64,000 nt of DNA from Planctomycetota bacterium (GTDB lineage Bacteria; Planctomycetota; UBA1135; GCA-002686595): contig JAJDET010000163.1 in the NCBI GenBank assembly GCA_029259655.1, positions 1-64,000 of the forward strand, given 5' to 3'. A program made the position numbers and the translations under genes. Position 1 is the stretch's first letter, and each line of letters starts with the position of its first letter. Positions 1 through 64,000 of the stretch are shown piece by piece. The notes under the pieces were generated by a model. That model saw only the letters and a program-made list of their open reading frames with translations. It made no database searches and had not been told where the DNA came from.

Positions 1-987
1 GTCGCGATAGCCGAAGAGCTCGGCACAGGCGAGGAAGAACACGCGCCAGCGCTGGAACCAGGTCTCGGCCTCGTGCGCGCCGTACGTCTCGCGCAGGACT
101 GGCAGCACTTCACCGCGGCTGCGCTCGAGGTTGTTCAGCCAGTCCTCGGCGGTGCGCGCGTAGTGCATGCCGTTGACCGTCCAGCGCTGCTCGACCTGGA
201 AGGGAATGTCGAGCCTCTCGAGCAGGTCGGAACTCGGCATCATGCCGCCCGTGAAGAAGTAGCGGCTCATCCAGTCGGTCTCGTCGCGCGCTTCGAACGG
301 GTAGGCATAGCGCTGGTGGGCGAAGACGTGCAGGAAGACCCGGGCGTCGGGCTTCAGCCAGCCGCTCACGCGCCCCAGGAGCTCCTCCCAGTTGCGCATG
401 TGCTCGAACATCTCGACGGAGACGACGCGGTCGAAGCGTTCCTCCGTGTCGAAGTGGTTCATGTCCCGCGTCAGCACGTCGACGTTGTCGAGCCCCATGC
501 GCCGGGCGCGCTCGAGGATGAACGCGCGCTGCGGCGCGGAGTTGGAGACGGCGCGGATGCGGCTATCGGGGTAGTGCTCGGCCATCCACAGGGTGAGCGA
601 ACCCCAGCCGCAGCCGAGCTCGAGCACGTCCTGTCCGTCACGCAGGTCCGCGCGCTCGCAGGTGAGCGCGAGCATGGCCTCCTCCGCTTCGTCGAGCGTC
701 GTGTGCTCGTCGGGATAGAAGGCGCTGCTGTACTTGAGCCGCTTGCCCAGCGAGTGCAGGAAGAAGGCCGGCGGCACCTCGTAGTGCTGCTCGTTCGCCT
801 TGTCGGGAACGGGCGCGACTTCGGCCGTACGCATCGCACGCGTCCACGTGCGCAGAGCTTCGTCGCGGTCGCGGCCGTAGACGAGCTCTTGTTCGCGCAG
901 GCGCTCTCCCAGTAGACGGCGGATGCCGCGGCGGATCAGGGGCTTGGGCACGTAGCCGCGCTCGACGAGATCCAGGGTGAGCTTCAT
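1..987 (-). CDS. SAM-dependent methyltransferase, cyclopropane-fatty-acid-synthase-like (C-terminus beyond window)
   Basis: Reading the minus strand from an ATG at 987 gives an open frame to the window edge, about 329 residues. The sequence ANEQHYEVP near residue 64 and LKYSSAFY near 84 are the substrate-side signature of the cyclopropane synthase/coclaurine N-methyltransferase group. VLELGCGWGS near residue 121 is the SAM-binding motif I, and VVSVEMFEHM follows as motif II. Such enzymes transfer a methyl or methylene group from SAM to lipids or amines in the cytoplasm or at the membrane face. The gene overlaps the upstream DUF1295 gene by ATGA, so the two are translationally coupled, a pairing often seen with lipid-modifying methyltransferases. 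The exact substrate cannot be read from the sequence. The family call is firm. Confidence 0.85.
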   Translation of the reverse strand, partial: MKLTLDLVERGYVPKPLIRRGIRRLLGERLREQELVYGRDRDEALRTWTRAMRTAEVAPVPDKANEQHYEVPPAFFLHSLGKRLKYSSAFYPDEHTTLDEAEEAMLALTCERADLRDGQDVLELGCGWGSLTLWMAEHYPDSRIRAVSNSAPQRAFILERARRMGLDNVDVLTRDMNHFDTEERFDRVVSVEMFEHMRNWEELLGRVSGWLKPDARVFLHVFAHQRYAYPFEARDETDWMSRYFFTGGMMPSSDLLERLDIPFQVEQRWTVNGMHYARTAEDWLNNLERSRGEVLPVLRETYGAHEAETWFQRWRVFFLACAELFGYRD

Positions 988-1793
988 GAGGTCGTGAGGG
1001 CGTGGTCGGGGTCGCTGCGGCGCGGCCCGGGAAAGAAGGCGTTGGTCGTGCGCTGGTAGGCGCGGTAGTCGTCACCGCGGCTGCGCAGCGACTGCTCCTC
1101 GGTCGGCGGGATGCCGGTCACCTTCAGGATCAGGAAGAGCATGACGGCGGGTACGAGCCAGAGGCTCCAGCCGAAGGGCAGGCCGATCCCCATCACGGGG
1201 TAGACGAGCCAGTGCACCCACTCGAAGAAGTAGTTCGGGTGCCGCGAGTACGCCCAGAGACCGCGGCGGCAGGTCTTGCCCTTGTTGCCGGGCTCGTTGC
1301 GCCAGTCTCGGAGCTGGCCGTCGGCGACACTCTCGCCCGCGATCGAGGCGATCCAGAGCGCGACGCCGAGCAAGTCCCAGATGCGCCAGCCCGGTTCGGC
1401 GGCGGTCGTGAGGTGGAGGAACGTCAGCGAGAGCAGCACGGCGACCAGCGCCTGGGCCTGGAAGAACCAGAAGATCCAGGTGTCGAACCGCTCTCCGAGC
1501 TCGCGTCGATACTGCGCGTAGCGACCGTCCTCGGACTCGCCGAGGACGCGCTTGGCGAGGTGCACGGTCAGCCGCGCCGACCAGAGCCCCGCCAGGGCGC
1601 CGACGAGGAACCGGCGGGGTCCCCAGCCGTCGGCGCCGACGGCGTAGACGAGCGCCAGGACGCCGATGCTCGCGGTCCAGATCACGTCGACGATGCCGGC
1701 GTTCTCCGTCCTGCGCTGGCGCTTCCAGGCCCATGCCATCACGAGGCAGAGCGCCAGGAGCCCGCCCAGGGGCATGGACAAGGTGCTGTTCAC
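984..1793 (-). CDS. DUF1295 integral membrane protein (steroid 5-alpha-reductase-like)
   Basis: The protein has 269 residues and several hydrophobic segments. It carries the family signature GLWAYSRHPNYFFEW at about residues 178-192, preceded by RDWRNEPGNKGK. The DUF1295/steroid-reductase/ICMT-like fold consists of membrane enzymes that act on lipids or isoprenoids. It is the upstream gene of a two-gene operon: its TGA overlaps the ATG of the methyltransferase at 987. The context suggests a joint role in membrane lipid modification, which is inference. Confidence 0.88.
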   Translation of the reverse strand: MNSTLSMPLGGLLALCLVMAWAWKRQRRTENAGIVDVIWTASIGVLALVYAVGADGWGPRRFLVGALAGLWSARLTVHLAKRVLGESEDGRYAQYRRELGERFDTWIFWFFQAQALVAVLLSLTFLHLTTAAEPGWRIWDLLGVALWIASIAGESVADGQLRDWRNEPGNKGKTCRRGLWAYSRHPNYFFEWVHWLVYPVMGIGLPFGWSLWLVPAVMLFLILKVTGIPPTEEQSLRSRGDDYRAYQRTTNAFFPGPRRSDPDHALTTS

Positions 1794-1861
1794 GGGGGGC
1801 AGTTCGCCTCCGGGGTCCCGGTGGATGCATCCAAGGCAGCCACGCCGACGAAGTCCGGGAG

Positions 1862-2902
1862 GTGAAGCGTGGAAGCGGAAGAAGGCGTGTGGGGCTCTGG
1901 GCGGGTACCGCCCTGGGGCTCCTGGTCGGCATCGGAGCGCTCGCCGGCGCCGGTTGCCGCTCTCTATCCAAGGTGGAGATGGAGCGCGGGCTGCGGGCCC
2001 TCCCGAAGAACGCGCCGCTCGGAGCCTTGACGAGGTCGGACATGGCCTTCGAGGTCGACGGCGAAGCGCGGACGTTCGAGCTCGTCTACCTGCACGAGCC
2101 GGCCCGGCGCGAAGGCGGGCCCGTCGATACCATCCCGGTGGTGCTGGTCCACGGCACTCCCTCGACGCTCTTTTCCTGGACGGAGCTCGTCTACGGTGGC
2201 GAGGGGTTCGTGGGCCTGTCCGCGACCCACGACGTCTACGCGATCGAGGTGGTCGGGCACGGCATCGCCCCCGGGGACGCGGCGCCGTACGGCTTCGAGC
2301 GCGCGGCGCGCTTCGTGGCCTCGGCCATCCGCGCCCTTGGTCTCGAGCGGGTTCACCTCGTCGGCTCTTCCTATGGCGGCGAGTTCGTGTGGCGCGCCGC
2401 GCTGAACGAACCGGATCTCGTCGCCGGCCTGGTGCTCCTGGACTCGGCGGGCTACGCGCGTCGCGATCGGGACTGGCTCCCCGAGGAAGAGCTGATGCGC
2501 GACAGCTCCCTCGCCAAGCTCGGCTGGATGCTGAACTCGAAGGACCGCATCACGACCGCTCTCGAGCCGCACTTCGACACGATCCCTCCCGGTCGGGTGG
2601 AGGAGTTCTTCCTCGTCTGCGACAACGCGCACAACTGGAAGGCGATGATCGACCTGGCGCGCGACGAGAACGGCGACCGCGAGAACGAGCTGGCGAACAT
2701 CCAGGCTCCGACGCTCGTGCTCTGGGGCGAGGACGACATCGCCTATCCGCTCGAGGTCTACGGCCGGCGCTTTGCCGAAGACATTCCCGGCGCCGAGCTC
2801 GTCACCTTTCCCGACACGGGCCACTACCCGCACGAGCAACGCCCCGCCGAGGTGCTGGCGGTGATGCGGAGCTTCTTCGGATCGATCGACGAGACGCCGT
2901 GA
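1862..2902 (+). CDS. alpha/beta hydrolase, probably membrane-anchored or secreted
   Basis: A GTG at 1862 gives 346 residues starting with a basic stretch and a hydrophobic segment (residues about 11-31) ending in AGAGC. This could be a lipobox, although it fits poorly, or a simple membrane anchor. The hydrolase fold is clear: VLVHGTPS near 94-101 (oxyanion loop), GSSYGG with nucleophile Ser170, LWGEDD with acid Asp291 or Asp292, and DTGHYPHE with His321. An upstream in-frame ATG at 1733 would overlap the divergent DUF1295 gene and adds low-complexity Arg/Gly sequence, so the later start is preferred. The substrate is unknown. The stop overlaps the next gene's GTG (GTGA). Confidence 0.85.
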   Translation: MKRGSGRRRVGLWAGTALGLLVGIGALAGAGCRSLSKVEMERGLRALPKNAPLGALTRSDMAFEVDGEARTFELVYLHEPARREGGPVDTIPVVLVHGTPSTLFSWTELVYGGEGFVGLSATHDVYAIEVVGHGIAPGDAAPYGFERAARFVASAIRALGLERVHLVGSSYGGEFVWRAALNEPDLVAGLVLLDSAGYARRDRDWLPEEELMRDSSLAKLGWMLNSKDRITTALEPHFDTIPPGRVEEFFLVCDNAHNWKAMIDLARDENGDRENELANIQAPTLVLWGEDDIAYPLEVYGRRFAEDIPGAELVTFPDTGHYPHEQRPAEVLAVMRSFFGSIDETP

Positions 2903-3948
2903 CCACCGCCCTGTCACGCTCGCTCGCCTTTCTCACGCTGACGCTCTCGGCGCCTGCTGCGCAGGACTTCGAGGTGGAGGCGCAGCCGCTCTCCTGGAGC
3001 GAGCTCCCGACGGTCTTCGACCGCTCCTGGACGCTCCCCGAGCGCCCGCGCGAGTCCCGCGATCTGCTTGGCGAGATGCGCCGCCTCGCCGAATTGCGCT
3101 TCGAGATCGACCTGGGCGAAGGCCCCGAGGAGCGCACTCTCGGCGACCTCGTCGCCATGTCCCGGGAGCTCGATGCAGGGGCCCGGGTCGCCTGGCTCGA
3201 CGACCTCCCGCGCTTTGCCCCTCGCCTGATGGCGGATTGGGGCGAGGGGCTGCGCGAGCTGCTACTCGAGGACGAGCTCTTCTCCTCCGATTGGGATCCG
3301 ACGAAGGATCGCGCCCGAGACGGCCTCTTGACCGCGGACGACTGGCTCCTCTCCAGCTCTCACGGCTCGCCGTGGAGCGAGCTGAAGTCCCCCCGCTTCG
3401 CACAAGCCGCTGCGCTGTTCGTCGCCGACCTTCCGGCGATCAAGGCGGCGGAGAACGACTACCGCGCCTACCCGGACAACCCCGGCTCCCAGTACGAGGA
3501 GATCAACCCCGAGCGCGGCGGCCACTTCCGCGGCACCGCCCCCGACGGGAACCCGTTCTCCACGCTCTCGATCCAGTTCCGCTGCGACCTCCCGTTTCCC
3601 TTCTCCGGCTACGATTGCCGGCTCGGAATCCTGAATCGCATCGATTCCGACGGCCTCGTCCGCACCGACATCTACTCGACGAGCTCCGACTTCTATTACC
3701 TCGCCGGCCGCGACGTCTTCCTCCCGGTCAGGAGCTCCAGCGGTCGCCAGCTCGCCTTCCTGGTCGTCCGCCACTTCGGCTTCGACCTCCGCCGCGTGCC
3801 GGACAAACCCAGGCATCGTTCGGAAGGCGTGCGCAGCAGCCTGGGCAACCTCAAACGCAACGCCGAGCGCCGCTTCCGCGACCGCGGCGAGGCGTTCACG
3901 CCGTCGCCGGAAGCCATCGGAAACCTCCGCGTCCTCGGCCGCGACTGA
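2899..3948 (+). CDS. secreted protein of unknown function
   Basis: A GTG start at 2899 overlaps the hydrolase stop codon, giving 349 residues. The N-terminus is a typical signal peptide (LAFLTLTLSAPAAQ, cleavage probably after AAQ). The rest is soluble and acidic in the first half, with an aromatic-rich central part (NDYRAYPDNP, YDCRLGILNRI) and a basic tail. I do not recognise the family. The overlap with the hydrolase gene indicates co-expression. Two Cys residues in the central part could form a disulfide after export. Confidence 0.75.
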   Translation: MTTALSRSLAFLTLTLSAPAAQDFEVEAQPLSWSELPTVFDRSWTLPERPRESRDLLGEMRRLAELRFEIDLGEGPEERTLGDLVAMSRELDAGARVAWLDDLPRFAPRLMADWGEGLRELLLEDELFSSDWDPTKDRARDGLLTADDWLLSSSHGSPWSELKSPRFAQAAALFVADLPAIKAAENDYRAYPDNPGSQYEEINPERGGHFRGTAPDGNPFSTLSIQFRCDLPFPFSGYDCRLGILNRIDSDGLVRTDIYSTSSDFYYLAGRDVFLPVRSSSGRQLAFLVVRHFGFDLRRVPDKPRHRSEGVRSSLGNLKRNAERRFRDRGEAFTPSPEAIGNLRVLGRD

Positions 3949-3958
3949 GCAGAGCCGA

Positions 3959-4426
3959 ATGAAGCGGAAGTCTCTCCTCGTGGTCGGAATCACCCTGGTA
4001 CCCCTGGTCGTCCTCGCGCTGGGTGTAGGCGCGGCACTCGTGTCGCACCGGCCGGTCGAGGTAGGACTCGTCGACGGTCGCCTGCGCCCCTGCCCCTCCT
4101 CACCGAACTGCGTGAGCAGTGAGCCCGCAGACGCGGCGTCCGTCCCTGCTCTCACCTTCGCCGGTGATCCGACGCTGGCCTTCCGTTCACTCGTCGACTT
4201 TCTCGGCGCTGAGTCGAATGCGGAGATCCTCGACGTGGGCGACGGCTACATACACGTCGTCTACTACACACGCTTCATGAAGTTCGCCGACGATGTCGAG
4301 TTCCGTCTCGACTCGCAAGCGAAGCTCATTCACGTGCGCTCGGCATCCAGAATCGGACACTCCGACCTGGGGACGAACCTCGCTCGCGTCGAGAAGATTC
4401 GGCGCCACTGGACGCCTCCGATCTGA
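3959..4426 (+). CDS. DUF1499 family protein
   Basis: The protein has 155 residues, with a basic start and a hydrophobic N-terminal membrane segment (about residues 5-28). RPCPSSPNCVSS near residues 42-53 is the hallmark of DUF1499, and the C-terminal part (VEFRLDS, IHVRSASRIGHSDLG) matches the rest of that domain. No biochemical function is established for this family. It starts 10 bases after the preceding secreted-protein gene and may belong to the same transcript. Confidence 0.85.
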   Translation: MKRKSLLVVGITLVPLVVLALGVGAALVSHRPVEVGLVDGRLRPCPSSPNCVSSEPADAASVPALTFAGDPTLAFRSLVDFLGAESNAEILDVGDGYIHVVYYTRFMKFADDVEFRLDSQAKLIHVRSASRIGHSDLGTNLARVEKIRRHWTPPI

Positions 4427-4744
4427 TCGACGTCGAGATCCACTGGGCGAACTGTTTCCCGCGGTGCGGGGCGAGGCTCTTGATGGAACCTCCCTTGACC
4501 GCGTACGGAGTCGCACACCACCCGGCGCACTTCCGACAAGAAGTACCGCGAGCAACCCGGCCGTCGTGGACGACCTCGACGCCCTGGACGCGGCGGGGCT
4601 CCTGACACCGGAGGTCGAGCTCCTGAGCGCGGAGCGGAGTGCGGACTACGAGAGCGGCACGTCGACCTCGATGCGATACCCCTCGGGTGGGACCGTTGAT
4701 CGCGACCTCGCGCTCGCCTGCTGCGGCACCAACCGAGGAACCTG
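4427..4744 (+). other. scrambled stretch: repeat left end, then a fragment of the maturase N-terminus, then a repeat-derived piece
   Basis: There is no intact gene here. From 4504 the sequence TACGGAGTCGCACACCACCC begins a copy of the inverted-repeat element found at 9084, but it breaks off near 4555 and no right end follows. At about 4563-4655 one frame reads VVDDLDALDAAGLL, which resembles the segment that precedes the CxxxCxxC core in SPASM maturases. At 4656-4683 a 24-base piece (GCACGTCGACCTCGATGCGA...) is identical to the interior of the 322-bp element. The radical-SAM gene body resumes at 4745. Confidence 0.6.
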
Positions 4745-5740
4745 ATGTTCTTCGTGACCGAGGCCTGCGGAGACTCTCAAGACCGGTTGGAGCGAGCGAC
4801 CGAGACCAAGCAACAGGTCGGCTTCACGATGACCTCGAACCTGACCCTCTTGACCGAGGACATGGCCGAGTTCTTGGCGCGCGAGAAGTTCCACGTGATG
4901 GTCTCGATCGATGGTGATCGCGAGAGCCACGATCGGCACAGGGTCACGGTCTCCGGCGAGGGCACCTACGACACCACGGTCGCCAACCTGAAGCTGCTGG
5001 TCGGCAAGATGCGCCTGCACGGGACTCGTCTTCCGAAGATCCGCGCGACGATGACGGCCGGTAACGTCGATCCGGTGGCCACCGAGGAGCACCTTCGCTC
5101 CCTGGGCACCCACCTCGTCGAGGTGGGCGAGTCGCACGGAACCGTCAACGAGCAGCAGGACTACGACGTGGGGTCCAAGTGCGAGGAGAGGATGAACTCC
5201 TTCAACGCACGCATCGACTCCATTATCGAGCAGCTCGAGGCAGATCCTTCGGTGCTACCCGATGTCGGAAACAGCCTTCGCAAGAGCCTCCGCAAGGTCC
5301 ATGACGAGGTCACGCGTAAGCAGGCCTATTCGCAAGCTCGCCCCACCCTGTGCGGAGTGTGCCGGAACATGAAGGCCGTCACTCCCGAGGGCGATCTCTT
5401 CCCGTGTCACCGGTACGTGGGAATGGAGGCGTTCAAGATGGGGAACATACACACCGGCGGGATCCAGCAGGATCGAGTTCGTGACTACTACGACGCGCTC
5501 TACACGACCTATGCCGAGAAGTGCGCACCTTGCTGGCTGCGGCATCTCTGCGGTGGCCAGTGCCCCTGGTACCTCTCCAGCGAAGATGGCGCCATATCCC
5601 CTCCCGACGACGCCACGTGCGACGACATCCGTGACGGCTTCGAGGTGCTGCTGGGGTTCTACGCGACCCTGATGTCCCGGTTTCCGGAGGCGTTGGCTTC
5701 GATCCTCGGAAGACCGATCCCCGTTGAAGGTAAGGAGTAG
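4745..5740 (+). CDS. SPASM-domain radical SAM maturase, N-terminally truncated (QhpD/SCIFF-maturase-like)
   Basis: The open frame of 331 residues begins inside a radical SAM barrel: GFTMTSNLTLL near residue 27 and VMVSIDGDRESHDRHR near 52 are standard barrel strands. The C-terminal SPASM domain is intact, with CGVCRNM, PEGDLFPCHRYVG, CAPCWLRHLCGGQCPW and a final Cys in ATCDDIRDG providing ligands for auxiliary iron-sulfur clusters. The N-terminal CxxxCxxC cluster that binds SAM is absent; it should lie about 100 residues upstream, where repeat-derived DNA now sits. As read, the product should not be catalytic. Enzymes of this type form thioether cross-links from Cys to Asp or other residues in a partner peptide, and the next gene is rich in D-x-D-C. 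Stop and next start are 3 bases apart. Confidence 0.75.
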   Translation: MFFVTEACGDSQDRLERATETKQQVGFTMTSNLTLLTEDMAEFLAREKFHVMVSIDGDRESHDRHRVTVSGEGTYDTTVANLKLLVGKMRLHGTRLPKIRATMTAGNVDPVATEEHLRSLGTHLVEVGESHGTVNEQQDYDVGSKCEERMNSFNARIDSIIEQLEADPSVLPDVGNSLRKSLRKVHDEVTRKQAYSQARPTLCGVCRNMKAVTPEGDLFPCHRYVGMEAFKMGNIHTGGIQQDRVRDYYDALYTTYAEKCAPCWLRHLCGGQCPWYLSSEDGAISPPDDATCDDIRDGFEVLLGFYATLMSRFPEALASILGRPIPVEGKE

Positions 5741-5743
5741 GCT

Positions 5744-6547
5744 GTGAAAGACGAGTCCACTGAATCCGCAGACGAGCGTCCCGAAGACCGCGACGAAGAG
5801 CCGAAGCAAAGAAAGTCGAGCCGGCGTGATGCGCTGAGGAAACTCGGGACGATGAGCTTCTTGACGGCCGCGTGGATCAAGTTCGGCCCGGCACCGCGAG
5901 CGCAGGAGACTCCTCCCGACGACCTCTGTTGCGAGCCTGTCGGGGGGATTCCGGACTTTGCCGACGTCACGCCGCTCCCCGAGCCGAATCCTGGACCGGA
6001 TTGTGCGCCGGAATCTCCGGTCACCGTCGTGCCCGATGTGGATTGTGGGCTACCGAACGCGGGAGGCAATCCGGTCAACATCGAGGACCTCGACTGCACG
6101 CCGGCCGCTGAGTCTCCCTCGGATGCCGACTGCGGCAAGCTGAGCGTGGGAGGAAACCGTTACGCCGATTCCGACTGCACGGCGACAGGAGCGGACAATC
6201 TCTGTTCGCAGAAGCTGCCACCCCAGCAGGGCTATCCGATCTTTGCGGGAGACTCCGACTGCACGACCCCGAACGGGTCGGACCAGGACTGCTCTCTTCG
6301 GAGCTCGCCCACCACCTTCCACAAGGACAACGAGTGCGACACTTACGACGGCGACTGCGGCCTGCCTTCACCAGGCGGCGGAGTCCACCAGGACTCGGAC
6401 TGTGTTTCTCCCGGAGAGCACACGCAGGACAGTGACTGCAACAAGCTGATTCCGGAACCGAACTACCTTGGTCTCTCCTACAAGGACAATGAGTGCTGGA
6501 GCGTCATCGAGGGGTGGGTCGACAACGACGATGGAACCGGTGATTGA
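5744..6547 (+). CDS. Tat-exported protein with about 13 D-x-[D/E/L]-C motifs, probable maturase substrate
   Basis: A GTG start at 5744 with TAAGGAG just upstream gives 267 residues. After a very charged leader, SRRDALRKLG and a weakly hydrophobic stretch ending in PRAQ look like a twin-arginine signal. The mature part has about 15 Cys, and all but two are in the form D-x-D/E/L-C: DVDC, DLDC, DADC, DSDC (four times), DQDC, DNEC (twice), DGDC and others, separated by Gly/Pro/Ser-rich linkers of roughly 10-25 residues. No known domain is visible. QhpD-type enzymes install Cys-to-Asp/Glu thioether bridges, so this periodic pairing of acid and Cys next to a SPASM gene suggests a modified, exported multi-bridge protein. 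Function unknown. Confidence 0.75.
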   Translation: MKDESTESADERPEDRDEEPKQRKSSRRDALRKLGTMSFLTAAWIKFGPAPRAQETPPDDLCCEPVGGIPDFADVTPLPEPNPGPDCAPESPVTVVPDVDCGLPNAGGNPVNIEDLDCTPAAESPSDADCGKLSVGGNRYADSDCTATGADNLCSQKLPPQQGYPIFAGDSDCTTPNGSDQDCSLRSSPTTFHKDNECDTYDGDCGLPSPGGGVHQDSDCVSPGEHTQDSDCNKLIPEPNYLGLSYKDNECWSVIEGWVDNDDGTGD

Positions 6548-6604
6548 GGGGATCGCCTCGCAATCTCCGACCAAGATCGCGTTCGGGTTCACCCAGTGGC
6601 GCCC

Positions 6605-9082
6605 ATGCGGAAACGCCTGAACACCGGGATCGGCCTCGCCGCACTGGCCGTAGTCGGCCTGGCCTGCTTGTTGTGGGGCCCTTGGAGCCTCCCCACCTCG
6701 GCGGTACCCGCCCCTGTGCTCGCAACGCCGGCCTCGTACAGCGAACAGCTACCCGAAACAGGTAGCCGAGCGTCCGCAGAGAGGGCTCGCCGATTCCCGG
6801 CCCCAGCTTCGACAATCGCTTCGTCGCAAGGCAGCGACGACGCTTCGCTCGGTCTCGAGATCGCCATCTTCGCGCGATTCGTCGACGAGCACGATCAGCC
6901 CTTGGCGACCGTGCGATTGTCGATGAACAACGGGCTTCGTCGCCTCGAGTCGATTAGCACGACCGACGGGCGAGCACAGTTCCTGATCGCATCGGATGAC
7001 CGGCTTCTCGACAACGACCTCGTGCTGGAGTTCGAGAAGCAGGGACGAATTCCCGTGCGCCGGACGTTGAGCCGTTCCCTGCGCGAGTCTCACGACTTCG
7101 GTAAGGTCCAACTCCTTCCTGCGGGAACCCTGGTCGGTCGTGTTCTGGATGAGCAGGGCATGCCCGTCGTCGCGCAGATTTCCGCTGCGTTCTCACCCGC
7201 CCCCATGTCGGAGAGCGATCGGGAGCGGCAGTTGCACCTGGGCATCGGCCTGGAGCTAGCCACTGCAGAGTCGAGGACGGAGACCGATGGAACCTTCGAA
7301 GTATCCGGGCTCCCAGGCGGGACGTTTGTGATCGTCGCGCGGATCCCCGAGCATCCGCGCGCGCTCAGCAGCCCGGTCGACCTGCACCCCGGTTCATCGC
7401 GGAGTGTCGGCGCGCTCGTGATGCGCGAGGCCAAGCCCGCGAACCGAATCGCCGGCACGGTCCTGACACCGGAGGGGGTGCCGTTCGCGGACGGCATCGT
7501 CGAGCTCTGGGTTCCCGGCGCTGCACGCAACGCCAACCCGACCGCGGCTCGGACTCGCACCGGAGAGAACGGCATGTTCGTGTTCTCGGTACCGTCCCGC
7601 AGCCGTTTTCACGTAGTGCTCGTCGACGAGCGCACGCGCGAGGAACGGATTCGCCTGAACAACGTCGTTGCCGGTGGAGCCCCGGTTCAGCTCGTCGCCC
7701 CCGAAGTACGAATCGCACAGGTTCGCGTCTCGAGTAGCTCCGGGGCGGCGATCGAGGGAGCGTTCATCGCCGCGACCGATCTCGATGGGGTCGGCATTCG
7801 ACTGGAGCCCACGTCCCCCGAACCGGGGCTGTGGCGTTTTCCCGTTCCCACCCGCCCCTTTCAGCTCTCCGTCGGAGCACCAGGTCACGAGCTGGAACAC
7901 CTTTCCGCTCACGATCCGACCACCATCGAGAGCACTCTCGAACTCACGCTTCGACCGACGAGGGTTGCGCGCATCCGAGGCGTCGTCTCTCGGGACGGAG
8001 TTCCGGTAGCTGGCGCGAAGGTGGCCGCGTACCGGCGATTGGAGGGCCCGCACCGGCTGTCTACCGGCTTCGGAACGCGGGTCGAGGCGAGTCCCATCTC
8101 GGAGCTCGCAAGGACCGACAAGAGTGGGCACTTCGAGCTCGCGAACCTCCGAGAGAGAGCCCTCGTGCTGCTGGTCCGTCACGGAGGCGAGATCGCGCTG
8201 GAGTTCGGTCCGGTTCCCGTCGATCGGGGCGACACCGTCTGGAAGTTGCCGCTCCCGATGCCGGGAGAGGTCCGTGGCCGCGTGCTCCTGGCAGAGGGTC
8301 GCGATCCCCGCGGCCTGATCATCGGTGCGAGCCGGGGCGACGGAGAGGTGCGGGCGATGAGTCTAGAGGCCGACGGCAACTTCCACTTTGCGCGGCTGGC
8401 CCCGGGCGACTGGCAGGTGCGGTGCATCGAGCCGGGACTCGGTCGAGTGAGCGATCGGACCGCGCACCCCTCGCGCACCCGGCCTCGACCGCAGGTTCGG
8501 CTCGCCTCCGGAGAGTCCACGGAGATCCAGCTCGACCTTCGTTACCAGGAGCGGCGGCACGTTCGCGGTTACATCACCGCGGCGCCTGACGGTCCGACGC
8601 GGTGGACGATGGTCCTGGACGGTCGCGAGGTGCGCGTCGGCCCCGACGGCCGGTTCAGCGCGGAGCTCTTCACGGCGCGACGCCCCGTGCGCCTGGCGCT
8701 CCGGGGAGCCTACGGCCCGAGTGTCTCTCTGCTCGTGGAAGATCGGCTGGACCTGGATTCCGAAGACAACGAGTGGAATCTGGACCTGCGAACCGGAGTC
8801 CTCGAACTCCACAGTGTTCCGGCATTCGACATCCATCCCGCACGAGGCGGCTCGGATCCCGTAAAGGTGAAGCTCGAGCAATCAGGACCGGAGGGCCGTC
8901 GCACGACGATCGACGTCTCGGCTCACGGCGGCGGTCCGCTCGTCCTTCGCGGCCTACCTGTAGGCCTGTACGACTTGCACTTCCGCGACGAGACAAACGG
9001 TCGCGATCCGGATGGAGCCGAGTCCTGTCGCACTTCGCTCGAGCTACTGCCTGGAGAACACAAGGTCGTCAGCGTGCGCTGA
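6605..9082 (+). CDS. large secreted or membrane-anchored protein with carboxypeptidase-regulatory-like repeats
   Basis: The start chosen is the ATG at 6605 (MRKRLN), giving 825 residues; a GTG at 6596 would add three. An N-terminal membrane segment (IGLAALAVVGLACLLW) is followed by repeated beta-sandwich units. Each begins like GTLVGRVLDEQGMPV, IAGTVLTPEGVPFADG or IRGVVSRDGVPVAGAKV and ends with FxxxxLxPG or FxVxLPxG phrases typical of carboxypeptidase-regulatory/transthyretin-like domains. These usually mediate surface adhesion or assembly, not catalysis. It lies 57 bases after the D-x-D-C protein and on the same strand, so it could be its partner or anchor. A 322-bp repeat element begins one base after its stop codon. 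Confidence 0.8.
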   Translation: MRKRLNTGIGLAALAVVGLACLLWGPWSLPTSAVPAPVLATPASYSEQLPETGSRASAERARRFPAPASTIASSQGSDDASLGLEIAIFARFVDEHDQPLATVRLSMNNGLRRLESISTTDGRAQFLIASDDRLLDNDLVLEFEKQGRIPVRRTLSRSLRESHDFGKVQLLPAGTLVGRVLDEQGMPVVAQISAAFSPAPMSESDRERQLHLGIGLELATAESRTETDGTFEVSGLPGGTFVIVARIPEHPRALSSPVDLHPGSSRSVGALVMREAKPANRIAGTVLTPEGVPFADGIVELWVPGAARNANPTAARTRTGENGMFVFSVPSRSRFHVVLVDERTREERIRLNNVVAGGAPVQLVAPEVRIAQVRVSSSSGAAIEGAFIAATDLDGVGIRLEPTSPEPGLWRFPVPTRPFQLSVGAPGHELEHLSAHDPTTIESTLELTLRPTRVARIRGVVSRDGVPVAGAKVAAYRRLEGPHRLSTGFGTRVEASPISELARTDKSGHFELANLRERALVLLVRHGGEIALEFGPVPVDRGDTVWKLPLPMPGEVRGRVLLAEGRDPRGLIIGASRGDGEVRAMSLEADGNFHFARLAPGDWQVRCIEPGLGRVSDRTAHPSRTRPRPQVRLASGESTEIQLDLRYQERRHVRGYITAAPDGPTRWTMVLDGREVRVGPDGRFSAELFTARRPVRLALRGAYGPSVSLLVEDRLDLDSEDNEWNLDLRTGVLELHSVPAFDIHPARGGSDPVKVKLEQSGPEGRRTTIDVSAHGGGPLVLRGLPVGLYDLHFRDETNGRDPDGAESCRTSLELLPGEHKVVSVR

Positions 9083-9083
9083 G

Positions 9084-9405
9084 TACGGAGTCGCACACCA
9101 CCCGGCGCACTTCCGGCAAGGAGTGCCGCAGCACTCGAAACCGTCCCTGGCTCTTCACGGTCGTCCGGGTGCCAGGGCACGTCGACCTCGATGCGATACC
9201 TCTGGGAGAGGGCACCACGTCATCAACTCCGCGATCGCCAAGCGCTTGTACTTCGAGTACTCGCTCGGAGAAACCCTACTCGATGTCCGTGTCCGCGATC
9301 GCTCACGAAGCCCCCGCGGTCACGATGCCCGCTTGAAGCCGGGCTGCATTGAGAATGGTGCGGCACTCTTGGGAGGGAGAACTGCGGGTGGTGTGCGACT
9401 CCGTA
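9084..9405. mobile_element. MITE-like inverted-repeat element, long form (copy B)
   Basis: The element begins TACGGAGTCGCACACCACCC and ends with its reverse complement; the ends match perfectly for about 21 bases and imperfectly for about 55. It is bounded by TA on both sides, as expected for IS630/Tc1-mariner-type target duplication. It encodes no transposase. Its length of 322 bp and its sequence are nearly the same as the copy at 9977. It sits one base after the stop of the upstream gene. Confidence 0.8.
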
Positions 9406-9411
9406 CGGTCG

Positions 9412-9699
9412 TCACGAACGGACGGAGTCAACGACGTCGTCCACGGCCTTCTTGAATTCACTCCAGGCGCTGGACAGCTCTTCCGAGGTTCGCTCCCAGC
9501 CGCTGGCCGCGCTGTCTCGGGCGGAGGCGAGCTTCGCCTCGAGCTTTGCGCGCTCCTGACGAAGAGCGGCGCGCTTCTGGTCGAAGACGGCGCGCTTCTC
9601 GTCCTTCTTTGCGCGCAGCTTCTCCTCCTTGGCGTCCAGGGCTTCGTCCCACTCTCTCAGCTTGCGTTCCAGATCGTCGATCATCTTCTTGCGGTCCAT
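9412..9699 (-). CDS. small coiled-coil protein (sll1863-like stress-response type)
   Basis: The protein has 95 residues, almost all Ala, Glu, Lys, Arg, Asp and Leu in heptad-like order from residue 3 to 70, so a long coiled coil is expected. It has no Cys and no membrane segment. The C-terminal part (WSEFKKAVDDVVDSV) resembles small cyanobacterial sll1863-type proteins. The start MDRKKM follows GGAGG on the minus strand. It lies between two copies of the repeat element and may depend on its own promoter. The role is not known. Confidence 0.7.
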   Translation of the reverse strand: MDRKKMIDDLERKLREWDEALDAKEEKLRAKKDEKRAVFDQKRAALRQERAKLEAKLASARDSAASGWERTSEELSSAWSEFKKAVDDVVDSVRS

Positions 9700-9976
9700 G
9701 TCATTCCTCCCGCGATTTCAATGGGTTCCGTGTGAGGCTATCCGCGTTCACTTTTCCTTCGAGGGGAGACTCTCTGTGAGCTCGCGACGCAGCTGCGATG
9801 TCACGCCGACCAGCTCCTCGCGCAGGATTCATCCGGGCTCCGAGGATACGATGCAGCGCCCGTACCGGGCCCGCGACCTTCGAGGGGGCCGACGGTACGA
9901 AGCGTCATCGTCGGGGCCTTCGCGGAAAGGGGCGGTGCGGATGCGCTCCACGAAGAAAAAGAGGCGCCTTCTCGAG

Positions 9977-10298
9977 TACGGAGTCGCACACCACCCGGCG
10001 CACTTCCGGCAAGGAGTGCCGCAGCACTCGAAACCGTCCCTGGCTCTTCACGGTCGTCCAGATGCCATGGCACGTCGACCTCGATGCGAGACCTCTGGGA
10101 GCGGGCACCACGTCATCAACCCCGCGATCGCCAAGCGCCCGTACTCCGAGTACTCGCTCGGACAAGCGCTACTCGGTGTCCGTGTCCGCGATCGCTCACG
10201 AAGCCCCCGCGGTCACGATGCCCGCTTGAAGCTGGGCTGCATTGAGAATGGTGCGGCGCTCTTGGGAGGGAGAATTGCCGGTGGTGTGCGACTCCGTA
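9977..10298. mobile_element. MITE-like inverted-repeat element, long form (copy C)
   Basis: This copy has the same length (322 bp) and nearly the same sequence as the copy at 9084, with the same TACGGAGTCGCACACC ends and flanking TA. The differences are scattered single bases. The stretch 9700-9976 just upstream holds no gene that I can support. The element ends 7 bases before the 3' end of the toxin-antitoxin operon. Confidence 0.8.
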
Positions 10299-10304
10299 CC
10301 CCCG

Positions 10305-10625
10305 TCATGCCGACCGCCTCCCCTTGCGCGGCACGAGTCGGATCTCCAGCCGGTTGTCGAGCGCCACGGCGATGCGAACCAGGGTCGAGAGGGAGTGCCC
10401 CTCGTAGTCTGCGCTCTCGAGCCGGGCGATCGCCGACTGGGTCGTGCCGATGAGCTCGGCCAGCTCCTTCTGCGTCAGGCCGGCCCGCTCTCGCGCTTTC
10501 GCGATGAGCATCGCCACGCGCAGGTTGGCCACCTCCTCGTCGACCGCGCGCCGCAGATCGGCGTCGCTCCCGATCATCCGATCGGTGATGTCGACCGCGC
10601 TTCGACGCCTCTTCTTCCTGGCCAT
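10305..10625 (-). CDS. XRE-family antitoxin (HigA-like)
   Basis: The protein has 106 residues. A helix-turn-helix of the Cro/C1 type spans about residues 45-95 (RAGLTQKELAELIG, TTQSAIARLES, LSTLVRIAVAL). The N-terminus is basic. Its ATG overlaps the stop of the upstream toxin gene by one base (TGATG), the usual toxin-first order of HigBA systems. The likely role is to neutralise the toxin and repress the shared promoter. Confidence 0.88.
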   Translation of the reverse strand: MARKKRRRSAVDITDRMIGSDADLRRAVDEEVANLRVAMLIAKARERAGLTQKELAELIGTTQSAIARLESADYEGHSLSTLVRIAVALDNRLEIRLVPRKGRRSA

Positions 10626-11008
10626 CAGTCAGCGCCTTCCTCGTACGTGTGAGCGTCCGGGTCGAGCTCGAAGGCTCTCTTTCGCTCGAGCGCGCGCTTC
10701 ATGTCAGCGACCGGGATTGCGGCCTCCTTCGTCAACGCATGCGCCAGCACCGCGACGCTTCGGCCAGAGAAGAAGTAGAGCATTCGGTAGTTCACCCGGC
10801 CGTGGCGCACGCGAAGCTCGTGGATGCCCTCCCGGACGGAGTCCGCGACCGGTCGACGAAGCTCGTAGCCCTGCTCGGCGAGCAATCTCAGACGCGCCAC
10901 GCATTTCGCAAAGACCCGCTCGTCCGCCAGCCTCAGGCCCTGCAGCCAGACGAGGACCGGAGCCATTCCCGCATCGTCTAGATAGAACAGCACTTCGGTT
11001 TCGGGCAC
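10625..11008 (-). CDS. RelE/HigB-family toxin (phage-derived Gp49-like)
   Basis: A GTG start gives 127 residues. Features of the RelE/HigB fold are visible: ADERVFAKCVARLRLLAEQG helices, LRRPVADSVREGIHELRV, then NYRMLYFFSGRSVAVLAHALTKEA, and a basic C-terminal half. Members cleave mRNA at the ribosome. The gene is first in a two-gene operon with the XRE antitoxin downstream. All parts expected for a full-length toxin are present, so the pair could be active. Confidence 0.87.
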   Translation of the reverse strand: MPETEVLFYLDDAGMAPVLVWLQGLRLADERVFAKCVARLRLLAEQGYELRRPVADSVREGIHELRVRHGRVNYRMLYFFSGRSVAVLAHALTKEAAIPVADMKRALERKRAFELDPDAHTYEEGAD

Positions 11009-11027
11009 GTCGCATGCTCTGCACTAT

Positions 11028-11043
11028 ATCACAATATTGCGAT
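11028..11043. promoter_or_regulatory. putative operator of the toxin-antitoxin operon
   Basis: ATCACAATATTGCGAT is a near-palindrome (two mismatches) in an AT-rich island 20 bases upstream of the toxin start. This is where a HigA-type repressor would bind. Inferred from position and symmetry only. Confidence 0.5.
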
Positions 11044-11237
11044 CCAGCACGGCCGCCCCCGTGACCGCTTCGACTCCCACCATCCGCAACGGGCCCGGAA
11101 CACCCGCTGTCACGGCGGCGCCTCCTCATGACCGCCCCGGGGGAGGATGGGTTGCGTGCTTCTTCCGAGTCTTGTGCGTCGCACCGTGCCGCGACTCCTG
11201 ACCAGCGTCGGGTGCGTCGGATTCGGCGCCGCGGGCA

Positions 11238-11420
11238 CTACATCCCGGGAACCACGATCACGCTGCGCCCGTTTCCTGGCGGTCTGGACATCCGGAAGAT
11301 CCTCGGCGGCATCGCCATTCCGCCCACGAGGCGCATGGGATGACCGCCGTCCTCGAAGCGTCGGCACATCTCGTCGAACACATCGTGGTGAGCTGGAAGT
11401 GCCGCGCGAGCGGACCCGGA
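11238..11420 (-). pseudogene. unidentified gene remnant, possibly the start of an alpha/beta hydrolase
   Basis: The interval 11044-11445 has no intact gene. One minus-strand frame ending at a TAG at 11238 reads coherently: HDVFDEMCRRFEDGG, then MRLVGGMAMPPRIFRM and GNGRSVIVVPGM, then the stop. The last phrase resembles the first strand and oxyanion-loop region of lipase-like hydrolases (RPVLVLPGF...), which would mean the rest is missing. The assignment is weak. The interval also carries the upstream side of the toxin promoter. Confidence 0.35.
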
Positions 11421-11445
11421 CTCGAGCGGACTACCGCGGACCCGC

Positions 11446-12243
11446 TCAGCGAGCCGCCCGGAACCGTCCCGGTGGCAGTCCGAAGCGCCGTCGGAAGGTG
11501 CGCGAGAAGTGGCTCTGGTCGCAGAAGCCGGCCTCGGAGGCGATGTCGGCCAGGTCCCGGTCGGTCACCGTCAGCTGCTCCGCTGTCCACGACAGCCGCA
11601 GGTCGCGGACCAGATCGCCGATCGAGCGTCCGTACTGGCGGCGGAAGACCCTCCCGAGGTGGTCGGGATGCACGCCCGCCGCGGCGGCGAGCTCGGCGAT
11701 CGACAGCTTGTCGAGGTAGTGGGAGCGGACGCGGTCGTGGACGTCGCGCAGCCACGCCGGCGGACGGTGCGCGGGCTCGCCCGCGATGCTCGCGCGCATC
11801 GCGAGCCCGACCAGTTGCAGGGCGATCCCTTCCAGCACGATGTCCGAGGCCGTGTCGCGCGCCGCGAGCTCGGCGGCGATGCGTCGTGTGAACCCGAGGT
11901 CGGCCGGTCGGTGTCCGACTCGTTCGAAGAGGGATGCGCACGCCTCGAGCGAGCTCTCCGCGGTGTGCACCAGCTCGACGATCAGGCAGCGCGCGCCCGC
12001 CGGTCCGAAGCGCGTGCGGTGGCGTGCTTCCGCCGGTTTGATGACGAGGTTCCCGCGCCGGCAGTCCACGTCCTGTGAGCGGAAGGACTCCTGCATCCCG
12101 CCGTCCAGCAGCAGCGTCATGCACCCGTTCCGGTGCACGTGCCAGTCGAGGCGCCCGTCGGGAGCGTGCAAGGACTCGGTGAGCCTCAGCCCGCCGAGCT
12201 CGGCGGCCCGGCCGCGCGTGCCCTGTCCGACGGGCTGGTACAT
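11446..12243 (-). CDS. AraC-family transcriptional regulator
   Basis: The protein has 265 residues. The N-terminal half is cupin-like (LDWHVHRNGCMTLLLDGG, AEARHRTRFGPAG) and would sense a ligand. The C-terminal half from about residue 165 holds two helix-turn-helix units: LSIAELAAAAGVHPDHLGRVF and DLADIASEAGFCDQSHFSRTF, followed by FGLPPGRFR, the AraC/XylS signature. No obvious target operon lies next to it; the neighbours are gene fragments and a repeat element, so its original partner may have been lost. Confidence 0.92.
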   Translation of the reverse strand: MYQPVGQGTRGRAAELGGLRLTESLHAPDGRLDWHVHRNGCMTLLLDGGMQESFRSQDVDCRRGNLVIKPAEARHRTRFGPAGARCLIVELVHTAESSLEACASLFERVGHRPADLGFTRRIAAELAARDTASDIVLEGIALQLVGLAMRASIAGEPAHRPPAWLRDVHDRVRSHYLDKLSIAELAAAAGVHPDHLGRVFRRQYGRSIGDLVRDLRLSWTAEQLTVTDRDLADIASEAGFCDQSHFSRTFRRRFGLPPGRFRAAR

Positions 12244-12331
12244 GGTGTCGAGTCTAGCCTCGGGGCGACATTCGTGCCGGTGGCCCGCGAGAGAAGACGA
12301 GGGAAACGGCCGCGACGAGGCCCTATCCTCC

Positions 12332-12463
12332 TACGGAGTCGCACACCTACCGGTATTACTCCAACGAGAAGTACCGCAGTACTTCGAGACTTGAAGCCGA
12401 GCGGCCTCGAGGATGGTGCGGCACTCTTGGGAAGGAGAACTGCGGATGGTGTGCGACTCCGTA
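12332..12463. mobile_element. MITE-like inverted-repeat element, short form (copy D)
   Basis: The 132-bp element has the same TACGGAGTCGCACACC ends and TA flanks as the 322-bp copies, but lacks their central segment of about 190 bases. The two halves alone can fold into one long imperfect hairpin. Confidence 0.8.
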
Positions 12464-12472
12464 GGACCGAAC

Positions 12473-13009
12473 ATGAACACGGAGCTCCAGCTCGTCGTCG
12501 GCGTCGTCTGTTTCGGGACGGCGCTCGTCGTGCTCGGCACGCTGGCGGTGTTCCTGCGGCGAGCAACGGCCTCCGCGCCGGGATCCGAGCGGCGAACCGG
12601 CCGCGCCGTGCTCGTCGTCCTCGTGGTGTGGTACGGCGTCGCTCTCGTGGTGGGCTCGCGGAGGGAGATGAGCTTCGAGACGTTCCTCCCCACCGCCCTG
12701 GTTCCGATCGCGGTCGGCTCGGCGCTCACCTTCACCTCGCGCGGAAGGGCGCTGCTCGTCCGGGTGCCGGTTCACTGGATGGTGTTCCTCCAGGTCTACC
12801 GCGTCGCCGGCGGGGTCTTCGTCTACCTGTACTACGCCGGCGACGGCGTCCTGAGTCGCGGCTTCGCGCTGAACGCCGGCTGGGGCGACGTCCTCACGGG
12901 GGTGCTCGCGATCCCGGTCGGCATCCTGGTGATGAAGCGCATCCATACGGAGTCGCACACCTCCCGGAGTTTTTTCGCCGAGAAGTACCGCAGCAAGATC
13001 GAAACTTGA
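12473..13009 (+). CDS. polytopic membrane protein, 3' end replaced by a repeat element
   Basis: The native start is the ATG at 12473, ten bases after element D. About 157 native residues run to 12945 and contain at least four hydrophobic segments (LVVGVVCFGTALVVLGTLAV, AVLVVLVVWYGVALVVG, ALVPIAVGSALTF, VFLQVYRVAGGVFVYLYYAG). At 12946 the frame enters repeat element E, which adds 20 foreign residues (TESHTSRSFFAEKY...) before a stop. The true protein was probably longer. The family is not recognised. Confidence 0.6.
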   Translation: MNTELQLVVGVVCFGTALVVLGTLAVFLRRATASAPGSERRTGRAVLVVLVVWYGVALVVGSRREMSFETFLPTALVPIAVGSALTFTSRGRALLVRVPVHWMVFLQVYRVAGGVFVYLYYAGDGVLSRGFALNAGWGDVLTGVLAIPVGILVMKRIHTESHTSRSFFAEKYRSKIET

Positions 13010-13078
13010 AGCCAGGCGGCTTCGAGGATGGTGCGGCACTCTTGGGAGGGAGAGTTGCGGGTGGTGTGCGACTCCGTA
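12946..13078. mobile_element. MITE-like inverted-repeat element, short form (copy E), inserted in a gene
   Basis: The 133-bp element has the TACGGAGTCGCACACC ends and a TA duplication. It interrupts the membrane-protein frame at its left side, and its right end lies two bases from the stop codon of the convergent gene at 13081. Confidence 0.82.
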
Positions 13079-13080
13079 TG

Positions 13081-13740
13081 TCACTCGAGCCCGCGCCGGA
13101 GCAGGATCAGGCCGAACGCCGCCATCCAGAACGCCTGCAGGTGGAACACGGGCTCGTAGACCCAGAACGCGTCCGCCGAGGCCATCACGACCACGATGGC
13201 CGCCAGGCCGTCGAGGCTCCCGATCCAGCCGACCCAGGCTGGGACCAGCTTCCACTTCAGGAGCCCGAGGTTCAGCACGAGCAGGCCCAGGCCGGCGAAG
13301 AGCCTTCCGAACCGGACGAAGCACGTGACGAACTTGGTGTCGAAGCGAATCGACGCCAGGTACGCGGTGACCGCCTCGTCGGGCTTCCCGGCCAGCTCGA
13401 GCGAGCCCCAGTACCCGTGGTGGTAGTAGAAGGCGCACCCGATGGCGTAGGCGAAGGCCCCCCCGGCGACGACCGCGGCGCCGGGCCAGATCATCACGCG
13501 CGACGGGCTCGGTAGCACCAGCGCCGCCAGCGCCACGACCGCCATCGCCGTCAGCACCGCGCCGAAGAAGTAGGAGCGGTACGCCCAGACGAAGAGGTAG
13601 CGGTACTCGTCGACGACGGCGAAGTCTCCGGCCTCGACGTAGGGTCCGACGTCGACCGGGATCAGCATCCATCCGCCCCACAGCATGGCCACCGCCGCCA
13701 GGAAGACCCAGCCGGTGAACCGCGTCGCGAACGTGTCCAT
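13081..13740 (-). CDS. polytopic membrane protein of unknown function
   Basis: The protein has 219 residues with about six hydrophobic segments (WVFLAAVAMLWGGWMLI, SYFFGAVLTAMAVVALAALVL, VAGGAFAYAIGCAFYY, FAGLGLLVLNLGLL, LDGLAAIVVVMA, FWMAAFGLILL). Charged loops carry DEYRYLFVW and RFDTKFVTCFVRFGRL. I do not recognise the family with confidence; it resembles uncharacterised DUF4386-like membrane proteins. It is transcribed in the same direction as, and directly downstream of, the phosphatase-like gene, 25 bases after its stop. Confidence 0.75.
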   Translation of the reverse strand: MDTFATRFTGWVFLAAVAMLWGGWMLIPVDVGPYVEAGDFAVVDEYRYLFVWAYRSYFFGAVLTAMAVVALAALVLPSPSRVMIWPGAAVVAGGAFAYAIGCAFYYHHGYWGSLELAGKPDEAVTAYLASIRFDTKFVTCFVRFGRLFAGLGLLVLNLGLLKWKLVPAWVGWIGSLDGLAAIVVVMASADAFWVYEPVFHLQAFWMAAFGLILLRRGLE

Positions 13741-13765
13741 GGCTTCCTCCTCGAGGCGGATCGGC

Positions 13766-14338
13766 TCAGCGCGACTTGCGCTCGATGTAGTCCCGGGCCT
13801 TCTGTTCGTACTCCGTTGCCTTCAGCCCGACGGCCTTCGCCTCCGTCACCGCGTCGTCGACGCTCAGCCCGCCGTCGAGAACTCGGTGAGGCAGCCACAC
13901 GGCGCCGACCCGGTTGGCCGACTTGCAGTGGAGCAGGATCGGCTTCTCGGCGCTCTTCAGCATCTCGCGGGCCCGGTCGAAGACCTCGTCGGTCAGTTCC
14001 TCGGCGCCGTTCCACGGGAGGTGGAGGTAGGTCATGCCGAGCTTCTCGACGAGCGCCCGCTCGTCGAGCTCGATCTCGCCGTCGTGTCGGAGATCGATCA
14101 CGGTCGCGATGCCGCCCTTCTTCGCCGCATCGAACCCCGACTCGTCGGGCTGGCCGGCGAGGAAGACGCCGGACACCGAGTGGACCTTCTCGATCCCCGG
14201 AGCGTCGACCGCCTCGAGCGTGTCGGTGACCCGGCTGAAGTCGACGCGCGCTTCCGCCGCCTCGGCCTCGGAACCGTTCGGAGCGCAGGAGGTCGCGACG
14301 AGGGCCCAGGTGAGCGTGAGTGTGGCGGTTGCTCTCAT
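13766..14338 (-). CDS. tyrosine/dual-specificity phosphatase-like lipoprotein (BLH-type)
   Basis: From the ATG at 14338 the protein has 190 residues. A short hydrophobic signal ends in ALVATSC, a fair lipobox. The catalytic loop HCKSANRVGA matches HCxxxxxR, and LRHDGEIELDE, YLHLPWN and FLAGQPDESGF are typical of the beta-lactamase-hydrolase-like (BLH) phosphatase domain used by many secreted dual-specificity-like enzymes. Asp or Glu acid residues in the WNGAEEL loop could act as general acid. An upstream in-frame ATG at 14353 adds five residues and is less likely. It may dephosphorylate periplasmic substrates. Confidence 0.82.
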   Translation of the reverse strand: MRATATLTLTWALVATSCAPNGSEAEAAEARVDFSRVTDTLEAVDAPGIEKVHSVSGVFLAGQPDESGFDAAKKGGIATVIDLRHDGEIELDERALVEKLGMTYLHLPWNGAEELTDEVFDRAREMLKSAEKPILLHCKSANRVGAVWLPHRVLDGGLSVDDAVTEAKAVGLKATEYEQKARDYIERKSR

Positions 14339-14447
14339 CTTCTCTTCCTCCACGAGAGGCGGACGGGTCGACGCTCCCAGGCGGGAGGCTCGGCGTCAAG
14401 CCCTACAGATGCGTACCTCCTCATGGGGACGAGGACGGGATCCAGCG

Positions 14448-14579
14448 TACGGAGTCGCACACCTCCCGGAGCTACCCCGGCGAGGAGTACCGCAGGAGCT
14501 CGAGGTTCGAGGTCGGGCTACTTCGAGAATGGTGCGGCACTCTCGAGAGGGAGAACTGCGGATGGTGTGCGACTCCGTA
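14448..14579. mobile_element. MITE-like inverted-repeat element, short form (copy F), inserted in a gene
   Basis: The 132-bp element has TACGGAGTCGCACACC ends and TA on both sides. Its right end abuts the coding sequence of the minus-strand gene whose 5' part remains at 14580-14863. This is the rightmost copy in the window. Confidence 0.82.
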
Positions 14580-14863
14580 TCAGCCCGTCCGCGCGCCTCC
14601 AGCACGGCGCGCGGCGCGACCTGCGCTCCGAGGTCGGCGAGCTGCTCGAGCGTCCTTCCGACGGCGTCGGCGTCGTCGATCGTCGCGGTGGTTAGCAGCT
14701 CGACGCCCGCCTCGACGCTGGCTCGCAACCTGGCGTGGTCGCCTGCGCTCGACGCCTCGCGGGCTTCCGCGAGAATCGCGCGCGCCTCGTCCAGGGGATC
14801 CGGAGCCGCTAGCTCCTGCCCGTGAGCGACGGCGACGATCAACAGCAGGCTGGCGAGTCTCAA
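14580..14863 (-). pseudogene. secreted helical protein, 3' part cut off by repeat element F
   Basis: The 5' portion encodes a signal peptide (LASLLLIVAVAHGQ) and about 80 residues of Ala/Glu/Leu-rich helix (LDEARAILAEAREASSAGDHARL, LEQLADLGAQV), TPR-like in feel. At 14579 the frame runs into the repeat element and reads 60 or so residues of repeat-encoded and downstream sequence to a stop at 14396. The native remainder is not visible on the other side of the element, so insertion was accompanied or followed by loss of the 3' part. Family unknown. Confidence 0.65.
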
Positions 14864-14864
14864 G

Positions 14865-14884
14865 GCAAGTACGCCCTTACTTGC
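14865..14884. promoter_or_regulatory. inverted repeat just upstream of the truncated secreted-protein gene
   Basis: GCAAGTA-CGCCCT-TACTTGC is a perfect 7-base inverted repeat one base upstream of the ATG on the minus strand. It could be an operator or a hairpin in the leader. No other feature is seen in 14885-14999. Confidence 0.4.
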
Positions 14885-14999
14885 CCGATGATATCAATGC
14901 GGCCCCTGCTGGATCCGAACCTGCCCAGGTCCCCTCGCTGCCCCCCGGAACGAGGCGGGGGGTCTGCCGCTAAATAAAGGACATGGCGCGATCCTCGAG

Positions 15000-15180
15000 T
15001 TAGGTGCTTGCCAGCGAAGGAACTCTGAGTAAGCGGATGTCGCGTCCCACCCGCACCGACCAGAAGTTCTTGTCCTTCGCCCGGTCGAGCTTGTGGAACT
15101 TCAGTCCGGGATGGGCAGCGATCTGCAGGTCGAACGCCGTGGTCTTGACGGCCTTCTGCTCGTCGTTGGTCAGTCTTGAC
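15000..15180 (-). pseudogene. RelE-like fragment resembling the N-terminus of UvrD-family helicases
   Basis: A minus-strand frame ending at a TAA (15000-15002) reads LTNDEQKAVKTTAFDLQ, then PGLKFHKLDRAKDKNFWSV and RVGRDIRLL. That is the ParE/RelE-like module found at the start of many DNA helicase-nuclease proteins and in stand-alone toxins. No good start codon is visible upstream and the sequence stops after about 55 residues, so it is probably a relic. Confidence 0.5.
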
Positions 15181-15244
15181 CAGGCTCTCCGTGAGGGTAT
15201 CCGCGATGCGGATACTCCCTCCCCTCATGCTCCTGACGTGTCGC

Positions 15245-16435
15245 CTACGACCGCCAGTCGTCACCGGGCATGATCCTGTGCATGAACTCGTCGAACAGCG
15301 GCACGGTGAAGGCCGTGTCGCCGTGGTGCGGGCTCCACACCATGCCCTTCGTGATGAGCTGGCTGCGCGTCGGGCCCAGCGACGTCACCTTCCGGTCGAG
15401 CACGTCGGCGATGTCGCCTGACCGGTGGGGCCCCGGTCCGAGCTCGGCCATGGCCCGCAGATAGCGCTTCTCGGACGGCGTGAGGCGGTCGAAACGCACG
15501 CGGAAGAAGCTCTCGTCCAGGGCCGCGATCGCCGTTATCGATGCGTTGTCCACGTCCTCGACCTCGATGGGCGAGGCCTCGGCCACGTCCCAGGCGTGCT
15601 TGCCCCACTGCTGAAGGAAGTACGCATAGCCACCGGTCACCTCGACGATGCGATCGAGGGCCTCATCCGTGATCTCGACACCCTCGTCGGACAGCGGCTT
15701 CGCGATCGCCCGCGCGGCGGCGTCGCGTGGCAGCGGCCCGATCTCGGGGAAGTCGAACATGCGCTCGGCGTAGGACTTGGCCTTCCCCATCCGACCGCGG
15801 AGCTGCGGCAGGCCGGCGCCCACCAGCACCACGGGCAAGCTGCGCTGGGACGTGCGGTGCAGGGCCGTGATCAATGCCGCCAGCTCGTCCTCCTCGACGT
15901 ACTGCAGCTCGTCGACGAACAGCGTCAGCGCGGTTTCCGCCTTGCGGGCCGCTTCTCCCGCCGCCTCCAGTAGCGCCTGCAGGTCGTGCTCCAGGTCGCC
16001 GTTGTCAGCCAGCCCCGGCTCGGGCTTGAAGTCCAAGCCCACCTGGATGTCCGCGTACGTGGCCTTGAGCGCTGATGCGAAGCCGGCCAGCGCGCGGAGC
16101 CCCCGCTCGGCCAGGTCCTTGGCCTTGGCGTTGCGCGATAGGCGCAGCAGGGCCAGCCGCAGCTCGGGCGCCAGGAGCGCCGGCAGCGAGCGCTGCTCGG
16201 GGGCCTCGACTCGCACGGTCTGAATGCCCTTGCTCTCGGCGTCGTCACGCATGGCGTCGAGCAGCACGGTCTTACCGACCCCGCGCAGACCCACCATGAG
16301 CACGCTCTTGGCGGCCCGGCCGAGCCGGAGCCGTGCCAGGGCCACCCGGACGGCCTCGCGGAGTGCATCCCGGCCGGCCAGCTCGGGTGGCCGGGTGCCG
16401 GCACCCGGTGCGAAGGGGTTCCTGACCGGATCCAT
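15245..16435 (-). CDS. AAA ATPase (ORC1/MalT-like) with C-terminal winged helix
   Basis: The protein has 396 residues. Walker A is GLRGVGKTVLLD (about 49-60) and Walker B is LTLFVDELQYVEEDE (about 175-190), followed by a sensor strand PVVLVGAGLPQL and the AAA lid. The C-terminal part (FDRLTPSEKRYLRAMAELG, DIADVLDRKVTSLGPTRSQLI) is a winged helix. This architecture (Archaeal_ATPase/AAA_16) is common in mobile and defence regions, often as a single-gene element. The effector action is unknown. It is preceded by an AT-rich promoter region at 16436-16480. Confidence 0.85.
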   Translation of the reverse strand: MDPVRNPFAPGAGTRPPELAGRDALREAVRVALARLRLGRAAKSVLMVGLRGVGKTVLLDAMRDDAESKGIQTVRVEAPEQRSLPALLAPELRLALLRLSRNAKAKDLAERGLRALAGFASALKATYADIQVGLDFKPEPGLADNGDLEHDLQALLEAAGEAARKAETALTLFVDELQYVEEDELAALITALHRTSQRSLPVVLVGAGLPQLRGRMGKAKSYAERMFDFPEIGPLPRDAAARAIAKPLSDEGVEITDEALDRIVEVTGGYAYFLQQWGKHAWDVAEASPIEVEDVDNASITAIAALDESFFRVRFDRLTPSEKRYLRAMAELGPGPHRSGDIADVLDRKVTSLGPTRSQLITKGMVWSPHHGDTAFTVPLFDEFMHRIMPGDDWRS

Positions 16436-16554
16436 GCCCTTTTATAGCGAGATTTGGAAGTTTTGCGCAAGAAGAGAATTTGGCTAATCTCGATCAAATC
16501 AGGGCCGGCTGAATGCCGAATGCGCGGACATCCCCCTCGCGTCAAGGACCCCTA

Positions 16555-16584
16555 TGTCTGAAAGAATAGATATACTTTCTGACA
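16555..16584. promoter_or_regulatory. putative AbiEi operator/promoter of the abiE operon
   Basis: TGTCTGAAAG and CTTTCTGACA form an inverted repeat with one mismatch, separated by the AT-rich AATAGATATA, six bases upstream of the antitoxin ATG at 16591. AbiEi antitoxins are known to autorepress by binding inverted repeats at their promoter. The interval 16436-16554 otherwise shows only AT-rich promoter-like DNA. Confidence 0.6.
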
Positions 16585-16590
16585 TCCACC

Positions 16591-17211
16591 ATGGCCACCC
16601 AAGCGGTTCCCAAGAAGCTCCTCGCGAGGGCCCGAGCCTTGGGCCGAGGGTCCGTCTTCGTTCCTGGCGACTTCACCGGTCTCGGCTCTCGCGCAGCGAT
16701 TGACCAGGCCCTGACTCGGCTCACACGGGCGGGAGTCATCCGCCGCATTGCGCGGGGCCTGTACGACATGCCCCGGAGACACACCGTCGCCGGTTTGCTG
16801 TCTCCGTCCCTGGACGACGTCGCGGCGGCAGTCGCGAGAAGCACGGGGTCGCGAATCCAGGTGTCTGGCGCCATCGCAGCAAACCTGCTCGGTCTATCCA
16901 CGCAAGTCCCGGCACGCCGCGTCTACTTGACGGATGGAACCTCCAGGACGCTTCGGGTCGGAAGCCGCGTCATCGAGTTCAAACACGCTTCGCCGCGCCG
17001 CTTGCTGGGGGCAGGCACGATGGCGGGAACGGTCCTTCAAGCGCTTCACTACCTGGGACGGGACGGGGTCGACGCCGACGTCGTCCGCAAGCTGCGCGAG
17101 CAGCTTGCTCCCGCCGACAAGAAGGTCGTCGCGAAGTTGATCCCCCAAACGACGCTCTGGATGCAACCGATCTTGCGCGAAGCCGTCCAAGACCAGGCGG
17201 AAGCCGCTTGA
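16591..17211 (+). CDS. abiEi: AbiEi-type antitoxin (DUF6088)
   Basis: The protein has 206 residues. An N-terminal winged helix (FTGLGSRAAIDQALTRLTRAGVIRRIARGLYDMP, read in two parts from residue 29 to 62) is followed by the AbiEi domain (GSRIQVSGAIAANLLGLSTQ, RRVYLTDGTSRTLRVG, FKHASPRRLLGAG). In type IV AbiE systems this protein represses the operon and counteracts the nucleotidyltransferase toxin. Its TGA overlaps the start of the toxin gene by four bases, but that toxin is broken here. Confidence 0.88.
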   Translation: MATQAVPKKLLARARALGRGSVFVPGDFTGLGSRAAIDQALTRLTRAGVIRRIARGLYDMPRRHTVAGLLSPSLDDVAAAVARSTGSRIQVSGAIAANLLGLSTQVPARRVYLTDGTSRTLRVGSRVIEFKHASPRRLLGAGTMAGTVLQALHYLGRDGVDADVVRKLREQLAPADKKVVAKLIPQTTLWMQPILREAVQDQAEAA

Positions 17212-18138
17212 TGGACGACTTCGTCCGAATGCCGCTCGACGATCGTCGAGACCTGTTCCGAGAAACGGCTGCGCAGAGAGGCTTCTCCTCCACGGTTGTC
17301 GTGGAGAAGGACTTCTGGGTGTGCTGGGCCCTGAAACACCTCTTCGAACTGGAGGACGTTCCAGACCTTCTCTTCAAGGGAGGGACTTCCCTCTCCAAGG
17401 GATTCGGTTTGATCGACCGCTTCTCCGAGGACATCGACATCTTGATCGACCGCGCGGGCTCGGATTCGGAGGCTCGGAGGATCCCGCGAGGGTTCAACAC
17501 TTCGCGTCGAAGAGACGGACAGGAACCCGTGTGACCTCGCTCTCGACTACCCCGCATCACTGACTGACGCGGAGTACGGGGTGGCCGCCTACATCCCGAA
17601 GGTCGTCCGTATCGAGTTCGGCGCACGATCGGACCACGAGCCCGCTCTCGAGACGGAGGTCCGTTCTTTCGTCGCCGAGGAATTCGCGGAGGCCTTCACA
17701 GCCCCGTCGGCCCGAGTCCGAATCCTCGCTCCGGAACGGACCTTCTGGGAGAAGGCGACGATCTTGCACGCCGAGAATCACCGCCCCATGCCCGAGGGGA
17801 CCTCGAACCCGCGCCAGTGGACGCGTCTGTCCCGGCACGTCTACGACATCTTCATGATGGCCGAGCGAAGCGCTGCAGACCGCGCCCTGGAGCGAATGGA
17901 CCTCCTGCAACAGGTTGCCGACCACAAGTCGGTCTTCTTCCATGCCGCATGGGCGAGATACGACCTCGCTCGTCCAGGCTCATTCGCGCTCGTACCCCGC
18001 GGCGCGTTCCGCGAAGCACTCCGGAACGACTATCGATCCATGGGGGAGATGTTCCCCGGCGAGCCCCCGTCCTTCGATGAGGTCCTGGACGCGCTCGCGA
18101 ACTTGGAGGTTCGGATCAACGATTCCGGGTCTGCGTGA
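17208..18138 (+). pseudogene. AbiEii nucleotidyltransferase toxin, disrupted by an internal deletion/frameshift
   Basis: The 5' part (ATG at 17208) reads VVEKDFWVCWALKHLFEL and LFKGGTSLSKGFGLIDRFSEDIDILID, the catalytic GGTS...D-x-D core of the AbiEii/MNT fold, but after ARRIPRG (near 17490) the frame shifts and stops at 17534. A second frame, readable from about 17490 and continuing to 18138, supplies LALDYPASLTDAEYG, VVRIEFGARSDHEP and the family C-terminus (ERTFWEKATILHAE). The helical linker that normally lies between the two is shorter than usual, so sequence has probably been lost as well as the frame. Confidence 0.78.
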
Positions 18139-18230
18139 GGCTGCTCGTGAGCTCCATCGAGTCAGAGGGACGCCGAAGGGGCTGCGGATTACCCTAGGAT
18201 GCGCGCTGGCCCCTTGGAGAGGAGGTCTTG

Positions 18231-21200
18231 ATGAGGCTCGTCGTCGACCAGTTGATTCTGTCCGCCACCGACCTGTCGAAGCACCTCGCATGCTCGCACC
18301 TGACCGAGGTCGACCGTGCGCGTTCCGAGAAGCGGCTCGATGTCGAGCCCTGGCGGGACCCGTCCGTCGAACACCGCAAGGAACGAGGCCTCGCCCACGA
18401 AAAGGCGTACGTCGACAGCCTGCTCGCCCAGGGCAAGGACGTCGTCGACCTCCGCAACCCCGACGGTGAGCCGACCGAAGACGCCGTCACACGCACGATC
18501 GAAGCCATGCGCGCCGGCAAGGAGGTCATCGTCCAGGCGAAGCTCGCCGACGGCCGCTGGCTCGGCTACGCCGACATCCTCGAGCGAGTGGAGACGCCAA
18601 GCGACCTGGGCGACCACTCCTACGAGGTCCTCGACACCAAGCTCGCCCAGGAGACCACCGGCGGCACGGTCCTCCAGCTCTGCCTGTACACGGACCTCGT
18701 CGCGCGGATCCAGGGCTTCGTTCCCGAGCGCATGCACGTCGTCAAGCCGGGCGAACCCTTCGAGCGCGAGAGCTTCCGCTTCGCGGAGTACGGCGCGTAC
18801 TACCGGCGCGTGAAGGCCCGTCTCGAGGAGACGCTGGACGCCGCGCCCAAAGCGCTCTACGAGGCCACCTACCCCAACCCCTGCACGCACTGCGACATCT
18901 GCGACTGGTGGAAGCTCTGCGACGACAAGCGCCACGAGGACGATCACCCGACCCTCGTCGCCGGGCTCTCCAACCTCCACGCCGGCGAGCTCATTCGACA
19001 AGGGCGCGAAACGCTCGCGGCGTTCGCAGAGGTCGACCAGCCGCTCGAGCAACGCCCGCAGCAGGGCAGCCCCGAAACCTACGAGCGCCTCCAGGACCAG
19101 GCGCGCGTCCAGCTCGACGGCCGCCGCACGAACGAACCCGTCACGAAGCTCCTCCCCCCCGAACCCGCCCGCGGCCTCGCCCTCCTCCCGGAACCCGACG
19201 ACGGCGACCTCTACTTCGACATCGAGGGCGACCACTTCTACGAGGGCGGCGGGATCGAGTACCTGTTCGGCCTGTGCCACCGCGAGAACGGCGAGCTCCG
19301 CTACACCGGCTTCTGGGCCACCGACCGCGACGAGGAGCGCCAGGGCTTCGAACGCCTGATCGACTTCCTGATCGAGCGCTGGGATCGCTACCCGGGCATG
19401 CACGTCTACCACTTCGCGCCCTACGAACCCGGCGCGGTGAAGCGGCTCATGGGGCGGCACGGCACGCGGCAGCTCGAGGTCGATCGCCTCCTGCGCGGCA
19501 AGCGCTTCGTCGACCTGCACGCGGCCACGCGCCAGGGCCTGCGCGCGAGCGTCGAGCGCTACTCGCTGAAGGACCTCGAGCGGTTCTTCGGCTACGAGCG
19601 CGAGATCGACCTGCGCGAGGCGTCGACCGGCCGTCGCTCCATCGCCTGGGCGCTCGAACGCCACGACAAGGAAGGCGTGACCGACGATCTGCGCACGCTC
19701 GTCCAGGGCTACAACCGCGAGGACTGCGAGGCGACGGAGGCGTTGCAGCGCTGGCTCGAGGAGCGGAGGGCGGAGCTCATCGAGAACGGCGAGGAGATCC
19801 CGCGCCCCGACCCCGAGCAGGGCGACCCCAGTGAGGGGAAGCAGGAGCAGCACGAGCGCATCCAGGAGGTCGTCGATCTACTCCGTGCGCAGCTGCCCGA
19901 GGACCGCGACGGCTGGGATCTCGAGCAGGGGGCGGTCGGGCTGCTGGCGGACATGCTCCCCTACTGGTTCCGCGAAGACCGCTGCGCGTGGTGGGAGTAC
20001 TTCCGCTTGCTCGACCTCGAGCCCGAGGACCGACGGGAGGACCGCAAGGCGATCGAGGGTCTCACCTTCGTGAGAGACCTCGGCCCGCTGACAGCCAGGG
20101 GCAAGGTCCCGGTCCATCGCTACCAGTTCCCGCCCCAGGAAGCCGACTTCAAGAAGGGCGACCCGGTCCTCGACCTGGACCAGGTCACGATCGGATCGGT
20201 GGTCCAGGTCGACCCTCTCCGGCACACGATCGACATCAAGCGAACGGGGGACACGGTCGGCGAGCACCCGACAGCCGTCATTGCCTTCAACAAGGTGAAC
20301 CCGGGCAAGCTCGAAGACTCCCTTCTGACCTTTGCCCGCTCTGTCGCGGAACACGGCATCGACGGCGCAGGCCCCTACCGAGCTGCACGCATGCTGCTCC
20401 TGAAGCGCCCGCCGCAACGCGGCGAGTCTGCCCCGCTACGCAGCGATGGCGAGGACTCGCTCGACGCGGCGAAACGCATCGTGCGGCTCCTCGACGAGGA
20501 CGTCCTGGCCATCCAGGGCCCGCCCGGCACCGGCAAGACCTACACGGGGGCCCGGATGATCGTCGACCTGGTGCGGGCCGGGAAGCGCGTCGGCGTGACG
20601 GCCGTCAGCCACAAGGTCATCCGCAACCTGGTCGTCGAGGCCCTCAACGCCTCCCGCGATCCGGACGATCCGGGCCCGCCGATCGAGGCCTTCCTGAAGA
20701 ACCCGGACATCGGTGCGCCCGTGCCCGGCTTGACCGTGAAGGACAACGCCGGACGAGCACTGACCGCCCTCGACGACGGCAAGCTCGTCGGCGGAACCTC
20801 CTGGCTCTGGGCGGCCGACGACACGGTCGAGGCCGGCCTGGACGTGCTCTTCGTCGACGAAGCCGGCCAGCTCTCGCTCGCCACGACACTGGCTGCGACG
20901 CGCTGTGCGAAGAACCTCGTCCTCCTCGGCGACCCGCAGCAGCTCCAGCAGCCGCAGCAGGCCGCGCACCCCGAGGGTGCGGAGATCGCAGCGCTCGAGC
21001 ACTACCTCGACGGGCATCCCACGATGCCGCCGGAAAGGGGCCTGTTCCTCGACGAGACGTATCGGCTGCATCCCGACATCTGCAGGTTCACGTCGGAGCT
21101 GTACTACGAGGGCCGACTGCAGTCGCGCGAGGGTTGTGAACAGCAGGCGCTGCTGGGCGACACACCGTTCCAGAAGAGCGGGCTCCACTTCGTGGCTTGC

Positions 21201-21677
21201 GAGCACGAGAACCGGCAGAGTCGTTGCCCGGAGGAGGTGGAGGCGATCGCGGAGATCGTGGACGCGCTGCTCGGCAGCGGCCTCGAGTGGCGCAACCGCA
21301 AGGGCGTGGTCGCTCCGCTCACCCCAAATGAGATTCTCGTGATCGCCCCCTACAACTCGCAGGTGGGAGCGCTCTCCGATCGCCTCGACAAGGTGAGCGT
21401 CGGCACGGTGGACAAGTTCCAGGGCCAGCAGGCGGCCGTCGTGATCTACTCGCTGACGAGCTCGTCAGTGGAGGACGCACCGCGGGGACTCGAGTTCCTG
21501 CTCGACCCGCATCGGTTGAACGTGGCGACGAGTAGGGCGAAGTGTGTGTGCGTGCTCGTTGGCTCGCCTCCGCTGTTGGAGGCTGCTTGCAAGACGCCGC
21601 GGCAGATGGTCTTGGCGAACGGTCTGTGCGCCTACGTGGAGATGGAGCATACGAGCACCCCGGTCGGAGACCGCTGA
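18231..21677 (+). CDS. TM0106-type RecB-like nuclease fused to RNase H-like exonuclease and SF1 helicase
   Basis: The ATG at 18231 has GGAGAGGAGG upstream; 1148 residues. Three parts are visible. Residues about 1-240 are a RecB/Cas4-like PD-(D/E)XK nuclease (VLDTKL near 133, QLCLYT, and a Cys cluster PCTHCDICDWWKLC). Residues about 325-510 are a YprB-like 3'-5' exonuclease (YFDIEGD, YSLKDLERFF, YNREDCEATEALQRW). Residues about 700-1148 are an SF1 (DNA2/NAM7-like) helicase, with Walker A GPPGTGKTYTG near 762, FVDEAGQLS near 870, and QGQQAAVVIYSLT plus NVATSRAK at the end. Such fusions process DNA ends. It stands alone between the AbiE remnant and the GHKL operon. Confidence 0.88.
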   Translation: MRLVVDQLILSATDLSKHLACSHLTEVDRARSEKRLDVEPWRDPSVEHRKERGLAHEKAYVDSLLAQGKDVVDLRNPDGEPTEDAVTRTIEAMRAGKEVIVQAKLADGRWLGYADILERVETPSDLGDHSYEVLDTKLAQETTGGTVLQLCLYTDLVARIQGFVPERMHVVKPGEPFERESFRFAEYGAYYRRVKARLEETLDAAPKALYEATYPNPCTHCDICDWWKLCDDKRHEDDHPTLVAGLSNLHAGELIRQGRETLAAFAEVDQPLEQRPQQGSPETYERLQDQARVQLDGRRTNEPVTKLLPPEPARGLALLPEPDDGDLYFDIEGDHFYEGGGIEYLFGLCHRENGELRYTGFWATDRDEERQGFERLIDFLIERWDRYPGMHVYHFAPYEPGAVKRLMGRHGTRQLEVDRLLRGKRFVDLHAATRQGLRASVERYSLKDLERFFGYEREIDLREASTGRRSIAWALERHDKEGVTDDLRTLVQGYNREDCEATEALQRWLEERRAELIENGEEIPRPDPEQGDPSEGKQEQHERIQEVVDLLRAQLPEDRDGWDLEQGAVGLLADMLPYWFREDRCAWWEYFRLLDLEPEDRREDRKAIEGLTFVRDLGPLTARGKVPVHRYQFPPQEADFKKGDPVLDLDQVTIGSVVQVDPLRHTIDIKRTGDTVGEHPTAVIAFNKVNPGKLEDSLLTFARSVAEHGIDGAGPYRAARMLLLKRPPQRGESAPLRSDGEDSLDAAKRIVRLLDEDVLAIQGPPGTGKTYTGARMIVDLVRAGKRVGVTAVSHKVIRNLVVEALNASRDPDDPGPPIEAFLKNPDIGAPVPGLTVKDNAGRALTALDDGKLVGGTSWLWAADDTVEAGLDVLFVDEAGQLSLATTLAATRCAKNLVLLGDPQQLQQPQQAAHPEGAEIAALEHYLDGHPTMPPERGLFLDETYRLHPDICRFTSELYYEGRLQSREGCEQQALLGDTPFQKSGLHFVACEHENRQSRCPEEVEAIAEIVDALLGSGLEWRNRKGVVAPLTPNEILVIAPYNSQVGALSDRLDKVSVGTVDKFQGQQAAVVIYSLTSSSVEDAPRGLEFLLDPHRLNVATSRAKCVCVLVGSPPLLEAACKTPRQMVLANGLCAYVEMEHTSTPVGDR

Positions 21678-22292
21678 CGCGCTACCCCACCGAGTGATGA
21701 CACAATTCCTGCCTCTGGAATCCCCTCTGGATCAAGGGAGCCTCCTCGATACGTTCACGAGAGTCAGGCGCTCAACGAGTCCGGCCGCTAGCCACTTCGG
21801 CCGAAGCGACGCAGTCGAGCCGTGTGAAGTGAGAGCCGTGCACGCCCAGTGCGGTCTGCAGGTCGCAGGTCACGACATCTTTCGTGAGGGCACCGAGACC
21901 GGCGAGACAACGAACACTTTCTTGAGTCACAGCGGCGTCGACTTCGACGCGATTGTCGTACGACCGCTCGTTTGGATCGCCCCCCATAGCACGGGCCCAT
22001 GGTGTTTCGCAGCCCGCCGAGAGCATCGTCCGCGCAGCAGATCCAACGTCGATGAACCCATCATCTTGACCTGTGCGGTTCGCGGGGTGGTCCCGGCCTT
22101 GCGCACCGCCTACTCCGTAGTGAGTAGACAGGCCTGCGACTTGCGACGCGACAACATCCCTCTGATGCTGCTACTCTCTCGACGTCCTCAGCCAGTGGGC
22201 AATTGGCGAGGAGCCCGTTGGGCAGGCTCGCCGCGGTGGCTGGGGGAGTGACCGAACACGCTACATCGAATCCGTTCAGAGAGTCTCAAGGG
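21678..22292. other. gene-free interval upstream of the GHKL-Z1 operon
   Basis: No frame here has a convincing protein. A plus frame to 22251 and a minus frame at 21772-22026 are open but their composition is unlike real genes and there is no good ribosome site. The interval is somewhat less GC-rich than its neighbours and probably contains the operon promoter near its right end. Confidence 0.5.
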
Positions 22293-23921
22293 ATGTAGAG
22301 GGGGCACGACATCGAGCAAGAGACGCAAATCACCTCCGTAGGAAGGGACTTTGACGAGGTCCCGCCGGATGCATCGGCCATGGCCGAGTCGATGCGGGCC
22401 CACGGATACACGCTACCGACGGCAATTGCTGATCTGATCGACAACAGCATTGCCGCGAACTGTAGGAACGTCTGGCTCCGCTTCGAGTGGTCCCCGGACT
22501 CCGCGTGGATCACCGTCGTCGACGACGGGGACGGGATGTCCGAAAACGAGCTCGTCGATGCGATGCGACTGGGAAGCAAGAGCCCCGTCGAGGAAAGAGA
22601 TCCTAACGATCTCGGGCGATTCGGACTTGGACTGAAGACAGCATCATTCTCACAGGCCAGGCGTCTGACCGTGACCTCCCGTACGGCTCTCGGGCGAGCC
22701 GCCTTGCGCCGCTGGGACCTAGACTACCTTGCCAATCCGGAAGTCAGTGGATGGCATCTGCTCCGCACTGCACACGAGGACACGGGAGATCGTGCGGACG
22801 AGCTTGACAGGAGGGGACTCGAAAGCGGAACGCAGGTTCTACTCGAAGTGCTGGACCGAGTCCTGGGCAATGCACCAGGTGTCCGTGGCAGCGCGACGGC
22901 GGAGGAGCACTTCGTCCGAGTGGTGGCGAGGGTCCGGGAGCATCTCGAGATGGTGTTTCATCGCTTCCTCGGCGATCGCTCCGCGAAGGGACTCAAGATC
23001 TTCATCAACGGCGATCCCCTGGCTCCTTGGGATCCCTTCGTCGAGCGAAACGCGGCCACTCAGGTCTTTTCGCCTGAGAGGTTTCCAGCCAATGTGACTA
23101 CCGAGAGTTTCCGCGAGGTGAAACTCAAGGGATTCGTGCTCCCTCACAAGGATCGCTTCTGTGAGACCGACCTGACCAAGAGTCACGACGAGCACCGTAA
23201 CGCGGGGGGGCCTTCGGGATGGAATGCACAACAAGGCTTCTACCTGTACAGGAACCGGCGCCTTATTGTTGCGGGTGAATGGCTCGGACTCGGTCCCGGA
23301 AGGAACGGGTGGAAAAAAGAAGAGCACTACAAGCTCGCGCGAATCCGCGTCGACATCCCGAACTCGATGGATCACGAATGGCAGATCGACGTCAAGAAAT
23401 CGACGGCGTTGGCCCCGCCAGTCCTGGCGCACTGGTTGCAAGGGCTTGCCAAAACGGTTCGGGAGCGGGCGAAAGAGGTCTACTCTCACCGCGGCAGATA
23501 TGGTCCGAGAACACCGGCAGCTCGGGACAAGCATGCCTATCCGTGGGTCTGCAGGAAGCGGCAGGGCGAGTCGTTTAGCTACCGCATCGATCGCAAGAAC
23601 CCTGTCCTGAAGGCCCTCATTGACTCACTTCCAGAAGACAACCATAAGCGCCTCGAGACCCTTCTCCGACTGATTGAGGAGACGGTGCCGGTACGGCGCA
23701 TCTGGATCGATAGCGCGGAGAACCAGGAGGGCGACGCAGGGCCCTTCGAGGGGGAACAGAGCAGGGCGCTGAGGGGTCACATCAGAAATGTCCACGAGGC
23801 CCTCGCCGAACACGGGACGGATCGCACCGATGCATGGGAACTGATCAAGCAGTTCCCGGCCTTTCAGGGCAGAGAAGCCTCGGCCATCGTTGCAGCCTTG
23901 ATCGAGGAGAAGCTCGCATGA
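22293..23921 (+). CDS. GHKL (Hsp90/MutL/MORC-like) ATPase, first gene of the Z1 operon
   Basis: The first in-frame ATG after the stop is at 22380 (513 residues), but coding-like sequence extends upstream (ITSVGRDFDEVPPDASAMAE) to an ATG at 22293 that is followed at once by TAG. The Bergerat ATP site is clear: ADLIDNSIAANC (N box), VVDDGDGMS near residue 46, and LGRFGLGLKTASF near 78. The middle has WQIDVKKSTALAPP, typical of the MORC-like transducer region. ATPases of this type head restriction-modification-linked operons with Z1, nuclease and AIPR genes. The TGA overlaps the next ATG. Confidence 0.85.
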
Positions 23922-26836
23922 TGGATGCTTACAGCATGGCCACGAACTTCGCCGCGTTGTTTCTTCAGCAGGAGCAGAACCTCACGAGAGAGCAGATTCG
24001 AACGACAGTGGATCGAGTGTGTGACTCGAACGGGTTCGACCTCTCTGACCAGGAAAGAGGACGTCTCGCAAGAGAACTCGAGTCGCAGTTTCAGACAGTG
24101 ATCGGTCGGGAAAGCGAGATGCGCGGGGATGACCGAGACTGGGACGACTGGCTTCGCCAGCGCAGCGCGGACATCGAGTGGCGGTTCTGGCTCCGATACA
24201 AGACGTACCTGGGGCAGCAGTCGTTCAGCAGCAAGGTGCTCGCTCGCCTTGAGGAGTCCACGGACCGAGTGCTCAACCTGATGGGAAACCCCGTGCGAGA
24301 AGGTGCCTGGGACCGAAGAGGCCTAGTTGTCGGGCTCGTTCAGTCCGGCAAGACCGCCCACTACGTCGGCGTCATGAACAAGGCCGTCGACGCGGGATAC
24401 AAGGTCATCGTTGTGCTGACTGGGTTTAACGAGAACCTCAGGATCCAGACACAGATTCGTGCTGAGGAAGGATTCCTGGGGTACTCGTATCACCACGACT
24501 CCTCCGACCCGGGGAAACAGCTGAGGCGAAGCTGCGGTGTGGATCGGGTGTCCCCGATCCAGCAGCGTGTTGATTCGGTGACGACGCGCAGGAACGACTT
24601 CAAGACCTCAATCGCGAATCAGTTCGCGATCCACCCAGGCGGTAACCCTATCGTCTTTGTGGTCAAGAAGAACGCCACCGTCCTGAAACACCTTCTCAAC
24701 TGGGTGGTGAACTTCGCCAGTGCGAAAGACGCCCAGGGCCAGCGCTACGTTCCAGCGCTTCCCCTCTTCGTGGTCGATGACGAGTCCGATGTTGGCTCGG
24801 TCAACACCAAGAAAGGAGCCGTTGATGACTACGGCGATGTGGACCCGGAACATGATCCGTCGAAGATCAACAAGCAGATCAGAAAACTGCTCTCCCTCTT
24901 CGATCAGAGTAGCTACGTCGGCTACACCGCCACACCCTTCGCGAACGTGCTCATTCATAATCTAGCGGCATCAGGAATCGACCGAGAAGACGGGCTGTTG
25001 ATCGGCGAGGATCTCTTCCCACGTAGCTTCATCGTGACGCTACCAACACCGTCGAACCATGTCGGCCCGACCGTGATCTTCGGGAACCGGCGTTCCGATG
25101 ATCAGGACCCCGGCCTACCGATAACCCGGGTGGTGACCGATGCGTCGATCAACACCTCCTCGGCCGGCGTCGCTGGTGACAGCTGCTGGATGCCCGAGTC
25201 GCACAAGAAGGACCATGTGCCCAGGTATGAAGGCAGGGACGAGCTCCCCCCCTCCCTGAGGAGGGCGATTCTCTCCTTCTTCCTTGTCTGCTGTGCGAGG
25301 GAGCTCCGAGGAGACGGAAAAAGGCACAACTCGATGCTCGTTCACGTGACCCGTTTCGTCGATGTTCAGGGACGCGTGCACGATCAGATCTCCGAGGTCG
25401 TCTCGCAGGTCCGAGATCGCCTCCGAAACAGCGTCGCGAACACCGCGTTACTCGAAGAGTTCCGGGACCTCTGGGAGCGTGGCGTCTCGGGTCTTGACGG
25501 TGAGGTCATCGATGATGGATTCACGAAGACCTCCGAGAAGATCCGATCCAGAGATGATGATATCTACCAGAATCCCTCGCATGCTTGGTGCGACGTCGAG
25601 ATTGGTCTGAGGCGCGCAGTCGAGTCGATCGAAGTACGGAAGATACACGGACAGTCCGGAGAGGATCTCAACTACGACGACCATCCAGATGGGCTCAACG
25701 TCATTGCGATCGGTGGGGACAAGCTCTCACGCGGCTTGACCTTGGAGGGCCTGTCGGTGAGCTATTTCCTTCGCTGTTCCAAGATGTATGACACCCTGAT
25801 GCAGATGGGGCGCTGGTTCGGGTATCGCCCCGGGTACTTGGATCTCTGCAGGCTCTACACGACACAGAGGCTGTGCCGCTGGTTCTCCCAGATCGCCGAT
25901 GCGACGGAGGAACTGAGATTGGAGTTCGACAGGATGGCCATGCTGAAGTGCACGCCGGAGGATTTTGGCCTGAGAGTGCGATCCCACCCCGAGATGCTGG
26001 TGACCTCCGCCGTGAAGATGCGTCATGGGGAGTCGAGGCAAGTGACGTTTCAGGGATCGATCGTCGAAACGATCGACTTCTCACGCAAGAAGGACATGAT
26101 CCAGAACAACTGGGAAGCTGGCGTCCAACTCGTCATCAACGCCAAGACGGAAGGCGGGAAGGTTGACTCGAGCAAGAGTCCCGTCAACTGGGAGTGGGAA
26201 CAGGTCAGCAGCGACCACGTTCTTGGATTCCTGAAGGCATACCAAGAGCACAAGTCCGCGAACAAGGTAAAGACACACCTTCTGCATGAGTACATCCGCA
26301 AAGAGATGGAGAGGGATCGTCTGATCCGCTGGCGGATCCTGGTAGCTACAGGAGTAGCGGGCAAGGGTGGAGAGTTTGCAATCGGTAAGATAACCGGGAG
26401 CAATGTCCAGCGGGACTGGAACGACAATGAGGATCATGCGTTCCGAAAGCAGCTGAAATCCGAGGATCACTATCGCATCAAGAGACTCGTAAGCCCGAAC
26501 CACGAAACCGCAGGACTGGACAAAACGACCGATCGGTACAAGAAAGAGCTGGAACGAAGCAGAGCGGATTGGGAGATAGAGCACGCGGCAGGAAGACGAA
26601 AGGGAAAGAGGCCGCCGGCGCCCTCAGGGATCTTTCTGAGGGAGATCCGATCCGAAGAGGAGGGACTGCTGATGCTCTACCCGCTGGATAGCGGCAATGG
26701 GAAGTCGGAAGAAGACAGCGCACTGCCGATCCTTGGATTCGCGATCAGCTTTCCAAGTGTCAACGAGCTTTCCTCTACGAAGGTCACGTACACAGTCAAC
26801 AACGTCTACCAGCAGGAAGAACTCGGCTTCCAATGA
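23918..26836 (+). CDS. Z1-domain superfamily 2 helicase-like ATPase
   Basis: The ATG at 23918 overlaps the previous stop (ATGA); 972 residues. The P-loop is GLVQSGKTAHYVG near 139 and the Walker B motif is VVDDESDVGS near 286. YTATPFANVL near 334 is motif III. GGDKLSRGLTLEGLSVSYF near 598 and LMQMGRWFGYRPGY near 628 are the Z1 hallmarks. Z1 proteins are large ATP-driven DNA motors or remodelers found with GHKL ATPases, PD-(D/E)XK nucleases and AIPR proteins. Full length by the look of it, with no missing motifs. The stop overlaps the next start (ATGA). Confidence 0.92.
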   Translation: MMDAYSMATNFAALFLQQEQNLTREQIRTTVDRVCDSNGFDLSDQERGRLARELESQFQTVIGRESEMRGDDRDWDDWLRQRSADIEWRFWLRYKTYLGQQSFSSKVLARLEESTDRVLNLMGNPVREGAWDRRGLVVGLVQSGKTAHYVGVMNKAVDAGYKVIVVLTGFNENLRIQTQIRAEEGFLGYSYHHDSSDPGKQLRRSCGVDRVSPIQQRVDSVTTRRNDFKTSIANQFAIHPGGNPIVFVVKKNATVLKHLLNWVVNFASAKDAQGQRYVPALPLFVVDDESDVGSVNTKKGAVDDYGDVDPEHDPSKINKQIRKLLSLFDQSSYVGYTATPFANVLIHNLAASGIDREDGLLIGEDLFPRSFIVTLPTPSNHVGPTVIFGNRRSDDQDPGLPITRVVTDASINTSSAGVAGDSCWMPESHKKDHVPRYEGRDELPPSLRRAILSFFLVCCARELRGDGKRHNSMLVHVTRFVDVQGRVHDQISEVVSQVRDRLRNSVANTALLEEFRDLWERGVSGLDGEVIDDGFTKTSEKIRSRDDDIYQNPSHAWCDVEIGLRRAVESIEVRKIHGQSGEDLNYDDHPDGLNVIAIGGDKLSRGLTLEGLSVSYFLRCSKMYDTLMQMGRWFGYRPGYLDLCRLYTTQRLCRWFSQIADATEELRLEFDRMAMLKCTPEDFGLRVRSHPEMLVTSAVKMRHGESRQVTFQGSIVETIDFSRKKDMIQNNWEAGVQLVINAKTEGGKVDSSKSPVNWEWEQVSSDHVLGFLKAYQEHKSANKVKTHLLHEYIRKEMERDRLIRWRILVATGVAGKGGEFAIGKITGSNVQRDWNDNEDHAFRKQLKSEDHYRIKRLVSPNHETAGLDKTTDRYKKELERSRADWEIEHAAGRRKGKRPPAPSGIFLREIRSEEEGLLMLYPLDSGNGKSEEDSALPILGFAISFPSVNELSSTKVTYTVNNVYQQEELGFQ

Positions 26837-27855
26837 GCGGAGGCTTCTACAGGACTTCCGTTTCCGGTATCGATGTCACCGGAGCTGCTGGGCCATACCA
26901 GGGAAAGCTGATCTCGGGAATCACCGTCGTCGATGTCCGTGCGGCCCGCAGAGTCTCCGATGGGCTGGAAGCAATGCAGCTGGTCGCGAGCGCAGACAGC
27001 TTGGCCGGCATCGTCAAGTGGCCCAGTTCTGCCGGCTTCCAGATCGATCTTTCACCGGTAGATCCAGGCTCATCACACTCGATGATGCAGATCCTCCTCC
27101 AGCTCACCGAAGCACGCTACCGAGACGTGTTCTTCGCGCTCTGCGAGGACGTATGCTCAGTGCTGACTACCATGAAGGGGGAAGGAGAAGCCGTTCGCGC
27201 CCTTCATTCCCGGCTCGGTCGCTGGCAGTCGTTCCTCAGACAGAATCGACCGGATGGGTTGTCCCCGGAATCACAGGTGGGGCTTTTTGGTGAGCTCTAT
27301 GTCCTGCGTGAGCATCTCCTGCCACGTATCCATCCGATGGTGGTCCTTCCGGCATGGAGAGGGTGCAAGGGCGCCAACCAGGACTTCCAGTTCGCCGACT
27401 GGGCGCTGGAAGTGAAGACCAGCCGGGCACCGATTCTCGAGAAGGTCTCCATTAGCAATGTTCAACAGCTCGACGAGGATGGGGTCTTGTCATTGGTTCT
27501 CACCGTCGTACAGGTGCATTCGAACGAGACCACCGGTGAGACGCTGCCTGAAATGATCAGTAGTCTTCGCAGCCGTCTCCCAGACGACGTGCGCGACCTA
27601 CTGGATGAGGGATTGGTGGAGGTCGGATACCTCGATGTCCACGAGGAGCTCTACGAGAGAACCAGGTACCAAGTCAGCGACGTCATCCACCACGAAGTGA
27701 AGGATGGCTTCCCCAGGCTCCTCAGGGAGGATCTTCCTGACGGGGTCAAGAAGGTGCGCTACGAAGTCAGTCTCGACGCAGCCCAAGGCTTCCGAGTCAA
27801 CGAGGACTCGTTTCACATGATCATCGAGGAGGGCGGGGATGCCTGCGGTAACTGA
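26833..27855 (+). CDS. PD-(D/E)XK nuclease-like protein (DUF4420)
   Basis: The protein has 340 residues and starts in the ATGA overlap with the Z1 gene. The catalytic core is visible: GLFGELYVLREHLL near 149 (helix with Glu), DFQFADWALEVKTSR near 182-196 (Asp then E-x-K), and SISNVQQLDEDG. These are the residues of a PD-(D/E)XK nuclease of the DUF4420 family. In this context it is the probable DNA-cleaving subunit. It overlaps the AIPR gene by 17 bases, so all four genes are translationally coupled. Confidence 0.9.
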   Translation: MSGGFYRTSVSGIDVTGAAGPYQGKLISGITVVDVRAARRVSDGLEAMQLVASADSLAGIVKWPSSAGFQIDLSPVDPGSSHSMMQILLQLTEARYRDVFFALCEDVCSVLTTMKGEGEAVRALHSRLGRWQSFLRQNRPDGLSPESQVGLFGELYVLREHLLPRIHPMVVLPAWRGCKGANQDFQFADWALEVKTSRAPILEKVSISNVQQLDEDGVLSLVLTVVQVHSNETTGETLPEMISSLRSRLPDDVRDLLDEGLVEVGYLDVHEELYERTRYQVSDVIHHEVKDGFPRLLREDLPDGVKKVRYEVSLDAAQGFRVNEDSFHMIIEEGGDACGN

Positions 27856-29989
27856 GGTTCAGGATCGACGGTTTCTTGAGTTCCTCGAGGACTTTCGCGA
27901 TGGCGTCCGGTTGAGGCGACTGGGCGCGGTCGGCCCGGATAACGTCCAGTCGCGCATTCCGAGGGAGGAGGCACTCACGGCGGAGTTCCTCGAGAGGCTT
28001 TGCGATGGGGGCGACCTTCCGGACCTGGAGCCGGTGAACTTCCCCCAACAGAAGATGGGCAACGCCAACGCCCAGGCCAATGCCTACGCGATATCCGAAG
28101 TCGACCAGAGAGTCGATCTCGTGGTCACGATCTCCGGCGAATCGAGGCCGAATGAGGACTCCTCCCCGATGGTCTCCGGGGCCCAGATTATCGCCGCCGC
28201 GAAGCGAGCTCTACAGGTCTTCAAATCTGCGCAGAAGGCCGTCCACAAAGAAATGGAACCTTCATCGACAGCTGCCGACATGTTTCAGCTCCTGCACGTG
28301 AATCGCGGAGACGTGTCCGGGATCCGGGTAGTCGTCTTGGTGGATGGAATCGCGAAGGCAGCCGAGCTCGAACAGCCGGAGGGACTTCCACAGGTGAAGC
28401 TCGATGTCTGGGATCATGTCCGGCTTCATCGAGTCTGTACGTCGGGGTTGCCCTATGACGCGGTCACCATAGACCTCATGGACTATCTCGGCGAGTCATT
28501 GCCATTCGTCCGGTCGAATGTGGAGGTCGATGATCACGAGTGCTTCCTGACCATCTTCCCGGGAGATCTGCTTCATGATCTCTACGACCAGCATGGAGCC
28601 CGCTTGCTGGAGCTAAACGTCCGTTCTTTCCTGCAAGCGCGGGGCAAGGTGAACAAGGGTATCCGGAAGACTCTGGAGGACGACCCCGACCACTTTCTCG
28701 CCTTCAACAACGGAATCTCGGCCACGGTCGAACAGCTCGAGTTCGGCGCGCGAGCGGACGGTTCGAGGGGCATTGTGCAGATGAAGGGCCTTCAGATCGT
28801 CAACGGTGGACAGACGACGGCATCGATTCATCGTGCGAGGAAGCAAGACAAGGTCGACCTTTCGAGGGTCCGGGTCCAGGTCAAGATCACTGTTGTTGAT
28901 CCTGAGTACCTGGATACGCTGGTTCCGAACATCAGCCGATACTCCAACACCCAAAACAAGGTCAACGAGACCGATTTCTCGGCAAACCACCCCTACCACG
29001 TCTTGCTCCAGCAGCTCTCGGAGCGAATCTGGTCACCGGGCGAAACCACTCGCTGGTTCTACGAGAGGGCGCGAGGGCAGTGGGAAGTCGCGCGCTCGAG
29101 GGACGGAACGACTGAAGCGAGAAAGAGAGCCTTCGATGCGAGGACACCGAAGAGCCAGAGGATTGACAAGGCCCTGCTGGCGAGATCGGAGAACAGTTGG
29201 AATCAGAAGCCCCACATCGTGAGCCGAGGCGGACAGAAGAACTTCGTCGACTTCATGACAGGCATTGGTGAGACACTTCCCGAGGAGGCTGACTACCGAA
29301 ACATCGTGTCACGTGTAATCCTGTTCAAGGCGGCCGAGATGGTTGCCCGACGCATTGGCTTCTCGGCTTACCGGGCGAATGCGGTCACGTACACGGTGTC
29401 GCTTGTTTCCTACCGCACGCTTCGCCGACTGGACCTGGATCAGATCTGGAGAGGGCAGGCGATTGCGGACGTGCTGGAGGATCTGCTTCGAGACTGGATG
29501 CCCCGAGTGCACGACTGCATCACGGGTACGGCCATCGAGAAGGGCAAGAACGTGACGGAGTGGGCGAAGAGACACGACTGCTGGGCAGTCGTCCAGAACC
29601 TAGACGTCGTCGTTCCCGATGCACTCGAGAACGTCCTCGGCGAAGGTCTGCCACTTCCGAACGTCGGTGCCTTTAGGGACGGAAACGTCGCCCGGCGTCT
29701 AACGGATGAGGAGATACGGCGACAGGAGGCGGTCATGGCAATGACGGCCGATGAATACGCACGCGTCTTTCAGAGGACGAGCAGGTACCTCGATTCGCAT
29801 GGGATGCAGTACCGCGCCTGGACCGCGATGCTCGGATGTCTCACGACGGTACAGACGTATGCCGAGAATGGCTGGACGAGGATCCCTACTCCAAAGCAAA
29901 CCAAGCAGATCCTCAAGGCAATCGACTTCCTGAAGGAACGCGAGGAAGTACAGGTCGATGGCGAAGAACACGCTCAAGAGGGGGCCTAG
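27839..29989 (+). CDS. AIPR-family (abortive infection phage resistance) protein
   Basis: The protein has 716 residues. FLAFNNGISATV near 286, GLQIVNGGQTTASIH near 317 and ISRYSNTQNKVNETDF near 363 are the diagnostic AIPR motifs. The C-terminal third is helical. AIPR proteins appear in phage-defence operons, and their biochemical role is not settled. It is the last gene of the coupled operon; 391 bases without a clear gene follow before the glycosylase-methyltransferase fusion on the same strand. Confidence 0.92.
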   Translation: MPAVTEVQDRRFLEFLEDFRDGVRLRRLGAVGPDNVQSRIPREEALTAEFLERLCDGGDLPDLEPVNFPQQKMGNANAQANAYAISEVDQRVDLVVTISGESRPNEDSSPMVSGAQIIAAAKRALQVFKSAQKAVHKEMEPSSTAADMFQLLHVNRGDVSGIRVVVLVDGIAKAAELEQPEGLPQVKLDVWDHVRLHRVCTSGLPYDAVTIDLMDYLGESLPFVRSNVEVDDHECFLTIFPGDLLHDLYDQHGARLLELNVRSFLQARGKVNKGIRKTLEDDPDHFLAFNNGISATVEQLEFGARADGSRGIVQMKGLQIVNGGQTTASIHRARKQDKVDLSRVRVQVKITVVDPEYLDTLVPNISRYSNTQNKVNETDFSANHPYHVLLQQLSERIWSPGETTRWFYERARGQWEVARSRDGTTEARKRAFDARTPKSQRIDKALLARSENSWNQKPHIVSRGGQKNFVDFMTGIGETLPEEADYRNIVSRVILFKAAEMVARRIGFSAYRANAVTYTVSLVSYRTLRRLDLDQIWRGQAIADVLEDLLRDWMPRVHDCITGTAIEKGKNVTEWAKRHDCWAVVQNLDVVVPDALENVLGEGLPLPNVGAFRDGNVARRLTDEEIRRQEAVMAMTADEYARVFQRTSRYLDSHGMQYRAWTAMLGCLTTVQTYAENGWTRIPTPKQTKQILKAIDFLKEREEVQVDGEEHAQEGA

Positions 29990-30380
29990 CGGATCCGTCG
30001 GAAACCTATCGAGATAGAGCTGCCAACCAGCTAGCTGTTCTCCTCACCGCGCTTGAGTCAGACGCCTACCGAGCTGTGGTCTCTTCGAGGCTTCGTCCAG
30101 AACGGTCTCGAAGCTCATTCACTCGAGTGGTCTTGACTTCACCCCCGCCACGGGTAGGCCTAGCCACGCATTGTTCGCTCGCGAGCCGAGCAAGAGTCAC
30201 CCAACGAAGCCACCGCGGCTTCCGACGAACTTTCCGCTCTGCTCGGGAGTTGGTGGGGGGGAATCAGTAGCGGTGCAACTTCGCTGGCTGGACGTCGTTC
30301 TCGGTCACTTCGCGGCGGAGGAGCACCTCGCTGTCCTCATCGAGCTCGATACCCGGTTGGTTTTTTGGAATCATCTCCTC
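29990..30380. other. gap between the AIPR gene and the fusion gene; possible 36-codon minus-strand ORF
   Basis: No clear gene is seen on the plus strand. On the minus strand an ATG at 30374, preceded by GAGGAG, opens a 36-residue frame (MIPKNQPGIELDEDSEV...) to 30264, acidic and plausible as protein but without relatives that I know. It starts 6 bases from, and divergent to, the fusion gene ATG, so the two would share a promoter region. It may equally be chance. Confidence 0.3.
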
Positions 30381-32543
30381 ATGGGCAGCCGGACGACCCG
30401 TGGGAAGAGCAAGAAAAAGGAAGTGGCAATTGAGGCGCGCGCCCGACGAGGCCCTCGTGGGCGTGAGCTTGGCCCGGAAGCCGGCTGGCCCCCCGACGAC
30501 AGGGAGCGTCGCGATTTCCTTCACCGGCCTAGGAGCTTCCCCGGCTATGTCGGCACTTGGAGAAAGCACCTGATCAACCAGACCCTCGAAGGGGCCTCGC
30601 TTCTGTCATTTCCACGAGGCTCAGATCGCGAGGGAGTCTCGAAGAGACTCGACGACGGCATCGCCCATATCCGCGAGCTCTCTCGCATCCTTGCGCTCGT
30701 TCACGGAACCCCCCGCCTCGGGAACCCCGAGGATCCTGTGGATGAACTCGTTTACATCATCCTCTCCAGGAAGACCCGCGAGGGCGCCTACCAGGAGGCC
30801 TTCCACGCGCTGAAGGACGCGTTCGACACCTGGGACGATCTCCTCGCGGCTCCGGCGAGGAAGGTCACTCGCCTCATCCATTCCGGAGGATTGTCCGCAA
30901 AGAAGACCGAGAGCCTCCTGGGAGCGCTTTCCACGCTGGTCGAACGATTCGGCTCGTGCACGCTCGAGCCCGTTCGAACCTGGTCGGACGAGGAGCTCGG
31001 CGACTTCCTGTGCTCCTTGCCCGAGATCAGTCGCAAGAGTGCGTACTGCATCATGATGTACTCGCTCGGGCGTGAAGTGTTCCCCGTGGACACTCATGTC
31101 GGAAGGATCCTTGCCAGGATCGGACCGTACTCCGAGCTTGGGCTCGACCTGAATGGTCTCGATCACAAGAAGCTGCAGAAGGTCCTCGACGACCTCATCC
31201 CGCCCAGCCTTCGCTATCCACTTCACGTGAACCTGGTCGCCCACGGACGGTCGACCTGCAAGGCCCGGAATCCGCTTTGCGGGCAGTGCGCTGTCCGCAA
31301 GCTCTGCAGCACCTATCGCAAGGAGGAAGTCACCCGGGTCAGCGTAGAGGAACCCGACACTGTCGACCTCTTCTGCGGAGCAGGGGGTCTCTCCCTTGGC
31401 TTCCAGCGGGCTGGCTTCCGGACCTCCTTGGCCCTGGATAGCAACCCGGCGGCGATCAACACCTACAAGCTCAACCACCCCTCCGTCCCGGACGATCGAG
31501 TCCTGTGCAAGAGCGTCGAGGACCTCGAAAACGGAGAACTCCTCCGCCGTCTACGGCGCAAGAAACCCACGGTCCTTCTTGGCGCCCCCCCCTGCCAGGG
31601 CTTCTCGAACGCCGGGTTCCGCTCCAAGGCAACGAGACACCGCTACTTCGCAGGCGAGGACGGGCGCAACGACCTCTTCACCTTCGTCCTCGCTGCGGCC
31701 GTGGAACTGAAGCCACGGCTCGTGCTACTCGAGAACGTCCCGGGGATGCACTCCGCCAAGAAGGGGATGCGAACCTACATGGAAGAGGCGGCCCGCTACC
31801 TGGAGGAGGCGGCCGGATACAGGACCGAGATCTGGAAGCTCAACGCGGTCGAGTTCGGCGTGCCCCAGGACAGGAACAGGATGTTCCTCGTGGCATCGAG
31901 AATGAAGACGATGCCCTTCAGGCCGCCGCCCGAGTACCAGAACCGCCAGTCAAGCAGCTTCGACCTGGACGCTCTCCCCCCCATCACCCTCGAGGAGGCC
32001 ATCTTCGACCTTCCCCACGTCGGGCCTGGTGAAGGAGAGGGCGTTGCCGTCGACCCCGCTCCCGATCTTGAAGAAGATCGGCGGACGCGGCGTTACCTGC
32101 GCAAGTTCGACCTGGTCAGGAGGACGGGAGTTCTCTTCAATCACAACACGCGGTATCACAACGATCGTGATCTCGAGCTGTACCGGATCCTGGAACCCGG
32201 AGAGGACAGCGTGCATGCGATTGCCCGGCACGGAAGAGACGACCTGATGCGTTACCGGGCAGACGTCTTCGACGACAAGTACATGAAGCTCCGACCGGAC
32301 ATGCCCTGCAAGACGATCGTGTCTCACCTCGCGAAGGATGGGAACGGCTACATCCATCCCTACCAGTCGAGGTCTCTCACGCTCCGCGAAGCGGCCCGTG
32401 TGCAGTCGTTTCCTGACGATCACCCTTTCTGTGGCTCCGCATCCGAGCAGTGGATCCAGCTGGGGAATGCAGTACCGCCCGTGATGGCCGCGGCCATCGC
32501 GAAGAGCTTTCTCAGGACCCTCGAAACGGAGAAGTGCCGATGA
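30381..32543 (+). CDS. endonuclease III-type DNA glycosylase fused to DNA cytosine-5 methyltransferase
   Basis: The ATG at 30381 gives 720 residues; the start is uncertain because no ribosome site is obvious. Residues about 95-310 are an HhH-GPD glycosylase: DELVYIILSRKT near 118, then CSLPEISRKSAYCIMMYSLG with the catalytic Lys in RKSA near 218 and Asp in FPVDTHVGRI near 235, then a [4Fe-4S] loop C-x6-C-x2-C-x5-C near 293-309. Residues 325-715 are a Dcm-type methyltransferase: DLFCGAGGLSLGF (motif I), APPCQGFS (IV, catalytic Cys), ENVPG (VI), QSFPDD (IX/X side) and GNAVPP (X). Both active sites look intact. The stop overlaps the next ATG (ATGA). Confidence 0.92.
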   Translation: MGSRTTRGKSKKKEVAIEARARRGPRGRELGPEAGWPPDDRERRDFLHRPRSFPGYVGTWRKHLINQTLEGASLLSFPRGSDREGVSKRLDDGIAHIRELSRILALVHGTPRLGNPEDPVDELVYIILSRKTREGAYQEAFHALKDAFDTWDDLLAAPARKVTRLIHSGGLSAKKTESLLGALSTLVERFGSCTLEPVRTWSDEELGDFLCSLPEISRKSAYCIMMYSLGREVFPVDTHVGRILARIGPYSELGLDLNGLDHKKLQKVLDDLIPPSLRYPLHVNLVAHGRSTCKARNPLCGQCAVRKLCSTYRKEEVTRVSVEEPDTVDLFCGAGGLSLGFQRAGFRTSLALDSNPAAINTYKLNHPSVPDDRVLCKSVEDLENGELLRRLRRKKPTVLLGAPPCQGFSNAGFRSKATRHRYFAGEDGRNDLFTFVLAAAVELKPRLVLLENVPGMHSAKKGMRTYMEEAARYLEEAAGYRTEIWKLNAVEFGVPQDRNRMFLVASRMKTMPFRPPPEYQNRQSSSFDLDALPPITLEEAIFDLPHVGPGEGEGVAVDPAPDLEEDRRTRRYLRKFDLVRRTGVLFNHNTRYHNDRDLELYRILEPGEDSVHAIARHGRDDLMRYRADVFDDKYMKLRPDMPCKTIVSHLAKDGNGYIHPYQSRSLTLREAARVQSFPDDHPFCGSASEQWIQLGNAVPPVMAAAIAKSFLRTLETEKCR

Positions 32544-34660
32544 GCCCGACCAAGACGAAGACGCGAAGTAACGGCAAGGCTCCTGCGGGTGAAGGAAAGA
32601 AGACCATCCGGTCGGGCAAGACGACGTTCCGCCCCCGGGCACGGCTGCTAAGGATCCTCGGGGAAGAGCTGATAAGCGACGACGTGGTTGCCATCACCGA
32701 GCTTGTGAAGAACGCCCACGATGCGGACGCCACCCAGGTCACGTTGAGCTTCGAGGGAGTGACCCAGCCCGCCGGGAGAATCGTCGTCGAGGACGACGGC
32801 GATGGAATGGACCTCGACACGCTCCTGCATCGCTGGATGGAACCTGCCAGCTCGGAGAAGGGAAGCGGGCGCAGGCGGAGGACTCGCAAGGGGCGGAGAA
32901 TGCTTGGAGAGAAGGGGGTCGGCCGCTTCGCCGTCGACAAGCTCGCTGCCAATCTCGAGCTCGTCACACGGCCGCGGCGCCAGAAGGATGAACTGCGGGC
33001 CCGTTTCGACTGGGAGGAGTACTCCGACGATTCCAGGATGCTCTCGGACATCCAGAGCCCATGGGAGTTCCGCAAGCCCCAGACGATCAACAAGAGTGGA
33101 ACGGCGCTGATCATGTCTTCCCTTCGCGGGGAGTGGACCGAGCGGTCGTTCCGGAGGCTTTGCACACGCCTGTCGCGACTCATTCCTCCTCAGACCAGGG
33201 ATGACTCCTTCCGCATCGAGGTTCGCTCCGATGAGTTCCCCGACTACTCGGGCACGGTCGGCGACGGATTCCTCGAGCGTTCTCCGTATCACGTGGAGGC
33301 CTGCTTCGATGGTGAACGGTCGATCCTGGTCAAGCTGAACGGGCGGTCCGTGACCACGGTTCCCTGGAACGGGCAAGAAGAACTCCGGTGTGGCCCCGTC
33401 TGGATCCGATTCCACGCCTTTGATCTGGAGACGGAATCACTCGCCCGTATCGGTTCACGAATGGAGGTCCGCGCCTGGCTTCGTCACTGGTCCGGCGTAA
33501 GCACCTACCGTGACGGCTTCCGGATCTGGCCCTACGGCGAGCCTCACGACGACTGGCTCCGGCTGGATCAGAGGCGTGTCAACAATCCGGTCGTTCGCCT
33601 CAGCAACAACCAGATCGTCGGTTTCGTTCACCTCACGGCTGATGGGAACCCACAGCTACGCGATCAGACCAACCGCGAAGGGCTGATCAGCAATGAGGCC
33701 TTCGAGCACCTCAGACGGCTCGTGCTGTTTGTCCTCCAGATCCTAGAGGCAGAACGCCAGACAATCCGCCACCCTGCCCGGAGAGAAAGACGCAAGCCGG
33801 GGCGGGTCAAGCTGAACGGAAGGCACCCCATCGCCCTGGAGATCGAGGAGCTCGCGGCTCAGGCGAACGGTCGCCTGTCGGGACGAATGAAGGCTCTTGC
33901 GAAGCGAGCGCACGACCATGCCGAGCGAGAGGCGGCAAGCGACCGCCACGTTGTCGAGGGGCTCGTGGAACTTGCCGCGGCCGGACAGGCGCTCACCGGG
34001 ATTCACACCACGATCGAGCCGGTGATCGAAGCCATGGGCGAACGCATCGGTTCCATTCGCACGATGGCGCGAGGGCGAAAGGAGCTGTCCGCTGCGGTCA
34101 GGTCACTCGAGTCGGAACTGGTCACTCTCAAGTCGCGCCTGTCTCTCGTCGAGCCCATGTCCGAGGTGGTCACCAAGCGGCGGTACTCGATGGACATCGC
34201 CAGGGAACTGAGGAGCTTCCTCGCGATGATCGAGCCCCTTCTCGATGCTCAGGGAGTCCAGATGGAGATCGAGGTTCCCGAGGATGGGCTGCTTCGATCG
34301 TCGATGCGACCCCAGACCTTCCACCGCTTTCTTCACGTCTTGACGGCGAACTCGATCGACTGGCTGGGAGGAACTGACCGCCAGTCTCGCATCAAGGTCC
34401 AGCTGGAAGCCAAGGACAGGTCCGCCGAGATCGTGTTCGCGGACAATGGCCCTGGCATTCCGGGCGAGGTTGCCGACCAGATCTTCGAGCCCCACATGTC
34501 CCTCAAGGAGGGGGGCAAGGGAATGGGCCTAACGATAGCCTCCAGCATCCTGGAGCAGCATGGAGGAGCGATCTCGCTCCTGCGCGATGGCAGGCGCAAG
34601 GGTGCTGCCTTCAGGGTCTCGCTTCCCTTGCGAGGCGGCAAGTCGCAGAAGAGACCCTGA
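32540..34660 (+). CDS. ATPase with two GHKL domains (Hsp90-like N-terminal, histidine-kinase-like C-terminal)
   Basis: The protein has 706 residues. After a basic leader, the N-terminal ATP site shows ELVKNAHDADA near 53, VEDDGDGMD near 84 and LGEKGVGRFAVDKLA near 122, as in Hsp90/MORC ATPases. A helical middle region (about 430-560) resembles a dimerisation bundle. The C-terminal domain has ANSIDW (weak N box), FADNGPGIP near 633 and GGKGMGLTIASSILEQHGG near 657, as in histidine kinases, but no convincing phospho-acceptor His precedes it. It lies between two cytosine methyltransferase genes and is coupled to the first. Probably an ATP-gated clamp or sensor of the system. Confidence 0.88.
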   Translation: MSPTKTKTRSNGKAPAGEGKKTIRSGKTTFRPRARLLRILGEELISDDVVAITELVKNAHDADATQVTLSFEGVTQPAGRIVVEDDGDGMDLDTLLHRWMEPASSEKGSGRRRRTRKGRRMLGEKGVGRFAVDKLAANLELVTRPRRQKDELRARFDWEEYSDDSRMLSDIQSPWEFRKPQTINKSGTALIMSSLRGEWTERSFRRLCTRLSRLIPPQTRDDSFRIEVRSDEFPDYSGTVGDGFLERSPYHVEACFDGERSILVKLNGRSVTTVPWNGQEELRCGPVWIRFHAFDLETESLARIGSRMEVRAWLRHWSGVSTYRDGFRIWPYGEPHDDWLRLDQRRVNNPVVRLSNNQIVGFVHLTADGNPQLRDQTNREGLISNEAFEHLRRLVLFVLQILEAERQTIRHPARRERRKPGRVKLNGRHPIALEIEELAAQANGRLSGRMKALAKRAHDHAEREAASDRHVVEGLVELAAAGQALTGIHTTIEPVIEAMGERIGSIRTMARGRKELSAAVRSLESELVTLKSRLSLVEPMSEVVTKRRYSMDIARELRSFLAMIEPLLDAQGVQMEIEVPEDGLLRSSMRPQTFHRFLHVLTANSIDWLGGTDRQSRIKVQLEAKDRSAEIVFADNGPGIPGEVADQIFEPHMSLKEGGKGMGLTIASSILEQHGGAISLLRDGRRKGAAFRVSLPLRGGKSQKRP

Positions 34661-34739
34661 GTTGCGTCGCGGGGCCTGAACTGTCCACGGTGCGTGCGCG
34701 TCCGACCTGATAACCTCATCCGCTCCCGGAGCAAGGGAG

Positions 34740-36347
34740 TTGACACGCACCAGGTCTCAGGTTGTTGCGAGGAAGATCGAACGGCTCCGTACAGGTGCAA
34801 GGCCGCGGGTCCTGGACATCTTCTCGGGCTGTGGTGGCCTCAGTCTGGGTTTCGTCACCGCGGGCTGCGAGTCCGTGGGGGGAATCGAGGCAGATACAGA
34901 TGCCGCACGGTCGTTTGCCTTCAATCTGCACCGAGATGACCCGGAAGGGCACTCGGCAACCCGCCACGCCGAGGAGACAACGGCCAGGCTGCTTGCGGGC
35001 ATGACAGGGGACCCGGTCGAGACCGCCGTCGACCTGGTCGTCGGCGGTCCTCCGTGCCCCACCTTCTCGCGGATCGGGAAGGCCAAGATCAACAGCCTCA
35101 AGCAGCTGGGCTTCTTCGAGAACGATCAGCGCGGAGAGCTGTACGAACGGTTCATCGATCATGTCGAGGAACTGCAGCCGCTCGCCGTGTTGATGGAGAA
35201 TGTCCCGGAGTTCCTCAATCATGGAAAGGAGAACTTCGGTTTCCTCGCCGCGAGGAGATTGCACGAGATGGGATACGTTCCGGCCTACTCGCTCCTCAAT
35301 GCCGCGGCGTACGGTGTCCCGCAGTGGCGCGAGCGTTTTTTCCTCTTGGCTCTTCACGAGGAGCTTGGGATCGCGAATCCAGGGTTTCCCCTTCCGCGCT
35401 TCGACACCTCGTCTATGCCCGCAGGTATGGACATCAACAGGAAGGCCGCACTGAGCCGGGTCAACACACGTGATTCCCCCGGGCAGGGCCAGATGTTCAA
35501 GAGCAACAACTGGTGGCTTCCCTCGCCTCGAGCCGAGTCCATCCTGCCGACTCCAGTGACGGCCAAGGACGCGCTCGGGGACCTCCCCGAATACCGTCAA
35601 AATCGCGAGCCGATGTTCACCAGGACCAACCGTTACTGGGAATCGACCGGCAGCGTTTCTTACACCCGGAAAGCTGATAGCGCCTACGCGAGGCTGATGC
35701 GCAACTGGCCTGGGCTCAAGGTGGTTGATGGCATACCCGCACACCATCACCTCACGCGGCACACGACGTTCGAGTCGGGACGGGACGTCAACATCTTCCG
35801 CCTGATGGAACCTGGCGACGAGTTTCCCAGAGCGCTCCAGATCGCGGAGGAGAACTACGCAAGACTCTGCCAGGCCAAGGCCCGAGAGCGGGGACAGAAC
35901 CTGCAAGCGGAGGAGCTTCAGGCGATCAGGAAGGCCTGCGTGCCCCCCTATGACGACTCAAAGTTCCCTAACAAGTGGTGGAAGCTCCGCCCCGACGAGC
36001 CTGTCAGGACCTTGACGGCCCACCTCTGCAAGGACTCGTACAGCCACATTCACTACGACAGCGACCAGGCGAGGATGATCACGGTTCAAGAGGCTGCGCG
36101 GCTACAGTCCTTCCCCGATTCCTTCGTTTTCCGTTCGAGCATGAACGGAGCATTCAGACAGATCGGCAACAGCGTTCCGCCACTCCTTGCCTGGAACATC
36201 GCTGCATACCTGCTTCAGCAGATCCGGGAGTCCACGGCAGTTCGACTCGAGGTCCTGCATCCCCAGCTAGGCCATCTGAAACACGCCGAAGATGCGGGAA
36301 CGCTATCGGGTCAGGACGAACTCAGAACGAGTCCCCTATCGAGGTAA
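34740..36347 (+). CDS. DNA cytosine-5 methyltransferase (second of the locus)
   Basis: The frame opens at a TTG at 34740 directly after AAGGGAG; a TTG slightly downstream is an alternative start. The 535-residue protein has all main motifs: DIFSGCGGLSLGF near 25, GGPPCPTFSR near 101 (catalytic Cys), ENVPEF near 152, RLQSFPDSF near 454 and QIGNSVPP near 473. The long insert between motifs VIII and IX is the target-recognition region and differs from the first enzyme, so the two may methylate different sequences or different strands of one asymmetric site. It is 79 bases after the two-headed ATPase and tail-to-tail with the nuclease gene. Confidence 0.92.
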   Translation: MTRTRSQVVARKIERLRTGARPRVLDIFSGCGGLSLGFVTAGCESVGGIEADTDAARSFAFNLHRDDPEGHSATRHAEETTARLLAGMTGDPVETAVDLVVGGPPCPTFSRIGKAKINSLKQLGFFENDQRGELYERFIDHVEELQPLAVLMENVPEFLNHGKENFGFLAARRLHEMGYVPAYSLLNAAAYGVPQWRERFFLLALHEELGIANPGFPLPRFDTSSMPAGMDINRKAALSRVNTRDSPGQGQMFKSNNWWLPSPRAESILPTPVTAKDALGDLPEYRQNREPMFTRTNRYWESTGSVSYTRKADSAYARLMRNWPGLKVVDGIPAHHHLTRHTTFESGRDVNIFRLMEPGDEFPRALQIAEENYARLCQAKARERGQNLQAEELQAIRKACVPPYDDSKFPNKWWKLRPDEPVRTLTAHLCKDSYSHIHYDSDQARMITVQEAARLQSFPDSFVFRSSMNGAFRQIGNSVPPLLAWNIAAYLLQQIRESTAVRLEVLHPQLGHLKHAEDAGTLSGQDELRTSPLSR

Positions 36348-36349
36348 CG

Positions 36350-37507
36350 TCAATCGACAGGAAACCGAGCTTCCAGCCAGGGCCTGATCGCTGATTCTAG
36401 CCGGAGGTGGGGAGGCAGCAACCCGATCACGTCGACCCCGGAGAGGATCACAACGGGGTGCCCATCGTCGGAGACTTCTTTGTATGCCTGATTGTGAACG
36501 TAGCTCGTCGTCACCAAGACCCCAAACTGTCTATGGCGTAGCCTCGAGATCAGCCGAGACATGTCTTTGACTCCGACACTTGTCTTTCCTGGCTTGTAAC
36601 ACTTCGCCTCAATTGCAAACTCAACCGAAATAGAACTCGGCGCCGGACCAATCCTGTAGAGCCCCACGCCGTCACGTCCACCGTCTCGCCATGGCCTGGT
36701 CAGATCAATACTGATCACGTTTTCGTCCATCTGCTCGACTAGCCACTTCGCGAAGTGTTCGAACTTGTGCGCGACCGCCTTGGGGAAATGAGAGTGGATG
36801 GCTTCGAGCGTTTTCGCGTGGGTCGGGTTGTCCGGCAATTGCTGGTCCTTTGACCGCAGGCGGGTCACCGGCGCAGCACTTAACGGCCGGACCTCTCCGG
36901 TCTTCACCCACCCTTTCCAGGCCTCGGGGACTCGGCCATGGGTACTCGATTTCCCCCTCCCGAGAGAGTCGATCCACTCCCGAGGGATAGTCAACTCGTC
37001 CAAGATCGCGAAAGTGGCGCGGTAGTTCTGGAATCGCTGTCCCCGATGGGATCTCCAGATCGCAACAAGGTCGAGCGGAACCGCAAGTCCACGAAAGTGC
37101 GTATCTCGCCCGCGAGGTCCCTTCGAGAACACAAGAGTGGGCATTACTTGACTCCTGTTTTCTTCTTGCGCAGACGCGAAGGTGTCTCGTAGCCACCGGT
37201 TTCCGGGCACATCGTGCAGGTCGTTTCCCGGCTTCCGATTATCTCCAAAGTAGACGACATGGCCTGTCGTCTCATCTATCCGGTCCGGCCACTCGGCTTG
37301 GATGAAGTCAGAGTAGATGACCATGAATGGACTCGACTCGATCTTGCCGCGCCACCTGAATCCTGCCTCGGCCCTCACTCCGAGGAGCGGGCTGAACGGG
37401 TCGCGGTGGTGCATTTGCCGTGGCCCCTTCTTCGCCTTCCCCCTGTAGATGGCGTCGACACGAAGGTCGGCTGTGGTGAGTTCTTCGTACTCGAAGGTCG
37501 CCGTCAT
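36350..37507 (-). CDS. AspBHI-like modification-dependent restriction endonuclease
   Basis: The protein has 385 residues. Residues about 1-190 resemble the SRA-like N-terminal domain of AspBHI: DPFSPLLGVRAEAGFRW near 36-52, YSDFIQAEWPDRIDETTGH near 65-83, and YFGDNRKPGNDLHD near 86. Residues about 245-385 are an Mrr-type PD-(D/E)XK nuclease: RDGGRDGVG near 274 and EFAIEAKCYK near 296 (E-x-K), then QFGVLVTTSYV. AspBHI cleaves DNA carrying 5-methylcytosine in a given context. Here the gene ends two bases from the end of a cytosine methyltransferase gene and starts 63 bases from tRNA-Arg. Confidence 0.88.
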   Translation of the reverse strand: MTATFEYEELTTADLRVDAIYRGKAKKGPRQMHHRDPFSPLLGVRAEAGFRWRGKIESSPFMVIYSDFIQAEWPDRIDETTGHVVYFGDNRKPGNDLHDVPGNRWLRDTFASAQEENRSQVMPTLVFSKGPRGRDTHFRGLAVPLDLVAIWRSHRGQRFQNYRATFAILDELTIPREWIDSLGRGKSSTHGRVPEAWKGWVKTGEVRPLSAAPVTRLRSKDQQLPDNPTHAKTLEAIHSHFPKAVAHKFEHFAKWLVEQMDENVISIDLTRPWRDGGRDGVGLYRIGPAPSSISVEFAIEAKCYKPGKTSVGVKDMSRLISRLRHRQFGVLVTTSYVHNQAYKEVSDDGHPVVILSGVDVIGLLPPHLRLESAIRPWLEARFPVD

Positions 37508-37570
37508 TGGTCAAGACGCTTGTTTACCGAGCTGTTCACGCAGTGCCGTGGTGCGAAAACGTCCCAGCAA

Positions 37571-37647
37571 TGGCGCGCCCGGCGGGACTCGAACCCACGA
37601 CCCCCGGTTTAGGAAACCGGTGCTCTATCCTGCTGAGCTACGGGCGC
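37571..37647 (-). tRNA. tRNA-Arg (anticodon CCU)
   Basis: The minus strand folds into a full cloverleaf: acceptor GCGCCCG pairs with CGGGCGC, the D loop is present, and anticodon stem CCGGT/ACCGG encloses loop TTCCTAA (anticodon CCT). The T arm GTGGG/CCCGC holds TTCGAGT. The discriminator G is followed by an encoded CCA. Its 3' end faces the defence island on its left, which is the usual geometry for integration of islands at tRNA genes. I found no second copy of the tRNA 3' end in the window. Confidence 0.95.
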
Positions 37648-37811
37648 TCGAACCAGCAGGGTAGCGTCGGCCCTCCCGGGCCACCAGTTGGGCACCAGGG
37701 CCGGTCTGGCCTCGCGACGGGGCCGCTGAGAGATCGGTTGGGACTTGCCCCCGCTCGGTGATGCCGGCCTTCGAGGCCAGGCCCCTGGGTGGGCCGCGCT
37801 AGAATGCGTCC

Positions 37812-37964
37812 ATGGACGCTGGCCTCTCACTGGAAACATCTCCCGCCGATGACGGTGTGGATGTCACCTTGATTCGCTGGATGCTCTCCCTGACTCCGCT
37901 GGAGAGGCTCGAGGTCCTGCAGAAGCACGTCGAGGCTGTGGAAGCGCTGAGGGAGACTGCCTGA
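37812..37964 (+). CDS. 50-residue protein, probable partner of the adjacent nucleotidyltransferase
   Basis: An ATG at 37812 opens 50 codons with sensible composition: an acidic start (MDAGLSLETSPADDGVD) and a helical end (LTPLERLEVLQKHVEAVEAL). The stop is 4 bases before the GTG of the nucleotidyltransferase, so the two are coupled. Tiny helical proteins with LTPxERL...L phrases commonly sit in front of such nucleotidyltransferase genes and may be antitoxin-like or accessory. Too short for most gene finders. Confidence 0.7.
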   Translation: MDAGLSLETSPADDGVDVTLIRWMLSLTPLERLEVLQKHVEAVEALRETA

Positions 37965-37968
37965 CCCA

Positions 37969-38451
37969 GTGGACTTCCGGCAGATCCTCGAAGCACTCAC
38001 GGAAGCCGAGGTGGAATTCGTCGTCGTGGGCGGAGTCAGCGCTGTGCTTCAAGGAGTGCCGACGACGACCTTCGATCTCGACATCGTTCCCTCGCAGAGC
38101 GAGCAGAACAGGAAACGACTCTGTCGCGTGCTCGAGCACCTCGAGGCTTGCTACCGGGAGCACCTGCCGAAGAAGAGGATCGTGCCCAGTGAGGACGACC
38201 TGGCGGCGGGAGGCCACATGCTGCTGATGACGACCGCCGGTGCGCTGGACGTGCTCGGAACGGTGACCGGCGGCCTGGGCTACGAAGCGCTCGTGACCCG
38301 AAGTCACCCGATGAACCTGGAGGAGAACACGAGCATCCTGGTCCTCGACCTCGCTGCCATCATCGAGCTCAAGGAACGCACGGGAAGGGAGAAGGATCTT
38401 GCCCAGCTGCCTCTGCTGCGCCGCACGCTGCGGGAGCGCGAGAAGCCCTGA
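37969..38451 (+). CDS. nucleotidyltransferase-fold protein (MNT/AbiEii-like superfamily)
   Basis: A GTG start gives 160 residues. EFVVVGGVSAVLQGVPTTTF followed by DLDIVPS (about residues 16-42) is the polymerase-beta-like G-G-S/T...D-x-D core. ALDVLGTVTGG supplies the third acidic strand, and IIELKERTGREKDLAQLP is the typical C-terminal helix of this family. These proteins act as toxins that nucleotidylate or phosphorylate RNA or protein, or as their antidotes. It forms a two-gene unit with the 50-residue ORF upstream. Confidence 0.82.
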   Translation: MDFRQILEALTEAEVEFVVVGGVSAVLQGVPTTTFDLDIVPSQSEQNRKRLCRVLEHLEACYREHLPKKRIVPSEDDLAAGGHMLLMTTAGALDVLGTVTGGLGYEALVTRSHPMNLEENTSILVLDLAAIIELKERTGREKDLAQLPLLRRTLREREKP

Positions 38452-38550
38452 CCGGTCGGCGTCGGGGAGGGGGTAGGGGATCCCCATCCGCGAGGCCTAT
38501 CCCCGACGGTCATCGACTGGGACGGGCATGAACTGCGAGAACCACGTCGG

Positions 38551-39864
38551 TCACCACTCTTCCGCAAGCAGCAGCTCCTCCATCCGAACGCCCCGGACCT
38601 GATCGGCCTCGAAGGGCTCCCTCGCCACGACGACCAGACGTGACTTCGGGAAGGTCCTGGGGAACCAGGCGAACTCGAGAGGACTGGCTCCGCCCCTCTT
38701 CACCTCGATCGACAGGTCGGGACGGACGACGAAGTCCACCTCGTGCTCCTTGCTGGACCAGTAGTTCTGGAGCTCCGGAGTGTCCTCGCCGCGTAGCGCG
38801 GCCCTGCGGGAGACCTCCTGGGCGACGAGCCACTCGAGCCAGCGACCCTGGACCTGGGGCCGTAGCGCACGGAAGTCGTCGACGGTCCGCAGGCGCTCGC
38901 GGTCGAAGGCTACCGCGGCGAGCAGGTTGATCGGCGGGAACTTCGCGGGCTTGCGCCGGACGGAGACGCCGCGGTTGGCGTCCCAGGCGTGGGCGACTCC
39001 CAGACACATCAAGTCGGACAGGAGCTCGAGGTATCCCGCCGCGACCGTGTTGTTGGCGAGGCCCGCCTCGCGCGCCACGGCAGCCTGCCCGACCGCAGTG
39101 CCTCCGCGGCCGAGGACGACCTCCCACACGGCCAGCAGGCTGCTCCGATCTCGTCCGCTCGCGGCGCATTCGCCGAGCACCCAATCACGCACCATCTCGA
39201 TCACGAACTCGGGAAGACGACCGTGCTCGGCGATCTCGGCCGCAGCCAGAGGACACCCACCGGACAGCAAGTAGGCCGGGAGGGCATCCGCACCCAGCCG
39301 GTCACCGCACACCCGCGAGAACTCCGCGAACGACAAGGGCGTGAACAGGAACGTCGTGCGATCCAGGCGGCCCTTGCGCCCCGGAAGTCGCTCGACACCA
39401 CGACGCAGGTCGGTCGCCCGCGACCCCGTGGTCACGACGAGGACCTGCCGCAACTCTCCCGCATCGATCAGCCGCTTGAGTCCCCGCTCCCACTCACGGA
39501 CTGCCGTGATCTCGTCCAGGAACAGGCGGCGCACGGGAGCCTCACTCCGGAACAGGGGTACGAGCCCGCGGATCGCCTGTACCAGAGCCTCCGAGTCCGC
39601 GATCTCGTCACCGTTCAGATAGAACGCCGTGCCCGGACCGAAGCGATCGACGGTGGCCCGGAGCTCTCCCTCGAGCCAGGTGCTCTTGCCGTACTGGCGA
39701 GGCCCCCGCACCAGCAGCACACCGGGCTCCTCGGGAAGCTCACGCAGACCGAAGTCGATCTCGAACACGACCGGGGACTGGCCCAGACCCTCGAGGTGCG
39801 GGAAGAGCCCGTCGGCGTCGATACGGCCGGCCAGGAGATGCTCGTTGATCTGTCTAACGTTCAC
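38551..39864 (-). CDS. AAA_14/DUF4143 ATPase (first of three)
   Basis: The GTG start at 39864 lies inside a palindrome. The protein has 437 residues. Walker A is VRGPRQYGKSTWLEG near 52, Walker B is RRLFLDEITAVREWE near 113, and a sensor TTGSRATDLRRG is near 146. A winged-helix region (TAVGQAAVAREAGLANNTVAAG) and the C-terminal nuclease-like DUF4143 domain (EHEVDFVVRPDLSIEVKRGG) follow. These are self-contained ATPases of unknown function, frequent in genomic islands. Confidence 0.85.
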   Translation of the reverse strand: MNVRQINEHLLAGRIDADGLFPHLEGLGQSPVVFEIDFGLRELPEEPGVLLVRGPRQYGKSTWLEGELRATVDRFGPGTAFYLNGDEIADSEALVQAIRGLVPLFRSEAPVRRLFLDEITAVREWERGLKRLIDAGELRQVLVVTTGSRATDLRRGVERLPGRKGRLDRTTFLFTPLSFAEFSRVCGDRLGADALPAYLLSGGCPLAAAEIAEHGRLPEFVIEMVRDWVLGECAASGRDRSSLLAVWEVVLGRGGTAVGQAAVAREAGLANNTVAAGYLELLSDLMCLGVAHAWDANRGVSVRRKPAKFPPINLLAAVAFDRERLRTVDDFRALRPQVQGRWLEWLVAQEVSRRAALRGEDTPELQNYWSSKEHEVDFVVRPDLSIEVKRGGASPLEFAWFPRTFPKSRLVVVAREPFEADQVRGVRMEELLLAEEW

Positions 39865-39896
39865 GGCGTTAGTCTATCGAACGTTCAGGACGTTAG
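39854..39896. promoter_or_regulatory. two repeated palindromic boxes overlapping the ATPase start codon
   Basis: CTAACGTTCACGGCGTTAG (39854-39872, arms CTAACG/CGTTAG) contains the GTG start on the minus strand. A second related box, GAACGTTCAGGACGTTAG, lies at 39879-39896. Two similar boxes at a start codon suggest an operator used for autorepression. Confidence 0.5.
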
Positions 39897-40065
39897 GTCA
39901 AGCCCCGGGCTCTCATGCCCCACCGCAACACGCTCTCGAGCGCTCGGGAGAGCACGAAGACAGCGCCGCCAAGAGAGTCGATGACCCGGGCCCGCAGTAT
40001 CGTCGATCCCTCCAGCGATTGACTTGATCCGTGGGTCAAGGCGATATATTTAGTGAAGTAGAGCC

Positions 40066-41118
40066 ATGAGACCCCCTCCCAGGCAAGAAGCCCTGAAGCG
40101 GGCAGCCACCCTCCTCGGAGAGGCCGTGGAGGGTCGGCCGGCGAAGCTCACCTCCCCCGGTCGAGGGGCTAGAGCCGAGGCCAGGATCCAATCGGGGAAC
40201 CGGACGTTCCACGTGCAGTGGAAACCCTCCGGGGACGCGGCGGCCGTGGGGTTGGCGGTGCAGCGACTGCAGCAGCTGCAAGAGGGACCGGGTCGCAAAG
40301 CCCTGGCCGTCCTCGCCGTGCCCTACATGGGCGAAGCCGGGCAGCGCGTGTGCAAGGAAGGTGGGATCTCCTGGCTCGACCTCGCCGGCAACGCCCAGCT
40401 CGAGGCTCCGGGGCTGCGGATCCACATTCGAGGCAACCCCAACCCGTTCAAGCGACGAGGGCGGCCATCGAGCCCGTTCGCACCCAAGAGCTCTCGCATC
40501 TCGCGCTGGCTCCTGATGCATCCCGGCAAGTTCGTCGCACAGCGCGAGCTCGCCGCTTCGACCGACATGGGTGAAGGGTTCACGAGCCGGATCGTCCGCC
40601 GCCTCGAAGAGATGGAGCTCATCGAACGCAACGAAGCCGGCGCGATCCGGGCGAGGGATCCCGACCTTCTTCTCGACGCCTGGGCCGAAGACCACGACTT
40701 CGACGGCAACCACTTCCTGCGCGGCCACGTCCCGGTGAGGTCAGGTGAAGAACTGTTGCAGAAGGTACCTGCGGGACTCTGGAAGAAGGGCCAGCGGTGT
40801 GCAGCCACCGGCCTCGCGGGTGCCTGGTTGTTGACCGGCTTCGCGGCCTTCCGAACGGCTGCCTTCTATGTCTCCTCCTTCCCGGACGCACGTGCCTTGA
40901 AGCGCATCGGATTCGAGGAAGGAGAAACGGGCTCCAATCTCCGGTGGGTCGTGCCGAGGGATGACGGCGTCTTCCAGGGGAACGCCGAGGTGCAGGGCCT
41001 CCCGTGCGTCCATCCCGTGCAGGTCTGGCTCGACCTCCAAGGCCAACAGGAGAGAGCTCGCGAAGCTGCGGACTTCCTGCGGAAGAAGCTCCTGCGCTGG
41101 GGGAAGAAGCGTGGCTGA
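40066..41118 (+). CDS. AbiEi-like antitoxin/DNA-binding protein
   Basis: The protein has 350 residues. The middle carries a winged helix (ISRWLLMHPGKFVAQRELA and GFTSRIVRRLEEMELIERN, about residues 145-190). The N-terminal part (LAVLAVPYMGEAGQRVCKEGG, ISWLDLAGNAQLEAPGLRI) and the C-terminal part (AATGLAGAWLLTGFAAFRT, QGLPCVHPVQVWLDLQG) are typical of long AbiEi antitoxins. It overlaps the next GTG by eight bases, but that partner is truncated. AT-rich promoter DNA with GATATATTTAG lies just upstream. A deleted copy of the same gene is at 45950. Confidence 0.85.
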   Translation: MRPPPRQEALKRAATLLGEAVEGRPAKLTSPGRGARAEARIQSGNRTFHVQWKPSGDAAAVGLAVQRLQQLQEGPGRKALAVLAVPYMGEAGQRVCKEGGISWLDLAGNAQLEAPGLRIHIRGNPNPFKRRGRPSSPFAPKSSRISRWLLMHPGKFVAQRELAASTDMGEGFTSRIVRRLEEMELIERNEAGAIRARDPDLLLDAWAEDHDFDGNHFLRGHVPVRSGEELLQKVPAGLWKKGQRCAATGLAGAWLLTGFAAFRTAAFYVSSFPDARALKRIGFEEGETGSNLRWVVPRDDGVFQGNAEVQGLPCVHPVQVWLDLQGQQERAREAADFLRKKLLRWGKKRG

Positions 41119-41314
41119 GAAGCCCACGTCCGCCGGCGGGTACGACCCGGAGCATGTCGTCCGGACACGGGCCACGTGTCTCTACGTCGCCACGTTGCTC
41201 GGAGACTTTCTGGACGATCTGGTCGTCATCGGTGGCCTGGTTCCCTCTCTCATCATCGACCAGGGGTCCCTTCCACACGGCGCCGAGGCCCACGTCGGAA
41301 CGCCGGTTTCGTGA
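41111..41314 (+). pseudogene. N-terminal stub of an AbiEii-like nucleotidyltransferase
   Basis: A GTG at 41111 starts VAEKPTSAGGYDPEHVVRT, then ATLLGDFLDDLVVIGGLVPSL and a sequence ending AEAHVGT, the part of an AbiEii-like toxin just before its D-x-D motif. At about 41303 it switches to unrelated sequence and stops at 41314. No continuation is found, so the toxin is lost while its antitoxin-like gene upstream is intact. Confidence 0.75.
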
Positions 41315-41389
41315 GGCAGTTCCTGGCTCTGCTCTGATGGCGCCAGAGCTCCTCCTCGGAGCAGGTCGCCCACGGGAAGCCTCCGCTCA
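41303..41389 (-). pseudogene. start of a second gene downstream of the winged-helix gene, cut at the junction
   Basis: On the minus strand an ATG at 41389 overlaps the stop of the winged-helix gene (ATGA) and reads MSGGFPWATCSEEELWR, then RARNCLTKPAF before meeting the end of the truncated nucleotidyltransferase at about 41303. The same opening (SESFGWATCTEEELWRR) is found in the remnant at 49100, which supports it as real coding sequence. Confidence 0.5.
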
Positions 41390-41731
41390 TTCTCGCACCG
41401 GCTTCCCGCGGCGCCTGGGACGACGGCGGGTTCCGAACTCGTGCTCGCGGTCCTTGGACGGCATGCCCTCGTAGAAGACGCGGATCAGCTCCCGCAGTTT
41501 CCCCGTAGCCGGATGCTTGGGGTTGAAGGTGTAGATGCGGGTCTTGCCGACCAGCTTGGAGACCAGGAACCCGGCCGCCTCGAGCTTCTCGAGCTGACGC
41601 TGGACGAGGTTCTGGGCAAGGCCGAGGTCGCGGGCCGCACCGGTCGGATAGGCCTCGCCATGATGGAAGAGGTAGAGCAGGACCCGGGCCGCCGTACGGT
41701 TGCCGAGCAAGGTCCCCAGAGGGTCGTTCAT
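41387..41731 (-). CDS. small winged-helix DNA-binding protein
   Basis: The protein has 114 residues. A MarR/ArsR-like winged helix spans residues 8-65 (LLGNRTAARVLLYLFHHGE, GAARDLGLAQNLVQRQLEKL, AAGFLVSKLVGKTRIYTFNP). The tail is basic (TRRRPRRRGKP). Such solitary regulators usually head a two-gene toxin-antitoxin-like unit, and here the second gene is a stub. AT-rich DNA at 41745-41815 probably holds its promoter; the rest of 41732-41927 shows no gene. Confidence 0.8.
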   Translation of the reverse strand: MNDPLGTLLGNRTAARVLLYLFHHGEAYPTGAARDLGLAQNLVQRQLEKLEAAGFLVSKLVGKTRIYTFNPKHPATGKLRELIRVFYEGMPSKDREHEFGTRRRPRRRGKPVRE

Positions 41732-41927
41732 TGCTCGTCACTATCGACCTACTTCAAAGGTCACACAACCTATCTATGAGGTTACTTGACCTAGAATCAG
41801 GGTCATTATTGGTGCGCGGACTGTCCGCGAGGACCTGCAGGAACAGGACCAGAATCGCTCCAAGTGGGCCCATTTCGGCCCGCAATCGGACCAAATGAGC
41901 TCGAAACGGGCCGAGAGCGGCCGAGCT

Positions 41928-42881
41928 TCACTCCATCCGCGCCCCGAGGAACCCCGCCACCGCCTCCACCGCTCCCCGCAGGTGTTCCACCGATGGCCGG
42001 ATGTACCCCTGGGTCACGTCGTCCGCCGCCGGCAGCGCGTGGTTCATGAGCACCTTCAGGTCGAGCGGGTGGACCCGCGCCTCGTGCGCCGCGGAGGCGA
42101 AGGTGTCGCGCAGGCGGTGCGGGGACGGGAGCCAGCGGACCTTGCGGCCGTCGATGGTGCGCTGCTCCTTTGCCTCGACCACGTGCGTCACGCGACCGGC
42201 TCGGTCGCGCGAGGGGAACACCCAGCCGCCATCGCCCTCCTCGCCTGGGAAGAGCAGCGCGTTCTCCGCGCGACGTCGCGCCAGGAGCTCGCGCACGAAC
42301 CCGCTCACCGGGACCGTGAACGCGCGGTCCTCACCGCCCTTCGGACGCGGGCGGTGAAGCGTCGCCGCGTCGAGGTCCGCGTGCTCGAAGCGCACCGTCC
42401 GCGCGTCGAGGCTGCGCAGCCCCGTGAACAGCAGGAAGAGCTGCAGGTCGCGGCGCACCGGGTTGCGCAGCGCCTCGACCCGCCTCCGCCACGCCGGGAG
42501 CTCCTCCCACGGAATCGGCTCACGCCTCCGCCGCACGCGGTTGAACGTCACCGCCACCACCGGGTTCACCGGCGAGAGCTCCTCGAAGCGTCGCGCCGCC
42601 GTGTTGTAGACGGCCCGGAACTGCTGCATCACGCGGTTCGCGACGTACGGACCGCGGTGGTCCGTCAGATCCTCGTGCCGCAACGCGCACTCGTTGCGCG
42701 AGATCGAGCCGAGGGGCCGGCCGAGCCAGTCCCCGAGGTGCCGCGACGTCTCCTCCGCGAGCCCCTCGATCGACCGCGCCGAGCAGCGCTTCGCCCGCAT
42801 CGCCCGCAGGTGCAGGCCGACAGCGTCCGCGAACGTCAGCGCGGTCCCCGGGGCATCGTCGGTCTCGGGCAAGGTCCCCAC
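41928..42881 (-). CDS. tyrosine recombinase/integrase
   Basis: The protein has 317 residues. The SAM-like N-terminal domain (about 15-105) precedes the catalytic domain. Catalytic residues are visible as R156 (TGLRSLDA), a Lys near 181, H255-x-x-R258 (PHRLRDTF), H281 (MNHALPAADD) and Y293 (TQGYIRPS). It belongs to the phage/ICE integrase superfamily and could have moved part of the 38-49 kb region. A short remnant of the same coding sequence is present at 48615. It stands far (about 4.3 kb) from the tRNA-Arg gene. Confidence 0.9.
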   Translation of the reverse strand: MGTLPETDDAPGTALTFADAVGLHLRAMRAKRCSARSIEGLAEETSRHLGDWLGRPLGSISRNECALRHEDLTDHRGPYVANRVMQQFRAVYNTAARRFEELSPVNPVVAVTFNRVRRRREPIPWEELPAWRRRVEALRNPVRRDLQLFLLFTGLRSLDARTVRFEHADLDAATLHRPRPKGGEDRAFTVPVSGFVRELLARRRAENALLFPGEEGDGGWVFPSRDRAGRVTHVVEAKEQRTIDGRKVRWLPSPHRLRDTFASAAHEARVHPLDLKVLMNHALPAADDVTQGYIRPSVEHLRGAVEAVAGFLGARME

Positions 42882-43154
42882 CGACCCGAGACGACCGAGC
42901 CCTCGAACGGTTTCGCGAAGACGTCAGCGCTCGATGTCCCGGAACACCGGTCGAGGCTCAGATCGAGCTCGACCTCGACCCGGAATCCTGTCGGCCTCCT
43001 CGTCCCGTTCGCGTTGGCCCTCACGTCACCCGGACCCGGCCGGTCCGGCACGCGGAGTACCGGCCCCCAAGGGCCCCCGGAAGACCTGCCTGCGCGGGCG
43101 CTTCCGGGCATCCGCCGAACGCAGGCCACGAGAACGAGAATCGAGGCACATCTC

Positions 43155-44435
43155 ATGAACAGATTCACCCTTCCCGCCGGCGCGTTTGCGCTCGGCACGA
43201 TCGTCGCCGCGCTCGGCTTCCGTCCCGCGCCTGTTCCCCTGGCGTCCGGGGCGCCGTGCGGCGGCCCATTCACCATCGACGCGCTCCCCTGCACGATCAA
43301 CGAGCCGGGGCTCTACTGCGTCACCGACAACCTGAACGGGACCGCGAACGAGAACGGGATCACCGTCAACGCGAGCGGAGTCGTGATCGATCTCCAGGGC
43401 TACCAGTTGTCCGGGAACGGAGGGTTGGTGGGCATCGTCAGCAACTCCAACGAGATCACGGTGAGAAATGGGGGCCTCATCGACTGGGCGAACGAGGCGA
43501 TCCTCCTTCAGGGATTTCGCAACTGCGTGGAGAACGTGGTGGCGACCGAATGCGGATCCATCACCCTCGGCGAATTCGGCCGCGTCGAGCGGTCCCGCTC
43601 CGACTTCGGGACGGGCCCGACCGGGTTCGACCTCGGCGCGTACTCCGTGGCCCGCGACAGCCGAGCCAACAGTGGTGCCACAGACGGCTTCAACGTGGGG
43701 GATTGCGTCGAGATCGAGCGCTGCTCGTCCGAGGACAATTCCGGGACGCAGTTCCGGCTGGGTGACAGCTGTCACATCGTCGACAGCATCGCCGATTCGG
43801 GCAGCATCGGGATCGAGGCGGGCAACGACGCCCACGTGGAAGGGTGCAGCATCGACAGTGTGAACAACCTGGGGATCGAGTGTCAGTCCCGCGGCACGGT
43901 CGTCGACTGCAAGCTGCAGGGCCCCTCGGACGGCATCGGGATCCTGGTGGGAATCGACGGCCGCGTCCGCGGTTGCACGGCCCAGGACTGGGACACGGGC
44001 ATCCGGCTCGGGCACGGCTCCACGGCGACCGAGTGCACGGCGAGGAGGAGCGAGAGCGACGGGTTCACCTCGCCCTCGGATCCGCTCCTGACGGGACCCT
44101 TCCGACTGGAAAACTGTCTCGCCGAGGACTGCTTCCGGAACGGGATCGTGGCCCCCGGGGGCTCGCGGATCGCCTACTCGCGGAGCCAGGGAAACGTCCT
44201 GGCCGGTATCCGCATCGAAGGCGACGCGGCGCGGATCGAGTCCAACGAGCTCGAGGACAACGGCACGGGAATCGAGATCGTCGGCCAGGACAACCTCATC
44301 ATCCGCAACTCGTTCGCCGGGAACGCCACGGCCTACGTGATCCCGTACAACAACACGCGGGGCCCGTTCCTGACCTCGAACAGCTGGATCACGAGCACCA
44401 ACCCCTGGGCGAACTTCAAGCTGACGTTCCCCTGA
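43155..44435 (+). CDS. secreted right-handed parallel beta-helix protein
   Basis: The ATG at 43155 gives 426 residues with a signal peptide (LPAGAFALGTIVAALGF). The mature protein begins with GPFTIDALPCTINEPGLYCV, the entry phrase common in planctomycete-type secreted beta-helix proteins. About a dozen coils of the pectate-lyase/NosD type follow (IVSNSNEITVRNGGLIDW, GIEIVGQDNLIIRNSF). It has many Cys in coil turns. Enzyme activity cannot be inferred. Confidence 0.85.
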   Translation: MNRFTLPAGAFALGTIVAALGFRPAPVPLASGAPCGGPFTIDALPCTINEPGLYCVTDNLNGTANENGITVNASGVVIDLQGYQLSGNGGLVGIVSNSNEITVRNGGLIDWANEAILLQGFRNCVENVVATECGSITLGEFGRVERSRSDFGTGPTGFDLGAYSVARDSRANSGATDGFNVGDCVEIERCSSEDNSGTQFRLGDSCHIVDSIADSGSIGIEAGNDAHVEGCSIDSVNNLGIECQSRGTVVDCKLQGPSDGIGILVGIDGRVRGCTAQDWDTGIRLGHGSTATECTARRSESDGFTSPSDPLLTGPFRLENCLAEDCFRNGIVAPGGSRIAYSRSQGNVLAGIRIEGDAARIESNELEDNGTGIEIVGQDNLIIRNSFAGNATAYVIPYNNTRGPFLTSNSWITSTNPWANFKLTFP

Positions 44436-44455
44436 GGAGCAGCGGGTAGCGTCGG

Positions 44456-45826
44456 CTAGCCGGACCCACAAGGTGGGCTGGCGCCCACCAGCTCGGCCAG
44501 GTACAGCGGACACGAACGCAACCGATAGGACAGGACCCGGCCGTCGTTCAGCTTGGCTCGCAGGTTCTCCAGTCCGCCCGGCGCCGAGGAGAGACGAACA
44601 CCCAGGTCGACCTCCGCCTCGAGAAGGTACTGGTGCAACGACTTCAGCGATCCCGCCACACCGGCCTTCACCTCGACCGGGATCACGCCCTCCGGGGACG
44701 GGACCAGGTAGTCGACCTCGGCGTTCGAACTAGAGCCTCCCTCCCTCGTCCAGAAGCTGAGAGCCCTCGCCCGATCAGGATGCGCCGCCAGGAGCTGGAC
44801 ACCGACGAAAGCCTCGGCGATCCGACCGTCGAGGATCGACTCGACCGGCTTTCCGGCGAGGTGCTCGGGACGGACATCCAGCTCCGACAAGGCGAGTCCG
44901 ATGTCGAGAGGAAGCAGCTTGCGCGCGGCACGAGCTCGAGGAACGAGGGGCAACGTCCGCGCTGCAGTCGGCGTCGCGCGATAGAGGACCATGGCTTGCT
45001 CCAGGAGCTCGAGCGCCTTCGCCACGGGCTTGTCCTTCTCCCCGGATGCCAGCTGGCGGATCTTGAAGCGCGATCCGTAGTGCGCCGGAGCCGCGGCGAG
45101 GACGGTCTCGAGATGACGGGTTCCACCGGGGATCCGGTACTTCAGGAGGTCTTCTGCATAGGCCTGGCGCAGAGCGCCGTGAACCGCACCCACCTCGACC
45201 GCGCTCTTCGTGGAAGCCCAGACGTCGACGGCCTCGGGCAAGCCGCCGACCAGCAGGAACTCCCGCAGTCGCTCCATGCCGAGCTCGTGAAGGCTCGACT
45301 CGACTCCCTCGTTCGAATCGAAGGCCTGCTCGAGGTCCTCCGCCAGGCGCCCATCGTCTGCCGCTCGCAGGAACTCGAGGAACGTGAGCGGTTCGAGACG
45401 CAGGAACTCGACGCGTCCGACCGGGAACGGGAGCGGTTCGTCTCGCAACCGGACCTCGAGCAGGGAGCCCGCAGCGACGACGGCCAGATCCGGTCGATCC
45501 TCGTAGAAGAACCGCAGCCACTTCAGAGCGTCGGGATGCTCCTGGATCTCGTCGAGGAACAGGAGGGCGCCGTCCGGGATCGACTTCAGGTTGGCCCGCG
45601 TCTCCAGACGCCGGAGCAGTTCCTCCGCCGATCGACACGTCCGCACCAGCGAGAGATCGTCGTGGCGTTCCAGGTTGAGCTCGAGGAACAACGACGACCC
45701 TTCCCCCAAGCGCCGGACTGCGGTCGTCTTTCCGGTCTGCCGGGCTCCCCGCAGGATCAGCGGCTTGCGCCGCGGATGCGCGAACCAGGTGCGCAATCGG
45801 TCGTCTGCGGTGCGGGGGAAGGTCAT
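44456..45826 (-). CDS. AAA_14/DUF4143 ATPase (second of three)
   Basis: The ATG at 45826 is preferred to an upstream in-frame ATG at 45904 that would add a Cys-rich, unlikely leader. The protein has 456 residues. Walker A is RGARQTGKTTAVRR near 27 and Walker B is ALLFLDEIQEHPDALKW near 87, followed by the sensor VVAAGSLLEV. The DUF4143 domain contains LLVGGLPEAVDV, then NAEVDYLVPSPEGVIPVEVK near the C-terminus. It differs enough from the other two ATPases to be a separate acquisition, not a recent copy. Confidence 0.87.
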   Translation of the reverse strand: MTFPRTADDRLRTWFAHPRRKPLILRGARQTGKTTAVRRLGEGSSLFLELNLERHDDLSLVRTCRSAEELLRRLETRANLKSIPDGALLFLDEIQEHPDALKWLRFFYEDRPDLAVVAAGSLLEVRLRDEPLPFPVGRVEFLRLEPLTFLEFLRAADDGRLAEDLEQAFDSNEGVESSLHELGMERLREFLLVGGLPEAVDVWASTKSAVEVGAVHGALRQAYAEDLLKYRIPGGTRHLETVLAAAPAHYGSRFKIRQLASGEKDKPVAKALELLEQAMVLYRATPTAARTLPLVPRARAARKLLPLDIGLALSELDVRPEHLAGKPVESILDGRIAEAFVGVQLLAAHPDRARALSFWTREGGSSSNAEVDYLVPSPEGVIPVEVKAGVAGSLKSLHQYLLEAEVDLGVRLSSAPGGLENLRAKLNDGRVLSYRLRSCPLYLAELVGASPPCGSG

Positions 45827-45949
45827 GTCCTGGCGGGGCCCCGGGGAGAGGGTCAAGTATCCGAAACACCATAGTTTTTCGTCATATATCCGGCAAAAAC
45901 ACAAGGGTGTTTCTGCCCTGACGGTTCCTCGAGCACCCTGGGGACGGGT

Positions 45950-46329
45950 GTATGGCGGGTTCCTCGTCGAGTGGAAGGCCTCCGGGGACGCCGCGGCCGT
46001 GGGGTCGGCCGTGAAGCGACTGCGTCGAGTTCAGGAGGATCCGGGACGGAAGGCCAAGGGCGTCCTCGCCGTGCCCTACATGGGCGAAGCCGGGCAGCGC
46101 GTGTGCAAGGAAGGTGGGATCGTGCAGGGCCTCCCGTGTGTCCATCCCGTGCAGGTCTGGCTCGACCTCCAAGGCCAACAAGGAGAGAGCTCGGGAGGCC
46201 GCGGACTTCCTGCGGAAGAAGCTCCTGCGTGGAGGAAGAAGCGTGCCTGAGAAGCCCACGTCCGCCGGCGGCGCGAACCTGGCCGCGGACATCTCCGGCT
46301 TCGTGAGGGCGTTCATGGATTCCCTCTGA
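45950..46329 (+). pseudogene. doubly deleted copy of the AbiEi/AbiEii-like pair at 40.1-41.3 kb
   Basis: From 45960 the sequence matches the antitoxin gene from its VQWKPSGDAAAVG phrase (here VEWKASGDAAAVG) through GEAGQRVCKEGGI. It then jumps directly to QGLPCVHPVQVWLDLQG near the end of that gene, with about 590 bases missing. A frameshift follows in the AACAAGGAGAG stretch. It then reads into the toxin start (PEKPTSAGG) and jumps again to LAADISGFVRAFMDSL and a stop at 46329, which looks like the genuine C-terminus of the toxin missing from the first locus. Confidence 0.78.
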
Positions 46330-46342
46330 TCCCATACCTGTC

Positions 46343-47002
46343 ATGCCCGCCCTTCGACTCGTCTGCCTGAGCGACACGCACAACTTCCTCGATCAGCTCG
46401 ACGTCCCCGACGGCGACGTGTTGCTCCACGCTGGAGACTTCACGGGAGCGGGAACGGTGGGCGAAGTCGAGGCCTTCGGATGCTCCCTGGCCGAGCTTCC
46501 TCACCGCGACAAGGTCGTGGTCGCCGGGAACCACGACTTCCTGTTCGAGCGGGAACCGGAACGCGCCCGGGAGCTGCTCGGCGACGTGACCTACCTCCAG
46601 GACTCGGGCACGCGGATCGGAGACCTCCAGGTCTGGGGCGCGCCCTGGCAGCCGTGGTTCCACGACTGGGCGTTCAACCTGCCGCGCGGTGCATCGATCG
46701 CCGAGAAGTGGGAGCTCGTACCGGACTCGGTGGACGTGCTCGTCACGCACGGCCCCCCCATGGGGATCCTGGACCGATGCGCCGACGGGCAACGCGTCGG
46801 GTGCGAGGAGCTCGAGATCGCCAGAGCGCGAATCCGGCCCCGCCTGCACCTCTTCGGACACATCCACGAGGCCTACGGGACGCACGAAGAGGACGGGATC
46901 CTCTCGGTGAACGGCTGCAACTGCGACCTGCGCTATCGACCCGTGAATCCCGCGATCGTGATCGACTGGGACGGGGAAGAGCTGCACCTCGTCCGGCCCT
47001 GA
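46343..47002 (+). CDS. calcineurin-like metallophosphoesterase (MPPED-like)
   Basis: The protein has 219 residues with all metal-site motifs in order: LSDTHNF (D-x-H), LLHAGDFTG, VVAGNHDF, VLVTHGPPMG and LFGHIHEAYG. It is a cytoplasmic metallophosphoesterase of the class III/MPPED type; the substrate (cyclic nucleotide, nucleic acid or other phosphoester) is not defined by sequence. It starts 13 bases after the AbiE remnant and is intact. Confidence 0.92.
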   Translation: MPALRLVCLSDTHNFLDQLDVPDGDVLLHAGDFTGAGTVGEVEAFGCSLAELPHRDKVVVAGNHDFLFEREPERARELLGDVTYLQDSGTRIGDLQVWGAPWQPWFHDWAFNLPRGASIAEKWELVPDSVDVLVTHGPPMGILDRCADGQRVGCEELEIARARIRPRLHLFGHIHEAYGTHEEDGILSVNGCNCDLRYRPVNPAIVIDWDGEELHLVRP

Positions 47003-47417
47003 GGGCTCGCCGACCTGGATCGCTCCGTGCGTTGGGTCAGGCCATCCGCCTCCCGCCCCTCGAGTGGAGACGGGAATCGCAACCGCGGAGGAGGGGTCCT
47101 TCCGGCACTGGCAGCGGGCCCCGAATGGGCAGAAACACCATGATTTTCGCCCAAGAGAGACAGAAACACGTGGTTACTCGGAGGAATTGGCCCGTTTCGG
47201 CCGTTTTGGACCGCCCGATTGGCGTTCCGTGGGGCGGGGCCGAGGAGGGGTCCGTGATCCGCTGAGGGAGGACTACGGGCCTGGAGCAAATGGGCACGGG
47301 AACGGCCCATTCCTGCTCCCAACTGAGCAGAAACAGAGCGGTTCTTGTCCAAATCGCGGCTGCTAGCCTTCCAATCCGAGCGCCCGGCGAACGCCCTTCG
47401 TCCTCTTCTTGCTCGTG
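47003..47417. other. gene-free interval with AGAAACA-type short repeats
   Basis: I see no gene here. Short similar strings recur: GGGCAGAAACACCATGATTT, GACAGAAACACGTGG and GAGCAGAAACAGAGC, along with several GGCCCATTTC-like words also found near 41870 and 49290. These look like debris shared by several module borders in this region. Confidence 0.4.
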
Positions 47418-47440
47418 GGTAAATTACCGGGTATTTTACC
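47418..47440. promoter_or_regulatory. tandem palindromic boxes at the start of the third DUF4143 gene
   Basis: GGTAAATTACC (47418-47428) is a near-perfect palindrome, immediately followed by the related GGTATTTTACC (47430-47440), three bases before the ATG at 47444. The position suggests an operator that would block translation or transcription start. Confidence 0.5.
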
Positions 47441-47443
47441 TGC

Positions 47444-48601
47444 ATGTTTGGGCGAGCCCTGGCCCCCGCGATCCGGAGCTCGAAGCGGAGCCTGCTCCTG
47501 CTCGGCCCGCTCCAGGTCGGCAAGTCGACGCTCCTCGCGTCGATGGAGCCCGACCTGACCCTGAACCTCGCCCACCCCGCGACCTTCCGGGAATACATCT
47601 CTCGGCCCGAGCGACTCGAGCGTGAGCTGGCGGCCACGGGCGACTCACCGACGACGGTCTTCATCGACGAGATCCAGAAGGTGCCGGCCCTGCTCGACCT
47701 GATTCAGGTCCTGATCGACGAGCACCCGCGTCGCCATCGTTTCCTCCTGTCGGGATCGAGCGCACGCAAGCTGCGTCGAGGTCAGGCGAACCTCCTGCCC
47801 GGACGCATCCATCTGCATCACCTCCATCCTCTTCTCGCGTGCGAGATGGGATCGAAGTTCGATCTCGACACCGCTCTGGCCGTGGGCAGCCTGCCCGGGA
47901 TCCTCGCCGAGTCCGATCCGGACGAGCGTGCTGCGGACCTCCGCGCCTACGCCGACGTCTACCTGCGCGAGGAGATCCAGGCGGAGTCGCTGGTGAGGGA
48001 CATCGGCGGCTACGCGCGGTTGCTCGACCTGGTGGCAGCTGCGTCGGGGACGATCCTCAACGTCAACAAGCTCTGCAACGACGCGCAGATTCGGTACGAG
48101 ACGGCGCGGCGCTACGTGGAGATCCTCGAGGACACGCTCGTGGCCTTCAGGATTCCCGCATGGAGCGGCTCGTCGCGGTCCGCGCTCGTGGCACACCCGA
48201 GGATCTACCTCTTCGATCTCGGCGTACGGAACGCCTTGCTCCGCAGGCCTCTCGATCGTCCGCTCGACGACGAACGCGGCCTGCTCCTCGAGCACCTGAT
48301 CGCTTACGAGCTCCATCGGCGCCAGGGCGGACTCTGGCCCGAGCTCGAGCTCTTCTACTACCGAACGAAGCACGGCCTGGAGGTCGACTTCCTCGCACGC
48401 ATCGGCCGCGAGGTCTGGGCCATCGAGGTGAAGAGCTCGCGCAACGTGTCTCCTTCGATGCTGACCGGACTGCGGAGAGTCGGCGACCAGGTCAGCGGAG
48501 TGAAGAGGCGGATTCTCCTGTTCCTCGGTGCACGCCCGCAGTCGATCGACGGTATCGAGGTACTCCCGATCGAGGACTTCCTCGAGACACTGCCCGCGTG
48601 A
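47444..48601 (+). CDS. AAA_14/DUF4143 ATPase (third of three)
   Basis: The protein has 385 residues. Walker A is LLGPLQVGKSTLLAS near 19 and Walker B is TTVFIDEIQKVPALLD near 67, with sensor LLSGSSARKLRRG near 100. DUF4143 features are ADVYLREEIQAESLV, the winged-helix-like NVNKLCNDAQIRYETARRYV, and the nuclease-like KHGLEVDFLARIGREVWAIEVK near 310. It is intact, and its start is controlled by two palindromic boxes. Molecular role unknown. Confidence 0.88.
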   Translation: MFGRALAPAIRSSKRSLLLLGPLQVGKSTLLASMEPDLTLNLAHPATFREYISRPERLERELAATGDSPTTVFIDEIQKVPALLDLIQVLIDEHPRRHRFLLSGSSARKLRRGQANLLPGRIHLHHLHPLLACEMGSKFDLDTALAVGSLPGILAESDPDERAADLRAYADVYLREEIQAESLVRDIGGYARLLDLVAAASGTILNVNKLCNDAQIRYETARRYVEILEDTLVAFRIPAWSGSSRSALVAHPRIYLFDLGVRNALLRRPLDRPLDDERGLLLEHLIAYELHRRQGGLWPELELFYYRTKHGLEVDFLARIGREVWAIEVKSSRNVSPSMLTGLRRVGDQVSGVKRRILLFLGARPQSIDGIEVLPIEDFLETLPA

Positions 48602-48614
48602 GGCCTGGATCACG

Positions 48615-48675
48615 TCGGATTGACCAGGGCCTCGTGCGCCGCGGAGACGAGGGTGTCGCGCAGGCGGTGCAAAGC
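48615..48675 (-). pseudogene. scar of an integrase gene
   Basis: On the minus strand the sequence reads LHRLRDTLVSAAHEALVNP, matching HRLRDTFASAAHEARVHP of the integrase at 41928-42881, including the catalytic H-x-x-R. At DNA level the stretch CTCGTGCGCCGCGGAG...GGTGTCGCGCAGGCGGTGC is almost identical in both places. Only about 60 bases remain. Confidence 0.75.
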
Positions 48676-48688
48676 GGCGGGCCGGGCC

Positions 48689-49039
48689 TCAGGTCGCCTC
48701 GGCGCGCAGCATCGTCAGGACCATCTTGAACCGGCTCGTCGCGCGCACCGCGTGCGGCACGTGGCCCGGCATCAGGACGACCTGACCTGCGCTCAGCCTC
48801 ACGGCCTTGCCGCCGATCACGAACTCGCCCTCGCCGTCGATCAGCTGCACCAACGCGTCGAACGGGGCGGTGTGCTCGCTCAGCTCCTCGCCCTCGGCGA
48901 AGGCGAAGAGCGTCACCGTGCCCGCCGCGTTCTTCACGAGCACGCGGCTCACGACCGACCCGTCGGCGTAGTCCACGAGCTGGGCCAGACCCTGTGCCTC
49001 GGCGGGAGCGAGACCGGCGCTTTGCTTGTTCGCAGTCAT
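48689..49039 (-). CDS. small cupin-domain protein
   Basis: From the ATG at 49039 the protein has 116 residues forming a single cupin barrel: LFAFAEGEELSEHTAPFDALVQLIDGEGEF and VLMPGHVPHAVRA, with one clear metal-type His in the first motif and two in the second. Such proteins act as sensors, isomerases or dioxygenase-like enzymes; none can be chosen here. It lies between an integrase scar and a winged-helix scar but is itself intact. Confidence 0.85.
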   Translation of the reverse strand: MTANKQSAGLAPAEAQGLAQLVDYADGSVVSRVLVKNAAGTVTLFAFAEGEELSEHTAPFDALVQLIDGEGEFVIGGKAVRLSAGQVVLMPGHVPHAVRATSRFKMVLTMLRAEAT

Positions 49040-49087
49040 GGGCGAGAGGATACCGAGCGCACCTCGAATCGATCGGTGGGAGGCCAC

Positions 49088-49210
49088 GCGGCGCCAGAGC
49101 TCCTCCTCGGTGCACGTCGCCCATCCGAAGCTCTCGCTCACTCCTCCCTCACCGGCTTTCCCGGCCGCCGTGCGATTGCCGAGCAGGGCTTCCAGGGGGA
49201 CCTCCACGCA
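49088..49210 (-). pseudogene. deleted copy of the winged-helix gene and its partner start
   Basis: The DNA matches 41338-41405 (GCGCCAGAGCTCCTCCTCGG...) and then jumps to match 41690-41725 (GATTGCCGAGCA versus GGTTGCCGAGCA). The middle of the winged-helix gene is gone; what remains reads ALLGNRTAAGKAG and then SESFGWATCTEEELWRR. A loosely similar flank (CCAGAATCGCTC...GCCCATTTC) occurs next to both copies. Confidence 0.72.
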
Positions 49211-49359
49211 ATCCTCGCGGCCCCGCACCGGAAAGATCGCCAATCAACCTCGTTTGGCCCAAAGTCGGCCCAGAATCGCTCGAAACGAGCCCATTTCAGA
49301 ACAAGAGCGCCTACCCCATCCGTCCCATCGAAGGGGGCCGTTTCAGCTTCCTTGGGGCC

Positions 49360-49379
49360 TTGACAATAATTTTTGTCAA
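49360..49379. promoter_or_regulatory. palindromic operator/promoter of the ArsR-SRPBCC operon
   Basis: TTGACAA-TAATTT-TTGTCAA is a perfect 7-base inverted repeat 15 bases upstream of the GTG start. ArsR-family repressors typically bind such AT-rich dyads overlapping their own promoter. Confidence 0.6.
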
Positions 49380-49394
49380 TGCTCTCATCCCTCC

Positions 49395-49979
49395 GTGCTG
49401 GACATCGAAACCGTCGAGGACCCCGCCGCGGCCGCTGCGCTGATGGACCCGCTCCGGGCTCGGATCCTCTCCGAGCTAACCGAGCCACGCTCGGCCGCGA
49501 CCCTGGCTCAGTTGGTCGGGTTGCCGCGTCAGAAGGTGAACTACCACCTGCGCGCGCTCGAGGAACGTGGGCTCGCCCGCGTGGCGGAGGAGCGCAAGTG
49601 GGGCGGGATCACCGAGCGACGACTGGTGGCTACGGCTGCCTCGTACGTCGTGTCGCCCGACGCCCTCGGGCCGGTGGCGAGCGATCCCGATCGCACCGCC
49701 GACCGGCTGTCGGCCGGCTACCTGATCGCTCTCGCGGCGCGGGCCGTGCGCGAGGTCGGGCGGTTGGTGCGGCGGGCGCGCGCAGAGAAGAAGCACCTCG
49801 CGACCCTGTCCCTCGACACCGAAGTGAACTTCGCCACACCGGCCGATCGCTCGGCTTTCACCCAGGAGCTCGGCGAGGCGATCACGAACCTCGTCGCCCG
49901 TTACCACGACCCATTGGCGTCGGACGGCCGCGTGCACCGCTTGGTCGTCCTCGCCCATCCGATCGAGGAAAAACCATGA
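49395..49979 (+). CDS. ArsR-like winged-helix transcriptional regulator
   Basis: A GTG at 49395 gives 194 residues. The N-terminal winged helix (DPLRARILSELTEPRSAATL, LPRQKVNYHLRALEERGL, RVAEERKWGGITERR) covers residues 10-75. The C-terminal half is helical (AALAARAVREVG-like) with TLSLDTEVNFATPADRSAF. This arrangement pairs with AHSA1/SRPBCC genes in many genomes, where the regulator controls the pair. The stop overlaps the next ATG (ATGA), and a palindrome lies just upstream. Confidence 0.88.
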   Translation: MLDIETVEDPAAAAALMDPLRARILSELTEPRSAATLAQLVGLPRQKVNYHLRALEERGLARVAEERKWGGITERRLVATAASYVVSPDALGPVASDPDRTADRLSAGYLIALAARAVREVGRLVRRARAEKKHLATLSLDTEVNFATPADRSAFTQELGEAITNLVARYHDPLASDGRVHRLVVLAHPIEEKP

Positions 49980-50794
49980 GCATCGACAAGGACGACAAAG
50001 GCCGGCCCCGCGTGGAGACGGAGGTCGAGATTCAGGCCTCGCCCGAGGCTGTCTGGAAGGCCATCGCAACCGGGCCCGGGGTCAAGTCCTGGTTCATGGC
50101 GATGGAGACGGAGTTCGACGAGCGCGTAGGCGGAGAGGTCCGCACGAAGATGGGCGACGAGATGGTGCCCATCGCGAAGCTCACGGCCTGGGATCCGCCC
50201 AAGCACTTCGCCACCGAGGGAGACAACGCCTTCGGCCCGGGGTCGCCGAAGATCGCGTACGAATGGACCATCGAGGCGAAGGGAGGAGGCAAGTGCGTCT
50301 TGCGGCTCGTGCAGACGCTCTTCACCGAAGACGACTCGTGGGATACGCAGGTCGGGGACACCGAAGCCGGTTGGCCTTCATTCTTTCACGTGCTGCGCAA
50401 CTACGTCGAGCGCCACGCCGAAGAGCCGAGCGGTGTCGTCCAAGCCATGGGCCCGGTGCCGGGCTCGAAGGACGAAGCGTTCGAGCGCCTCACAGCCGCA
50501 CTGGGCATGGGAAAGATCGCGAAGGGAGCGTCCGTCGATTGCAACGTGGACGGCGTCCCGGCCTTCTCCGGTGAGATCGAAGACGTCGTCCGCGGCCGCA
50601 GCAACCGGATCATGATTCGCCTCGAGCAACCATTCGCCGGTACGGGCTGGATCGGCGTGGGACCGATCGGGGGCAACATGACCGCGATCGTCACGCTGTA
50701 CCTCTACGGCGAAGGTGCTGCCGAAGCGAGCGCGCGCGACAACGCGCAGCTCACGGGTTGGCTGCAGGCGCACGGCGAGACCGTGCCGTCGTAG
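49976..50794 (+). CDS. SRPBCC (AHSA1-like) domain protein
   Basis: The protein has 272 residues. The AHSA1/START-like domain begins at about residue 12 (VETEVEIQASPEAVWKAIAT) and runs through GVKSWFMAMETEFD, VGGEVRTKMG and YEWTIEAKGGGKCVLRLVQT. A second, weaker SRPBCC-like half follows from about residue 165. Such proteins bind hydrophobic ligands in a helix-grip pocket. It is translationally coupled to the ArsR regulator, the usual partner of this family. Confidence 0.87.
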   Translation: MSIDKDDKGRPRVETEVEIQASPEAVWKAIATGPGVKSWFMAMETEFDERVGGEVRTKMGDEMVPIAKLTAWDPPKHFATEGDNAFGPGSPKIAYEWTIEAKGGGKCVLRLVQTLFTEDDSWDTQVGDTEAGWPSFFHVLRNYVERHAEEPSGVVQAMGPVPGSKDEAFERLTAALGMGKIAKGASVDCNVDGVPAFSGEIEDVVRGRSNRIMIRLEQPFAGTGWIGVGPIGGNMTAIVTLYLYGEGAAEASARDNAQLTGWLQAHGETVPS

Positions 50795-50944
50795 AGTGAG
50801 ATCGAGACCCCGGCTCCCTTGCGGCAGGCCCTGGTGGAGGCTCTGGCCCGATGAAGGACCGCGTGCCTGGCTCGAGTAGTGTCTGCCTCAACCGAAGAAC
50901 GTCGGTTCAGCGCGTACCCAACAGTGTCTGCTGTCTACGGGCTC

Positions 50945-51146
50945 TAGCCCGCATCCCTCACGGGGTCGTGAGCCAGAACGCCTCGAGTCGGTTCCTGCTG
51001 GTGCTTTGCGCGTGCCGGCCCCGCAGTCGACCTTGAACAGGTCGTCGAGGACGCCGGTGCGCGAAAAGTGCCGGCAGGAGCCGAGAGGCCGGCGCAGCCG
51101 GCCGTTCGTGGTGTTCTGGCCGCGAACCCGTGAGGGATGCGGGCTA
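50945..51146. mobile_element. 202-bp inverted-repeat element, a second MITE-like family
   Basis: TAGCCCGCATCCCTCACGGG at 50945 and its exact reverse complement at the right end (to 51146) are outer parts of arms about 37 bases long (five or so mismatches further in). The element is bounded by TA and encodes nothing. The remainder of the gene-free interval 50795-51228 shows only short ORFs without support. Confidence 0.65.
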
Positions 51147-51228
51147 GCACCCGCCCCTACGGAATACGCTCGCCATTCACCTCGCCTCGGCCGACTCCCG
51201 CGTGGTCCGGCTCCAACGGTCTCTACCT

Positions 51229-53040
51229 CTACGGGCAGGGGTTGAGGTCATCGCAGCGGTACGGCGCCTGGAAGGCGCGGATGAAATTGCAGGACAGCGG
51301 GCTCGAGTCCACCGGGAGCCCGTTCTCGAAGACGACGAGTTGAAGGTAGAAAGCCGAGCACGCCGCAGTCGGATGCTCGAACGACCAGTCGGGCCCGGAC
51401 GGCGGATACTCGGCGATTCCCAGAGAATCAGAATCAGGAGGCAGGAGGTCGTTCTCCGTGAGGACCGTCGGATTCTCGAGCATGACGACTCCGTTCTGGA
51501 TCTCGACGTTCGAGCTCCTCGAGTAGAGGAGCTTCACGTGCGCCCCGATCGGTCCGCAGTACGTCCAGCGATAGGTGTGTTCGGGAAAGTAATCCGTATA
51601 GATGAAGTCCGTCTGATCGAGCACGCGTGGTGCGCACTCGACGAACTCGAACGTGGCCGACGAGGGGCCTCCGGCGCCCTCCGTCACAACCGTTCCGGTC
51701 CCGATGAACGTCCCCGGCGGAGCCGTGAACTCGATCGTGGAATCATCCACCAGGGTGAAGTCGAGAACGTCGAGGACCACACCTTCCCAATCGATCGTCA
51801 GGACCTGATCCAAGTTGCTTCCGACGAGCTGCACGGTGGAACCACCGATGACCTCGACCTCGTTCGGAGAGACGGTGAATGAGGGGGGGCCGCTCGACGC
51901 GGCCGAGGTCAGACATCCAGCCGCCAAGGCGATCGAAATGCGATTCGCGATCCTGCCTTGATTCAGCGGACTGAACGTCCACGTGATGAACCCACAGGAG
52001 GGATTGCACATGACTCCACAGTCCGGCTCGACGATGGAGCAGTTGCCAGGGCCAGTCAGGTTGTTGCAGTGGCAAGCGCCCATGTTGTGTCCGAGCTCGT
52101 GCACCATGTTGAGGAAGCGGGTGTCTCGCTCCAGCGTGACGCTGCGCGCCGTCTGTGAGCAGATCCGATCGAAGGCTTGCCCGAACGGCTGAAGGGCGAG
52201 TACCCGCCCCGTGAACAGGTGAACCACGTCTCGCTGGACGTCGAAGAAGGGTGCGCCAAGCACGCACCACTGGTCCTTCAGCGCGCTGAGGAGAGCGCCA
52301 GTAGTCTGCGGACTCGAATAGGGACCGGGAACCTCGCGAATCTCGTACTCTCCCACTTCGAACACCATCCCGAAGTAGTACTCGTAGATCGCGTTCACAC
52401 GGTTCACCAAGGCCTCCACAGCTGCGACGACCCCGGCTTCGGTAGAGCCCGAATCCAGGTAGAACTCGTGGTCGGCGTCGAAGGCGAGCTCGACGACGTG
52501 CACGCTGGAGGAGGAGGAGGACTTCGGAACTTCCTCGATTCCGGCATGTCCTCCCAGTGGGGTCTCGTCCATCCTCCGTTCCGCGGAGGCGCGCGATACC
52601 GCGTGGCGAATCCCGCGTTCGTCCGCTCTCGTCCAGCTCGGGTCGATGAGGTACCCCGTGTCGGAGGGACCGCCGATGATCATGAGTTCCACGCCGTCGT
52701 CACCCAGAGTGGCCGCGGCGATGGAACCCTCCCACCCCTTCACGGTTCCTCGGTACGTGTTCACGGGATGCGACACCTTCGAGTGCTGCTCTCTCGTCGC
52801 ACGCTTGAAACGAGTGGATCGCAGAGACCTCTTCTCGAGCACTAGGGTTCGCACCTCACCATCGAGAACGACCTCCAGCTCGAACCGGTTGGGGCGACCG
52901 CCGGGAAGGAACAAGTCCTGGTGCAGCGCCGCCTCGGCAAACGAACCGTCGCCTCGATCCTGCACCCCCGGCGCGAGGAAGAGGGGGCCGAGGATCGCCA
53001 AACAAACTGCAGTTCCCGAGAGAGTCGGCACGGGGATCAT
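51229..53040 (-). CDS. secreted zinc metalloprotease of the reprolysin-like (M12B) type
   Basis: The protein has 603 residues with an N-terminal signal (TAVCLAILGPLFLAPGV). A propeptide-like region precedes the peptidase domain (about 180-375), with the zinc motif HELGHNMGACHC at 314-325 (HExxHxxGxxH) and a Met-turn-like GVMCNP. The C-terminal part contains an IPT-like beta-sandwich (FTVSPNEVEVIGGSTVQLVG) and a Cys-containing tail. It is a predicted extracellular protease. Single gene with a 200-base gap (53041-53253) on its upstream side. Confidence 0.88.
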   Translation of the reverse strand: MIPVPTLSGTAVCLAILGPLFLAPGVQDRGDGSFAEAALHQDLFLPGGRPNRFELEVVLDGEVRTLVLEKRSLRSTRFKRATREQHSKVSHPVNTYRGTVKGWEGSIAAATLGDDGVELMIIGGPSDTGYLIDPSWTRADERGIRHAVSRASAERRMDETPLGGHAGIEEVPKSSSSSSVHVVELAFDADHEFYLDSGSTEAGVVAAVEALVNRVNAIYEYYFGMVFEVGEYEIREVPGPYSSPQTTGALLSALKDQWCVLGAPFFDVQRDVVHLFTGRVLALQPFGQAFDRICSQTARSVTLERDTRFLNMVHELGHNMGACHCNNLTGPGNCSIVEPDCGVMCNPSCGFITWTFSPLNQGRIANRISIALAAGCLTSAASSGPPSFTVSPNEVEVIGGSTVQLVGSNLDQVLTIDWEGVVLDVLDFTLVDDSTIEFTAPPGTFIGTGTVVTEGAGGPSSATFEFVECAPRVLDQTDFIYTDYFPEHTYRWTYCGPIGAHVKLLYSRSSNVEIQNGVVMLENPTVLTENDLLPPDSDSLGIAEYPPSGPDWSFEHPTAACSAFYLQLVVFENGLPVDSSPLSCNFIRAFQAPYRCDDLNPCP

Positions 53041-53253
53041 GATCGATGACCTTTCTTTGCTTGGGATCGGGGCTCCCTCGAACCGTTTGGGGGCAGAAGA
53101 CCGGTTCTCGCAAATGACGAGAAAGTTCTCAGGGGACCGGAAAACCTGCTGGACTCGAGCTGCGCCGGGTCCATTCCCACGCGGATCGGCTCAGAACCGC
53201 GATACCGGAGTCATTCGGCGAAGAACCGGTTGCGCCTTGGCGCATGGACGCGG

Positions 53254-54171
53254 TCAGTGCGCGCCGCTCCACTGCTCCCCGGCCGGCACGTCGAAGGAGA
53301 ACGTGTTCGACCTCGGCGGGATCGAGCACGTGCCGTACGCGGTGAAAGCGCACGGCGGGCTGTAGGCGCGGTTGAAGTCGAGGATGACGGTCTCCCCGTC
53401 GAGCGACGGCTCGACGTAGAGGTAGCGCCCGACAGGGTAGGTCTCGCCGCCGTTCGTCGCGTCGGCGAAGCGCAGGTACGAGCCTCCGCTCCCGCTCGCC
53501 AGGAGCACGGCGTCCACCTGCTCGCCGTCGCGTTCGAAACGCGCACGCCCCGCGGCCTCGCTCTCCGCGCGCACGCCGATGACGGTGTCGAGCCCGACCA
53601 TCTCGCCCTCGAGCGCGGGGACGAACTCGGCGACGATGCGCCAGGCCTCGTCGGCGGGATAGCGCTCGATACCCTCGAACCCGATCCGCGTCGGGGCCGC
53701 GGCGTCCTTCATCCGGAGCGCGGGCCTGCCGCCGCGCACGACGACGTGGAAGCGCACGTCGCCGAGCACGAGGACCGTCGGACTCCCGTCCGCGTCCGTG
53801 TGCAGGACGCCGTCCGCGGGCACGCCCTCGACGGGGACGCCGTCGACCGGCTCGAAGCGGATCCCGTCGTCGCCGACGACGATCGTCCCCACGTGATCGG
53901 CCGGGAGCCCGTCGTAGGAGACCTCGGCGTCCGACCCACGCCCCACGCGGTTGGGACCGGGATCGAGCCACTCGAGCGCGACGAGCGAGAGCCAGCCGTC
54001 CGGAGCCCTGAGCTTCTCGAGGCGCTCCGCGTGCCACGCGTCGGTGCGAGCGACGAAGTCGGGTGACGCCTCGCTCGCCCGGCCGCTCGACGCGGCGGCG
54101 TCGTGCCGGCAGGCCGAAAGGCCGACGAGAACGAGGAGGCCGGCGGCGCAGGCGAGGAGGCGGGTACCCAT
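53254..54171 (-). CDS. DUF1684 lipoprotein
   Basis: The protein has 305 residues. The signal ends in LVGLSAC, a good lipobox. The mature part shows the DUF1684 pattern: LRAPDGWLSLVALEWLDPG near 55-73, a central beta region, and the C-terminal LDFNRAYSPPCAFTAYGTC and PAGEQWSG. The family is widespread in outer-membrane/periplasmic lipoproteins and has no settled function. Confidence 0.88.
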   Translation of the reverse strand: MGTRLLACAAGLLVLVGLSACRHDAAASSGRASEASPDFVARTDAWHAERLEKLRAPDGWLSLVALEWLDPGPNRVGRGSDAEVSYDGLPADHVGTIVVGDDGIRFEPVDGVPVEGVPADGVLHTDADGSPTVLVLGDVRFHVVVRGGRPALRMKDAAAPTRIGFEGIERYPADEAWRIVAEFVPALEGEMVGLDTVIGVRAESEAAGRARFERDGEQVDAVLLASGSGGSYLRFADATNGGETYPVGRYLYVEPSLDGETVILDFNRAYSPPCAFTAYGTCSIPPRSNTFSFDVPAGEQWSGAH

Positions 54172-54204
54172 GCGCGCCAGTCTACGGGTGATCCGGAACC
54201 AGGC

Positions 54205-56310
54205 TCACTTCGACACGATCACCCGATCCCCCGCGAGGATCCCCAGCCCGAGGAGCGCCCGGTACTCCGATGAGAAGGCGAACGCCTGCCCCGTGCCTTG
54301 CTGCACGGCGAGGCCGTCGAGCCCCTCGACCGAGAGCCCCGAGCCCTTCGCCGCGCCGGCGCGGACCTGACGGGCACCGGTCTGGAGGCTGACGGAGAGG
54401 ACCTGGTCGAGCTCCGTGTCGAGCACGAGGGCCACGTTGTAGTAGGTGTCGATCGCCATGTCCTGTGCGCTCAGGAACGGCACGCCGCCGTCGGAGCCCT
54501 GCGTCACGAGGGTGCGATCGCCGCTCTCGATGTCGATCGCGACGACCTGGGCGACGCCTAACCTCGTACCCGACGCGAGCAGCCTCCCGTTGTCGGCGTC
54601 GAAGATCAGGTCGTTGACCGAACCGAGCGAGGGACCCGCGTTGGCCGACGAGGAGAGCAGCGTCGTGTCGCCCTCTCCGACGAGCGAGAGGTAGATGTCG
54701 ATCGAGTTCGAGTCGAGCGTGACGAGGAGATCCTCCGTCCGCTCCGCGTCCGGATCGGACGGGACGAACGCGAGGTGGAGAGGAGACCTGGGACCGATCT
54801 CACCGGGCTCCACGCCCTCCAGGAAGAGGCTGCGCGCGCCCGTGACGAGGTCGACCTCCACGACCGCATCCAGCAGGAGGTCCGTCACCCACGCATGCCC
54901 ACCCTCCGGATCGGCGGCCAGGTCGATCGGGAAGTCGAAGTCCGGACCGGAGCCCACGCCGACCCCCGAGAGGAGCGTGCGGTTCCCCGTCGCCGGATCG
55001 ATCGAGATCACGCCCATGAGCGACCTCGTCCGTTCCAGCGCCAGGACGTCGCTCGCGCGCGCCGCGAGCTCCGTGATGCTCGACAGCCGCGGGCCCCTTC
55101 CGCGGGCGTTCGACAGGAGGGGCTCGCTCGCGCCGGTGGCGACGTCGACGGCGACGATGGCGGAGCCCTGCACGTCGGTGACGAGCGCGCGCTCGCCGCC
55201 CGGCTCGAGCAGGAGCCCGAACGGCGTGGTCAGGCCCGTCTGGGCCGCGGACGCGACCGGACTCCGGTCGCCGTTCGCGGGATCCACGCGGATCACGTCC
55301 CCGTCGTCCGTCAGGACGAGGAACTCACCCGTCACCGGATCGCGGTCGAGCGAGGCGCCGGTCGGGTAGGGCATCCCGCTCCCCGTGCTCGCGTCGGAGA
55401 TCGTCTTGCGCGTCCCGAAGAGCGAGTCCACCTCGAGCAGCCGCTCGTTGCCCAGGACGTAGATCCGATCGGCGTTCCCGTCGACGACGAGGTCCTGGGG
55501 AAGCGCGAACGAAGGCCCCTGCCCCGCGTTGCTCTCGAGCGAGATCGGCGCCGTGGCGCCGGAGTCCGGATCCATGACGTGGAGGCTGTCGAACGTCAGC
55601 ACCCAGAGGTCGCCGGAGCCGCGGTGGAACGCCAGCCCGGCCCCGTTGGCGAGGAAGGATTCGCTCGTCCCGATGGAGGAGCGGTCACCGGTCAGGGGAT
55701 CGACCTCGACGACGATGGCGGCGCCGGGGTCGAGCACGAAGTAGCGGTCGAACAGGGAATCGTAGGCGACGTCCACCGGCCGCTCGAACAGCGGCCCCGT
55801 TCCGCGATCGTCGCCGCTGACGGTCACGACCGAGCCCGTGTCCGGGTCCATGGCGCACACCGCTCCCGAGGAGATGTCGGCGAAGAGGACGACGCCCCGC
55901 TTCGTGTCGAGCTCCATGCGAGCCGGCTCGCGCGGCACGACGGCCACGCGCTCGACCTCGGCGACGGCCGCGAGCGGGAAGACGTCGCCGTTCTCGTCCT
56001 CGACCTCGACGACGAGCTCGTTCTTCCCCACGGACAGGGGAACCGTGACGGACCAGTTGTCGAAGACGGCGACGGCGAAGGCCGGAACACCGTTCACGCG
56101 CAGCCCGGTGATCAGCGGCCTGCCCGGGCGGGCGACTCCGGAGACGGTGATCGAGTCGGCGTCGGTCCGGGTTCCCGAGATCGGGTAACCGATGGTGGCC
56201 AGGGGCGGGGCGTCGTCGCCGCCGCCGCCGCCGCCACCGCACGCGGCCAGGGCCAGGAGGGTCGCGACGAACGAGAGCCGGAGGGGCCGAGCGGAATCGG
56301 GGAGCTTCAT
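54205..56310 (-). CDS. lipoprotein with an NHL/SMP-30-like beta-propeller
   Basis: The frame is open much further upstream only because it runs antisense to the kinase gene; the real start is the ATG at 56310 (701 residues). The signal ends in LLALAAC followed by a Gly run. An Ig-like domain (TVSGVARPGRPLITGLRVNG, about 50-105) precedes at least eight repeats of the form VVEVDPLTGDRSSI, ISIDPATGNRTLL and VAIDIESGDRTLV, which should form propeller blades. No catalytic residues are evident. It is divergent from the kinase gene with about 165 bases between them. Confidence 0.87.
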   Translation of the reverse strand: MKLPDSARPLRLSFVATLLALAACGGGGGGGDDAPPLATIGYPISGTRTDADSITVSGVARPGRPLITGLRVNGVPAFAVAVFDNWSVTVPLSVGKNELVVEVEDENGDVFPLAAVAEVERVAVVPREPARMELDTKRGVVLFADISSGAVCAMDPDTGSVVTVSGDDRGTGPLFERPVDVAYDSLFDRYFVLDPGAAIVVEVDPLTGDRSSIGTSESFLANGAGLAFHRGSGDLWVLTFDSLHVMDPDSGATAPISLESNAGQGPSFALPQDLVVDGNADRIYVLGNERLLEVDSLFGTRKTISDASTGSGMPYPTGASLDRDPVTGEFLVLTDDGDVIRVDPANGDRSPVASAAQTGLTTPFGLLLEPGGERALVTDVQGSAIVAVDVATGASEPLLSNARGRGPRLSSITELAARASDVLALERTRSLMGVISIDPATGNRTLLSGVGVGSGPDFDFPIDLAADPEGGHAWVTDLLLDAVVEVDLVTGARSLFLEGVEPGEIGPRSPLHLAFVPSDPDAERTEDLLVTLDSNSIDIYLSLVGEGDTTLLSSSANAGPSLGSVNDLIFDADNGRLLASGTRLGVAQVVAIDIESGDRTLVTQGSDGGVPFLSAQDMAIDTYYNVALVLDTELDQVLSVSLQTGARQVRAGAAKGSGLSVEGLDGLAVQQGTGQAFAFSSEYRALLGLGILAGDRVIVSK

Positions 56311-56475
56311 GGGGGACTCCTGGGAGCCGGTTGGAGAGGGTTCCGCCCCTGCCAACGCATTCCCCGACCCGGCTCCGACAGGAATCCCCGCGGACGCCCG
56401 GCTCGTCCCCCTCGCCGAACCGGCATGAAACGCTCCTTCTGGCACAATGCCGGCCGCTCGACCGGGCGCGGCTTC

Positions 56476-59400
56476 ATGGCGGACGAATCGAAGGAGGAGC
56501 GAGCGGGAGGCGCCCCCGCGAGCGAGCTGGAACCGACGCTCGAGCTCCTGCGGCGCTCGACCACCAGCCGCCCCTCCGCGGAGGGCGCGGGCGCCGACAC
56601 GAGCGCTTCGATCGGGCGCTACTCGGTCCTCGAGGAAGTCGCGCGCGGCGGAATGGGCGCGATCCTGCGTGTGCGCGACGACCAGATGCGCCGCACGCTG
56701 GCGATGAAGGTCGTGCTCGACCCCGGACGCTCCCAGGGTCCGTCGGTGCTCGAGGACCTCGATGACGCGCGCGTCGTGCGCTTCCTCGAGGAAGCGCAGG
56801 TCACCGGCCAGCTCGAACATCCCGGGATCGTGCCGGTGCACGAGCTCGGGCTCGACGACCAGGGACGGCTCTACTTCACGATGCGCCTGGTCAAGGGACG
56901 CACGCTGGAGGAGATCTTCGAGCTGGCGCGGGACGAGCTCGACGGCTGGACGCGCACGCGCGCCCTGAACGTGATCCAGAAGGTCTGCGAGGCGATGGCC
57001 TACGCGCACGAGAAGCGCGTCATGCACCGCGACCTCAAGCCCGCGAACATCATGGTCGGGCGCTTCGGCGAGACCTACGTGATGGACTGGGGGCTCGCGA
57101 AGCTGCTCGACCGGCAGGAGACGAACGAGGACCGCCGACAACTCGCGCGCTTCACGTCGGCGAGCCTGCTCACGAGCGAGCGCACGGACGAGTCGAGGAC
57201 GGGCGCGAGCTCGCCCTTCGCCACGCTCGACGGCGCCGTGGTCGGCACACCGTCCTACATGGCGCCGGAACAGGCGCGCGGGGACACGGAGACCATCGGC
57301 CCGAGCAGCGACATCTACTCCGCGGGAGCGATCCTCTACCACCTGCTCGCGGGCGAAATGCCCTACGTCCGCGGCGACGCCAAGGTCGCGCCGGCGACGA
57401 TCCTGCAGTGGGCGATGGACGGACCGCCCCGACCCGTGCAGGAGCTGGCGCCCGACGCGCCGGGCGAGCTCGTCGCCATCTGCGAGAAGGCGATGGCGCG
57501 GCGTGCAGAGGACCGCTACGCGACGATGCTGGAGCTGGCGGACGAGCTGCGCGCCTTCCTCGAGGGGCGCGTCGTTCGCGCCTACGAGACCGGCGCGATC
57601 GCCGAGTTCCGCAAGTGGGTCGGCCGCAACAGGGGCCTGGCGACGGCGGCCAGCGTGGCGGCGATCGCGGTCGTCGGCGGGCTGGCCTGGAACGGCTGGT
57701 CGCAGGCGCGCGCGAACGAGCGGCTGTCGGTCGCCAACTCCGCGCTCGACGAGGCGAACCGCGAAGCCGAGGACGCGCGCGACCGGGCCCTCGCGAGCGA
57801 GGCGGAGGCCAAGGACAGTGCACGCGAAGCTCTCGCCAGCGCGACCGAGGCGAGCTGGCAGGGCTACGCCGCGAACATCGCCGCCGCGAACGCGAGCCTC
57901 GACCTGGCCGCCGCGGGTGACGCGCGCAATCGGCTCGCGGCCTGTCCGGAAGAGCTGCGCGGCTGGGAGTGGGAGCACCTCTCCCTTCGTTCGAGCTCCG
58001 CCCTGCTCGTCCTCCGCGGCCACGAGTCGATGGTGTGGACCGCCGCGTACAGCCCCGACGGCCGCTACGTCGCCTCGGGCTCCGGCAACTACGGCGATAC
58101 CGGCGGCCTCGACTTCTCGGTCCGGATCTGGAACGCCGAGTCCGGCGAGCTCGTACATGTGCTCGAGGGCCACACCGGCCGCGTGACGTCCCTCGCGTTC
58201 AGCCCGAGCGGCACCGAGCTCGCGTCCGCCGGCCTCGACCAGAACGTGTTCGTCTGGGACGTCGAGCGCGGCGTGCAGCTGGGCGCGACCGCCGGCAGCA
58301 CCGTCGCCTACCTCCCCGACGGTACGCGTCTTCTGACGGCGAACTGGGCGCAGGACTACGTGTCCATCTGGAACATGCTCGACGACACGAGCCGGCTCAT
58401 CGACAAGACGGGCCTCCGGGGCCGCACGGTCGCCGTCTCGCCCGACGGAGAGCTCGCCGCGGCCGGCCTGGACACCGGCGTGACGCGCGTGTACGAGCTC
58501 GAGACGGGCGCCGTGCTGCACGAGCTCGACAGCGGAGACAATGTCGGCGGGCGCGGGCCCGATGACTGGTGGAACTCGACCACGTCGCTCGACTTCGACG
58601 GCTCGGGCGAGCGGCTCTTGACGGCCGGCGGGAGCGGCGAGGTCAAGGTGTGGAGCGTCGCGACCGGCGAGCTCGAGCTCACGCTCGCCGGTCACGTGCA
58701 GGCGGTCACCAACGCGCGTTTCAGCGCGGAGGGCAAGTGGATCGTCTCGAGCGGGCTCGACGGCACGCTGCGTTTCTGGGACGGGACGACCGGAGAGGCC
58801 CTCGAGGTGCTGCACGGCCACGACGGCGCGGTCGCCGCGATGGACGTCGGCCCGGTCGCCGACCGCATTGTCTCCGGCTCGCTCGACAAGACCCTGCGCG
58901 TGTGGGACGGGCAGCCCGGCGCGGCCACGACGCTCTTCGTCGGCATGGCCATTCCGAACTTCCGTCCGTTCGGGCTCGCCTTCTCACCCGACGGCACACG
59001 GCTCGCGTGGCGCCCGGGCGATCTCTCGGTGCGCATCTCGGACACGCGTACCGGCGAGGACCTGATCCGTATGCCCGGCCTGGGCGGACACATCGCGGGC
59101 ATGGGCTTCAGCGCGGACGGCCGGCGGCTCCTGGCGATCACCAACGAAGGTGTGCTGTCGGATCGGGACGCGGCCACGGGTGAGTTGCGCTCGCCCGTGC
59201 TGGAGCTCGGCATTTCGACGCGCCGGGCCTGGTTCTACGCCGGGGGCGATCGGCTCCTCGTCACGGCCTCGAACCCCAGCCGGGTCATCACCTACGACGT
59301 CGAGAGCGGTGAGCCGCTCTCGACCTTCGACGGGCTCTTCAGCAACTACGACGCGGTCGTGTTCGACGAGGGCCGGCGCGCGTTGATCGCAACCAACCGG

Positions 59401-60462
59401 ACGCTGCGCTCGATCGACCTGGAAACGGGCGAGGTGCACTTCGAGATCGACGCGCCCGGCGTCGAGGACGCGCGTCCCTACGACGTCCACGGCCAGGCCG
59501 TGCACCCGACGGAGCGCCTCTTCGTCGAGCACCACTACGACTCGCGCGACAACACGCTGCGCGTGCGCGACCTCGACACGGGCGAGCTGGTGCGCGAGCT
59601 CGTCGGCCACTCGCACCCCTCCTGCGTGGCCTTCCATCCGGACGGCTCGCGCATCGTCACGGGCAACTGGGACGGAACGGTCTCGCTGTGGGACCTCGAG
59701 CGCGGCGAGATCGCGAGCCTGCGCGGCCCCACCAGCAGCGTCGTCTTCGACGTCGCCTTCGGACCCGATGGGCGGCGCATTGCGAGCACGCAGGGCGGCC
59801 GCTACGTCCTGTGGGAGACGACCTCACCGGTCGAGCGCGAGACCGAGCGTCGCCGGGCCGCCGCGCGGCGCTGGCTCGAGCCCAAGGCGCGCCTCGTCGT
59901 CGATCCCCTGATCGCCGAGCTGGGGCTGGCGCCGGACGTCGTCGCGAGGATCGAGCGCGACGCGTCGCTCGACGACGTGCTGCGCGAGACCGCGGTGCGG
60001 CTCGCGCGCGCCCACGAACCGGACTACAAGGAGCTCTACTACCTGGCTCGCAGCACGATCAATCGTCCCGACGGCTCTCCCGACGAGTACGCTCGCGCCC
60101 TGCGCATCGCGGAGTTCCTGAACGACGAGGTTCGCTCGGTCGACACGAGATCGGACTCCGCGTACCTGCTCGGCGCGGCCCTCTATCGCATGGGCCGCTA
60201 CGAGCCCGCCGCCGAGACGCTGGCCGCCGTCCTCGACGGCCTGGCGGCCTCGCCGGGCTACCTCTCCGAGCTCGTGGCCTTCTGCGCGATGGCGCAGGCG
60301 CGTGCGGGAAGTGCGGACGAGGCGCGGCGCACCCTGGCCGAACGCCCCACCGGTGACATCGAGCGGTTCTACGAAGCTTTCCCCGTCCCGTTCGAGCAGG
60401 CCTTCGCGGGGATCCCCGAGCTGATGCGCGAAGCGGAACGGGTCGTCGCCGAGGCGCGCTAG
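56476..60462 (+). CDS. Ser/Thr protein kinase with WD40 repeats (Hanks type)
   Basis: The ATG at 56476 (MADESKEE) is preferred over one at 56425; 1328 residues. The kinase domain (about 49-355) has VARGGMGAILRVRD (P-loop), LAMKVV (Lys), MHRDLKPANIM (catalytic loop), VMDWG (in place of DFG, a variant common in this group) and GTPSYMAPEQA. One membrane segment at about 388-405 is followed by a coiled coil (EANREAEDARDRALASEAEA). At least ten WD40 repeats follow from about 505 to 1115 (HTGRVTSLAFSPSGTELASA, LRVWDG), then a helical TPR-like tail. The kinase head would be cytoplasmic and the propellers outside. Confidence 0.92.
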   Translation: MADESKEERAGGAPASELEPTLELLRRSTTSRPSAEGAGADTSASIGRYSVLEEVARGGMGAILRVRDDQMRRTLAMKVVLDPGRSQGPSVLEDLDDARVVRFLEEAQVTGQLEHPGIVPVHELGLDDQGRLYFTMRLVKGRTLEEIFELARDELDGWTRTRALNVIQKVCEAMAYAHEKRVMHRDLKPANIMVGRFGETYVMDWGLAKLLDRQETNEDRRQLARFTSASLLTSERTDESRTGASSPFATLDGAVVGTPSYMAPEQARGDTETIGPSSDIYSAGAILYHLLAGEMPYVRGDAKVAPATILQWAMDGPPRPVQELAPDAPGELVAICEKAMARRAEDRYATMLELADELRAFLEGRVVRAYETGAIAEFRKWVGRNRGLATAASVAAIAVVGGLAWNGWSQARANERLSVANSALDEANREAEDARDRALASEAEAKDSAREALASATEASWQGYAANIAAANASLDLAAAGDARNRLAACPEELRGWEWEHLSLRSSSALLVLRGHESMVWTAAYSPDGRYVASGSGNYGDTGGLDFSVRIWNAESGELVHVLEGHTGRVTSLAFSPSGTELASAGLDQNVFVWDVERGVQLGATAGSTVAYLPDGTRLLTANWAQDYVSIWNMLDDTSRLIDKTGLRGRTVAVSPDGELAAAGLDTGVTRVYELETGAVLHELDSGDNVGGRGPDDWWNSTTSLDFDGSGERLLTAGGSGEVKVWSVATGELELTLAGHVQAVTNARFSAEGKWIVSSGLDGTLRFWDGTTGEALEVLHGHDGAVAAMDVGPVADRIVSGSLDKTLRVWDGQPGAATTLFVGMAIPNFRPFGLAFSPDGTRLAWRPGDLSVRISDTRTGEDLIRMPGLGGHIAGMGFSADGRRLLAITNEGVLSDRDAATGELRSPVLELGISTRRAWFYAGGDRLLVTASNPSRVITYDVESGEPLSTFDGLFSNYDAVVFDEGRRALIATNRTLRSIDLETGEVHFEIDAPGVEDARPYDVHGQAVHPTERLFVEHHYDSRDNTLRVRDLDTGELVRELVGHSHPSCVAFHPDGSRIVTGNWDGTVSLWDLERGEIASLRGPTSSVVFDVAFGPDGRRIASTQGGRYVLWETTSPVERETERRRAAARRWLEPKARLVVDPLIAELGLAPDVVARIERDASLDDVLRETAVRLARAHEPDYKELYYLARSTINRPDGSPDEYARALRIAEFLNDEVRSVDTRSDSAYLLGAALYRMGRYEPAAETLAAVLDGLAASPGYLSELVAFCAMAQARAGSADEARRTLAERPTGDIERFYEAFPVPFEQAFAGIPELMREAERVVAEAR

Positions 60463-60594
60463 AAGCTAGAGGTCCGGCCAAGAAGCAGGACCTCGTCGAG
60501 GCCGAAGGCCGAGCCCGGCGCGGAGTCGCGCCGTGCCGCCCGCAGGGCATCCTTGGCGCGCGCTGATGCGCGCCAAGTCAACCCGGTCCTGACG

Positions 60595-61161
60595 CTAATA
60601 CAGCTCGAGCGTTCCGGGCGACGTCTCGTTGATGATCCCGCCCGGCTCGATGAACACGGCCTGCCAGTAGGTCGTGAGACCGATGAAAGCCGGGTCCGAG
60701 GGGAGCTGGATCTCCAGGAGCGCCTGCCCCTGGGCCGTGGCCGTGCGCCTCCAGGCACCGAGGAAGTGCTGCGGGTCGAGAGAGACGAACAACCGACCGT
60801 TCTCGTTCCGGATCGCCGGGATCTCCGGCATCAGGCTGGCGAGAAAGACGCAGATCGAACCCGCCGGAACGAGGGTCGAACCGATCTTGCAGCGCTCGAA
60901 GTGCGCCCAGAGCCGCAGCGTCGTACCCAGCTCACCGAACTGGGGAAGGTACGCCGTGCACTGTTTCTGACCGGAGATGCCCAGATCGGAGAGGTGCGGA
61001 TGCAAGTGGCGACGGCAGGGGTCCTCGTTCAAGGGAATCTGCCAGCAGAAGGGACCGGTCGTCCAACCGGGACCCGCGGACGCGGGAGGCGGAGGCTCTT
61101 GAGCCGTCGCGCGGTTACCGGAGCACAACAGAGCGAATACGAGGAGAGTTCGGAGCATCAT
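60595..61161 (-). CDS. small secreted protein of unknown function
   Basis: The protein has 188 residues with a signal peptide (LLVFALLCSGNRATAQ). The mature part has five Cys in its first half (CWQIPLNEDPCRRH, KQCTAYL, ERCKIGS, GSICVFL) and a hydrophobic, aromatic C-terminal half that ends INETSPGTLELY. The second half resembles small secreted proteins of planctomycetes with a PSDPAFIGLTTYWQA phrase, known only as conserved hypothetical. The neighbouring 60463-60594 holds no gene. Confidence 0.75.
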   Translation of the reverse strand: MMLRTLLVFALLCSGNRATAQEPPPPASAGPGWTTGPFCWQIPLNEDPCRRHLHPHLSDLGISGQKQCTAYLPQFGELGTTLRLWAHFERCKIGSTLVPAGSICVFLASLMPEIPAIRNENGRLFVSLDPQHFLGAWRRTATAQGQALLEIQLPSDPAFIGLTTYWQAVFIEPGGIINETSPGTLELY

Positions 61162-61306
61162 CGCCTTACGCGCAGGAGACAGAGGAGGAGGTGGGGCACC
61201 GCAAGTAGGAAGCAGCGCGCGCTGCGTTACGGTTCGCCGCCTCCCGTCTGCGCACGGATTGCGTAAGGCTGCGCGACGCGAGCGACGCGCGGATGGAGTG
61301 TTTGCC

Positions 61307-61440
61307 CTACTGACGCTCGAGCGCGACGAGCGTCAGGTCGTCCTGGACGATCCCTTGCGTGTGCGCGTCGAGCGAACGGCGCAACTCCTCGAGGAGCTCA
61401 CGCGGCCCGGCGCTCCTCGCGCGCAGAGACGCTGTTCGTG
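61307..61440 (-). pseudogene. C-terminal stub of a SpoIIE/PP2C-type phosphatase
   Basis: The last 40 or so codons of a minus-strand gene remain: RELLEELRRSLDAHTQG and IVQDDLTLVALERQ, then TAG. The phrase DDLTLV near the C-terminus is the metal-binding end of SpoIIE-family phosphatases. Upstream the frame is interrupted by stops. The interval 61162-61306 shows nothing else. Confidence 0.6.
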
Positions 61441-61453
61441 GTCATGACCCTCA

Positions 61454-61660
61454 TCACTCCGTCGACGAGAAGTACTTCCGCTCCCACTTCGAGACCTGGT
61501 AGGCAGTGCCTTGCTTGCCGCCGACGACGAGCACCGTCGTCCCCGCCTCGACCGAGCGCGCCGTCCGTCGCGCCTCGGGGTCCGGCACGAAGACGAGCGT
61601 CTCCGAGGGCACCGGGCTGGGGATCTCGGAGACGTGCACGGCTCTGTGGGTACGCTGCAT
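61454..61660 (-). pseudogene. possible truncated cupin-like protein
   Basis: A 68-codon frame reads SETLVFVPDPEARRTARSVE, then AGTTVLVVGGKQGTAYQVSKWE, which resembles the C-terminal half of small cupin-like proteins. The N-terminal half that would hold the metal site is missing. It could be a short real protein, but the neighbouring phosphatase stub suggests that this whole 61.2-61.8 kb interval is decaying. Confidence 0.4.
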
Positions 61661-61867
61661 GGCATGAACCTCCGGGTTTCTCGGCGCCGGGGGGCCTCGA
61701 TGGCCGTCTGCGGCAACCGCACGAAGGTCAAGAAGTACCGGAAGAGAAACCGGAGCTGACGCGCCCGGCCATGGTCACGGGCGGCGATGCGGTTGCCGAA
61801 AACGGGCCAGGACTGTCCCGGCCAGCCCACGGGGTCGTCTAATAGTCCTCTCGTCCCCCTCCCGCGC

Positions 61868-64000
61868 ATGAAGCTCGCCCTTCGTCTCTTCACGCTGCTC
61901 GCGCTCGCGGGGGCCGCGGTCCCGTCGAATGCGCAGGTGCCGGTCCCGGACGCGATCCCGCTCGTCGACCGGGTCGCCCGCTGCCAGGAGCTCCTCGGGA
62001 ACGCCAAGGCGGCCATGGAGAGGAACGACCTCCGGGAGTGCAGCCGCCTCGCGCGGCTGGCGCTCGACGAGCTCGAGGGGATCACGCCGGACCAGGCGGA
62101 TGAGGGTGTCCGGTGGTGCTTCGAGACGGCGGCCTACCACTCGTGGGCGTCCGGCAGATTCGAGGACGCACTCGAGGCGTACGAGTGGGTGCTCGCCTAC
62201 TTCGAACCTCGCGTGCCCGACGAGGACGCCCATCTCCTGGCGGTCCGGCTGAACGCCGCGGTGAACGCGGAAGAGCTCGGCCGGCTCCTCCGCGCGAAGG
62301 AGCTGAAGGCGGGCGTGCTCGCGGTGCGCGAGCGGACCCTGGCGGAGGGCGACCCCGACCTGCAGCACACGCGTCTGGGCTACGCCACGACGATCAAGTC
62401 CCTGGGTGACCTGGCAGGCGCCCGCGACCTGGAGCGAAAGGCCCTCGAGGCGTGCGAGCGCTGGCTCCCGCCCGAACATCCGCACGTGTGGCGCGCTCGG
62501 GGCAACCTCGCCATCACGTTCAAGCGAATGGGCGACCTTGCGAGCGCGCGCGCTCTCCAGGAACGAACGGTGGAGGCGTACGAACGGCTCCTTCCCGGGA
62601 ACCACCCGACCGTCCTTCGTGCACGCACCAACCTCGCCAGCACGCTCTTGGAGTCCGGGGACCTGACGACGGCGCATGCGATGTACGAGGAGATCGTCGG
62701 CGACTACCGAGAAGTGCTTCCCGAGAACCATCCGGACGCGACGTCCGCGCTGACGGGACTCGCGAACACCAAGCAGGGGCTCGGCGATCTGGCCGGAGCT
62801 CGCCTGCTCCAGGAGAGAGCCCTCGAGACGTACATGCGGGCCCTCCCCCACGACCATCCCACGATCCTGAGAGCCAAGACCAACCTCGCGAACACCCTCC
62901 GGATCATGGGAGACCTCGAGGGGACGCTGCACCTCGAACGAGGTCTACTCGAGGCCTACGAGAGGAGGCTCCCGAAAGGGCACGTCAACATCCTCCACGC
63001 TCGCGTGAACCTGGGTGTCACGTCCATGCGGCTCGACGACGCTTTCGCCGCCCGTGCGATGTTCGAGAGCGCGATCGCGGGTTTCGAGGAGGGGGCGTAT
63101 CCGTCGAACTTTCCCGGCTTCGTGACTGCGCGCGCCAGCCTCGCCGACTCGCTCATGCGTCTCGGGAAGTACCGGGAGGCCCGAAGCCTGCGCGAGAGCG
63201 TGCTCGCCGCGCAGAGACAGAGACTCCCGGACGACCACCCTCTGGTCCTGACGTCTCGAGCGAGCCTCGCGATGGCGGTAGCCGCCACCGGCGACACCCA
63301 GGCCGCACGCGATCGACTGGTGGGAATCGCCGCCGACGCCGAACGCGCCCTTCCGGAAGACCATCCGGTCCTGACCGGGGTGCTCGCCGTCCTCGCCGAC
63401 ACGCACCTCGCTCTCGGTGACCTCGAGATCGCGCACGAGCTCGAGAAACGCGTCCTCGAGACGTACTCGCGCACGCACGCCGAGGACGACGAGGACCGGC
63501 TGAACGCCATCGAGGACGTCGCGCTCGGCGCGCTGGCCCTGGGAGACGTCGACACGGCCCTCGCCGGGATCGAGCCGCTCACGAGCAGCACGATGAAGCG
63601 GCTCGCAGGCTCGTTCGTGCTCGCGCCCCGTCGCGCTCGCGAGCTCGCCCGCACGCAGGATCACCGCGTGGAGGTGGTGCTCCTCTTCAGCGGCTTGCCT
63701 GAGGCGACCCCGAACGTGCGCTCCACCGCCTTCGAGCTCGTGGAGACGGTGCGCCACGTCTCGACCGCGGGCATCGGCGGCCACGTCCGGGACGACGAGG
63801 TACTCCTCCTCATGCAACGCGAGGCCGCCGCTCTGCGTACATACCTTGCCGACCGCGTCACAGCAGGGCAGGGCGAGTGGGAGAGCCCCGAGGCTTACGC
63901 CGCCGAGCTACAGGAGCTGGCGATCGAACGGGACGAAGCGGAGGCTCGTCTGCGGGAGGAGCTCGTGTACCGGGGCGCCTTCACGGAGTCCATCCGGCTC
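61868..64000 (+). CDS. secreted TPR-repeat protein (runs off the window; CHAT-type C-terminus possible)
   Basis: The ATG at 61868 opens a frame that stays open to the window end (711 codons so far). A signal peptide (LALRLFTLLALAGAAVPSNAQ) is followed by about ten tetratricopeptide repeats of the kinesin-light-chain type, about 42 residues each: HPHVWRARGNLAITFKRMGD, HPTVLRARTNLASTLLESGD, HPTILRAKTNLANTLRIMGD. After residue about 590 the repeats give way to a beta/alpha region (VEVVLLFSGLPEATPNVRST) that is often the linker to a C-terminal CHAT peptidase, which would lie outside the window. Confidence 0.85.
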   Translation, partial: MKLALRLFTLLALAGAAVPSNAQVPVPDAIPLVDRVARCQELLGNAKAAMERNDLRECSRLARLALDELEGITPDQADEGVRWCFETAAYHSWASGRFEDALEAYEWVLAYFEPRVPDEDAHLLAVRLNAAVNAEELGRLLRAKELKAGVLAVRERTLAEGDPDLQHTRLGYATTIKSLGDLAGARDLERKALEACERWLPPEHPHVWRARGNLAITFKRMGDLASARALQERTVEAYERLLPGNHPTVLRARTNLASTLLESGDLTTAHAMYEEIVGDYREVLPENHPDATSALTGLANTKQGLGDLAGARLLQERALETYMRALPHDHPTILRAKTNLANTLRIMGDLEGTLHLERGLLEAYERRLPKGHVNILHARVNLGVTSMRLDDAFAARAMFESAIAGFEEGAYPSNFPGFVTARASLADSLMRLGKYREARSLRESVLAAQRQRLPDDHPLVLTSRASLAMAVAATGDTQAARDRLVGIAADAERALPEDHPVLTGVLAVLADTHLALGDLEIAHELEKRVLETYSRTHAEDDEDRLNAIEDVALGALALGDVDTALAGIEPLTSSTMKRLAGSFVLAPRRARELARTQDHRVEVVLLFSGLPEATPNVRSTAFELVETVRHVSTAGIGGHVRDDEVLLLMQREAAALRTYLADRVTAGQGEWESPEAYAAELQELAIERDEAEARLREELVYRGAFTESIRL

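Follow-up and report, generated by a model that had tools for sequence, protein, structure and literature searches.

Tat-signal proteins with regularly paired aspartate and cysteine residues lie beside SPASM radical-SAM enzymes in Planctomycetota and may be multiply cross-linked

The stretch of DNA analysed here, referred to as the window, is 64,000 nucleotides long (positions 1 to 64,000 of contig JAJDET010000163.1, assembly GCA_029259655.1) and comes from a Planctomycetota bacterium. An earlier note made from the sequence had singled out three consecutive open reading frames near its start, all of which are present:

4745..5740, + strand: truncated SPASM radical-SAM maturase ORF, covering model positions 114-131 and then 199-489 (profile of intact relatives)
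5351..5620, + strand: SPASM domain within it, with seven conserved cysteines (TIGR04085, alignment)
5744..6547, + strand: Tat-signal protein of 267 aa with 14 D-x-x-C motifs, the proposed substrate (ORF list, motif count)
5822..5905, + strand: twin-arginine signal region of that protein, RRDALRKLGTMSFLTAAWIKFGPAPRAQ (sequence; RR found in all 14 homologues aligned)
6596..9082, + strand: exported-looking protein of 828 aa with CarboxypepD_reg repeats, an accessory neighbour (domain search)

The second gene starts with a GTG codon 3 nt past the maturase stop. Its product contains 15 cysteines, and 14 of them have an aspartate three residues before (shuffled sequences: mean 2.15, maximum 9, n = 20,000). 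Our recount agrees with the earlier note that 13 of the 15 fall in D-x-[D/E/L]-C; the narrower D-x-[D/E]-C matches 11, where 20,000 shufflings of the mature part gave a mean of 0.42 and a maximum of 4. The acid-cysteine periodicity that the earlier note saw is real, but what stays constant is the pairing of Cys with an Asp at -3 (at -2 in one sister clade). Across 18 main-type homologues, aspartate stands at -3 for 208 of 227 cysteines (shuffle mean 31, maximum 48) and is optional at -1 (93 of 230). After this wider count we dropped D-x-[D/E]-C as the defining motif and use D-x-x-C. We also dropped CX3D as a cross-linking register, since aspartate at +4 is not enriched in the precursors (36 of 230, near background).

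Where precursor copies have diverged, their Asp-Cys pairs are retained and the linkers drift. The L181/L182 copies keep 11/11 cysteines and 10/10 aspartates, with the remainder at 54%; the corresponding figures are 14/14, 13/13 and 44% for the L206 copies and 27/29, 26/28 and 35% for those of L103. Tandem duplicated precursors beside a single maturase occur at L021 (6678-8378), L206 (6455-9755) and L103 (5880-9660).

The N-terminus of the 267-aa protein runs from an acidic stretch through SSRRDALRKLG into a hydrophobic segment, the Tat-like signal that had been noticed earlier. Every full-length homologue carries such a twin-arginine signal, with a hydrophobic stretch after an RR that is invariant in 14 homologues, and TatC is encoded in 16 of 16 genomes checked, that of the window included. 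Together, signal and TatC suggest that the protein would be exported by the Tat system. Modelled alone, the precursor is predicted to be disordered (mean pLDDT 45). Pfam and NCBIfam searches gave no significant match for the precursors, and we found no description of the D-x-x-C protein in the open-access papers searched. Ranthipeptide calls from generic genome-mining tools may flag such loci already.

The maturase gene of the window is damaged. Its SPASM domain is intact, as the earlier note held (57 bits against TIGR04085, cut-off 27), and the alignment retains all seven SPASM cysteines, but the radical-SAM gene as a whole is not. Model positions 132-198, the stretch with CX3CX2C and GGEP, are missing, so that this copy has the SPASM cysteine set of a SPASM radical-SAM enzyme and lacks its CX3CX2C. 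Relative to L019, a 61% identical relative, the join falls directly after MFFVTEAC. The 5' end of the gene is rearranged with repeat fragments, as follows:

4504..4549, + strand: inverted-repeat element of MITE-like type, arm at one end, TACGGAGTCGCACACC... (90% identity to 9080-9129)
4551..4655, + strand: maturase N-terminal domain relic, in a different reading frame, SNPAVVDDLDALDAAGLLTPEVELLSAERSADYES; the L019 counterpart is ILDDLESLHGAGLLTPEVELVGPERQRDLE (by eye)
4656..4686, + strand: 31-nt internal piece of the same MITE-like element, inside the maturase relic (family D4, 94% to 9176-9206)

The N-terminal relic is thus flanked by the arm on one side and the internal piece on the other. 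Members of the MITE-like family with TACGGAGTCGCACACC arms are 132-330 bp long; exact arm matches number 19 genome-wide, 11 of them within 4504-14579.

Because the CX3CX2C core and the 5' part are lost among MITE-like repeats, the window copy is probably inactive or misassembled. With its enzyme gene damaged, the D-x-x-C protein of this organism is probably unmodified. It seems fairly probable that the window locus is a decaying relic, with a maturase pseudogene and a D-x-x-C protein that is unmodified or disused: CX3CX2C and GGEP are gone, the frame is broken, repeat pieces are present, and we found no second maturase of the D-x-x-C clade in the draft genome. The intact D-x-x-C reading frame with its 14 motifs speaks against decay, as does the chance of misassembly among repeats in a draft of 376 contigs. 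Decay at the window would be compatible with the reading that we prefer for intact loci. SPASM-only maturase copies without a radical-SAM core occur elsewhere too, at L023 (3846-4631), L206 (9752-10969) and L103 (7962-8492), and two of these three still adjoin a precursor.

The earlier note had made its proposal depend on intact related loci, and these exist: relatives encode full-length maturases with CX3CX2C. Intact pairs include those of L021 (precursor 7506-8378, maturase 8421-9965) and L175 (precursor 3957-4817, maturase 2405-3949). A search of the same family found a maturase directly beside a D-x-x-C Tat-signal protein in six genomes. Five of these maturases are full length (G029, G036, G005, G053 and G076) and that of G027 is cut by a contig end. 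An order-wide search of 154 genomes added pairs in G114 and G126. When a precursor-only profile was run over the same 154 genomes of the window's order, nine carried a D-x-x-C protein, and in all nine its neighbour is a SPASM radical-SAM gene, always from the same clade. The co-occurrence that the earlier note had proposed to look for is thus borne out (Fisher p about 1e-13; G003 enters as a genome that has the maturase and lacks a precursor). This profile was trained on loci found via the maturase, and newly found genomes are the fairer test.

The phylum-wide sample (392 genomes) yielded two such genomes. In G300 the precursor lies downstream of the C-terminal half of a maturase. In G391 (locus L207) there is no maturase on the 5.7-kb precursor contig, which by eye starts with mobile-element-like genes. 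Of homologues without a radical-SAM gene, whose general occurrence the earlier note named as telling against the idea, this contig is the one case in the genomes sampled. Searching the phylum sample for maturases added G252 (three loci), G282, G503 and G299, with a precursor at every locus. A scan of a named collection matched mainly QhpD-type and clostridial maturases; the one new-clade member among the matches listed, a Kiritimatiellae MAG (L103), carries a maturase and two precursors. The gap between precursor and maturase is mostly a few nucleotides, and the tie between the two genes thus reaches beyond the window's order to other families of the phylum and to Kiritimatiellae. Presence is sparse: G503 is the sole carrier among 150 genomes sampled from its order. 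Searches of plasmids and phages gave no match. A strong PSCyt2 hit would fit Planctomycetota as the group to which the genomes belong.

The maturases of D-x-x-C and D-x-C loci group together (support 98) in a 107-sequence tree, which was made by a quick method with a midpoint root and contains long branches. Within it, the L180 and L103 maturases are sisters (support 99), and their precursors place aspartate at -2 (D-x-C) for 66 of 70 cysteines. Asp-Cys spacing thus appears to follow the maturase clade, the D-x-C side being represented by two maturases and three precursors. Of all the evidence, this link argues most strongly that the enzyme recognises the Asp-Cys pair. At L208 (601-2893), which belongs to a different family of the phylum, a SPASM maturase accompanies a twin-arginine protein with 27 cysteines in which D-x-C alternates with D-x-S-G-x-C, a third spacing grammar.

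A protein so strictly paired, clade-wide, with a single clade of maturases, and with a switch in spacing to match, would be hard to explain as an ordinary exported protein that binds metal or forms disulfides and has the radical-SAM gene as a mere neighbour. The sequence is rich in aspartate and cysteine, as such a protein might be, and one precursor homologue weakly matches the MopE Cu-binding motif (E 0.048), but 13 of 14 homologues have no metal-motif match. We regard this explanation as very improbable.

PapB and QhpD are the closest curated relatives of the maturases, but scores stay below the cut-offs of both models. Full-length maturases score 223-289 bits against the PapB model NF047865 (cut-off 340; window copy 168.6), 200-283 against the QhpD model TIGR03906 (cut-off 453) and 174-252 against the SCIFF model TIGR03974 (cut-off 425; the outlying L208 reaches 298). 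Members of the D-x-x-C clade fall below every NCBIfam cut-off. True QhpD controls, in contrast, score 519 (L044) and 506 (L040) against TIGR03906, and true QhpD genes of the same order (>500 bits) fall in a separate clade. As expected for SPASM radical-SAM enzymes, all intact relatives have CX3CX2C and keep the seven SPASM cysteines. CteB is the nearest solved structure by sequence (287 bits) and also the best fold match to the predicted structure of the L019 maturase (pLDDT 87; TM 0.68/0.83), with anaerobic sulfatase-maturating enzymes second in this predicted comparison.

Among the closest known systems is that of PapB and PapA (freyrasin, a ranthipeptide; NF047865). PapB is the nearest curated family for most of the maturases, and there too a single enzyme serves a precursor with many cysteines, each with an aspartate at a fixed spacing. 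However, PapA is short, a leader-core peptide bearing six CX3D motifs, whereas the precursors here carry the aspartate first, as D-x-x-C or D-x-C, in about 6-29 motifs over 150-380 aa behind a Tat signal. Like QhpD, which acts on QhpC of quinohemoprotein amine dehydrogenase, the maturases would be SPASM enzymes working on a protein; QhpC has Cys-to-Asp/Glu bonds and a periplasmic product. In contrast to QhpC, with three links at variable spacing, these proteins have many motifs at fixed spacing, their maturases form a clade apart from QhpD, and no dehydrogenase context was seen at D-x-x-C loci. CteB, the SCIFF maturase, shares the three-part fold of N-terminal domain, SAM core and SPASM, but its precursor CteA is a short six-Cys peptide with Cys-Thr links. 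The CXXX-repeat (TIGR04115) and Cys-every-fifth (NF038107) systems, to judge from their family names, presumably also place a periodic-Cys precursor beside a SPASM gene. The maturases score much lower against systems of this type (about 50-127 bits), and we know of no Asp-Cys pairing or Tat signal in them.

From the motif, the clade-wide pairing, the switch in spacing with the maturase clade and the predicted enzyme fold, the view that the adjacent SPASM radical-SAM enzyme has the D-x-x-C protein as its substrate is well supported. PapB and QhpD join cysteine to side-chain carbons of aspartate or glutamate (PMC9413430, PMC7876137, PMC8172795). Given this relation and the fixed pairing, we propose Asp-Cys thioethers within D-x-x-C; we infer the thioether bond by analogy, and would place the carbon attacked, export and the final role on the same footing. 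Taken together, a substrate with Asp-Cys thioethers inside each motif and export by Tat is in our judgement the best explanation and a reasonably probable one. An enzyme with a CteB/QhpD-like N-terminal domain would bind the precursor in the cytoplasm, where its SAM cluster and two auxiliary clusters would serve to abstract hydrogen from an aspartate side-chain carbon, to which the sulphur of the cysteine three residues downstream would then be joined. Repeated at about 6-18 sites, with the sister D-x-C type reaching as many as 29, this would produce a row of small thioether rings of the i/i+3 kind. The protein, otherwise disordered, acidic and rich in Gly and Pro, would leave through Tat as an envelope or extracellular component, and the bridges might help it pass the Tat system.

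The order of the residues is the main difficulty. PapB is described as requiring a downstream Asp or Glu (PMC9413430), and QhpC links run from cysteine to an Asp or Glu 6-9 residues downstream (PMC8172795). Asp before Cys, opposite to PapA and QhpC, appears to be without precedent in the open-access literature searched; we considered streptosactin as a precedent for an acceptor before Cys and rejected it, because its order does not fit (PMC8172795). Since the order is reversed, bonds across repeats remain a real rival: the protein would still be a substrate, but its thioethers would run as in QhpC, from each cysteine to the aspartate of the next repeat, with D-x-x-C serving for recognition. 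The aspartate of the next motif is nearly always available, at a modal distance of 12. However, that distance varies between 2 and 36, while the step from Asp to Cys is constant at 3 (or at 2, for the sister clade), and the final cysteine has no downstream motif aspartate. We consider such cross-repeat bonding unlikely. Rather improbable, too, is another change at Cys or Asp (formylglycine, epimerisation or an alpha-carbon sactionine) with the pair as a recognition motif. SPASM enzymes are chemically diverse, and anaerobic sulfatase-maturating enzymes did appear among the fold matches, but PapB, QhpD and CteB are clearly nearer in sequence and fold, and a strict Asp partner suits a Cys-acid bond.

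Our best reading, then, is a new family of Tat-exported proteins that would receive about 6-29 Asp-Cys cross-links in the cytoplasm from a neighbouring enzyme, and the loci suggest that exported proteins with multiple cross-links of this kind form a family not yet described. More tentatively, they may define an exported-protein class stapled by Asp(i)-Cys(i+3) or Asp(i)-Cys(i+2) thioether rings, acceptor before donor, by a SPASM clade whose members differ in the spacing accepted. If so, radical thioether chemistry would extend beyond short peptides to long proteins that are exported by Tat and bear ten to almost thirty bridges, the usual Cys-then-acid order would be reversed, and natural enzyme pairs one residue apart in ring size would offer a set for studying SPASM site choice. 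It would also suggest an unknown cross-linked envelope component in Planctomycetota-like bacteria.

The remaining neighbours vary. No recurring protease or ABC transporter gene, as associated with RiPP cleavage and export, was found among those looked at. CarboxypepD_reg-type exported proteins adjoin 6 of about 18 loci (the window, L022, L023, L176, L177 and L178), but clear sequence orthology among them was not found and most are unjoined by BLAST. A surface-anchor role for the third gene, as the earlier note had suggested, is thus weakly supported, and we rejected the gene as an essential part of the system. Elsewhere in the window's family, L026-L028 hold QhpD-type maturases near subtilase-like, FAD-oxidoreductase-like and transporter-like genes and are probably qhp operons.
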